Shown: positions 1 to 37,249 of the stretch, one piece after another
Layout: every line of letters starts with the position of its first letter
Numbering within the stretch: position 1 is the first letter of the stretch
Source: Gemmatimonadota bacterium
Lineage (GTDB): Bacteria > Gemmatimonadota > Gemmatimonadetes > Longimicrobiales > Gaopeijiaceae
NCBI GenBank assembly: GCA_022826005.1
Contig: JAJDVT010000021.1
Coordinates: 1 to 37,249 of the forward strand
DNA length: 37,249 bases
Reading direction: 5' to 3'
Made by a program: the position numbers and the translations under genes
The notes under the pieces: model-generated
Told to the model about the DNA's origin: nothing
Database searches by the model: none
Seen by the model: only the letters and a program-made list of their open reading frames with translations

Positions 1-80
1 GGACTACGCCCGGCCCTCACCAGCTCGACCATTCGATCCTTGTACTCGGGCGGATACCGCCCCTTCCCGCTTCCCGCCAT
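1..80 (-). CDS. IS3-family transposase OrfA, N-terminal 26 residues only
   Basis: An ATG at 80 on the minus strand follows AAGGAGGTG at ideal spacing. It opens a frame reading MAGSGKGRYPPEYKDRMVEL and then VRAGRS, which runs out of the window. The 'YPPEYKDRMVELVRAGRS' start is typical of the helix-turn-helix OrfA protein of IS3-family elements, which binds the terminal repeats and is usually joined to OrfB by a programmed frameshift. Only the beginning of the helix-turn-helix is visible, so it cannot be judged whether the transposase is intact. Confidence 0.65.
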   Translation of the reverse strand, partial: MAGSGKGRYPPEYKDRMVELVRAGRS

Positions 81-138
81 GGCTCACCTCCTTGGTTGGC
101 ACCAATGGAAAAGTGTCCGTCATAGCGGGGCAACTCCA
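1..138 (-). mobile_element. Left end of an IS3-family insertion sequence (cut by the window edge)
   Basis: Read on the minus strand, 138-113 (TGGAGTTGCCCCGCTATGAC followed by GGACAC) looks like the terminal inverted repeat of an IS3-family element. It is followed by a strong ribosome binding site and the start of an OrfA-type transposase. The element therefore runs off the left edge of the window, and the host sequence begins near 139. The right end, the second reading frame and the target duplication are outside the window, so the boundary is inferred from the repeat-like sequence alone. Confidence 0.6.
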
Positions 139-198
139 GAAATGCTTATTACGATCCTGCACGAAGCGGCCCACCATGTAGACACCTTATATACTCAC

Positions 199-525
199 GT
201 GGAGGCCGACTGGGCCGCCGGTCTTTGCCTCCGGGAAGAGGACGAACAGTGCGACGCTGCGGACGGGATGGCGGCGGACTGCAACGGGGGCGGCACCCCG
301 AAACCCGAGACGTGCACGGAGACGCAGGAGTGGGTTCCGCCGGTGACCATCGAGGTGTTCGTGAAGCCCGAGTCTTCGACGCTGGAGCAAGGGTCGCCGG
401 TGCCGACGAAGCACGAAGCGATACCCATTCCGGGAATCACGGTGAGCGCCGACAGCAAGGGCCAATGGGTGGAGGTGGTGATCGAGGAAGGCTACTGGGA
501 TACCGTCACGGTCTGCGAGAGCTAG
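199..525 (+). CDS. Small acidic Cys-containing protein of unknown function
   Basis: I do not recognise this protein. From a GTG at 199 it is 108 residues, acidic, with cysteines at about 10, 18, 28, 39 and 106 and a beta-rich second half. No signal peptide or membrane segment is visible. The start is uncertain. The frame stays open upstream to an ATG at 142, just outside the IS3 end, and would then read 'ILHEAAHHVD', which contains a zincin-like HExxH. However, codon third positions lose their GC bias before 199, and TATATA (188-193) lies 5 nt before the GTG, which favours a leaderless start at 199. If the ATG at 142 is real, the gene may be a 5' remnant cut by the insertion sequence. It ends 16 bp before the next gene, so the two probably form one unit. 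Confidence 0.5.
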   Translation: MEADWAAGLCLREEDEQCDAADGMAADCNGGGTPKPETCTETQEWVPPVTIEVFVKPESSTLEQGSPVPTKHEAIPIPGITVSADSKGQWVEVVIEEGYWDTVTVCES

Positions 526-541
526 AAAGGAGCGGGAAACC

Positions 542-1048
542 ATGAGGACGACGTTTGGGGTACTGTTCGCGCTGGCGCTGGCGCTTCCGGCGGCGGCCCA
601 GGAACCGGGCGACACGGCCGCGTCCACGGTGGGGACGCAAAGCGCGCTGTTCCCGGTGTGGGTGGTGGTCGAGGACGTGGAGGGCGAGGACGGGGCGCAC
701 CGGGTGCGGGCGGCGGTGATATGGGAAGACTACCGCCTTGGCTTCCGGTTCTCCGAGGAAGTGTTGCCGGGCGAGCTGGTGGTGACGATCCCGAAGAACG
801 AGGGTCTGGTGAGCCTTGAGACGTGCGCCTACGCAAGCGCGCTGATGGCCCACGGGTCGGAAGCATCCCCGCTTGAGCGCTCGGACTCCGACTGTCTCGC
901 GCCCCCGGTGGAGTACCTGCCGTGGATCGGGGCGGAACACCGGGGCTCGCCGATGGCCTGCACGGAAGCCACCCGGAACGACGGGACCGAAGACCCGCGC
1001 ATCCGCTACTACGGGTGCTACTGGGCGGAGAAGCCGCCCGGCGGCTAG
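542..1048 (+). CDS. Exported protein of unknown function with four cysteines
   Basis: The ATG at 542 follows the ribosome binding site AAAGGAG. The protein has 168 residues. Residues 1-19 form a clear Sec signal peptide ending in Ala-Ala-Ala before Gln20. The mature part is beta-rich (for example 'FPVWVVVEDVEG'), and its C-terminal half holds four cysteines (about 95, 118, 140 and 159) that could form two disulfides outside the cytoplasm. No family is recognised. It starts 16 bp after the preceding small gene and is followed by two hairpins, so the pair looks like a short accessory operon beside a mobile element. The GC-rich codon use matches the rest of the chromosome, giving no compositional sign of recent transfer. 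Confidence 0.7.
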   Translation: MRTTFGVLFALALALPAAAQEPGDTAASTVGTQSALFPVWVVVEDVEGEDGAHRVRAAVIWEDYRLGFRFSEEVLPGELVVTIPKNEGLVSLETCAYASALMAHGSEASPLERSDSDCLAPPVEYLPWIGAEHRGSPMACTEATRNDGTEDPRIRYYGCYWAEKPPGG

Positions 1049-1078
1049 ACTGCCCCCCCCACCCAAGAAGGGGAACCG

Positions 1079-1114
1079 GCCCCCGGCGCGCTCCGAACGG
1101 CGAGCGCCGGGGGC
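1079..1114 (+). terminator. Perfect 11-bp stem hairpin after the two-gene accessory unit
   Basis: GCCCCCGGCGC (1079-1089) pairs exactly with GCGCCGGGGGC (1104-1114) across a 14-nt loop, 30 bp after the stop codon at 1048. It is followed by CTTCTCG, not a clean T-run, so it may act with the second hairpin just downstream or protect the 3' end. Confidence 0.55.
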
Positions 1115-1125
1115 TTCTCGCGTTC

Positions 1126-1159
1126 ACGGCCAGCGACCGTTCATCGCGGCGCTGGCCGT
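1126..1159 (+). terminator. Second hairpin with a pyrimidine-rich tail; likely rho-independent terminator
   Basis: ACGGCCAGCG (1126-1135) pairs perfectly with CGCTGGCCGT (1150-1159) around a 14-nt loop and is followed by TTCCTATTCC. It lies 11 bp after the previous hairpin. Two tandem stems between same-strand genes fit a terminator insulating the accessory pair from the gene at 1213. Confidence 0.55.
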
Positions 1160-1178
1160 TTCCTATTCCGGTATCCGC

Positions 1179-1207
1179 TTGACGCACAGAAAGGGGCGAG
1201 CAATCAT
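1179..1207 (+). promoter_or_regulatory. Putative promoter of the gene at 1213
   Basis: TTGACG (1179-1184) and AATCAT (1202-1207) are separated by exactly 17 bp. The -10-like hexamer ends 5 nt before the ATG at 1213, so the transcript would be leaderless or nearly so. Confidence 0.4.
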
Positions 1208-1212
1208 GGAAC

Positions 1213-1770
1213 ATGACCGAGAAACGCAGATGGATCGTGGTTCGGGGTGCCAACTGGCTGGCCTCGATCCCCGGCACCATCGACGACTGGAAAGGGATCG
1301 CCAAGCGGGCCGGGCCGGGTGGTGCGGTCGCAACCGCGAGCTTGACGTCCCCCGCGAAGGAGGCGGCCATGGATAACCCCGGCTGGACCTACTGGGGCTT
1401 CGTCGCCTTGGTCATGCTCGTCATCATCTGGTCAATCGTCCGGTACATCGACGACCAGCGGCAGGAGAGCCAGAAGGAGGCCGAGCGAGCAAGGCGGGAG
1501 GGCATTAGGGCCGCGTTGGCGGCACAGGCGACAGAACAGGCGCGGCGCATGACGCGGCACACACTGCGCATCAGCAACGCCGATAGGGTATCGCCTGAGT
1601 TGGCGACGGAGATCGTCCGCAACGAGCACGTTTCCTATGTGCTGGTCGAGGAGTTCATCCGGCGCACTCCAGACGCGATCCAGAAGACCGAGGACGGCAG
1701 AATCGAGTTGGACCGGACGCGTCTGATTGCGTGGCTGGTACGCTCAGAAAAGGGGGGCGAAACCCCGTGA
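1213..1770 (+). CDS. Single-span membrane protein with a cytoplasmic helical region, function unknown
   Basis: The protein has 185 residues from the ATG at 1213. Residues about 60-77 ('WGFVALVMLVIIWSIVRYI') form one transmembrane helix. They are followed by a charged Glu/Arg/Gln-rich stretch (about 80-115) likely to be a coiled coil, and by a compact C-terminal part. No family is recognised. The start is ambiguous. An ATG at 1369, preceded by GAAGGAGG, would give a 133-residue protein starting just before the helix, while the ATG at 1213 fits the promoter spacing at 1179-1207. A third possibility is a short frame (1206-1376) translationally coupled to a start at 1369. Confidence 0.6.
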   Translation: MTEKRRWIVVRGANWLASIPGTIDDWKGIAKRAGPGGAVATASLTSPAKEAAMDNPGWTYWGFVALVMLVIIWSIVRYIDDQRQESQKEAERARREGIRAALAAQATEQARRMTRHTLRISNADRVSPELATEIVRNEHVSYVLVEEFIRRTPDAIQKTEDGRIELDRTRLIAWLVRSEKGGETP

Positions 1771-1798
1771 CAATCGACGAAAAAATCAGGGGTCACGG
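1765..1798 (+). other. Inverted repeat at the 3' end of the membrane-protein gene
   Basis: CCGTGAC (1765-1771) pairs with GTCACGG (1792-1798), with the stop codon inside the left arm and an A6 run in the loop. No T-tract follows on the + strand, so it is at best a weak terminator or an end-protecting stem. The rest of the gap to 1950 has no gene; it holds TTGCGC (1873-1878) and TATTAT (1894-1899) at a short 15-bp spacing, a second weak promoter candidate. Confidence 0.3.
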
Positions 1799-1945
1799 TG
1801 CATCAAGAGTGCATAATCACCGACTGGAAAAGCACGTCGGGGACGACGAATGAGCCGAAACCCCTATCCGTCTTGCGCAAACTGGCCGGATGGTATTATG
1901 CTTCATCCCATGTCGCCCGGCTTGCACCAACTAGATAATCACCTG

Positions 1946-1952
1946 TTATCAT
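1946..1952 (+). promoter_or_regulatory. -10-like element TTATCAT at the start of the serine hydrolase gene
   Basis: TATCAT (1947-1952) overlaps the ATG at 1951 and ends 4 nt before an in-frame GTG at 1957. No ribosome binding site precedes either start. A leaderless message beginning at the GTG would explain this. The element resembles TTATCTT before the gene at 8230. Confidence 0.4.
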
Positions 1953-3114
1953 GACAGTGCGAAGCTGGCCCATCCCCCTGCTGGCCCTACTCGCACTCTA
2001 TCCCAGCCCCGCCCAGCCCCAGGAGCCCGCCATCGCGCGGGTCGTCGCCCGCTTCGAACCCGAGGTCCGCCGCGCCATGCTGGAGGGGAACATCCCCTCG
2101 CTGACGGTCGCCTTCACGGACCGCCAGGGCGAACTCTGGAGCGGCGCCTACGGCCAGTCGAACCTTTGGGCGCGCACCCCCGCGTCGACCAACACGGTCT
2201 ACCTCATCGGCTCCACCTTCAAGGCGCAATCCACCGTTGCCCTTCTGCAGCAAATGGAGCGCGGCTGGTTCGCGCTCGACGACCCCGTCGGCGACCACCT
2301 CGGCGGCATGCTCATCCGCGGCGAGGACTTCGAGCGCCCCGTCACCTTCCGGCATCTCCTCACCCACACCTCGGGGATGCCGGTCGCCTTCGGCCCCCAC
2401 CCGGTTTGGGGCGCCACGGCACCGCTGCCGCTCGCAGACTACCTCGCCGATTCGCTACGGGTGGACACGCGGCCGCTCCAGCGGGTCGTCTACTCGAACA
2501 TGGCCTACTCGCTGGTGGGCCACCTGATCGAACGTTTCTCCGGCATTCCGTACAAGGAGTACATCCAGGAGCACATCTGGAGCCCGCTCGGGATGACCTC
2601 GACCGCCTTCGAGCCTCCGCCGGAGATGGCCGAGCGGCTCGCCGTGCCCTACGTGCCGGACCCGGGATCGGGGCGCAACGAGCCCACGCCCCGCCTGAAG
2701 GCGAACGTGTGGCCGGCAGGGATCGTATACGGCACCGTCCACGACCAGGCCAACTGGGTGCGCTTCAACCTGGGCGACGGGACCTGGAGGGGCGAACGCA
2801 TGCTGGAACCGGCCACCCTCGACGAGATGCACACCCTGCAGTTCGAGCAGTTCGCGGGGACGCCGATGGGGGGCGGATGGGGTTACGAGAACCCGGGCTA
2901 CGGACTCACCTGGTGGGTGTCGGAGCGCGACGGCGAGCGCTTCTTCGCGCATTCCGGCAGCGTGCCGGGCTACACGGCGTTCGCGTCCGGGAACCGTACC
3001 CGCGGTTTCGGTGTGGCATTCCTTACAAACGGCAACCGTTCCCACCCCCATCTGGTCCGGCTCACCCGCCTTGCCCTCGACCTGATGGCGGAAGAGCTGG
3101 GACAGTCAAGGTAA
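1951..3114 (+). CDS. Exported serine hydrolase of the class C beta-lactamase / penicillin-binding fold
   Basis: The 387-residue protein has a Sec signal peptide (about residues 1-23, ending 'SPAQPQ'). A beta-lactamase-fold domain follows, with Ser88-x-x-Lys91 ('GSTFK'), Tyr181-Ser-Asn183 ('YSN') and a C-terminal 'HSGSVPG' in place of the KTG triad. Such enzymes are periplasmic or outer-membrane esterases, D-amino peptidases or beta-lactamase-like hydrolases; the substrate cannot be read from the sequence. The ATG at 1951 is the longest start, but the GTG at 1957 is as likely because the ATG overlaps a -10-like hexamer and no ribosome binding site is present. The mechanosensitive channel gene follows 7 bp after the stop, so the two are probably co-transcribed. 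Confidence 0.88.
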   Translation: MTVRSWPIPLLALLALYPSPAQPQEPAIARVVARFEPEVRRAMLEGNIPSLTVAFTDRQGELWSGAYGQSNLWARTPASTNTVYLIGSTFKAQSTVALLQQMERGWFALDDPVGDHLGGMLIRGEDFERPVTFRHLLTHTSGMPVAFGPHPVWGATAPLPLADYLADSLRVDTRPLQRVVYSNMAYSLVGHLIERFSGIPYKEYIQEHIWSPLGMTSTAFEPPPEMAERLAVPYVPDPGSGRNEPTPRLKANVWPAGIVYGTVHDQANWVRFNLGDGTWRGERMLEPATLDEMHTLQFEQFAGTPMGGGWGYENPGYGLTWWVSERDGERFFAHSGSVPGYTAFASGNRTRGFGVAFLTNGNRSHPHLVRLTRLALDLMAEELGQSR

Positions 3115-3121
3115 ACTTGAG

Positions 3122-4495
3122 ATGATCTTCCAACTCCCCGACATGATCCCCGAACTCCCCGGCAACTGGACACAGATCGCGATCTCGTTGGCGATCCTCG
3201 CAGCTGCCGCCTGGGTCGCGGACCGGCTCGCCTCGCGCTTCCTCCACCGGCTCCTGGCCCGGATTACCGCCCGCACGCGCTCCACCTGGGACGACCGCAT
3301 CGTCGAGCACAGGGTCATCCACCGCCTCGCCCAAGTGGTCCCGGCGCTGGTGGTCCTTGTGGGCATCGGTCCGGCGTTGGGCATCGCGGACGCCGTAGCC
3401 GAGGGGGCGAATCCGGAATCCCTCGTGCTGGCCTGGACCTTCGTGCGGCGCGTGGCGGCCGCCTGGATCGCCGTTGCCGTGGTGAGGGCATTTGCGGCCT
3501 TCCTGGACGCGGTCAACGACATCTACAACGAGGCCAGTCCGCTCTCGAAGTCCAGGCCGATCAAGGGCTACCTGCAGGTGGTCGCGCTGATCGCGTACCT
3601 GGCTGCCGGCGTCGTGGTCATCTCGATTCTGGCTGGCCTGTCTCCCATCGTCTTCCTCTCGGGGGTGGGGGCGCTGGCCGCCGTGCTCATGCTGGTCTTC
3701 CGCGACACCATCCTGTCGCTGGTGGCGAGCGTGCAGATCGCCTCGAACGACATGATCCGGATCGGGGACTGGGTGAGCGTGCCCCAGGCGAACACCGACG
3801 GCGACGTCATCGACATCGCGCTGCACACGGTCAAGATCCAGAACTGGGACAAGACGATTTCGACCATCCCGACGCACAAGTTCATCAGCGAATCCTTCAA
3901 GAACTGGCGCGGCATGTCGGAGTCGGGGGGACGTCGGATCAAGCGCTCGCTCAGGCTCGACATGAACACCGTCCGGTTCCTCGACGAGGCTCAGATCGAG
4001 GAGCTGTCGCGGCGCGAACTGCTGCACGACCACATGCACGACATTCGCGAAAGGATCGAGCGCTACAACGCCGCCAAGGCCGACGGCAACCCCGGCGTCA
4101 TCCCCGAGATCCGGCGCCTTACGAATCTGGGCACCTTCCGCGTCTACGTGCAGAAGTACCTTGAGGCCCATCCGAGAACCCACAAGGAGATGACGGTCCT
4201 GGCGCGCCAGCTGGAGCCCGGACCGCAGGGCGTGCCGATCGAGGTCTACTGCTTCTCGAACGACACCGCGTGGGCGAACTACGAAGGGTTCCAGGCGGAC
4301 ATCTTCGACCACCTCATCGCGGTCCTGCCGGAGTTCGGCCTGCGGCCGTTCCAGTCGCCGGCGGGGAGCGATTTCGCAAAGGTGGTGGGCGGGGGCGCGG
4401 CGTCCGGGCCGGCGGGACCGTCGGCAACCCCGGTCAGCAGCCCGTCTGCAGCCGGAAGCGCGCCCCCGGTCAGCAACCCGTCCCCTGCAGGGTGA
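3122..4495 (+). CDS. Mechanosensitive ion channel of the MscS family, YbdG-like
   Basis: The protein has 457 residues. About five hydrophobic helices span residues 18-195, the last being the pore-lining helix ('VFLSGVGALAAVLMLVFRDT'). The cytoplasmic beta domain follows, with 'IRIGDWVSVP', 'DGDVIDIALHTVKIQNWDKT' and 'SFKNWRGM', an arrangement typical of the YbdG branch. It should sit in the inner membrane and open on hypo-osmotic stress. The last 40 residues are a Ser/Pro/Ala/Gly-rich, probably disordered tail. It begins 7 bp after the serine hydrolase gene without a strong ribosome binding site. Its 3' end overlaps the convergent gene on the minus strand by 26 bp (4470-4495). Confidence 0.9.
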   Translation: MIFQLPDMIPELPGNWTQIAISLAILAAAAWVADRLASRFLHRLLARITARTRSTWDDRIVEHRVIHRLAQVVPALVVLVGIGPALGIADAVAEGANPESLVLAWTFVRRVAAAWIAVAVVRAFAAFLDAVNDIYNEASPLSKSRPIKGYLQVVALIAYLAAGVVVISILAGLSPIVFLSGVGALAAVLMLVFRDTILSLVASVQIASNDMIRIGDWVSVPQANTDGDVIDIALHTVKIQNWDKTISTIPTHKFISESFKNWRGMSESGGRRIKRSLRLDMNTVRFLDEAQIEELSRRELLHDHMHDIRERIERYNAAKADGNPGVIPEIRRLTNLGTFRVYVQKYLEAHPRTHKEMTVLARQLEPGPQGVPIEVYCFSNDTAWANYEGFQADIFDHLIAVLPEFGLRPFQSPAGSDFAKVVGGGAASGPAGPSATPVSSPSAAGSAPPVSNPSPAG

Positions 4496-5258
4496 TGGGG
4501 ATCGGGGAGAAACCCTTGTCCGCGGCCCGGTTCAGGAAGTCCCGGGTATACATTCGCACCATGCCGAGGCTCTCGTAGAGCTCGACCCGTGCCAGGTCTT
4601 CCGGGGCGAGGGTGTCGAGCATCCGGCTGGACACCGCGACTTCGTCCAGGCAGACGCGGAGTCGCTTGATCTCTGCGCGGAAGCGGTAGACCAACTGCAG
4701 CAGGGTGGCGTCCTCGATGATGTCGAACGGCGTGCGGGCGCGGATGAACGAGGCGATGCTGGCCGTCTCGGTCTTCTCCAGCGCCTCGCTGTCGAAGGCC
4801 GCGGTCGCGACCGGCACGCGCAGGCGCCGTACCTCGAGCTGGTGTACCAGGCGCTCGACCCTCACCTCGATCCCCGGTATCTCGATCGCCATCGGCTGGA
4901 GGCGAACCACCATGATCGACATATGCGGAATCCTGGAGCGCTCGCGGTTCGTCTCGTAGCCGAAGGCCGAGGTAACCACCATGTAGGATCCGGGGACCAG
5001 GTCCGGGAACTCGAAGTAGCCGTTCCGGTCGGTAACCGCGGAGCGGCCCAGGTCGGCGATCTGGACGACCGCCTCGCGGATGGGCGTTTCGGTCACGAAG
5101 TCCCGCACTTCACCCCGGAAGGTGAAAGCGTTCAGGGAATCGGGAGGGTCTTGCGGGCACGCGGGGGTGGGGACCGCCGCCGTCCAGAGGCAGAGCACCG
5201 CGCCCGCGACGGGAAGCGCGGCGGACCGAAGCCGCGGGCGGAATGGAACGCGTGACAT
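4470..5258 (-). CDS. Exported carboxypeptidase-regulatory-like protein with a TonB-plug-like C-terminal region
   Basis: From the ATG at 5258 the protein has 262 residues. It has a Sec signal peptide (to about residue 35), then a CarboxypepD-regulatory-like beta-sandwich ('FTFRGEVRDFVTETPIREAV ... TDRNGYFEFPDLVPGSYMV'). The C-terminal part ('LAPEDLARVELYESLGMV') resembles the end of a TonB-receptor plug domain. No beta-barrel follows, so it is not a full receptor. Such short sandwich-plus-plug proteins may serve as surface or periplasmic partners; no function can be assigned. The start overlaps the stop of the CopC-CopD gene by 1 bp (TGATG), implying translational coupling, and the 3' end overlaps the channel gene by 26 bp. 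Confidence 0.75.
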   Translation of the reverse strand: MSRVPFRPRLRSAALPVAGAVLCLWTAAVPTPACPQDPPDSLNAFTFRGEVRDFVTETPIREAVVQIADLGRSAVTDRNGYFEFPDLVPGSYMVVTSAFGYETNRERSRIPHMSIMVVRLQPMAIEIPGIEVRVERLVHQLEVRRLRVPVATAAFDSEALEKTETASIASFIRARTPFDIIEDATLLQLVYRFRAEIKRLRVCLDEVAVSSRMLDTLAPEDLARVELYESLGMVRMYTRDFLNRAADKGFSPIPITLQGTGC

Positions 5259-6676
5259 CAGCGCAGTGGCTGTGCTACCAGAATCGCAGTGACGATGACG
5301 GCCGCCGCGCCCAGGAGCAGTTCGGCGACCGCGGAGCGTTTGAGCTCTTCTCCGCCGGCGCCGTGCCCGAGCCGCGGGCGAACCACCCGCCAGTGGTACA
5401 GGCCGAGCAGCAGCACGCCGGCGACGATCAGATCCTTGACCAGGAGGGTGCGTCCCCAAGGGGTCGTCCACAGTTCCGACACGGTGCCGATGTGGATCCA
5501 GACCTTGAGGGCGCCGGTGGCCAGCAGGACTGCCACCGCGACCTGGGCAACCCGCGAGAAGGCGCCCACCATTTCGGCAATCCCCGGCGCTCCCGGCGCG
5601 GCCTCGCTGTCCTGCCTGCGCAGGGCCGGGATACCGGCGAGGAGCAGGCAGGCGAGCCCACCCATCCATCCTCCCGCGGCCACCACGTGCAGGTAGGTCG
5701 CGGCCGCGGACAGAACCCGCGGGCTGTCCGACCAGCCGTGCCCCGACAGGACCGGCGTCAGGGGGAGCAACAGCGCCCCCAGGGCTGCGATCCTCCACCC
5801 GGCTGGGCGTGCTCCCTTCCTGCCGGCAAACAGCAGTCCCCCGGTGACCAGCACGACGCTCAGGAGCTGCAGCCACCAACCCGTGGCCCAGGGCGTTCCG
5901 GTGGCAACCGTGAACATGTTGCCGAATACATCGTCCGGGAAGAAGGTGGCCGCCTGATGCAGCAGGCGAACGGGCAGCAGCGCGATGAGGATGCCCAGCC
6001 CCAGGCCGCCAATGAGCAGGGTGCGGTGAGTGGCACAACCTACGACGTCCTGCGATGCGCCGGCCCCGGCGAAGCTGCCCAGAACCAGGAACCGGAAGGC
6101 GACGGCGCCGAGGATCCCCAGGATTCCCAGGTACAGACCGAAGCGATCGAAAGCCCGGCTGTAGGCGAATCGGGATCGGGATTCGGCGGCGTCCGTCTGC
6201 GATTGTCCCCGGGAGCCCGCATCGACCGGCGGCGTCAGCGGATCCCCGGGCGCGACCGCGTCTCCAGCGGCCTCTGCCTCGGTCTCGGCGGCGGGAAGTT
6301 CGACCCGGAACCCGAAGTCCCCGGATATGGGGTGGCCGTCGGGGCCGGCGGTGGTCCACTTCACGGTGTAGCCGCCTCCGTCCAGCGGCTCGGGCAGCGG
6401 CAGCACCAGAACGTCGCGGCGGTCGTCGGCCAGGTACCTGAGCGTCCCGGCAGACACTGTCGCGGCGTCGGCGGTGGATGGATGAACCGAGGCCGAACTG
6501 AGCGCCAGTTGCACGCCGGTAGTGTAGGTGAGGGTGATCCGGGCGGGCGGCTCCGCCAGGACGGTATCCTTCGCCGGATCGGATGACTTGAGCTCGGTGT
6601 GGAGCCGGCCCGCGCCGAGGATCGCGGAGAGCGCCAGCAGCGCGACGACCGGGGCGAGGCGAGACGGGACCGGCAA
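5258..6676 (-). CDS. Copper resistance/uptake protein, CopC-CopD fusion
   Basis: An N-terminal signal segment is followed by a CopC domain (about residues 26-125). His26 lies just after the predicted cleavage region ('GRLHTELKSSDPA'), and the copper-binding 'DGHPISGDFGF' Asp-x-His motif is present. An Ala/Glu/Pro-rich linker leads to a CopD domain with about eight membrane helices ('TYLHVVAAGGWMGG', 'LLVKDLIVAGVLLLGLYHWR'). The family binds periplasmic copper and passes it across the inner membrane. The start is uncertain: the TTG at 6676 gives 472 residues and a clean signal peptide, while a TTG at 6775, 2 bp after the upstream stop, would add 33 Arg/Pro-rich residues. It is the middle gene of a three-gene minus-strand operon. 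Confidence 0.85.
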   Translation of the reverse strand: MPVPSRLAPVVALLALSAILGAGRLHTELKSSDPAKDTVLAEPPARITLTYTTGVQLALSSASVHPSTADAATVSAGTLRYLADDRRDVLVLPLPEPLDGGGYTVKWTTAGPDGHPISGDFGFRVELPAAETEAEAAGDAVAPGDPLTPPVDAGSRGQSQTDAAESRSRFAYSRAFDRFGLYLGILGILGAVAFRFLVLGSFAGAGASQDVVGCATHRTLLIGGLGLGILIALLPVRLLHQAATFFPDDVFGNMFTVATGTPWATGWWLQLLSVVLVTGGLLFAGRKGARPAGWRIAALGALLLPLTPVLSGHGWSDSPRVLSAAATYLHVVAAGGWMGGLACLLLAGIPALRRQDSEAAPGAPGIAEMVGAFSRVAQVAVAVLLATGALKVWIHIGTVSELWTTPWGRTLLVKDLIVAGVLLLGLYHWRVVRPRLGHGAGGEELKRSAVAELLLGAAAVIVTAILVAQPLR

Positions 6677-6777
6677 ACGTGCGCCTGGCCGGCTCGTGCC
6701 GCGATCGACACCTGTCCGCGCAGGCAACCGAGGGCGCGCCGGGCGTGGCGAACGCGACCGCCCGCGCCCGTTCAACG

Positions 6778-8112
6778 CTACGCCTCCGGCAGCCCGTGCT
6801 CCATCGCCCACTCCATGGCCTCGCTGAAGCGGTCGAGCTCCTCGAGCGTGGTGTAGACGCTGGGCGAGATGCGCAGGCCGGTGCATTCCCCGTGACCGAT
6901 CGGCACGTTGATGATCCTGTGCTCGTTCCAGAGCCAGTTGCTGAGCGCGGCGGTATCGAGGCCGTCGACGTGCACGTTCCCGATCCCGCAGGCGAAGCCG
7001 GGCTTCTGACTGGTATTCAGCGAGACGCGGTCGTTCTCCAGGAGCCGGTTCGCCCAGTAGTCGCGCAGGTAGATCAGCCGCTCCGCCTTGCGCTCCGCGC
7101 CGATCCCCTGGTGGAAGGTCAGTGCCTCTCCGATTGCGAGGTAGTTCGCAGCCGGATGAGTGCCGATCTCCTCGTACTTGCGGATGTCGCTGTTTCTGCT
7201 GTCGGGCGCGGCCATCAGCGGCCAGATGTTGGGGATCTCGTCCTTGCGCACGTAGAGCAGGCCGGTGCCGTGCGGCGCGAAGAGCCACTTGTGCAGGCTG
7301 GTGGCGTAGTTGTCGCACTCCAGGTCGGGGAGCTTGAAGGGGAAGTGCGCCATCGCGTGGGCCCCGTCGACGATGACGGGGATGTCATGGCGGCGCGCCA
7401 TCCGCACGATATCGCGCACCGGGAGGATCTGTCCGGTCAGGTTGATCATGTGGCACATGAGGATGAGCCGCGTGCGCGGCGTAATGCCCTCCTCGAAGCG
7501 CCGCACCACCTCGGCGGGGTCCTCGGCCGGTACGGGGACCTTGATCTGATTCATCACGATCCCCTCCCGGCGTTCCCGCTGCCGGAAGGTGGTGAGCATG
7601 CGGCCGTAGTCCTGGGTCGTGGTTAGAACCTCGTCGCCAGGGTTGAGATCGTAGCCGAACTGGACGGTCTGGAGTCCCTCGGAGGCGTTGCGCGTAAAGG
7701 CGATCTCCTCCGCGTCCACGCCCCATTCGCGAGCCATCCGCTTGCGCACGCCTTCGCGCTGCGGCTCGAGGATCTTCCACATGGTGTAAGTGGGCGCCTC
7801 GTTGGAATAGTCGAGGTGCCGCTTCATAGCGTCCTGGACGAAGCTGGGCGAGGGGCTGACACCGCCGTTGTTCAGGTTCACAAGGGTGCGGTCGACGGTG
7901 AACGCACGCGCGACTTCCGCCCAGAAGCTCTCGTCCGCCGCGATTTCCGCTGCGGATCCCGGATGCCGGCCGAGTTCGCGGGCGATGTCCGTGGCGTCGG
8001 AACCGAACGCCGGAAGCCGGGTGGCGGCGACCGCCGCCGCGGCGGCGCCCAGGAAGTCGCGGCGGTTCGGCGGCCGCCCGTTTGGCGTGACCTTGTCGGC
8101 CCTTGAACTCAT
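6778..8112 (-). CDS. TAT-exported class V aminotransferase-like PLP enzyme
   Basis: The protein has 444 residues. A twin-arginine signal is visible at residues 16-36 ('NRRDFLG' followed by an Ala-rich stretch and 'LPAF'). The body is a fold-type I PLP enzyme of aminotransferase class V, close to the isopenicillin-N-epimerase / cysteine-desulfurase-like group. 'VIVDGAHA' (Asp249) and the PLP lysine in 'SLHKWLFAP' (Lys275) are both present. An exported PLP enzyme must bind cofactor before TAT transport. The exact reaction (racemase, lyase or aminotransferase) cannot be told. GGAGG precedes the ATG. It is first in the minus-strand operon and divergent from RNase Z. Confidence 0.85.
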   Translation of the reverse strand: MSSRADKVTPNGRPPNRRDFLGAAAAAVAATRLPAFGSDATDIARELGRHPGSAAEIAADESFWAEVARAFTVDRTLVNLNNGGVSPSPSFVQDAMKRHLDYSNEAPTYTMWKILEPQREGVRKRMAREWGVDAEEIAFTRNASEGLQTVQFGYDLNPGDEVLTTTQDYGRMLTTFRQRERREGIVMNQIKVPVPAEDPAEVVRRFEEGITPRTRLILMCHMINLTGQILPVRDIVRMARRHDIPVIVDGAHAMAHFPFKLPDLECDNYATSLHKWLFAPHGTGLLYVRKDEIPNIWPLMAAPDSRNSDIRKYEEIGTHPAANYLAIGEALTFHQGIGAERKAERLIYLRDYWANRLLENDRVSLNTSQKPGFACGIGNVHVDGLDTAALSNWLWNEHRIINVPIGHGECTGLRISPSVYTTLEELDRFSEAMEWAMEHGLPEA

Positions 8113-8152
8113 GTTGGTCCTCCGTGCGTGGGAACTGTCGGGAGTCTCGCTT

Positions 8153-8182
8153 ACAATAAGCCGCCGGACGGATTGCGGGCAA
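8153..8182 (-). promoter_or_regulatory. Putative promoter of the minus-strand aminotransferase-copper operon
   Basis: On the minus strand TTGCCC (8182-8177) and TATTGT (8158-8153) are 18 bp apart, about 40 bp upstream of the ATG at 8112. The divergent 8113-8229 interval must carry promoters for both directions. Confidence 0.4.
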
Positions 8183-8218
8183 ACGGCCCTCGCTCGCTCC
8201 AGGCCGGGAGGGCGCGGT

Positions 8219-8224
8219 TATCTT
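8219..8224 (+). promoter_or_regulatory. -10 element TATCTT immediately before the RNase Z start
   Basis: TATCTT lies 5 nt upstream of the ATG at 8230 in the context GGTTATCTTTAGCG. There is no ribosome binding site and no clear -35, so an extended -10 promoter giving a leaderless message is the simplest reading. Confidence 0.45.
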
Positions 8225-8229
8225 TAGCG

Positions 8230-9141
8230 ATGATTCGAGTCCGCTTTCTGGGTACGGCGGCGGCGCGCCCGACCGTCGGCCGCAACGTCTCGGGCATTGC
8301 CGTACAGAGGGAAGGACAGTCGTTGCTGTGGGACTGCGGCGAGGGAACGCAGCGGCAGATCATGCGCTACGGATCGGGCTTCTCGTTTGCCCACATCTTC
8401 ATCACCCACGCGCACGCGGACCACTTCCTGGGGATCCCGGGTCTCCTGCGGACGATGGGCCTCCAGGGCAGGGAAGACCCCATGACCATCTACGGCCCGG
8501 CGGCTGCCGGTCCCGTCCTCGAGGCCGCGGTGCGCATGGGGCTCGAGCGGCTGCACTTCCCGGTCCACGTCCGGGGCCTGGAGGACGGCGAAAGGATCGA
8601 CTTCGGCGACTGGGCGGTTCATGCGTTCGCCGTGAGCCACGGGGTGGCGGCGCTGGGATATGCGCTCGTCGAGGAGGCGCGCCTGGGCCGCTTCGACGTG
8701 GATGCCGTCCGGCGAATGGGCGTCCCCGAAGGTCCGCTCTACGGGCAGCTGCACCGGGGGGAGGCGATCGAGGTGGATGGACGGGTGATCTCGCCCGACG
8801 ATGTGGTGGGGCCGCCGCGTCCGGGCCGCAGGGTCGTCTACTCGGGGGATACCCGGCCGTACCGCCGCACGGTGGAGATGGCCGCAGGCGCCGACCTCCT
8901 CATCCACGAGGCCACCTTCGGAGCCGACGAGGACAAGCGGGCCCGGGAGACGCGCCACTCCACCGCGGCGGAAGCGGCGGGCGTGGCGGCGCGCGCCCGG
9001 GCCCGCCAGCTCGTCCTGACCCACATCTCCGCGCGCTACTCCGACGCGCCGCGGGTACTCCGGGGACAGGCGCGTGCCGTCTTCACCGCTACCGAGGTCG
9101 CCCACGACGGCCTCGAGCTGGAGATCGGCTACCGTGAATAG
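8230..9141 (+). CDS. rnz: Ribonuclease Z (tRNA 3' endonuclease)
   Basis: The 303-residue metallo-beta-lactamase-fold protein begins with the canonical 'MIRVRFLGTAAARPT'. It carries the zinc motif His60-x-His62-x-Asp64-His65 ('THAHADHFLG') and later metal ligands in 'VYSGDT' and 'LVLTHISARY'. The 'HEATFGADE' stretch is typical of short-form tRNase Z. It cuts the 3' trailer of tRNA precursors in the cytoplasm. The ATG at 8230 is chosen because the longer frame upstream lacks family similarity and the ATG follows a -10 element directly. The stop overlaps the start of tyrA by 8 bp, making this the first gene of an rnz-tyrA-aroA/cmk unit. Confidence 0.93.
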   Translation: MIRVRFLGTAAARPTVGRNVSGIAVQREGQSLLWDCGEGTQRQIMRYGSGFSFAHIFITHAHADHFLGIPGLLRTMGLQGREDPMTIYGPAAAGPVLEAAVRMGLERLHFPVHVRGLEDGERIDFGDWAVHAFAVSHGVAALGYALVEEARLGRFDVDAVRRMGVPEGPLYGQLHRGEAIEVDGRVISPDDVVGPPRPGRRVVYSGDTRPYRRTVEMAAGADLLIHEATFGADEDKRARETRHSTAAEAAGVAARARARQLVLTHISARYSDAPRVLRGQARAVFTATEVAHDGLELEIGYRE

Positions 9142-10078
9142 CGCGGCTCCCCGGCGCGTCGTCATCGTCGGGCTGGGCGTCATGGGAGGATCGGTTGCCA
9201 AGGCTCTGAAGCGGCGCGCACCCCGCACGGCCGTCTTCGGCATCGACCCCGACGACGAGTGCGCGGCGCCCGCCTCGCGCGACGGCGTGGTCCGCGCGCA
9301 CGCCCTGGACGACTGCCACCTGGACGGCGCGGTGGTGGTCTTCGCGGCCCCCCTGGACGTCACAGTCGGCCTGGTGCGGGACACGGCCGCGGCCTGGTCC
9401 CGCGCGGACCTCGCTACCGACGTGGCCAGCCTGAAGGTCCCGGTGATGGACGCGGCCGCGGGCGGCGCGGCGGGTCCCGCCCCAGCCCCGGAAGCCCCCT
9501 TCGTCGGCGCGCATCCCATGTGCGGCTCGGAGCGCTCGGGCTACGCGGCGGCGCGGGACGATCTCCTCGATGGCGCGGTCGTCTGGCTCTGCCCGGCCCG
9601 CGTGGAACCGAACCGGAGCGCAGGAACCGCGCGAACCGATGCCGCGGAACGGGTCCGTGCCGAGCCCGAAGGCGCGGAAGCCACCACCCCGGTCACGCCC
9701 CTGGCGCGTGCGCAAGCCTTCTGGCGCCTGCTGGGCGCGCGTCCCCGCACGATCGCCGCCGGGGACCACGACCGCATGATGGCCTGGGCCAGCCATCTCC
9801 CGCAGCTGCTCTCCACGGCGCTGGCCGGGTCGCTGGACGACGCGGGGATCTCCCGGGACGCGCTCGGTCCGGGCGGCCGGGACATGACCAGGCTGGCCCG
9901 CTCCAGCGCGGCGATGTGGCTGCCGCTGCTGGAAGCGGCCCGGGAACGGGACGCGCGCGCGCTCAGCGCCCTCGAGGAGCGGATCGGCGCGGTTCGCCGA
10001 ATGCTGCAGGAGGGCGACCTGGCGGCGCTCGCGAGCCTCATGGAAAGGGGAGGGCGGTGGGCGTCACGGACGGGCTGA
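9134..10078 (+). CDS. tyrA: Prephenate dehydrogenase family protein (TyrA)
   Basis: The 314-residue protein starts at a GTG inside the end of rnz. It has an N-terminal NAD(P)-binding Rossmann motif ('VIVGLGVMGGSVAKAL'), the family motif 'VGAHPMCGSERSGY', and a C-terminal helical domain with 'HDRMMAWASHLPQLL'. The reaction is oxidative decarboxylation of prephenate (or arogenate) on the way to tyrosine. A 30-40-residue Ala/Glu/Arg-rich insertion sits between the two domains (about 160-195). The following aroA-cmk gene starts 22 bp before its stop, so translation is probably coupled and the shikimate-end genes are made together. Confidence 0.9.
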   Translation: MNSAAPRRVVIVGLGVMGGSVAKALKRRAPRTAVFGIDPDDECAAPASRDGVVRAHALDDCHLDGAVVVFAAPLDVTVGLVRDTAAAWSRADLATDVASLKVPVMDAAAGGAAGPAPAPEAPFVGAHPMCGSERSGYAAARDDLLDGAVVWLCPARVEPNRSAGTARTDAAERVRAEPEGAEATTPVTPLARAQAFWRLLGARPRTIAAGDHDRMMAWASHLPQLLSTALAGSLDDAGISRDALGPGGRDMTRLARSSAAMWLPLLEAARERDARALSALEERIGAVRRMLQEGDLAALASLMERGGRWASRTG

Positions 10079-12174
10079 CGATCCGCGTCCCGGGCGACAA
10101 GTCCATCACCCAACGGGCACTGATCCTGGGGGCGATGGCCGGTGGCGAGAGCCGGATCGGCGCCGCACCCCGCGGCGCCGATCCCCTTGCCACGGCCCTC
10201 GCCCTGCGCGGACTGGGCGTCCGCATCGAAGGCCTGGACGGCCCGGCCACCACCCCGCTGCGCATCGCCGGCGCCGGGCCGCGCGGGTGGCGGCAGCCGC
10301 GCTCGCCCCTCGACCTGCGCAACAGCGGCACCGGTGCGCGGCTGCTCGCGGGGGCGCTCGCGGCACAGCCCCTCTCGGTCGTGCTGCGCGGCGACGAGTC
10401 CCTGTCGCGGCGCCCCATGCAGCGCATCGCCGAGCCCCTGCGCCGCATGGGCGCGACCGTGGAGTTCCTGGAGCGGAGCGGCGTCCTCCCCATGCGGGTG
10501 GCCGGCGGCGCGCTGCGCTCCATCCGGCACGACGGCAGCGTGGCGAGCGCCCAGGTCAAGAGCGCGATCATGCTGGCCGCGGTCGGCGCGGGTATGCCGG
10601 TGGAGGTGCGGGAGCCGCGCCGCTCCCGCGACCACAGCGAGCGCATGCTGGAGGCCATGGGCGCCCGGATGCGGGAGGGTTGGCGGGACGGGGCATGGTC
10701 CGTGCGGGTTGCCGGCCCGCCCGCGCGGCTCGCCCCGCTGGATATGGACGTGCCGGGCGACTTCTCGTCGGCGGCCTTCTTCCTCGCCTGGGCCGCGCTG
10801 GCGGCGGGGACGCAGCCTCTGACGATCCGCGGGGTAGGGGTGAATCCCACCCGCACGGGGTTCCTGCCGGTGCTGGCCCGGATGGGCGTCGGGGTGGAGG
10901 CGGTGGTGGGCGGGGCCGCAGGCGGCGAGCCGGCCGGCGACCTTCGGGTCGGCGCGCCGGGGAGCGGCCTGCGGGGGGTGGAGGTGGGGGGTGGGGAAGT
11001 AACGGCGATGATCGACGAGATCCCCGTCCTCGCCGTCCTGGCGGCGAGGGCCGCGGGGGAGACGCGCATCACGGGGGCCGCCGAACTGCGCGTCAAGGAG
11101 TCCGACCGGCTGGCGGCGCTCGCGGTGAACCTGCGCCGGATAGGAGTCCGGGCCGAGGAACTGCCCGACGGCCTCGTCATCGAAGGCAGCCGCCGCCCTC
11201 TCGCCGGCCGCGTGGAGTGCTTTCACGACCACCGCATCGCCATGGCCTTCGGGGTTCTGGGCGCGTCGCCGGGCTGCGACATCACGGTGGACGACCCGGG
11301 TGTCGCCGACGTCAGCTTCCCCGGCTTCCGTCGCCTCCTGGCCCGCGTCAGCGACAGGGCGCGCGCCGGCGCCCGCGGCTCTGCCACGGCGAGCGAGGCT
11401 GCCCGCCCCCCCGCCACGGCGAAGGAGGCCGGTCGTCCCCATGCCACCGCGCGCCGCTGCACGATCGTTGCCATCGACGGCTCCGCCGGGGCCGGGAAGT
11501 CCACCACCGCGGCCGCGGTGGCGGCACGTCTCGGCTACCGGCACCTGGACTCCGGCGCGATCTACCGCGCGGTGACCCTTGGCCTCATGGACCCGGAGGG
11601 CGGCTGTGCAGATGTGGAGCACGTCACTCCGCGGGAACTGGCGGCGCTCGCGCTCGAGGTCCGGTGGGCCGGTGCGGGCATGGAGATCCTGATGCGGGGC
11701 GCATTGGTCCCCGAAGGGGAGCTGAGGGCCGAGCGCGTGAACGCGATGGTGTCGCGGGTGTCCGCAGTCGCGGCCGTGCGGGACCACCTCCTGGAGCTGC
11801 AGAGGGCGGCCGCCCGTCCCCCCGGGCTGGTTGCCGAGGGCCGCGACATGGGCACCGTGGTCTTCCCCGACGCCGACCTCAAGATCTTTCTCGATGCCGA
11901 TCCACGCGAGCGTGCCCGCCGCCGAATCCTGCAACGGGGGCAACGGGATCCGAAGCCCGAGGAGATCGAAGCGGAGGCCGCGCGCCTCGGAGTCCGCGAC
12001 CGGACCGACTCGTCACGACCTGTGGCACCGCTTCTGATGGCCGCGGATGCGCACGTTATCGACACCACAGGTATGCAACCGCAGACCCAGATCGACGCCA
12101 TCGTCGACTTGGCAATCGCGTCCGCAGATCGTCGGCAACCCATCCACAGGACCGGCGAGTCGGATAGACGATAA
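10057..12174 (+). CDS. aroA-cmk: Fused EPSP synthase (AroA) and cytidylate kinase (Cmk)
   Basis: One 705-residue frame from a GTG after AAAGGGGAGGG. Residues 1 to about 430 are EPSP synthase: 'VPGDKSITQRALI', 'NSGTGARLL', 'DHSERMLEAMGA', 'VKESDRLAAL', 'FHDHRIAMAF'. Residues about 468-700 are CMP kinase: P-loop 'IDGSAGAGKSTT', 'LDSGAIYRAV', 'EGRDMGTVVFPDADLKIFLD', 'RDRTDSSRPVAPL'. The linker (about 430-467) holds a repeated ATA-x-EA-x-RP unit. I found no in-frame ATG, GTG or TTG between the domains, so the kinase cannot start on its own. The product should make 5-enolpyruvylshikimate 3-phosphate and phosphorylate CMP/dCMP. Fusions of this pair are annotated in some Burkholderiales. rpsA follows, as it often does after cmk. 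Confidence 0.93.
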   Translation: MGVTDGLTIRVPGDKSITQRALILGAMAGGESRIGAAPRGADPLATALALRGLGVRIEGLDGPATTPLRIAGAGPRGWRQPRSPLDLRNSGTGARLLAGALAAQPLSVVLRGDESLSRRPMQRIAEPLRRMGATVEFLERSGVLPMRVAGGALRSIRHDGSVASAQVKSAIMLAAVGAGMPVEVREPRRSRDHSERMLEAMGARMREGWRDGAWSVRVAGPPARLAPLDMDVPGDFSSAAFFLAWAALAAGTQPLTIRGVGVNPTRTGFLPVLARMGVGVEAVVGGAAGGEPAGDLRVGAPGSGLRGVEVGGGEVTAMIDEIPVLAVLAARAAGETRITGAAELRVKESDRLAALAVNLRRIGVRAEELPDGLVIEGSRRPLAGRVECFHDHRIAMAFGVLGASPGCDITVDDPGVADVSFPGFRRLLARVSDRARAGARGSATASEAARPPATAKEAGRPHATARRCTIVAIDGSAGAGKSTTAAAVAARLGYRHLDSGAIYRAVTLGLMDPEGGCADVEHVTPRELAALALEVRWAGAGMEILMRGALVPEGELRAERVNAMVSRVSAVAAVRDHLLELQRAAARPPGLVAEGRDMGTVVFPDADLKIFLDADPRERARRRILQRGQRDPKPEEIEAEAARLGVRDRTDSSRPVAPLLMAADAHVIDTTGMQPQTQIDAIVDLAIASADRRQPIHRTGESDRR

Positions 12175-12227
12175 CGACAGCCCCCGGCGCGCGACCGATC
12201 AATTTCCCGTTGCCTGCGGGTTTGCAC

Positions 12228-12233
12228 TATAAT
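12228..12233 (+). promoter_or_regulatory. Consensus -10 (TATAAT) of the rpsA promoter
   Basis: A perfect TATAAT occurs 54 bp after the aroA-cmk stop in an unusually AT-rich patch. The -35 is weak (TTTCCC at 12203-12208, 19-bp spacing). It would give rpsA its own strong promoter with a leader of about 240 nt. Confidence 0.6.
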
Positions 12234-12239
12234 AAGAGA

Positions 12240-12478
12240 CTATACCTGCGACCCGGCTCCACCGGCTCCACCGGCTCAGGGAACGCCGGACCGGGAACGC
12301 GAGACCGCTGCATGTCAAACCATGTGGCCGCTTGCCGGGCCAGGAATAGAGGTGCGGTTGCCAGTGCCGCGGCGGGGTGGCCCGGGCAACCCGGATTCAT
12401 TCAACTCCGGCCAACCCGCATCCCGCCTGGCCGGAACAAGTACCTGGAGCGCCGGTCGTGCCCCGGCGAAGCGCAACC
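12240..12478 (+). other. Long untranslated leader of rpsA
   Basis: The 240-nt interval between the TATAAT and the S1 start holds short direct repeats (GGCTCCACC) and GC-rich segments but no supported gene. A 57-codon frame (12312-12482) ends in ATGA over the rpsA start, but its third-position GC content is clearly below that of its neighbours. S1 commonly represses its own translation, so a structured leader would be expected; no specific fold is claimed. Confidence 0.35.
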
Positions 12479-14662
12479 ATGAACGAGATTCAGGCTTCTC
12501 CGCCGGAGACGAACGACGCGGGCGATGCGCCCGAGTCCGAATCCGGGCTGAGCGATGCACCGGACGAGATCTCGCCCGAACTCCTCCACGATCCTTACGG
12601 CGAGGAGCAACTCGATGTCTCGCGCGACGACTTCGAGGCCATGCTCGCGAGCCACCAGACAGCCCGCGGCGACATCAAGGAAGGCCAGATAGTCCAGGCC
12701 CGGGTGCTGCGGACCACCGACGCGTCAGTCATCCTTGAATTCGGATTCAAGAGCGAAGGCTCGGTTCCCATCGAGGAGTTCAAGGACCCCGCGGCCGTGG
12801 AGCCGGGACAGGAAGTCGAAGTCCTCCTCGAGAGCCTCGAGGACGACGACGGCGTGGTGGTTCTGTCCAAGAAGAAGGCGGACTTCCTGCGCGTGTGGGA
12901 GCTCATCCGCGACGCCTACGACAACGACCGGCCCGTGAAGGGGCTGCTGACCCGCAAGATCAAGGGCGGCGTCACGGTGGACATCATGGGGGTGGACGCC
13001 TTCCTCCCGGGCTCGCAGATCGCGCTCAGGCGCGTGCCCAACATAGAGGACCTGATCGGCGATCGGTACGACTTCAAGATCATCAAGCTCAACAAGCGGC
13101 GCAGGAACATCGTAGTGTCCCGCCGCATCATCCTGGAGCAGGAGCGCGAGAAGAAGCGCTCGACGCTCGTCAAAGAGCTGCTCAAGGGGCAGGTGCGGGA
13201 AGGGGTGGTGAAGAACATCACCGACTTCGGCGCCTTCATCGACCTGGGCGGGCTCGACGGGCTCCTTCACATCACCGACATGTCCTGGGGGCGCGTCAGC
13301 CACCCCTCGGAGGTGGTCAAGGTCGGAGGCAAGCTGGACGTCAAGGTCCTTGACATCGACTGGGACCGCGAACGCATCTCCTTGGGGCTCAAGCAGTTGT
13401 TGCCCTATCCCTGGACCGATATCGAGGACCGCTACCCGGTTGGCGCGCGTGTGGCCGGCCGCGTGGTTTCGATTACGAACTACGGCGCGTTCGTAGAGCT
13501 GCAGAAGGGCGTCGAGGGGCTGGTTCACATCTCCGAGATGTCGTGGACGCGGAATGTGCGCCACCCCTCCAAACTCGTGTCGATCGGCGACGAGATCGAA
13601 GCCGTGGTCCTGAAGGTGGACCCGCGGGAAGAGAAGATCTCGCTTGGCATGAAGCAGATCGAGGAGGATCCCTGGCTGACCCTGCCGCTGAAGTACCCGA
13701 CGGGCACGCGCCTGGCCGGGACGGTTCGCAATCTCACCACCTTCGGGGCCTTCGTGGAGATCGAGCCCGGCATCGACGGCCTGGTCCACGTCTCCGACAT
13801 GAGTTGGACGAAGCGCGTCGAGCACCCCTCCGAGGTGGTGCGCAAGGGCGAGCAGGTCGACGTGATGGTCCTCGCGGTGGACTCGGACAACAAGCGGATC
13901 TCCCTTGGCTTCAAGCAGCTCTACGACGATCCCTGGCCGGCCCTGGTGACGAAGTTCGCCAGGGGACACGAACAGGACGGAACGATCGCGCGGCTTCAGG
14001 ACAAGGGCGTGGTGGTCGATCTCGGCGAGGGAGTCGAGGGCTTCGTGCCGGGGTCGCATGCGGGGGTTCCGGTGGATGCGCTGAGCGACCATTTCCGGGT
14101 CGGCGAGGGCGTTTCCCTGCGGGTGATCGCGTCGGATGCCGACGAGCGGCGTATCGTCCTCGAGGTTCTTGAGCCGCCCTCCCGCGGGAGGGCAGCGGAG
14201 GAGGCGGCGGAGGGCGACTCGGATGGCGGCGCCGACTCCGCGGATGATGGCGAGGACGGCAATGCCGTGGGTGACGGCGCAGGCGAACCCGGCGAGGAAG
14301 GGGACGCTGGGGATAGGTCCGAGGACGGCGATTCCGGCGAAGGCGATTCCGACGATGGGTCCGAGGACGGCGATTCCGGCGAAGGCGACTCCGCGGATGA
14401 GGCGGAGGACGACGTTCCCGGCGAGGGCGACTCAGCAGATGAGGCCGAAGGCGACGGTCCCGGCGAAGACGACTCCGGGGATGAGGCCGAAGGCGATTCC
14501 GGCGAAGACGACTCCGCGGATGGGTCCGAGGACGGCGATCCCGAGGAAACCGACTCTGCGGATGAGGCTGAGGACGCCGATCCCGGCGAAGGCGACTCCG
14601 CGGATGAGGCCGAGGACAACGATCCCGGCGAAGGCGAAGACGACGGGGCCGCAGACGATTAG
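12479..14662 (+). CDS. rpsA: 30S ribosomal protein S1 with a long acidic tandem-repeat tail
   Basis: The 727-residue protein has an acidic N-terminal extension (1-60) and six S1 RNA-binding domains at about 66-135, 150-220, 235-305, 320-392, 407-480 and 492-560. Domains 3-5 are the best conserved ('[15 protein letters not shown]', '[15 protein letters not shown]', '[15 protein letters not shown]'), the usual pattern in S1. From about residue 565 the protein turns into a strongly acidic Gly/Ser/Glu/Asp tail of about 160 residues with a 14-residue repeat. The tail makes it much longer than the usual 550-600 residues. S1 brings mRNA to the 30S subunit. The ATG at 12479 begins family-like sequence; no strong ribosome binding site is visible, as is common for rpsA. 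Confidence 0.93.
14321..14659 (+). repeat. 42-bp in-frame tandem repeat encoding the acidic S1 tail
   Basis: About eight imperfect copies of a 42-bp unit lie head to tail, the first starting at 14321 and the second at 14363. The consensus is [14 protein letters not shown]. One unit is 39 bp and the last is shorter. Every length change is a multiple of three, so the frame is kept. Confidence 0.85.
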
Positions 14663-14698
14663 ACCAGAACTCTGGGCGAGCCTGGGGGCGCGGTGATC

Positions 14699-16321
14699 AT
14701 GATCAAGGCGAGATCAGGGATGACGGTGCTCGCCTGCACGCTGATTGCCGGGGCAGGATTCGGGTGCCTTGCGACCGCTCGGGCCGTCCCGCAGCCTGCC
14801 GTCCCGGCACCGGTACCCGACCCCGAAGGTCGTCCGCCCGGCACGGCGGAGGCCGTCGACCCGGCAGTCGCCGCCGAGGTCGCGCAGCCTGTCGGGCCGG
14901 ACGGCGACGCCGGACCCGCGGCCGCGGCCATCCTTGCTCTGCCGGCGGAGGAAGTGAACGAGCGGGCGCTGCGGAGTCTGGAAGCGGCACTGTCCCGGCT
15001 TGCGCGCACCGAGCTGGAGGCACTGCAGGAGTCGACAGACCGCCTGGGGCGCGATGCGCGAATGGGATTCGTGTACGCCGAGCTGGCATATGTTTACATC
15101 CTCTCAGGAGAACCCGAAGAGGCACGCCGCTACGCGTCGATGGCGAGGAGCAGCGGTGCGCGAGGGCGGGCGCGGGAGGTTGCGGACGCCGTGCTCAGCG
15201 GTGGCGTGCCGGGGCTGATGCCTCAGAACCTGGTGATCGGGGCCGTTCTACCCGTGACGGGCTCACCTTCCAACCGCGAGTACACACGCCTGTTCCTGGA
15301 GGGTGTCGAGGTGGCCGCCGATCTGGCCCGCCGGGCGGGGTGGAGGTTCGAGTTCCTGGTCGAGGACAACCGGGGCACGCCGTCCGGGAGCGAACGTGGC
15401 GTCTCGGCCCTGGTGTCTCGTGGAGCGGTGGCGATCCTGGGCCCGCTGGCCGCGGAGAACCTGGAATCGGCGGTGCGGGCGGCTCCCCGCGATGTCGCGG
15501 TGCTGTCACCCACTGCCCGCCGCCTCCCCTTCGGACGCAGGGGCGTCTACAGCATGGGCGCGGGCGACCCGGGCGCGGGCCGTGCGCTCGCCGATGCCGT
15601 TCGGAGTGCCGGCTACCAGGAGGCGGTGGTAGTTCACTCCGGCAGTCCCGGGGAGGCGTTGGAGGCCGACGCTTTCGTGGACGCGTTCCACGACCTGGGT
15701 GGTTCGGTCAGGAGGCGGATGCGGTACGAACCCGGGACCACCACCTTCGACATCGAACTCAAGGAGGTCGAGGTGGTCGTCCCCGAGGTGCTCGTCGTCG
15801 CGGCGCCTTCCGCCGACGTGGAGCTGATGGCCCCGCAGATCGCCTTCTACGGCCTCGACACCCTGGACATCCAGGTCGCCGGCACGGCCTCCTGGACCAC
15901 GCCCGCCGTGCTGGAATCGGTCGTCCAGCGGCACACCGACAGCGTCATCGCCGTGAGTCCCTCCGATCCGCGGGCGGCCGTCGATCCGGGGACCGCGTTC
16001 GTCCGGGCGTACGAGCAGCACTTCCGCCGAACCCTGGTCAGCCCGGTGCCCGCGGCCGGCTTCGACCTCTTCCGGATGGCGCTCGCCGCGTATGGGGACG
16101 GGGTCCGCACTTCGCGCGGGACGGTCGCATCGCTCGAGCGACTCGACCGATTTCGCGGGGCGACCGGCACCTACTCCCACGTGGACGGCAGAATCCAGCG
16201 GGAGTTCTTTCCGGTGAGGATCCTCCAGGGTGGGCTCCATCCCTTCGAAACGACGCTGACTGCGCCGGGCGACACCGTCCGGATTCAACGACCCGGCGAC
16301 GACCGCGCGCGGTCCCGATGA
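14699..16321 (+). CDS. Periplasmic-binding-fold protein (branched-chain amino acid receptor / LpoA-like), possible lipoprotein
   Basis: The protein has about 540 residues. The N-terminus has a positive start and hydrophobic core ending 'GAGFGC', a weak lipobox, then a Pro/Ala/Val-rich linker. Residues about 75-165 are helical and TPR-like ('[20 protein letters not shown]'). The rest has the type I periplasmic-binding fold ('[20 protein letters not shown]', '[10 protein letters not shown]', '[12 protein letters not shown]'). This helical-plus-binding-fold layout is like LpoA, the outer-membrane activator of penicillin-binding proteins, but a solute receptor is also possible. GTG 14693 and ATG 14720 are alternative starts. 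Its stop overlaps the pccB start by 4 bp (ATGA), an unexpected coupling of an envelope protein to a carboxylase. Confidence 0.75.
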
Positions 16322-17862
16322 AGGATGCCATCGAGCGCCTTGAAGCCCTGGGCAGGGAATCACTCAAGGGAGGCGGCGAAGCGCGCCTGGAAGCACAGCG
16401 CGGGCGCGGCAAGCTGACCGGTCGCGAGAGGCTGGATCTTCTGCTCGACGACGATTCCTTCGTCGAGCTGGACCGCTTCGTCACGCACCGTTCGACCGAT
16501 TTCGATCTCGCGGACAGAAAGATCCTGGGAGACGGCGTGATCACCGGCTACGGCACCATCCGCGGCCAGCTGGTATACGTCTTCTCGCAGGACTTCACGG
16601 TTTTCGGCGGCTCGCTGGGAGAGGCGCACGCCGAGAAGATCGTCAAGATCCAGGACATGGCGCTGAGAAACGGTGCGCCGGTCATCGGGCTCAACGATTC
16701 GGGAGGAGCGAGAATCCAGGAGGGGGTGGTGGCTCTGGGCGGGTATGCGGACATCTTCCTGCGCAACACTCTGGCCTCGGGAGTGATCCCGCAGATCAGC
16801 GTCGTCCTCGGGCCGTGTGCCGGCGGCGCGGTATACTCACCGGCCATCACCGACCTGGTGTACATGGTGCGGGGGACCAGCTTCATGTTCGTCACGGGTC
16901 CCGATGTCGTGAAGACCGTTACCCACGAGGAGATCGACAAGGAAGGGCTCGGCGGGGCGGATGTGCACGCCGAGACGTCGGGGGTCGCACACTTCGCGCA
17001 CGACGACGAGGTCCAGTCGCTGGCGGCCGTCCGTGAACTCTTTCGCTACATTCCCCCGAACAATACCGCACGCCCGCCTCCGGGGTCCGGCACCGACCCG
17101 CCCGATCGCCGCTCGGAGAAGCTGGCCGGGCTGATCCCCGAGCGGCCGAACCGACCCTACGACATGTCTGTCGTGATGCGCGAGGTCCTGGACGACGGGG
17201 TTCTCTACGAGGTCCACGCGGGCTTCGCGCGCAACCTGGTGACCGGCTTCGCTCACCTGGGCGGCCACTCGGTCGGGATCGTCGCCAACCAGCCTGCGGT
17301 GCTGGCAGGGGTCCTGGACATCGACGCGTCGGTGAAGGGGGCGCGCTTCGTCCGCTTCTGCGACGCCTTCAACATCCCTCTCGTGGTCTTCGAGGACGTG
17401 CCCGGGTTCCTTCCCGGCGTCGGACAGGAGCACGGGGGGATCATCCGGCACGGCGCCAAGCTCCTCTACGCCTTCTGCGAGGCGACCGTCCCCAAGGTCA
17501 CCGTCGTCACCCGCAAGGCCTACGGCGGTGCCTACGACGTGATGAACTCCAAGCACGTCCGCGGCGACGTCAACCTGGGCTGGCCGACCGCCGAGATCGC
17601 CGTCATGGGTCCCAGGGGCGCGGTTGAGATCCTCTTCCGCAAGGAGATTGCCGCCGCCGCCGACCCCGATGCGGCCATCGAGGCGAGGATGGCCGAGTAC
17701 CGGGAGAAGTTCGCCCACCCCTACGTGGCGGCCGGCCGCGGCTACCTTGACGACGTGATCGACCCGCGCGACACCCGCCCGCGGCTGATCAGCGCCCTGG
17801 ACATGCTCGCGGACAAGCGGGATGCCAATCCGCCGAAGAAGCACGGCAACGTGCCGCTTTGA
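16318..17862 (+). CDS. pccB: Propionyl-CoA carboxylase beta subunit (carboxyltransferase)
   Basis: The 514-residue protein has both crotonase-fold halves of a biotin-dependent carboxyltransferase. The N half has '[12 protein letters not shown]' and '[13 protein letters not shown]'; the C half has '[20 protein letters not shown]' and '[12 protein letters not shown]'. Asp407 in 'GGAYDVM' is the residue associated with propionyl-CoA preference; acetyl-CoA enzymes usually have a hydrophobic residue there. It moves carboxyl from biotin to propionyl-CoA, giving (S)-methylmalonyl-CoA. The biotin carboxylase and carrier genes lie at 19069 and 20583, separated by one PDZ-protein gene. The start is fixed by the 4-bp ATGA overlap with the preceding gene. 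Confidence 0.93.
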
Positions 17863-17989
17863 GGGCGCGGGGCCTCCGGGCAACTGTGGACGGGGCATCC
17901 GGCGTCCCATGGAACGAACATTGGGTTTCCCGGGTTCCGGCGGGGACTGCGGGTGGCCGGCGGATAGCAATCAGTGGAGAGGCGGAGCG

Positions 17990-18958
17990 ATGAGCACGAG
18001 CCTGAGAAGGATGTTGATGGTGGCGGGGGCGGTCGCAGGGCTGGCGGGGGTTGCAAGCTGGCCGGCAACAGCCGCGGCCCAGGAGCAGAAACCCGAGGAC
18101 GCGCCGGCCGCCGATGAGCAACGCCCCCGGCTGGGCATCTGGACCTGGCCCGCCGGGAGAGGCGTGCTGGTTACCCGGGTACTGCCCGGCGGCCCGGCGG
18201 ACAGGGCCGGCATCCGCTTCGGAGACCGAATCGTATCCATCGACGGTCATGCACTCGTCGAGCCGCTGGCCGACGAGGACCAGAGGGAGCTTCCCGACAG
18301 CACGTCCTACCACCAGGCCCGGCTGGAGTGGCTCATGGACGAGTCTCCGGAGGGTGAGCCCCTCGAATTGGGCGTCGAGAGGGGCTGGGAGGCCCTGACC
18401 TTCAGCATCGTCCCCGAGGTGCTGCCGGACTACGACCCGGACACCATGTGGGACACGGAACTATGGTCGGGTCCCACCTACGACTCCATCACGGCGCGCT
18501 TCCGGGATGCGGTGGACAGGGTGCGCTTTCGGGTCGGCCCGGATGAATTCGAGGTCGGCTGGATTCCCCCCATGGTCTCTGCCGGGAGAGTCCGGGGGGT
18601 TCTCGACCTGCCCGTGCCTCCCGTCGGCCTGACGCCCACCGTGACGCTGATCGATGCGGGCAACTGGTGGGGCGACCGATTCCACTACGTGGGCGACAAC
18701 CTGCTGGAGATGGTTCAGCTGAACCCGGAATTGGGCGCCTATTTCGGCACTGAAGAGGGGGTCCTGGTACTGGATGTGGACGAGAACGTTACGCTGGGAC
18801 TGCGCCCGGGCGATGTCGTAGTGTCGATCGGGGGACGCAAGGTGGACGAGGTGTCGGACATGCAGCGCATCCTTGCGTCGTACGAGGAGGACGAGGCCGT
18901 CGATTTCGGTATCTGGCGAGATGGCGCGCGGGCGACGGTTGTGGGTACCATTAGGTAG
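17990..18958 (+). CDS. Exported protein with two PDZ domains
   Basis: From the ATG at 17990, preceded by GGAGAGGCGGAG, the protein has 322 residues. It has a Sec signal peptide (1-31, ending 'TAAAQ'), a first PDZ domain at about 45-145 ('GVLVTRVLPGGPADRAGIRFGDRIVSIDG') and a second near the C-terminus at about 245-320 ('GVLVLDVDENVTLGLRPGDVVVSIGG'). No protease domain is present, so it probably binds peptides or misfolded C-termini in the periplasm. It lies between pccB and the biotin carboxylase gene with 127-bp and 110-bp gaps. Nothing in those gaps looks like a strong promoter or terminator. A role in the carboxylase is not implied. Confidence 0.8.
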   Translation: MSTSLRRMLMVAGAVAGLAGVASWPATAAAQEQKPEDAPAADEQRPRLGIWTWPAGRGVLVTRVLPGGPADRAGIRFGDRIVSIDGHALVEPLADEDQRELPDSTSYHQARLEWLMDESPEGEPLELGVERGWEALTFSIVPEVLPDYDPDTMWDTELWSGPTYDSITARFRDAVDRVRFRVGPDEFEVGWIPPMVSAGRVRGVLDLPVPPVGLTPTVTLIDAGNWWGDRFHYVGDNLLEMVQLNPELGAYFGTEEGVLVLDVDENVTLGLRPGDVVVSIGGRKVDEVSDMQRILASYEEDEAVDFGIWRDGARATVVGTIR

Positions 18959-19068
18959 CTCGTAATCGACGCAGGCGGCGCCGCCGGCACGCACTCCGGC
19001 CGCAGAGCGGCGCCCGGCTGAACACCGACCTGCTCCGCACCCGGAGACGGGAACGCCCTGACAGACCG

Positions 19069-20586
19069 TTGATCGAAAGTGTACTCGTCGCCAACCGGGG
19101 CGAGATCGCGCTCCGCGTAATCCGGGGCGCAAAGGAGATGGGGATCCGCACCATCGCGGTGTTCTCGGAAGCCGACCGAACTTCGCCACATGTGTTGCAC
19201 GCCGACGAGGCGTACCCGATCGGCCCCGCCCGGGCCTCAGAGAGCTATCTGGTGCAGGAAAGGCTCCTCGATGTGGCGCGGCTCAGCGGAGCGGAGGCCG
19301 TGCACCCCGGCTACGGCTTCCTGGCCGAGCGCGGCGACTTCGCGGAGGCCGTGGCCCAGGCAGGGCTGATCTTCGTCGGGCCCTCGGCCGGGACGATCCG
19401 TGCGATGGGCGACAAGACTGAGGCCCGCCGGCGCATGGCGGCGGCCGGCGTGCCGGTCGTGCCGGGAACCGACGCGCCGCTCGCGTCAGCCGGGGAGGCC
19501 CGCCGGGCGGCCGAGGCGGTGGGCCTTCCGGTGGTGCTCAAGGCGGCGGCCGGGGGCGGCGGGAAGGGAATGCGGGTCGTCCGGAGGGTGAAGGAGGCCC
19601 GCGGTGCCTTCGAGGCCGCAGCGCGGGAGGCGAAGGCCGCGTTCGGGGACGACAGCGTCTACGTGGAGCGTTTCCTCGAGCGCCCGCGCCACATCGAGAT
19701 CCAGATCTTCGGAGACGAGCACGGCAGCGCGGTGCATCTCTTCGAGCGCGAATGCTCGATCCAGCGCAGGCATCAGAAGCTGATCGAGGAGGCGCCCTCG
19801 CCCTTGCTCGAACCCGAGGAGCGCCGTCGGATGGGGAAGGCGGCGGTTAGCGCGGCGCGGGCCGTGGACTACACCGGGGCGGGGACGGTCGAGTTTCTCT
19901 ACGCTGCGGGCGAGTTCTTCTTCCTCGAGATGAATACGCGGTTGCAGGTCGAGCACCCGGTCACGGAGATGGTGACAGGACTCGACCTGGTCGAGTGGCA
20001 GTTCCGTGTCGCAGCGGGCGAACCGCTGCCCCTGCGCCAGGACGGGATCCGAATGCGCGGCCACGCCATCGAATGCCGGATCACGAGCGAGTCGCCCTTC
20101 GACGGGTTCCTTCCCGCCACCGGCACCGTCGGCGAGATGGTGATTCCCGGCGGGCCCGGGGTCCGCTGGGACGGCGGCATCGCCGGGGGCAGCGAGATCG
20201 GGCTGCACTACGATCCTCTGCTCGGCAAGCTGATCGCATGGGCGCCCGACCGGGCTCGCGCGATCCGGCGCATGGAGCGAGCGCTGGCGGAGCTCAGGAT
20301 CGGCGGAGTGGCTACCAGCGCTCCCCTTCTCCAGCGGATCATGGGGGAAAGGGACTTCCGCGCGGGCAGGCTCTCCACCGCCTATCTCGCCGAGCACCAG
20401 GCACTCTTCGACGCCGGTGGGGGGCCCGGCGATGACGAGGTTCTGGCCGTGGCCGCAGCGCTCCTCGAGCACGAACGGCGCAGAAGCCGCGCCGCTCCGA
20501 GGATCGCCCGCGGGAGCATGCCCCTGTCTGCATGGCAGCGTGCGCTCGCCGGGGGACCGGGAACGGGCGATGTGGACCTCCAATGA
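19069..20586 (+). CDS. pccA: Acyl-CoA carboxylase biotin carboxylase subunit
   Basis: The 505-residue protein starts at a TTG; the family's invariant opening 'IESVLVANRGEIALRVIRGA' leaves no room for a later start. The ATP-grasp fold is complete: 'HPGYGFLAE', glycine-rich loop 'KAAAGGGGKGMRVV', 'ECSIQRRHQKLIEEAPS', 'EMNTRLQVEHPVTEMVTG', and a C-terminal biotin-carboxylase domain. It carboxylates the biotin on the carrier protein using ATP and bicarbonate. The carrier is encoded separately by the next gene (4-bp overlap), unlike fused alpha subunits. With pccB and the mutase it forms the propionyl-CoA route. The symbol assumes the complex acts on propionyl-CoA. Confidence 0.92.
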   Translation: MIESVLVANRGEIALRVIRGAKEMGIRTIAVFSEADRTSPHVLHADEAYPIGPARASESYLVQERLLDVARLSGAEAVHPGYGFLAERGDFAEAVAQAGLIFVGPSAGTIRAMGDKTEARRRMAAAGVPVVPGTDAPLASAGEARRAAEAVGLPVVLKAAAGGGGKGMRVVRRVKEARGAFEAAAREAKAAFGDDSVYVERFLERPRHIEIQIFGDEHGSAVHLFERECSIQRRHQKLIEEAPSPLLEPEERRRMGKAAVSAARAVDYTGAGTVEFLYAAGEFFFLEMNTRLQVEHPVTEMVTGLDLVEWQFRVAAGEPLPLRQDGIRMRGHAIECRITSESPFDGFLPATGTVGEMVIPGGPGVRWDGGIAGGSEIGLHYDPLLGKLIAWAPDRARAIRRMERALAELRIGGVATSAPLLQRIMGERDFRAGRLSTAYLAEHQALFDAGGGPGDDEVLAVAAALLEHERRRSRAAPRIARGSMPLSAWQRALAGGPGTGDVDLQ

Positions 20587-21113
20587 TGGCGCAGGGGGTC
20601 CGGTACGTGGTCGAGGTCGATGGGAGTCGGCGGGAAGTGGCGATCGGTGCGGACGGGTCGGTCGGGATCGGCGGACGGAGCCTCGCGGCCTCGCTGGTCG
20701 AGGCGGGGCGCGATGGGGGCTGCTCGCTGATCCTCGACGGGGTCTCGGTGCCTCTGTTTGCGCGGTCCGCGGGGCGCGGGCAGTGGGAGATCGCCGTTGA
20801 TGGACGAGCCGTGGACGTGCAGGTTCTGGAGGCGCGGGAGGCGGAGATCCGCGAGCGCGCCGCGAAGGCGGGCGGCGCCGCCGGGGTCGAACCGCTGCGG
20901 GCGCCGATGCCGGGACTGGTGGTGCGGGTGGCGGCGCGCGAGGGTGAAGTGGTGCAACCCGGGACGGCAATCCTGATCGTCGAGGCCATGAAGATGGAGA
21001 ACGAACTGCGTGCGGTGGCCGCCGCGAGGGTGGCGCGGATTCTGGTGGCGCCGGGTGACGCGGTGGACAAGGCCCAGGTGCTTGCCGAGTTCGAGGCGGT
21101 GGAGGGGTCGTGA
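20583..21113 (+). CDS. Biotin carboxyl carrier protein of the acyl-CoA carboxylase
   Basis: The 176-residue protein starts at ATGATG overlapping the previous stop. The C-terminal biotinyl domain (about 104-172) carries 'EAMKMEN', with Lys137 as the biotinylation site, and the usual '[20 protein letters not shown]'. The first 95 residues are a beta-rich region resembling the part of propionyl-CoA carboxylase that joins the carboxylase and carrier domains (BT-like), followed by a short Ala/Gly linker. The mutase gene begins within its stop (GTGA), so the two are translationally coupled. Confidence 0.9.
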
Positions 21114-22660
21114 CCGACCGGGACGACAACCCCGCAGCCCCTGGCGGACTGCCCGAGGGTTTCGACAGCGAGGCCGATCTCGGGGAACCGGGAAGCTTTC
21201 CGTTCACCCGGGGCGTCTATCGCTCCATGTACCGCGGCCGGCGCTGGACGATGCGCCAGTACGCCGGCTTCGGAACCGCGGAGGACACGAACCGGCGCTA
21301 CCACTTCCTTCTGGGCCGGGGGACGACCGGCCTCTCGGTCGCCTTCGACCTTCCCACCCAGATGGGCCTGGATTCGGATGCGCCGATGGCAGCCGGAGAG
21401 GTGGGACGGGTGGGAGTGGCGATCGACACGATCGACGACATGCGCACCCTGCTCCGCGGCATCGACCTGGGGGCAATCTCCTGCTCGATGACGATCAATG
21501 CGACCGCGCCCATCCTTCTCGCACTCTACACCGCCGTGGCCGACGAGACCGGGGTGGAGCGCACAGAACTCCGCGGGACCGTCCAGAACGACATCCTGAA
21601 GGAGTACATCGCGCGAGGGACGTACATCTATCCCGTCGAGCCATCGCTGCGGCTGGTGAGCGACCTGATGGCCTTCTGCTCGCGGGAGCTCCCGCGCTGG
21701 AACACCATCTCCGTCTCCGGCTACCACATCCGCGAAGCCGGCGCGACGGCCGCGCAGGAGGTTGCCTTCACCCTGTCGGACGGGATCGAATACGTGCGCC
21801 AGGCGCTCGCGCGGGGGATCGCGCTGGAGGACTTTGCGCCCCGCATCTCGTTCTTCTTCGCGGCCCACAACGACCTCCTGGAAGAGGTGGCCAAGTTCCG
21901 CGCGGCCCGTCGCATCTGGGCACGGACCATGCGGGGGCGCTTCGGCGCCTCCGACCGGTCCTGCCGCCTTCGCTTCCACACCCAGACGGGGGGATCGACA
22001 CTCACCGCACAGCAGCCGATGAATAACGTGGTCCGGGTCACCGTCCAGGCGCTCGCCGGCGTACTCGGCGGTACTCAGTCCCTGCACACCAACGGATACG
22101 ACGAGGCGCTGGCACTCCCCACGGCCGAGGCCGCGGCGCTCGCGCTCCGCACCCAGCAGATCCTGGCCGAGGAATCGGGTGTGGCGAAGTGGGCCGATCC
22201 CCTCGGGGGCTCCTTCCTCGTCGAGCATCTGACCCACCGCGTCGAGGCCGGTGCGCTGGCGCTGATGGAGCGGATCGAGGGGGTGGGTGGTGCTTCTCGC
22301 GCCATCGAATTCATGCGTGACGAGATCCACCGCGAGGCCTACCGGCACCAGCTCGAGGTCGAGGCGGGCACGCGAGTCGTGGTGGGTGTGAACCGGTATG
22401 CCACGGAGGAAGATCACGAGCCGTCGCCCGGTCCCGACTTCCGCCGCCTGGAGGTACGCCAGGCCGCGGCGCTCGCGGCCTTTCGATCGGCCCGGGACGG
22501 GGAGGACGCGGGCCGGCGTCTGGCCGGACTGCGCGAGGCCGCCGGGGGCGAGGGGAACCTCCTCCCACCAATGATCGACTGCGTGAAGGGCGGGGTCACC
22601 CTCGGCGAGATCAGCGACACTCTGAGGACTGTCTGGGGTACCTACCGCGACCCCGCGTGA
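21110..22660 (+). CDS. Methylmalonyl-CoA mutase large (catalytic) subunit without B12 domain
   Basis: The 516-residue TIM-barrel protein has the family's '[12 protein letters not shown]' (Tyr51), '[13 protein letters not shown]', '[16 protein letters not shown]', 'EPSLRL' (Arg181), 'SGYHIREAG' (His206) and '[14 protein letters not shown]'. Tyr rather than Phe in RQYAGFG and the 'FHTQT' motif favour methylmalonyl-CoA over isobutyryl-CoA as substrate. It ends before any cobalamin-binding domain, so it must pair with a separate small subunit not found in this window. It converts (R)-methylmalonyl-CoA to succinyl-CoA. The GTG start overlaps the carrier-protein stop by 4 bp, making it the last gene of the carboxylase operon. 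Confidence 0.92.
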
Positions 22661-22686
22661 GCAGCTCGCCGGAGGCCGTCCCCCGC

Positions 22687-22696
22687 GGTGTTATCT
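22687..22696 (+). promoter_or_regulatory. Extended -10 element before the fmdB-argS operon
   Basis: GGTGTTATCTTG contains TATCTT (22691-22696), the same hexamer as before RNase Z. It lies in the 126-bp gap after the mutase gene and would give a leader of about 85 nt. No -35 is visible. Confidence 0.4.
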
Positions 22697-22786
22697 TGAT
22701 TCTTCCACGCCGCCGCGGACGCTGGCCGCCACAGGCGCCGGAACAGCGGCAACAAGCGTGAAACCAGGATAGCCGACGGCGGGCCC

Positions 22787-23149
22787 ATGCCAACCTACGA
22801 GTATAGATGCCGCGAATGCGGCCGGGACTTTGAAGTCTTTCAGAGAATGAGCGACGAGCCGGTTGCACCCTGTCCGAATTGCGGTCGCGGCGCCCGGCGG
22901 CTCATCTCCGGCGGGGCGGGGTTGCTGTTCAAGGGCGATGGCTTCTACATCACGGATCATCGTTCGGAGTCCTACCGGGAACGGGCGCGACAGGAAGCCG
23001 GTGCGGCCGCGGGCGGCAAGGATGACAGCAAGGGTGGGGACAAGGCGGAGGGCGGAAACACGGGCCAGCCCGGGAAGCCCCGTGAGGCGGGGAAGACTCC
23101 GGAACCATCCGGCAAGCGCCGCGAGCCCGCGGCCGGAAAGGCCGATTGA
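22787..23149 (+). CDS. FmdB-family zinc ribbon protein
   Basis: The protein has 120 residues. Residues 1-45 form the FmdB/CxxC zinc ribbon ('MPTYEYRCRECGRDFE', with cysteines 8, 11, 29 and 32), probably binding one zinc. After residue 65 the sequence is a Lys/Gly/Glu/Pro-rich disordered tail. The family was named after a putative regulator, but its role in most bacteria is unknown. The ATG at 22787 is the canonical family start. Its stop overlaps the argS start by 1 bp (TGATG), indicating coupled translation. Confidence 0.87.
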   Translation: MPTYEYRCRECGRDFEVFQRMSDEPVAPCPNCGRGARRLISGGAGLLFKGDGFYITDHRSESYRERARQEAGAAAGGKDDSKGGDKAEGGNTGQPGKPREAGKTPEPSGKRREPAAGKAD

Positions 23150-24834
23150 TGCTGACCGAGCGCATTTCCGAGGCGCTGCGGGAGGCCACCGCCGCGCTGG
23201 GTGCCGATGGTGCCCGGTTCCGCCTCGACCGCCCCCGGGATGCGAGCCACGGGGACCTGGCCACGAACGTCGCCATGGCGCTGGCAGGCCGGCTGGGCCG
23301 CTCTCCGCGGGAGATCGCGCGTGACCTCAGGCAGCGTCTCGCCGGTATCGAGGGGGTCGAGCGCATCGAGATCGCCGGTCCGGGATTCCTCAACTTCTTC
23401 CTTGGCGCCGCGGCCGTGGGGGGCACGGTCAAGACGATCCTCGGGCGGGGTGATCGCTACGGGCGCAACGACGATGGCTGCGGAAGGCGCGTGATGGTGG
23501 AATTCGTCTCCGCCAATCCCACCGGGCCCCTGCACCTGGGCCATGGCCGCCAGGCGGCGCTGGGCGACGCGATCGCGTCGCTCCTGGAGTGGTCGGGATG
23601 GACGGTGCACCGCGAGTTCTACTTCAACGACGCGGGCGGCCAGATCCGCCGGCTGGCGATCAGCGTCTGGGCGCGCTACCAGCAGCTTCTGGGGCACGGG
23701 GCATCCGTGCCCGAGGACGGCTACCAGGGCGAATACGTCTCCGAGATCGCCGCGGACCTGATCGAGAGGCAGGGCCGCAAGTACGAAGACGACGGCGGCG
23801 ATGAGGCGCTGGATGCGATGCGTCGTTTCGCGGTGGCGCTCCTGCGCCGGGAGCAGGAACAGGATCTGGCGGCATTCAACGTGCGCTTCGACGAGTACTA
23901 CCCCGAGACGCGGCTGTATTCGGACGGGCTCGTGGCCAGCACCATCGGCAAGCTGCGCGAGACCGGCCTGACCTACCGGGAGGACGGTGCCCTGTGGCTG
24001 CGCACATCCGCGTTTGGCGACCAGAAGGACAGGGTTATGGTGAAGAGCGACGGGTCGCCCACCTACTTCCTGCCCGACGTTGCCTATCACATGAACAAGT
24101 GGGAGAGGGGCTTCCACGACGTCATCAACGTGCAGGGGTCCGATCACCACAGCACAGTGGACCGGGTGCGGGCCGGTCTGCAGGCGCTCGACCGCCCGTC
24201 CGGATACCCGGAGTACGTACTGCACCAGATGGTGACGGTGGAACGCGGAGGAGAGGAGGTGCGCTTCTCCAAGCGGGCGGGCTCCTACACCACGCTGGCC
24301 GACCTGGTCGCCGAGGTCGGCGCGGACGTCGCCCGGTACTTCTTCCTCATGCGACGGCCGGAAGCCCACCTCACCTTCGACCTGGACCTGGCGCTCGACC
24401 AGTCGGACCGGAATCCGGTCTACAAGGTGCAGTATGCGCACGCTCGGCTGTGCCGTCTGTTCAAGCTGGCCGGGGAGAAGGGCTGGCTCGCCGGTCACGA
24501 GACCTTGAGGAGTGCCGACACTTCCCTGCTCGCGGACCGGTCCGAGAGGGAGGTGGTGAAGCAGCTGGCCGAGTTTCCGGCCCTCCTGCGCCGCGCCGCG
24601 GCCGGCCGGGCGCCTCATCTGGTCTGCGACTACCTGGAGAAGACCGCCGGCATGGTGAACTCCTGGTACCAGACCGGCCACCCCACGCGGAACCCGAAGC
24701 TCAGCGCGCTGGTGGAGGATCCCGGCCTGCGCGCCGTGCGGCTGGCGCTCGCCCGGGCGGCCCGGACCGTGCTCCGCAACGGGCTGACCGTGCTCGGCCT
24801 GGCTGCGCCACAGCGAATGGTGCGCGAAGACTGA
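23149..24834 (+). CDS. argS: Arginyl-tRNA synthetase
   Basis: The 561-residue class I synthetase has the N-terminal Arg-tRNA-synthetase additional domain ('GDLATNVAMALAG', 'IEIAGPGFLNFFL'). The HIGH-type motif is 'SANPTGPLHLGHGRQAALGD', and the KMSKS-like loop is replaced by 'VRFSKRAGSYTTLADL', as in many bacterial ArgS. A DALR anticodon-binding domain closes the protein. It charges tRNA-Arg with arginine. The start is the ATG that overlaps the fmdB stop. It is followed by the PfkB-family kinase after 9 bp, so fmdB-argS-pfkB-purM is probably one operon. Confidence 0.95.
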   Translation: MLTERISEALREATAALGADGARFRLDRPRDASHGDLATNVAMALAGRLGRSPREIARDLRQRLAGIEGVERIEIAGPGFLNFFLGAAAVGGTVKTILGRGDRYGRNDDGCGRRVMVEFVSANPTGPLHLGHGRQAALGDAIASLLEWSGWTVHREFYFNDAGGQIRRLAISVWARYQQLLGHGASVPEDGYQGEYVSEIAADLIERQGRKYEDDGGDEALDAMRRFAVALLRREQEQDLAAFNVRFDEYYPETRLYSDGLVASTIGKLRETGLTYREDGALWLRTSAFGDQKDRVMVKSDGSPTYFLPDVAYHMNKWERGFHDVINVQGSDHHSTVDRVRAGLQALDRPSGYPEYVLHQMVTVERGGEEVRFSKRAGSYTTLADLVAEVGADVARYFFLMRRPEAHLTFDLDLALDQSDRNPVYKVQYAHARLCRLFKLAGEKGWLAGHETLRSADTSLLADRSEREVVKQLAEFPALLRRAAAGRAPHLVCDYLEKTAGMVNSWYQTGHPTRNPKLSALVEDPGLRAVRLALARAARTVLRNGLTVLGLAAPQRMVRED

Positions 24835-24843
24835 CCGGTGCCG

Positions 24844-25794
24844 ATGAGCCCACAACGCTCGGGCGCGAACCGCCCCCCGGCACAGGTCCTTGCGATCGGG
24901 AGCGTGGCGCTCGATTCGGTCGAGACACCGCACGGGAGCGTGGAGCGCGTCATCGGGGGGTCGGCCGTCTTCTTCTGCGCTGCGGCCTCCCTGCTGACCG
25001 GGGTGAGGTTGGTGGGGGTGGTGGGAGACGACTACCCGCTCGGCGAGCTGGCCTTCCTGGAGGCCCGGGGCGTGGATCTGGGGGGGCTGGTCCAGCTTTC
25101 CGGCGAGAGCTTCTACTGGGCGGGCCGGTATCACGATGGGTTTCGCACGCGTGAGACGCTGGCCACGCGACTGGGCGTCTTCGCCGCCTTCGATCCCCAG
25201 GTGCCGGCGGGCTGGCGCCACTCCCGGCTGGTCTTCCTGGGCAACATCGACCCGGTGCTGCAGTTGCGCGTGCTCGAACAGGTGCGTTCGCCCAGGCTGG
25301 TGGCGGCCGACACGATGAACTTCTGGATCGACGGGGCCCGCGAAGCGTTCCTCAACGTGCTGGCCAGGCTGGACGTTCTCTTCGTGAACGACGAGGAGGC
25401 GAAGCAACTCGCCGGGGAAGCGGATCTCGGCCGGGCGGCCGGGTGGATCCGCGATCGGGGCCCGGGGATGGTCGTGGTCAAGCGGGGCGAGGACGGGGCG
25501 GTGCTCTTCGGCCCCGGCTGGGCGCTCGACTGTCCGGGACATCCGGTGGCCCGGGTGGTGGATCCAACCGGGGCGGGGGATGCTTTCGCGGGCGGTTTCC
25601 TGGGCTTCCTGGCCAGCCGGGGGTCCTGGAAGCGCGAGGACATGGCGGGGGCGGTCGCGCACGGCGCCGCGACGGGGTCCTACGCAGTCGAGGCTTTCTC
25701 GGTCGACCGCTTAAGGAATCTGGCGGGGGAAGACGTGGCGCAACGCGCGGCGCTCGTCTCGGAAGCTCGAATCCGTGCTGGAGTTGGGGGATAG
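24844..25794 (+). CDS. PfkB-family sugar/nucleoside kinase
   Basis: The 316-residue ribokinase-fold protein starts at the ATG at 24844 (a GTG at 24838 is possible). It has the early 'GSVALDSVETP' and 'GGSAVFFCAAASLL' substrate-side motifs, and the PfkB signature 'DPTGAGDAFAGGF' (240-252), in which Asp246 is the catalytic base. The family phosphorylates sugars, nucleosides or related alcohols; the substrate is not evident. The short, lid-poor build and position before purM suggest a nucleoside or ribose-type substrate, but this is only a contextual guess. It ends 10 bp before purM. Confidence 0.87.
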   Translation: MSPQRSGANRPPAQVLAIGSVALDSVETPHGSVERVIGGSAVFFCAAASLLTGVRLVGVVGDDYPLGELAFLEARGVDLGGLVQLSGESFYWAGRYHDGFRTRETLATRLGVFAAFDPQVPAGWRHSRLVFLGNIDPVLQLRVLEQVRSPRLVAADTMNFWIDGAREAFLNVLARLDVLFVNDEEAKQLAGEADLGRAAGWIRDRGPGMVVVKRGEDGAVLFGPGWALDCPGHPVARVVDPTGAGDAFAGGFLGFLASRGSWKREDMAGAVAHGAATGSYAVEAFSVDRLRNLAGEDVAQRAALVSEARIRAGVGG

Positions 25795-25804
25795 ACGCAA
25801 GGCG

Positions 25805-26833
25805 ATGAACGAATCACTGACCTACCGGGATGCCGGGGTTGACCTGGACGCCGCGGAACGGACCAAGCGGTCGTTGGCTCCTCTGCTCGACGCGGTGGGC
25901 GACGAAAACACCCTGTCCGGGCTCGGTGCCTTTGGCGGACTCTATGCGGTCCCCTCCGGGATGGCCGAGCCCGTCCTGGCAGCGAGTGCGGACGGCGTCG
26001 GGACCAAGCTCAAGGTGGCGTTCGCGAGCCGCCGTCACGACACGGTCGGCCGCGACCTGGTCAACCACTGCGTCAACGACATCCTCGTACAGGGCGCGAG
26101 GCCCCTTTTCTTCCTGGACTACCTGGCCACCGGCGATCTGGATGAAGGGGTCGTTTCGGCGGTCGTCGGCGGGGTGGCCCGTGCCTGCCGGGAGAATTCC
26201 TGTGCGCTGCTCGGAGGGGAAACGGCGCAGATGCCGGATTTCTACGGTGCGGGCGAATACGACCTTGCGGGATTTGTAGTCGGCGTGGTCGAGAGAGGAC
26301 GCATCCTCGACGGTTCCGCGGTCCGGGTGGGGGACCGGCTGGTTGCGCTCGCCTCGTCGGGGCTGCACACCAACGGCTTCACGCTCGCGCGCACGATCGT
26401 CTTCGAGCGGATGGGCCTGGGTGTCGGCGACGCGTTCCCGGGAGAGACCTCGACGGTGGAGGAGGTGCTGTTGCGGGTGCACCGGTCGTACCTGCGGATG
26501 TTGTGGCCTCTGGTGACGGAGGGTGCGGTGCGCGCGATGGCGCACGTCACCGGTGGCGGGATCGAAGGCAATCTGCCGCGCGTCCTCCCGGAGGGACTGG
26601 GTGCCCGCGTCGACTGCGCGTCCTGGACCCCGGCGAACGTCTTCCGGCAGCTCGGTGATGCGGGAAGGGTGAGGCCGCGGGAGATGTACCGCGTCTTCAA
26701 CATGGGCGTCGGGATGATCCTGGTGGTCGCGCCCCAACGGGAGGCGGAGGTGCTGGCCGCGGTGGGCGGAGACGGCTGGCCGCTGGGAGAGGTGGTGGAG
26801 GGATCGGGTGTCCAGCTTGCGGGAGTGGATTGA
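25805..26833 (+). CDS. purM: Phosphoribosylformylglycinamidine cyclo-ligase (AIR synthetase)
   Basis: The 342-residue protein carries the PurM landmarks: 'LTYRDAGVDLDAAER', 'ADGVGTKLKVA', 'VNHCVNDILVQGARPLFFLD', 'LLGGETAQMPDFY', 'LASSGLHTNGFTLAR' and 'HVTGGGIEGNLPRVLP'. It closes the imidazole ring in purine synthesis using ATP. The ATG at 25805 matches the family start; an upstream GTG would add ten unrelated residues. The following envelope-protein gene begins 26 bp inside its 3' end, so expression may be coupled. Confidence 0.95.
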   Translation: MNESLTYRDAGVDLDAAERTKRSLAPLLDAVGDENTLSGLGAFGGLYAVPSGMAEPVLAASADGVGTKLKVAFASRRHDTVGRDLVNHCVNDILVQGARPLFFLDYLATGDLDEGVVSAVVGGVARACRENSCALLGGETAQMPDFYGAGEYDLAGFVVGVVERGRILDGSAVRVGDRLVALASSGLHTNGFTLARTIVFERMGLGVGDAFPGETSTVEEVLLRVHRSYLRMLWPLVTEGAVRAMAHVTGGGIEGNLPRVLPEGLGARVDCASWTPANVFRQLGDAGRVRPREMYRVFNMGVGMILVVAPQREAEVLAAVGGDGWPLGEVVEGSGVQLAGVD

Positions 26834-27905
26834 GGTGGTCCGGTGGATAGCGGCCCCCGGGGCCGCGTTGGCGGCGTGGCGGGCGCTGGCCGTTGGGGCC
26901 GGACTCTTAGCCGCGCCCATGTTCGAACTGCTCCCGGTGGCCGGGATCATGGGGCCCTCGAGGGCCGCTGCGCAGGAAACGATCCGGCTCGGCCGATCCG
27001 ATCTCCGGGGACTGACGGAGCTGGTCGAGCAGTGTACGGCCGGAGACGAGGACCTCGTTTCGTCGTGCAGGGAAGTGGGCCTGGCGGCGATGTCGCTGCA
27101 GCAGGGAGTGGGCCTCCTGGGGGTCCTGGGGAGCGACATCCCTGGCAATGCAAGTACCCTGGGGCGACGCCTGGGGTCGATGCCGCGCCTGGGTCTTACC
27201 GTGTCCGGTGGGCTTGTCGGCGTTAAGGTGCCGTCGATTTCCTCGGCGACCACTGCCGGACTCGAGGGGGCGGAGACGCTCGCCCTGGCGGGACTGCGCC
27301 TGGATGTCGCGGCCGGAGTCGTGGACGGTTTCAGGCTGGCGCCGACCGTTGGAGGCGTGCTGGCTATCGACCTCATCGGTTCGTATTCGCGGGTGCGGCT
27401 CCCGGAAGGCGCGGGCGTGAGCGGCTCGAGTTCCGGCGTTGGACTGGGGGCGAGGGTCGGGCTGTTGCGCGAGTCGTTTTCCGTTCCAGGCATCTCCCTT
27501 TCCGCGACTCGCCGGTGGCACGGTTCCATCCAGGCGGGATCGATCGGCTCCGGTACGGTGGCCCAGGCCGACAGCGAGTTGACGGTGTCCTCGCTGCGAG
27601 CGGTCGTGGGCAAGAACTGGTTTGTGGTGGGGCTGTTGGCGGGAGCCGGGTGGGATCGCTACGCGGGTGATACGCGACTGTCCGTACCGCGGGGAGCGGC
27701 GGATCCCGGATCGGTGACCGGGCACGTGGCGTCGGAGCGGATGATCTACTTCCTGAGCGGGTGGTTCAACTTCGTCATTACGCAGGCATCGGCGGAACTC
27801 GGCGTCGCCGACGGCGTACCGGATCCCTTTGCCGAGCGCGCCGGCATCTACGATCCCACCGGGCTGACCTGGTACCTGTCGGCCGCCTTTCGGATCACGC
27901 TTTGA
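26808..27905 (+). CDS. Predicted exported beta-rich outer-membrane protein, function unknown
   Basis: The protein has 365 residues from the GTG at 26808, which follows GGAGGG at good spacing. A GTG at 26835, just after the purM stop, is an alternative start. Residues 1-55 hold a long hydrophobic signal-like segment ending 'PSRAAAQE'. The rest has alternating Gly-rich beta strands ('LGLTVSGGLVGVKVP', 'SGVGLGARVGLL') and ends with an aromatic/hydrophobic strand 'WYLSAAFRITL', typical of outer-membrane barrels. No family is recognised. It is wedged between purM and ribD, overlapping both (26 and 4 bp), which puts an envelope protein inside a biosynthetic operon. Confidence 0.75.
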   Translation: MSSLREWIEVVRWIAAPGAALAAWRALAVGAGLLAAPMFELLPVAGIMGPSRAAAQETIRLGRSDLRGLTELVEQCTAGDEDLVSSCREVGLAAMSLQQGVGLLGVLGSDIPGNASTLGRRLGSMPRLGLTVSGGLVGVKVPSISSATTAGLEGAETLALAGLRLDVAAGVVDGFRLAPTVGGVLAIDLIGSYSRVRLPEGAGVSGSSSGVGLGARVGLLRESFSVPGISLSATRRWHGSIQAGSIGSGTVAQADSELTVSSLRAVVGKNWFVVGLLAGAGWDRYAGDTRLSVPRGAADPGSVTGHVASERMIYFLSGWFNFVITQASAELGVADGVPDPFAERAGIYDPTGLTWYLSAAFRITL

Positions 27906-29104
27906 ACTCCTCGCTGGATGTCGCGGTCCGTGAGGGCCGGCTGAGCGAAGCGGACCGCCGCCACCTGACGCGCGCGATCGAACTGGGTCGCGAAGGCTGG
28001 GGCCGCGTCCACCCCAACCCGATGGTGGGCGCGGTCGTCGCCCGGGACGCGGATGTGCTGGGTGAGGGCCGGCACGAGGTGCTCGGCGGGGCGCATGCGG
28101 AGGTCGCCGCTCTGTCGGTGGCCGGGAACGCCCGGGGGGCGACCCTCTACACCAGTCTGGAACCGTGCCGCCACCATGGGAAGACGCCGCCGTGCACCGA
28201 AGCCGTTCGTGCGGCAGGGGTGGGGCGGGTGATCTTCTGGGCGGCGGATCCGGGCCGTGACGCGGGTGGCGGGGGGGGGTGGCTGCGGGAGCGCGGCGTG
28301 GCCGTGGATGGTCCGTTCGGAGGGTGGGACGACTGGCGCGCCGAGAACCCCTTCTTCTTTCACGACCCGGCCAGGCCGCGGCCCTTCCTCGCGATCAAGC
28401 TCGCTGTCAGTCTGGACGGCCGCATCGCCCCGGCCGGGGGGAGCCGCGTCTGGCTGACCGGACCCGAGGTCCGCCGGGAGGTCCACCGCCTGCGGGCGGG
28501 ATTCGACGCGATTCTGGTGGGGCGGGGCACGTGGGAGGCCGACGACCCCCGGCTCACCGCGAGGGGACCGGTCACGCCGCGCGTGCCTCCGGTTCCCGTG
28601 CTTCTGGACCGGCGGGGCCGGGCGAATCCGGAGCTGCGGGCCCTGAAGGAGGCCGCGCAAGCGAGGGGGATCGTTGCCACGAGCACCGAGCGTGCCGCCG
28701 CTCTCCGGCAGCGTCTCGGCGCACTTGCCGACATCGTCGCGGCGCCCACCACCCCGCACGGCCTCGATCTCGGCGCACTGCTGGCCGAACTGCACCGGCA
28801 CGGCGTGACCCGCGTCCTCTGCGAGGGCGGCGGGCGCGTCGCCGCATCGCTCCTGGCCACCCGGCTCGTCGACCGCATCTACCTGTTCGTAGCACCCGTC
28901 TTCATCGGCAGCGAGGGTGTGCCCGCGTTCCCCCTCGGCGCCGCGGTTCGCCGACCGGAGCCCCCGGCGGCCCGCCCCGCCCCGCGCGATGGCGACCCGG
29001 CCGGCACAGGAGGGTCCCGGTTCCCCACGCGGGGGTGGCAGCCCTGCGCCGACCCGGTGAGATTCGGTGAAGACACTCTCATCGTCCTCGACCGGAGCAG
29101 CTGA
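27902..29104 (+). CDS. ribD: Bifunctional riboflavin deaminase/reductase RibD
   Basis: From the TTG at 27902, overlapping the previous stop by 4 bp, the protein has 400 residues. The N-terminal deaminase domain has the zinc site His65-Ala-Glu67 ('GGAHAEV') and Cys89/Cys98 ('LEPCRHHGKTPPCTEAV'). The C-terminal reductase domain has 'FLAIKLAVSLDGRIA' and 'SRVWLTGPEVRREVHRLRAG'. It deaminates the pyrimidine intermediate and then reduces its ribosyl side chain. A Pro/Arg/Gly-rich stretch near the C-terminus (about 345-380) is unusual for the family. No ATG start lies near the conserved N-terminus; the upstream frame is a shadow of the preceding gene. Confidence 0.92.
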   Translation: MNSSLDVAVREGRLSEADRRHLTRAIELGREGWGRVHPNPMVGAVVARDADVLGEGRHEVLGGAHAEVAALSVAGNARGATLYTSLEPCRHHGKTPPCTEAVRAAGVGRVIFWAADPGRDAGGGGGWLRERGVAVDGPFGGWDDWRAENPFFFHDPARPRPFLAIKLAVSLDGRIAPAGGSRVWLTGPEVRREVHRLRAGFDAILVGRGTWEADDPRLTARGPVTPRVPPVPVLLDRRGRANPELRALKEAAQARGIVATSTERAAALRQRLGALADIVAAPTTPHGLDLGALLAELHRHGVTRVLCEGGGRVAASLLATRLVDRIYLFVAPVFIGSEGVPAFPLGAAVRRPEPPAARPAPRDGDPAGTGGSRFPTRGWQPCADPVRFGEDTLIVLDRSS

Positions 29105-29108
29105 CGCC

Positions 29109-29711
29109 TTGTTTACCGGGATCATCGAATCGGTAGGCGAGGTCGTCTCGGCGGCCGGCGCGAAGCGCGGGCGCATCGTGACCGTCGCGGCTCCCTTCGC
29201 CGGCGAGCTCTCGCCTGGCCAGTCCGTGGCCGTGGACGGCGCCTGCCTGACCGTCTGCGACCTCGACACAGGCACCTTCACCGTGGAGGCAGGCACGTCA
29301 ACGCTGGAACGCACCATCGCCTCCGGCTACCGCGCCGGCTCCCGCGTCAACCTCGAGCGAGCCCTGCGAGCCGGCGACCGTATGGACGGCCACCTGGTGC
29401 AGGGACACGTCGACGGACTGGCGACCCTTGTCGCGCTTGAGCGGTCCGGCGATACGCGGCTCCTGGACTTCCGCCTGCCCGCCGGCGTGTTCGATGGGAC
29501 GGTGCAATGCGGCTCGATCGCGCTCAACGGGGTCAGCCTCACGGTCAGCGGTCTGGTGGACGGCGGGGTTTGCCAGGTGGCGCTGATCCCGTATTCGTGG
29601 GAGCACACCAACTTCTCCTCGCTCGTGCAGGGAGACCAGGTCAACGTGGAGGCCGACCTGATCGGCAAATACGTGAAACGGATCATGGAGACGCGCAGCC
29701 GTGCCGTTTGA
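29109..29711 (+). CDS. ribE: Riboflavin synthase (alpha-type, RibE)
   Basis: The 200-residue protein is an internal duplication of two lumazine-binding barrels. The first half has '[11 protein letters not shown]' and 'GACLTV'; the second has '[12 protein letters not shown]', '[12 protein letters not shown]' and '[11 protein letters not shown]'. It dismutates two 6,7-dimethyl-8-ribityllumazines into riboflavin. The TTG at 29109 gives the canonical 'MFTGII' start; a GTG at 29067 would add 14 residues overlapping ribD. It overlaps ribBA by 11 bp. Confidence 0.93.
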
Positions 29712-30900
29712 CTCCGTGCGCTCGGCCATCCGCGACATCGCCGCCGGCAAGCTGGTGATCGTGGCGGACGACGAGGACCGCGAGAACGAAGGCGATCTCG
29801 TTTGTGCCGCCGACCGGATCACGCCGGGCCTGGTCAACTTCATGACCAAGTTCGGGCGGGGACTGATCTGCGTGTCTCTCACCCCCGAGCGTGCGGAGGC
29901 GCTTGAATTGCCCCTGATGACCGACCGCAACACCGACCCGCAGGGGACGGCCTTCACCGTCTCGGTCGACGCGCATCGCCGCTTCGGCGTCACCACCGGG
30001 ATCTCCGCCCAGGACCGCGCCCGCACTGTTCAGGTGCTCGCGGACCCTGCCACCGTGCCGGAAGACCTGAGGCGACCCGGTCACATCTTCCCGCTACGCG
30101 CGCGCAGCGGCGGGGTGCTCCGGCGCGTCGGCCAGACCGAAGCCGCGGTCGACCTTGCGCGGCTGGCGGGCCTGACGCCTGCGGGGGTGATCTGCGAGAT
30201 CCTCAACGAGGACGGCACGATGGCGCGCCGGGCGGAGCTGGAGCGGATGGCGGCGCGGCACGACCTCCGGTTCATCACCGTGGAGCAGCTCGTGGCCTAC
30301 CGGCTGTCGCGGGAACGCCTCGTCACGCGGGTGGTCGAGTCGGCGCTGCGGACCGCATGGGGAGACTTTCGCGCGATCGGCTACCGGACGGAGATCGACG
30401 ACCGAGTCCACCTCGCGCTGGTCCGGGGCGACGTTTCGGGGAAACCGGACGTGCTGGTGCGCATGCACGCCGAGAACCCGCTGGGCGAGACCTTCGCTTC
30501 CCTGGACGAGCCGGATGGCAATCTGCTCGCGGGGGCGATGCAGCGCATCCGGGCGGAGGGGGAGGGGGTGATCGTCTACATTCACCAGGACCGGGCGGGC
30601 GAGCGCCTGATCGAACGGCTGCGGCGTTCGGGTCCGCGCGACGACACCCCCGCGCCGACGCCGGAACCGGACGGAGGATCGCGACAGGTCCTTAAGGACT
30701 ACGGAGTGGGGGCGCAAATCCTTCTCGATCTCGGACTCCGCTCGATCAGGCTGCTGACCAACAGCCGCCGGCACATCGTTGGTCTGGACGGCTATGCGCT
30801 GCAGGTTGCGGGGAGGGAGCCATTCAGGGGAATCCACCTGAACAGCGAACCAAAGGGGCACGCCGTGGGCGACGCCGAGGCCTCACGGACGAAGACATGA
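29701..30900 (+). CDS. ribBA: DHBP synthase fused to a degenerate GTP cyclohydrolase II domain (RibBX-like)
   Basis: The 399-residue protein starts at a GTG inside ribE. Residues 1-205 are an intact 3,4-dihydroxy-2-butanone-4-phosphate synthase: '[11 protein letters not shown]', 'GRGLICVSL', '[13 protein letters not shown]', '[16 protein letters not shown]', '[12 protein letters not shown]'. Residues about 206-375 are RibA-like but lack all three zinc cysteines. The usual S-E-C-L-T-G reads A-E-N-P-L-G (Asn259), and R-C-D-C-G reads D-E-P-D-G (Glu270, Asp272). The 'GRGIGL' turn is replaced by '[10 protein letters not shown]'. The second domain is therefore very likely inactive as a cyclohydrolase. 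Similar non-catalytic RibX domains are known fused to RibB in proteobacteria. Confidence 0.9.
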
Positions 30901-31361
30901 CGGCATCGGAGCGGGGCGAGAGCCCCCGGGTGGCGCTTCTCGTCGCGCGCTTCAACAGCATGGTGACCGGCCAGCTGGAGTGGGGTGCGAGGGACCGTCT
31001 TCGTGACGCCGGGGTACGGGCCGAGTGCATCACCGCACTGTACGTCCCCGGCGCTTGGGATCTCCCTCAGGCCGCCAGGCGCATCGCGGCCACCGGCCGC
31101 TACGACGTCATCATCGCGATCGGTTGCGTGATCCGGGGCGAGACGGCCCATTTCGACCATGTGGCGGGCCACGCCAGCGACGGCCTCGGACGGGTGTCCT
31201 TGAAGGTGGACATCCCGATCGTCTTCGGCGTGCTCACCACCGACGACGCCGAACAGGCGGTCGCGCGCGCGGATCCCAGCGGCGCCAACAAGGGGGCCGA
31301 GTTCGCGGAGGCGGCCCTCGAGATGCTCACCCTCTACGAATCACACGGAGGCGATCCCTAG
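30897..31361 (+). CDS. ribH: 6,7-dimethyl-8-ribityllumazine synthase (RibH)
   Basis: The 154-residue protein has the family landmarks 'VALLVARFNSMVTGQL', 'YVPGAWDLPQAARRI' (usual form PGAFEIP), 'IAIGCVIRGETAHFDHVAG', 'PIVFGVLTT' and 'NKGAEFAEAALEM'. The catalytic His in the GETxHFDHV segment is kept. It joins the ribityl pyrimidine to dihydroxybutanone phosphate and often forms icosahedral shells. ATGA overlap with ribBA couples their translation. The gene ends the riboflavin block; a dispersed repeat begins 12 bp after its stop. Confidence 0.93.
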   Translation: MTASERGESPRVALLVARFNSMVTGQLEWGARDRLRDAGVRAECITALYVPGAWDLPQAARRIAATGRYDVIIAIGCVIRGETAHFDHVAGHASDGLGRVSLKVDIPIVFGVLTTDDAEQAVARADPSGANKGAEFAEAALEMLTLYESHGGDP

Positions 31362-31373
31362 AAGCCCGTGGAC

Positions 31374-31558
31374 AAATCCCCCGTGGCATTCGAGCGACGA
31401 TCCATCCACGTTGGACCGCTTCGCCGACCCGGCCACACTGTAGTGTATACATTACGAAGTGTCATGTTCTCATTACATATGACATCCTCACGGCTCCGCT
31501 CTTCGTTGCTCCTCAACCCAATAACGCTGCTACTGGCCCTTCGTCGCGCCTTGCCAAC
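31374..31558 (+). repeat. Dispersed intergenic repeat, copy A (between ribH and nusB)
   Basis: This 185-bp stretch aligns almost without gaps to 36902-37089. Both copies contain TTACGAAGTGTCATGTT (31452-31468 here). Both also share the blocks GCATTCG, GGACCGC, CGTTGCTCCTCA, CCCAATA, CGCTGCT and TCGTCGCGCCTTGCCA with only scattered, mostly transition, differences. About 32 bp in the middle (31420-31451) has diverged. This copy contains the half-site pair TGTCAT/ATGACA 13 bp apart. No gene is supported in the whole 251-bp gap. Confidence 0.8.
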
Positions 31559-31612
31559 GCGGCGCCTCACCGCTCTCGGTGCTCACGCGGGTTTATCCAC
31601 GGACTGCCAGCC

Positions 31613-32056
31613 TTGAGAAGGTCGCTCGATCCCCAGGAGCGGCGGCACCGCACCCGGTCGCGGGCATGGTTTCTGCAGGTCCACTACCGCTGGGAGACCG
31701 AGGGAGGGCGCCTGACCCTGCAGCAGGCGCTCGCGGAGACCCTGGAGCAGCGGCTGGTCGCGTCGGGCCGGATCGGGTATCTGGAGCGGCTGGTCCGGGC
31801 CTTCGCCGACAACCGGGACCGCGTCGAGGCGGTCATCGCCGCCTGCCTGGACAACTGGCGCCTCGACCGCCTGTCGGTCATGGACCGGGGGATTCTCCGG
31901 CTCGGAGCAACGGAGATCCTGCTTCTCCCCGACCTGCCGGGTCGGGTCGCCATCCAGGAGTCGGTGCGGCTGGCAGAGCGATACGGCGGCAGCGAGTCGC
32001 CCCGCTTCGTCAACGGTGTCCTCGACGCGGTGTACCGTTCCGCGCAGGGCCACTGA
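31613..32056 (+). CDS. nusB: Transcription antitermination protein NusB
   Basis: The 147-residue all-helical protein has the NusB features 'RTRSRAWFLQVHYRW', 'LERLVRAFADNRDRVEAVI', 'NWRLDRLSVMDRGILRLGATEIL' and 'LAERYGGSESPRFVNGVLDAV'. It binds boxA RNA with S10 and helps antitermination of rRNA operons. The nearest usable start is the TTG at 31613; no ATG or GTG lies in frame close to the conserved region, and the upstream frame runs into the repeat. nusB after ribH is a very common order. The glycosyltransferase gene follows after 7 bp. Confidence 0.9.
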   Translation: MRRSLDPQERRHRTRSRAWFLQVHYRWETEGGRLTLQQALAETLEQRLVASGRIGYLERLVRAFADNRDRVEAVIAACLDNWRLDRLSVMDRGILRLGATEILLLPDLPGRVAIQESVRLAERYGGSESPRFVNGVLDAVYRSAQGH

Positions 32057-32063
32057 GCGCGCG

Positions 32064-33182
32064 GTGGCTGCCTTGCGCATTCTGGTGGTGAACTGGCAGG
32101 ACCGCCACAACCCGAGTGCGGGCGGCGCGGAGGTGCATCTCCACCAGGTCTTCGGCCGGCTCGCGCAGCGCGGCCACCGCGTCACACTCCTCTGCTCGGG
32201 CTGGGGCGGTGCAAGCGGGAGCGTGCTGGACGTGGACGGGATCCGGGTGCACCGCACGGGCCGCCGCTACACCTTCAACCTTGCCGCACCGCTTCACTAT
32301 GCGCGGAACCTCGGCGGCGAACCCTTCGACATCGTCGTCGAGGACCTCAACAAGGTGCCTCTGCTCGCCACCCACTGGGTGCGGGCGAGAGTGCGCGTCC
32401 TCCTGGTGCACCACCTCTTCGGCGCCACCGCGTTCCGGGAGGCCAACCCCGTCCTCGCGGGCGCGACCTGGCTCCTGGAACGGCTGATTCCCGACGCATA
32501 CCGGGGGCTGCCCTGCATCGCGGTCTCGGAGAGCACGAAGGAGGACCTCGTGCGCCGCGGGCTGGACGGCGCGGACATCAGGGTGATCCGCAATGGCGTG
32601 GAGCTGGAAGGGCTGAAGCCGGCGGCCGACCGTTTCGCCGAGCCAACGGTCGTGTACCTCGGCCGGCTGAAGCGCTACAAGCGGGTGGACCTGGCGCTGC
32701 AGGCGGTGGCCCTGCTCAACCGGCGCGGAGTCGGCGTGAAGATGATCGTGGCCGGGAAGGGGGACGCCCGCGCGGCCCTTGAGGAAGCCGCCCGGAGACT
32801 GGGAATCGAGGACCGCGTCCGCTTCGCCGGATTCGTTTCCGAGCGGGAGAAACTGGAGCTGCTTGCGCGATCGTGGGTCCACGTGCTCACGTCTCCCAAG
32901 GAGGGGTGGGGCATCGCCAGCGTCGAGGCCTCCGCGTGCGGCACACCGTCGGTGGTCTCCGATTCGCCCGGGTTGCGCGAGACCGTGCGTCATGAAGAGA
33001 CTGGGCTCATCGTCCCACACGGCGACGTGGACCTGCTCGCGGGAGCCCTGATGCGGCTTCTGGAGCCTGGCGAACGGGACCGGATGGGGCGGCAGGCCAG
33101 AATCATGGCCGAAGAGCACTCCTGGGACCGCGTGGCGGACACCGTCGAACGAGTCCTGGAGTCGCTCGCGCGAGAAGACTAG
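32064..33182 (+). CDS. Glycosyltransferase family 4 (GT-B fold)
   Basis: The 372-residue protein starts at the GTG at 32064 (or TTG 32073). The N-terminal Rossmann-like half begins 'LRILVVNWQDRHNPSAGGAE', typical of GT4 enzymes. The C-terminal half has 'VVYLGRLKRYKRVDLALQAV', 'VRFAGFVSEREKLELL' and the nucleotide-sugar EX7E motif in 'KEGWGIASVEASACGTPSV'. It probably transfers a sugar from a nucleotide donor to a lipid or polysaccharide at the inner membrane; donor and acceptor are unknown. It stands between nusB and the hpf/hprK chain with no gap large enough for a separate terminator. Confidence 0.88.
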   Translation: MAALRILVVNWQDRHNPSAGGAEVHLHQVFGRLAQRGHRVTLLCSGWGGASGSVLDVDGIRVHRTGRRYTFNLAAPLHYARNLGGEPFDIVVEDLNKVPLLATHWVRARVRVLLVHHLFGATAFREANPVLAGATWLLERLIPDAYRGLPCIAVSESTKEDLVRRGLDGADIRVIRNGVELEGLKPAADRFAEPTVVYLGRLKRYKRVDLALQAVALLNRRGVGVKMIVAGKGDARAALEEAARRLGIEDRVRFAGFVSEREKLELLARSWVHVLTSPKEGWGIASVEASACGTPSVVSDSPGLRETVRHEETGLIVPHGDVDLLAGALMRLLEPGERDRMGRQARIMAEEHSWDRVADTVERVLESLARED

Positions 33183-33217
33183 ACTTGATCCTCAACTCCA
33201 CGGAAGGAGAAGTGAAC

Positions 33218-33520
33218 GTGATCCCCACAAGGATTACCGCACACGGATGCGAAATCAGCTCCATGGTTCGGACGCAGGCCGAAGAGCTCGCGCAGCGCTG
33301 GCCCCGCTTCGACCCCGCCGTGATGGAAGTAAGCTTCGTTTTTGGGATGGAAGGACGGGACCACACCTCGGAGGCCATCGTGTCGCGACGCCGCAGACAG
33401 GCGGTGGTGGCCAGCGGGCAGGGACCCGACTTCAGGGCGGCCCTCGATGAACTCGACGGCCACATGTCGCGGATCCTTCGCAAGGACCGCCGGAAGCGGA
33501 AGGACTACCGGAACTCGTGA
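33218..33520 (+). CDS. hpf: Ribosome hibernation promoting factor (short HPF/YfiA type)
   Basis: The 100-residue protein has the HPF fold pattern: an N-terminal strand 'IPTRITAHGCEIS', a helix ('MVRTQAEELAQRWPRF'), central strands 'VMEVSFVFGMEG' and 'SEAIVSRRRRQAVVASGQGP', and a C-terminal basic helix 'ILRKDRRKRKDYRNS'. The basic surfaces bind the 30S decoding region in resting cells. The GTG at 33218 lies 8 nt after AAGGAG; in-frame GTG 33212 is too close to that site. It overlaps hprK by 4 bp, linking ribosome silencing to the phosphotransferase chain, as in many bacteria with an hpf-pts neighbourhood. Confidence 0.85.
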   Translation: MIPTRITAHGCEISSMVRTQAEELAQRWPRFDPAVMEVSFVFGMEGRDHTSEAIVSRRRRQAVVASGQGPDFRAALDELDGHMSRILRKDRRKRKDYRNS

Positions 33521-34476
33521 CGGTGTCCATGACCGTGAGGCAGCTCTTCAGTGCCAGAGGGGAGGCGCTGAAGATGGAGTTGCTCACACCGCGGGTATCC
33601 CTGGAGGGCACGATCACCGATCCCGATCTGTCGACGCCGGGCCTGGCTCTTGGCGGCTATACGGCGCGGTTTCCGGGAGGCCGTGCACAGGTGTTCGGCA
33701 AGACCGAGATGAGCTATCTGGACACGCTGGATGCCGACGAGGTGCGGATGCGTCTGGACGCGTTGTTCGTGCACGAGATCCCAGCCGTTTTCGTGACGAG
33801 GGGGCAGGAGGCGCCGGCCGTGTTTCTGGAGGCGGCGGAGAACGCCGCCGTACCCGTCTTCGGGACGAGCATGGTCACGGGCGACTTCTTCCGGGCGCTG
33901 AAGCCCTACCTGGAGGACGAACTGGCCCCCGCGACCAGTGTGCACGGCTCTCTGGCGGACGTGTACGGCATCGGACTGCTCTTCACGGGTCCGAGCGGAA
34001 TAGGCAAGTCCGAGTGCGTCCTGAGCCTGGTGCAGCGGGGGCACCGGCTCGTTGCCGACGACCTGGTGCTCGTCTCGCGGAGAGGCAACGACGTGCTCAT
34101 GGGAAGGGCCCACGAGCTGCAGGACTTCCACATGGAGATCCGGGGGATCGGGATCATCGACATCGCGTCGATGTTCGGGACCCGGGCGACGCGGCAACGC
34201 AAGCGGATCGAGATCATCGTCGACCTGCAGACATGGGACGACTCGCGCGACTACGACCGTACGGGCTTCGACCGCGAGTTCACGAGCATTCTCGGGGTCC
34301 GGATCCCGCGGCTGATCATCCCGCTGAATCCGGGGAAGAACCTGACGGTCATCAGCGAGGTGATCGCCATGAACCAGCTCCTGGCGTATGGTGGAGTCCA
34401 TGCGCCCACCCGCTTCGCCGAAGGGCTGCACCGAGCCATGAATCCCCGTGAATCGCTGATCGAGGACTATGAGTGA
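33517..34476 (+). CDS. hprK: HPr kinase/phosphorylase
   Basis: The 319-residue protein has an N-terminal HprK domain (1-130) and a C-terminal kinase domain. The latter has the conserved 'VHGSLADVYGIGLLFTGPSG', Walker A 'GPSGIGKSE' (158-166), 'ADDLVLV' and the family signature 'MEIRGIGIIDIASMFG'. It phosphorylates and dephosphorylates the regulatory serine of HPr. The GTG at 33517 overlaps the hpf stop by 4 bp; an ATG at 33529 is possible. It overlaps the EIIA gene by 8 bp. Its target HPr, encoded two genes on, keeps the serine (Ser47). Confidence 0.93.
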   Translation: MTVSMTVRQLFSARGEALKMELLTPRVSLEGTITDPDLSTPGLALGGYTARFPGGRAQVFGKTEMSYLDTLDADEVRMRLDALFVHEIPAVFVTRGQEAPAVFLEAAENAAVPVFGTSMVTGDFFRALKPYLEDELAPATSVHGSLADVYGIGLLFTGPSGIGKSECVLSLVQRGHRLVADDLVLVSRRGNDVLMGRAHELQDFHMEIRGIGIIDIASMFGTRATRQRKRIEIIVDLQTWDDSRDYDRTGFDREFTSILGVRIPRLIIPLNPGKNLTVISEVIAMNQLLAYGGVHAPTRFAEGLHRAMNPRESLIEDYE

Positions 34477-34870
34477 CGCACCCGCGCGGGGCGTGGTAGT
34501 CGCCCACGGCGGGCTCGCCGAGGGACTCGTGGACGCGGTCCGGCAGATCGCGGGCGTCACCAGCGAAGAGCTGGTCGGCGTGCCGAACCGCGGACTCGGC
34601 TGCGAGGAACTGTGCGCCCGTACACGCGACGCGCTGGCACCCGCACGCAACGTGATCTTCACGGACCTGCCGAGCGGCAGCTGCCACCTTGCGGCCATGA
34701 TCGTCGTAAGGGAACTGCCGGCGATACCGGTGATCACCGGGGTGAATCTTCCCATGCTGCTCGACTTCGTCTTCAACCGCGGGCTCCATTTCGACGAACT
34801 GGTGCCGCGGCTGGCCGAAAAGGCGCGGGGTGCCATCGGCGGCAACCGCCACTCCCTGCCGCAACCATGA
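34469..34870 (+). CDS. PTS EIIA component, mannose family
   Basis: The 133-residue protein has the mannose-type EIIA fold start 'RGVVVAHGGLAEGLVDAV' with the phosphoacceptor His13, followed by 'NVIFTDLPSGSCHLAAMIV' and 'IPVITGVNLPMLLDFVF'. It would accept phosphate from HPr. No EIIB, EIIC or EIID is encoded nearby, so sugar transport cannot be its visible task; a regulatory role is more likely. The ATG lies 8 bp inside hprK and the stop overlaps HPr by 4 bp. Confidence 0.9.
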   Translation: MSDAPARGVVVAHGGLAEGLVDAVRQIAGVTSEELVGVPNRGLGCEELCARTRDALAPARNVIFTDLPSGSCHLAAMIVVRELPAIPVITGVNLPMLLDFVFNRGLHFDELVPRLAEKARGAIGGNRHSLPQP

Positions 34871-35133
34871 CCCGCACCCTCACGGTCCAGGTGCCCAATG
34901 CGCAAGGAATGCACGCGAGGCCGTCAGCGGAGTTCGTGAAGCTGGCCAGCGGCTTCTCCGCTTCGATCCTGGTGGCAAAAAACGACCTCGAGGTCAACGC
35001 GAAGTCGATCATGGGGGTGCTGATGCTGGCCGCCGAGCAGGGAAGCGCCCTCACCATCCGGGCCGAGGGCGACGACGCCGACCGGGCCGTGGAAGCGTTG
35101 GCGCGACTGGTGAGATGCGGTTTTGATGAGTAA
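34867..35133 (+). CDS. ptsH: Phosphocarrier protein HPr
   Basis: The 88-residue protein has 'VPNAQGMHARPSAEFVKLAS' with the EI-phosphorylated His16, and 'VNAKSIMGVLML' with the HprK-phosphorylated Ser47. Both sites are intact, so the protein can carry phosphate from EI to EIIA and can also be switched by HprK. The ATGA overlap with the EIIA gene and the 8-bp overlap with ptsI show tight coupling. Confidence 0.94.
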   Translation: MTRTLTVQVPNAQGMHARPSAEFVKLASGFSASILVAKNDLEVNAKSIMGVLMLAAEQGSALTIRAEGDDADRAVEALARLVRCGFDE

Positions 35134-36904
35134 CCACGGACCGGTTCACCTGGAGGGGTTCCCGGCCTCCGACGGGATCGCCCTGGGGCGGGTGCGACGT
35201 GTGGACTGGCGGGTGCCGGAAGCGCCGCGGGTGACGGTGCGCCGCCGGGACCGCCACCGGGAACTCGAGCGGTTCCAGGAGGCCCTGCGGCGGGCGCGCA
35301 CGGAACTGGAAGAGATCAAGCGGCGCACCGAAGCGCTTCTCGGCCCCGTGGAGGCCCGCATCTTCGATCCCCAGATCCTCATGCTGGAAGACCCCGAGGT
35401 CGTCGAGGGCACGAACCGGTACATCTCGGACAACCGGGTGACGGCCGCACGAGCCTTCGAATGGCGCATGCTGGAACTCTCGGAGCTCTGGGCGCGCACT
35501 TCACACACGATGGTTCTGGACCGGCTCAACGATCTGCATGACGTGAAGCTGCGGGTGCTTGGCCGTCTGCTCGGGCTGCCGAGCCCATGGGACATCGGCC
35601 GCGCGAGCGACGCCGTGATCGTGGCGCGCGAGCTCACGCCAAGCATCGTTGCGCGTATGGATCCGGAACGGGTTCGCGGACTTGCCACCGACGGGGGTTC
35701 ACGGGCCGCACACTGGGCGATCCTCGCGAGGTCCATGCAGATTCCGGCGGTGGTGGGGCTGGGAGAGGTCTTCGACCGGGCCCGGGAAGGGCAACGGATC
35801 ATCGTCGACGGGCGCTCGGGGCAGGTATTGATCGAGCCCGGCGGGCGCGATGCACAGCGGTTCGAACGTCGCCGCAACAGAATCAGCGGCTGGACGCGCC
35901 GCCCTCTCACGGGCGCGGAAGGGGAGAACGGGGCCGTCACGCTGGACGACGTGCCCGTCACGCTCAGAGCGAACCTTGACCTGCCCGGTGAGGCCGGGCG
36001 GGCCCGCGAGCTTGGTGCACAGGGTGTGGGGCTCTTCCGCACGGAATTTCTCGCGGTCGGCCGCCACGCGGTTCCCGGTGAGGAGGAGCAGTACCGGGCC
36101 TACAGGACCGTTGCCGGGACGTTTCCCTCCGACCCGGTTCTGATCCGGATCTTCGATCTGGGGGGCGACAAGTTCCCTCTCTTCCTGCGCATGCCGGCGG
36201 AGGGAAACCCGTTCCTCGGCAGGCGCGGAGTACGCGTGTGCCGCGACGAGCCCGGGCTGTTCCTGACACAGCTGCGCGCGATCCTGCGGGCGACCGTTCA
36301 CGGCGATGTGCGCATCATGGTTCCGCTGGTGAACACCACCGGAGAGATCGCGGCGTTCCGGGAACTGCTCGACGCCGCAAAGGAGCAGCTGCAGCGGGAG
36401 GGGGTGCCCTTCCGGGACGATGTCAAGGTCGGGGCGATGATCGAGACCCCTGGCGCCGCGCTGGCCGCGGCCGAACTGGCGGCTGCATCCGACTTCCTGT
36501 CGATCGGCACCAACGACCTGGTCCAGTACGCACTGGCGGTCGACCGCACCAACACCGGGCTCGCGCACCTCTTCGATCCGTTCCACCCGGCGGTACCCAG
36601 GCTCGTCTCCCTTGTTGCCGGGGCCGGCCGGTCGGCGGGGATCGAAGTAAGCGCCTGCGGGGAGCTGGCGGCACGGCCCGCCGGGGCGCTCCTTCTCATG
36701 GGATTGGGTGTGGAAGCCCTTTCAGTGGCGTGGCCGTCCCTTCCCGAAATCACGAATCTGATCCGTGGCTGCCGCATGCGCGACGTGCGCGAGGCCGCGG
36801 CCACGGCTAGGGCCGCCCCCGGAGGAACGGACGTGCGGCGGGCAGTGGAGGGGTTGCTCGCGGGACCGCCCGATCCTGGACTCTCCTCGCAGCCCGCGGA
36901 ATAA
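35126..36904 (+). CDS. ptsI: PTS enzyme I (phosphoenolpyruvate-protein phosphotransferase)
   Basis: The 592-residue protein has the EI N-terminal domain ('FPASDGIALGRVRRV'), HPr-binding helices ('EARIFDPQILMLEDPEV'), the phospho-histidine domain and the PEP-binding barrel ('LRANLDLPGEAGRARELGAQ', 'GVGLFRTEFL', 'SIGTNDLVQYALAVDRTN', 'VSACGELAARP'). The active His196 is in 'GGSRAAHWAILARS', where most EI proteins have GG-x-T-S-H-T/A-A-I; the Thr-Ser is replaced by Ala-Ala but the His is kept. It starts PEP-dependent phosphorylation of HPr. The ATG at 35126 is 8 bp inside ptsH. A copy of the dispersed repeat begins at its stop codon. Confidence 0.93.
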   Translation: MSNHGPVHLEGFPASDGIALGRVRRVDWRVPEAPRVTVRRRDRHRELERFQEALRRARTELEEIKRRTEALLGPVEARIFDPQILMLEDPEVVEGTNRYISDNRVTAARAFEWRMLELSELWARTSHTMVLDRLNDLHDVKLRVLGRLLGLPSPWDIGRASDAVIVARELTPSIVARMDPERVRGLATDGGSRAAHWAILARSMQIPAVVGLGEVFDRAREGQRIIVDGRSGQVLIEPGGRDAQRFERRRNRISGWTRRPLTGAEGENGAVTLDDVPVTLRANLDLPGEAGRARELGAQGVGLFRTEFLAVGRHAVPGEEEQYRAYRTVAGTFPSDPVLIRIFDLGGDKFPLFLRMPAEGNPFLGRRGVRVCRDEPGLFLTQLRAILRATVHGDVRIMVPLVNTTGEIAAFRELLDAAKEQLQREGVPFRDDVKVGAMIETPGAALAAAELAAASDFLSIGTNDLVQYALAVDRTNTGLAHLFDPFHPAVPRLVSLVAGAGRSAGIEVSACGELAARPAGALLLMGLGVEALSVAWPSLPEITNLIRGCRMRDVREAAATARAAPGGTDVRRAVEGLLAGPPDPGLSSQPAE

Positions 36905-37089
36905 GTCCCCGCTGCATTCGGGAGGCGATGCATCCGGACCGGACCGCGGTGCTCACGCAATCCCAAATATCAAGAAAACTTTACGAAGTGTCATGTTTAC
37001 TTTCCATTTGGAGGAATCCCGGAGCACCGCTCTGCGTTGCTCCTCAGCCCAATAGCGCTGCTGTTGGCCCCTCGTCGCGCCTTGCCAGC
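36902..37089 (+). repeat. Dispersed intergenic repeat, copy B (after ptsI)
   Basis: Second copy of the element at 31374-31558, starting at the ptsI stop codon. It contains TTACGAAGTGTCATGTT (36981-36997). A small hairpin, CCAATAGC-GCT-GCTGTTGG (37049-37067), is present with one G-U pair; in copy A the same stem has two mismatches. GGAGCA (37021) and TGCTCC (37038) could form another short stem. No reading frame in the shared blocks shows third-position bias. Confidence 0.8.
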
Positions 37090-37249
37090 CCGGCAGAGGC
37101 CGACAGTATCGCATCTCGTTGTGGTGGTTGTGGTTGCATGCGTGGCGGGGTCTGATTCCCTCTGGATGGTTCCCGCTACTTGTGGCTTCAGCCGTGCGTC
37201 CGGCGGCGGGCATCCAGTGCCTTCCTGAGTTGTCCCTCGTCGGCTCGCT
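37090..37249. other. Window end without a supported gene
   Basis: Nothing is firmly supported here. On the minus strand a 20-codon frame ending with TGA at 37190-37188 reads 'RADEGQLRKALDARRRTHG' and could be the C-terminus of a convergent gene that lies beyond the edge, but two other frames are open as well. Confidence 0.2.

Follow-up and report, generated by a model that had tools for sequence, protein, structure and literature searches.

Ribosomal protein S1 of this Gemmatimonadota bacterium continues past its sixth S1 domain into a strongly acidic tail of 159 residues, and all 71 complete S1 tails read from the same GTDB family were net acidic, a charge that persists while the repeat units composing the tails vary by genus (e.g., ADEPEAA, EAAESDESEAEPEE, and EPGA). 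A comparable acidic tail also ends ribosomal protein S16 in these genomes, an observation that is new here. We tentatively read the S1 tail as an acidic, disordered brush borne by the 30S subunit that grew by in-frame tandem duplication, is kept for its charge and not its sequence, and screens or competes with unspecific RNA contacts. To this reading we assign a probability of about 45%, its close rival being that repeat slippage is simply tolerated, subject to a weak filter that favors soluble sequence.

The S1 gene and its repeat-built tail

The window, i.e., the whole 37,249-nucleotide stretch of DNA that was analyzed, is one entire contig (C43) of a 4.85-Mb assembly in 143 contigs (96.8% complete, 3.9% contaminated). 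Its rpsA gene, encoding 30S ribosomal protein S1 (bS1), the main mRNA-catching ribosomal protein in many bacteria, lies on the plus strand at 12479..14662, including the stop codon, and specifies 727 amino acids with no internal stop. The product scored 582.4 bits against the NCBIfam model TIGR00717 (rpsA; cut-off, 577) and 695.4 against NF004952 (cut-off, 524), and it is the only full-length S1 in the assembly. Nearest by S1 among named relatives were Gemmatimonadetes records (97% identity to SB0661_bin_2) as well as a Longimicrobiales record with a 4.47-Mb chromosome. The rpsA gene adjoins cmk in its usual gene order, and here too the upstream open reading frame (ORF) at 9259-12174 contains EPSP synthase and cytidylate kinase domains. 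As called, that ORF of 971 amino acids unites aroA and cmk domains, and the approximately 270 residues ahead of aroA matched no family in the profile search. The rpsA start (ATG at 12479) is in register across most of the genus, and genome G083 has an in-frame stop just upstream of it. Immediately 5' of the start, positions 12446-12478 hold a GGAG followed by a 6-bp inverted repeat (CGCCGG/CCGGCG), which could form a leader hairpin between the ribosome-binding site and the start; one pair of the repeat is altered on both sides in G093 and G025. Against such a hairpin, the folded 71-nt piece was no more stable than its shuffles and the hairpin was absent from the best fold, and it also counts against the hairpin that the leaders compared had been chosen by their GGAGCG (11 of 90, of which 9 were aligned). 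A promoter and terminator scan yielded nothing of use, and the sole 16S match spans positions 9-873, so the anti-Shine-Dalgarno sequence is not readable there.

Six S1/OB domains (12677..14167, plus strand; limits set by us) were found as six Pfam PF00575 stretches and as six OB-like blocks in an AlphaFold2 model computed from an alignment of 31 sequences: D1 at 12677-12883, D2 at 12926-13138, D3 at 13175-13396, D4 at 13436-13657, D5 at 13697-13918, and D6 at 13955-14167. By net charge, taken without surface analysis, D2 alone is clearly basic (+8), the other domains ranging from -8 to +1. The domains are preceded by an acidic extension of 47 residues (12479..12619, plus strand; 14 D/E, 0 K/R) that is poorly predicted in the model and probably disordered; among relatives, the 25 residues upstream of the aligned S1 body were net acidic in 67 of 69. 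Next comes a predicted helix (residues about 48-62, 12620..12664, plus strand; residues 49-62 in the AlphaFold2 model), which holds one phenylalanine, within DDFEAML. It stands at the place of the N-terminal helix that, with two phenylalanines, anchors Escherichia coli S1 to S2 according to the passages cited (PMC4288201), and the two may be equivalent.

The tail itself comprises residues 569-727 (14183..14659, plus strand), with 74 D/E and only 3 K/R, and is made up of D 44, G 34, E 30, A 22, S 15, P 6, R 3, N 2, V 2, and T 1. It is predicted to be disordered: pLDDT, averaged over blocks of ten, was about 72-96 in the six domains and 35-53 in the tail, and regular structure was absent beyond residue 575. 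Translation of the tail DNA in either alternative forward frame gives basic peptides. Tandem Repeats Finder (TRF) reported a 42-bp array at 14297..14637 on the plus strand (8.2 copies, 79% matches, score 393), in addition to a period-165 row over the same array (score 475) and a period-15 row (75); no remaining array of the window scored above 77. At lag 42, the array DNA was 76.9% identical to itself, and the 99 codon pairs at that distance comprised 52 identical pairs, 14 synonymous differences, and 33 nonsynonymous ones. These results bear out the preliminary description, which had placed an acidic tail of about 160 residues, with about eight 14-residue units from a 42-bp repeat, behind six S1 domains; its 14-residue consensus agrees with the TRF unit except at one place, where it has S and the TRF consensus has P. 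Outside rpsA, the 42-bp repeat was found nowhere in the 4.85-Mb assembly, the second match being the start of the same tail, and a mobile repeat was therefore rejected. That the repeat is an assembly artefact is unlikely because its units have diverged from one another and because relatives on single long contigs carry the same kind of tail, as does G025, in which a 7-residue unit is repeated 14.2 times at the S1 end on a 4.47-Mb contig.

Constant charge and changing sequence among relatives

The same GTDB family is represented by 96 genomes, 90 of which had an S1 match, and all 90 were read. Nineteen were left out (15 with contigs ending inside the tail and 4 with masked bases), leaving 71 complete tails, a sample that may be biased against the longest arrays by the contigs that end within them, and that includes one pair identical in body and tail DNA (G011 and G087) as well as the frameshifted G008. 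Tail lengths ranged from 29 to 192 residues (median, 85), with at least 50 residues in 63 of 71 and at least 100 in 29 of 71; the window tail ranked sixth. Net acidity was universal (71/71), with a median of 0.33 per residue, a weakest case of 0.02, and values above 0.2 in 58 tails. In contrast, base-shuffled tail DNA encoded slightly basic peptides (median net acid, -0.12 per residue), and z scores against such shuffles exceeded 3 for 69 of the 71 tails, the lowest being 2.1. TRF arrays were present in 49 of 71 tails but in none of 71 body segments of equal length and in 15 of 71 codon-shuffled tails. All 49 real arrays had periods that were multiples of three; as this was equally true of all 15 arrays in the shuffled controls, it says little. 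Length spreads more than 5-fold in the family, and within the window's genus, tails of 159, 118, 155, 40, 55, 73, 58, and 145 residues were found.

How such differences arise can be seen in the sister species G075, G011, and G063, whose S1 body DNA is 97.8 to 98.3% identical and whose tails hold 2, 3, and 6 copies, respectively, of an 18-bp unit, in frame and with intact flanks. Change by whole in-frame units, which the preliminary description had predicted for strains, is thus seen between species. An exception to its supposition that every length change keeps the frame is G008, which exits the acidic frame. There (locus L167), a frame shift inside the repeat, which is either a real mutation or a sequencing error, gives a basic S1 tail, and another frame stays acidic to the stop. 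Tail dN/dS was 0.22 to 0.80 over seven partly overlapping pairs, compared to 0.01 to 0.05 for the body over six pairs (the body value of 2.2 for G042-G006 was dropped owing to an alignment offset), and the pairs with more change had tail values of 0.22 to 0.30. Single substitutions that altered charge class numbered 4/7, 5/11, 4/9, 6/13, 8/21, 10/22, and 25/67 in the seven overlapping pairs, a mild deficit at best relative to an expected fraction of 0.48 to 0.52. When tail length was mapped on a tree built from 69 S1 bodies, possession of at least 100 residues changed 18 times, compared to a mean of 22.0 after shuffling (8 of 200 shuffles gave so few), and possession of at least 85 changed 16 times, compared to 23.2 after shuffling (0 of 200 gave so few); there were fewer changes than under shuffling, yet still 16 to 18, and tail length therefore carries a signal of kinship together with many gains and losses. 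Across the 71 genomes, the acidity of the S1 body and that of its tail rise together (rho, +0.36). A balance of charge between S1 body and tail was accordingly rejected, the sign of the correlation being opposite.

In other families of the phylum, 77 genomes had an S1 match, of which 69 were read and 66 had complete tails. Tails had 106 and 107 residues in family f2, 37 and 175 in f3, 18 to 60 (median, 21) in the 19 genomes of f4, 22 to 46 (median, 35) in the 30 of f5, 45 and 51 in f6, 40 in six of the seven f7 genomes and 98 in the other, 66 in f8, and 66, 115, and 192 in f9. These lengths show that long S1 tails mark the order of the window (f1 to f3) and, independently of it, f9; elsewhere they are scattered. 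In named loci from other phyla, 9 of 40 complete tails had at least 100 residues and 37 of 40 were net acidic, although less strongly (median, 0.11); acidic S1 tails are thus widespread, while extreme length and charge are not. The earlier generalization that S1 usually ends soon after domain 6 consequently stands for part of the phylum only, long acidic S1 tails occurring elsewhere.

The S16 tail and the genome around it

The proteome of the window genome is neutral as sampled (426 ORFs, 699 kb; mean net acid, 0.0035 per residue). Ranked by its most acidic 60-residue stretch, the S1 tail (33) was exceeded by one of these ORFs (38), and the third reached 18. The ORF above it (L197:8064-11186, contig C3) holds an acidic low-complexity stretch, net 38 in 60 residues, and shows a weak, below-cut-off similarity to peptidases of the Dpp5 and lasso-peptide kinds. 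That nucleic-acid-binding proteins carry acidic tails as a rule was unsupported by the examples read from this genome, namely, one SSB, whose acidic tip is unremarkable, and three cold-shock proteins, in which only 1 to 6 residues follow the domain; some helicase rows, taken from the wrong strand, were left out. The C-terminal 72 residues of its S2 are basic (net +5), and among the ORFs kept from the ribosomal protein cluster on contig C88 by a heuristic that dropped some true genes, no other tail of the size found on S16 (124 residues) was seen. An L17-like identity for ORF L348:15768-16331 was unsupported by its sequence; by eye, the neighboring ORF at 15005-15643 looks closer to L17.

S16, which occupies another part of the ribosome than S1 does, ends in this genome (L316:1501-2046, contig C33) in an acidic tail of 124 residues with a net acid of 32 and imperfect repeats. 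A second S16 (L317, C116:1773-1949, minus strand) has a tail that by eye resembles those of genus g12 (G011, G063, and G075) and not g1; it probably sits on a contaminant contig, or else is possibly a paralogue. In the family, S16 was matched in 84 genomes; of the 67 loci that were read, 58 had complete tails, and these had a median length of 95.5 residues, 57 of the 58 were net acidic, and 27 had at least 100 residues. The S16 tails of g12 are rich in A, R, and E and low in net charge. In the 54 genomes with both tails complete, the length of the S1 tail was correlated with that of the S16 tail (rho, 0.51), as was its net charge (rho, 0.61). With kinship removed by 52 independent contrasts along the S1 tree, the result was r = 0.32 (p = 0.012) for length and r = 0.15 (p = 0.05) for net charge, with the same sign in 35 of 52 and 34 of 51 contrasts, respectively; by rank, the contrasts were correlated for net charge (rho, 0.36; p = 0.009) but not for length (rho, 0.10; p = 0.46). 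Covariation of the two tails is therefore suggestive: it is modest once kinship is allowed for and is partly due to kinship.

Competing readings and known systems

In the reading we prefer, the S1 tail would be a long, intrinsically disordered polyanion that lengthens and shortens by in-frame tandem duplication and is retained for its charge and a range of lengths, its sequence being free. It would form an electrostatic brush beside the RNA-binding domains and, together with the S16 tail, on the 30S surface, where screening and transient competition with RNA, in the manner of a nucleic acid mimic, may loosen unspecific contacts with RNA or between ribosomes and hasten release. A bulk electrostatic role on the surface of the 30S subunit is favored over a binding motif because charge is constant without a constant sequence, because the tail is predicted to be disordered and changes by in-frame duplication, and because S16 carries its twin; an explanation confined to S1 is disfavored since a similar tail occurs on S16 in these genomes. 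We infer that selection on charge underlies the acidity, although tail dN/dS of up to 0.80, close to relaxed, argues against this. Also against the brush are the lack of tuning of the tail against body charge, the more than 5-fold spread in length, the fact that D2 alone is clearly basic, the mildness of the charge-class deficit, and the absent rank correlation of the length contrasts. We consider doubtful, but worth stating, the broader proposition that the 30S subunit of this order wears an evolvable acidic brush whose S1 and S16 parts lengthen and shorten in step as repeats duplicate in frame, with selection acting on the sum of negative charge regardless of sequence, so that unspecific contacts with RNA and ribosomes could be adjusted rapidly in evolution.

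It is somewhat less probable, if a serious possibility, that the 3' ends of rpsA and the S16 gene, each bordering a free C terminus, merely accumulate repeats by replication slippage, with soluble acidic sequence as the least harmful outcome and no positive function. Just such behavior is suggested by the very fast turnover (40 to 159 residues in one genus), the highest dN/dS values (up to 0.80), the frequency of TRF arrays (49/71), the frequent gain and loss of long tails (the at-least-100-residue state changing 18 times on the tree of 69), and the one frameshifted tail of G008; yet 71 net acidic tails out of 71 is a narrow outcome for a stretch that is only tolerated, soluble tails that are neutral or basic do exist here (the 72 residues of S2 at net +5, the S16 tails of g12 with low net charge), and the pairs with more change have the lower dN/dS of 0.22 to 0.30. 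A docking platform for specific basic partners, such as initiation factors, nucleases, or parts of RNA polymerase, seems improbable: the passages cited suggest that low-complexity C termini of ribosomal proteins lie at the ribosome surface and serve interactions (PMC6821194), but a motif should persist if docking were specific, and none is kept between genera, whose units differ.

Two further readings have very little to recommend them. Adaptation to salt, with a whole proteome made acidic as in salt-in halophiles, might be prompted by record names that link some relatives to sponges or soda-lake sediment, habitats that we presume for them; the neutral proteome sampled here contradicts it, leading us to reject a salt-in proteome, and L039, taken as a soda-lake record, has a tail of 47 residues only. 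Nor is it at all likely that the 42-bp tandem repeat, real as it is, acts as DNA or RNA, be it a structured element or a recombination site, with the peptide as a by-product, as the repeat is absent elsewhere in the genome and relatives keep the charge but not the DNA. At the RNA level, such an element was rejected: the repeat RNA folds less stably than its shuffles (z, +2.07), 99 of 100 of which were at least as stable. If the brush is the right reading, tails of up to 192 residues that switch units between genera and are acidic in every complete case read make a clean case of bulk-charge selection in a core protein of translation; if slippage is, they are a striking instance of free-running repeats on a conserved machine. 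The parallel S16 tails make it testable whether the cell sets the total negative charge on its 30S subunits.

Open-licence PMC literature, covered as titles, abstract starts, and cited passages, yielded no account of an S1 with an acidic tail built from repeats. Passages of a survey of S1 proteins report six domains for the FCB group, said there to include Gemmatimonadates, and an average of about 570 residues for Gram-negative groups with six-domain S1 (PMC6705787 and PMC6566611); the window S1 conforms in its domains but reaches 727 residues owing to both extensions, and acidic tails are not mentioned in those passages. Low-complexity tails are described as frequent on ribosomal proteins, mostly at the C terminus and with S16 as the main case, in the cited parts of PMC6821194, whose list of proteins with at least 20 such orthologues (S2, S16, L25, S3, S6, L3, L10, L17, L19, L21, and L31) does not contain S1. 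The window S1 tail resembles these in being a C-terminal low-complexity stretch on a ribosomal protein; such tails are taken there to be exposed at the surface of the ribosome (PMC6821194). The S16 of the window genome bears a tail of this type as well. The two differ in composition: the S16 regions described there are mostly at least 70% A plus E, whereas the window S1 tail has 33% (52 of 159 residues) and is rich in D, G, and S.

Among systems understood in detail, the closest precedent for the S1 tail is the acidic C-terminal domain of Hfq, a tail that, in the passages cited, competes with nucleic acid for the core (PMC5606850); an effect of the S1 tail on RNA binding may be supposed along the same lines. 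As in Hfq, a tail that is acidic and, by prediction, disordered follows an RNA-binding core and varies between bacteria. Unlike in the Hfq described there, the fold is different, and the S1 tail is longer, is built of repeats, and is known here from sequence and prediction. A simple copy of the Hfq scheme is disfavored because the charges of S1 body and tail are unbalanced and S16 is also tailed. A looser parallel is offered by RimK, which polyglutamylates ribosomal protein S6 (RpsF); there, according to the passages cited (PMC11957791), ribosome behavior is altered when acidic residues are attached to a 30S protein, but the addition is post-translational, whereas in S1 the acidic residues are encoded in the gene itself, so that the likeness is one of analogy only.
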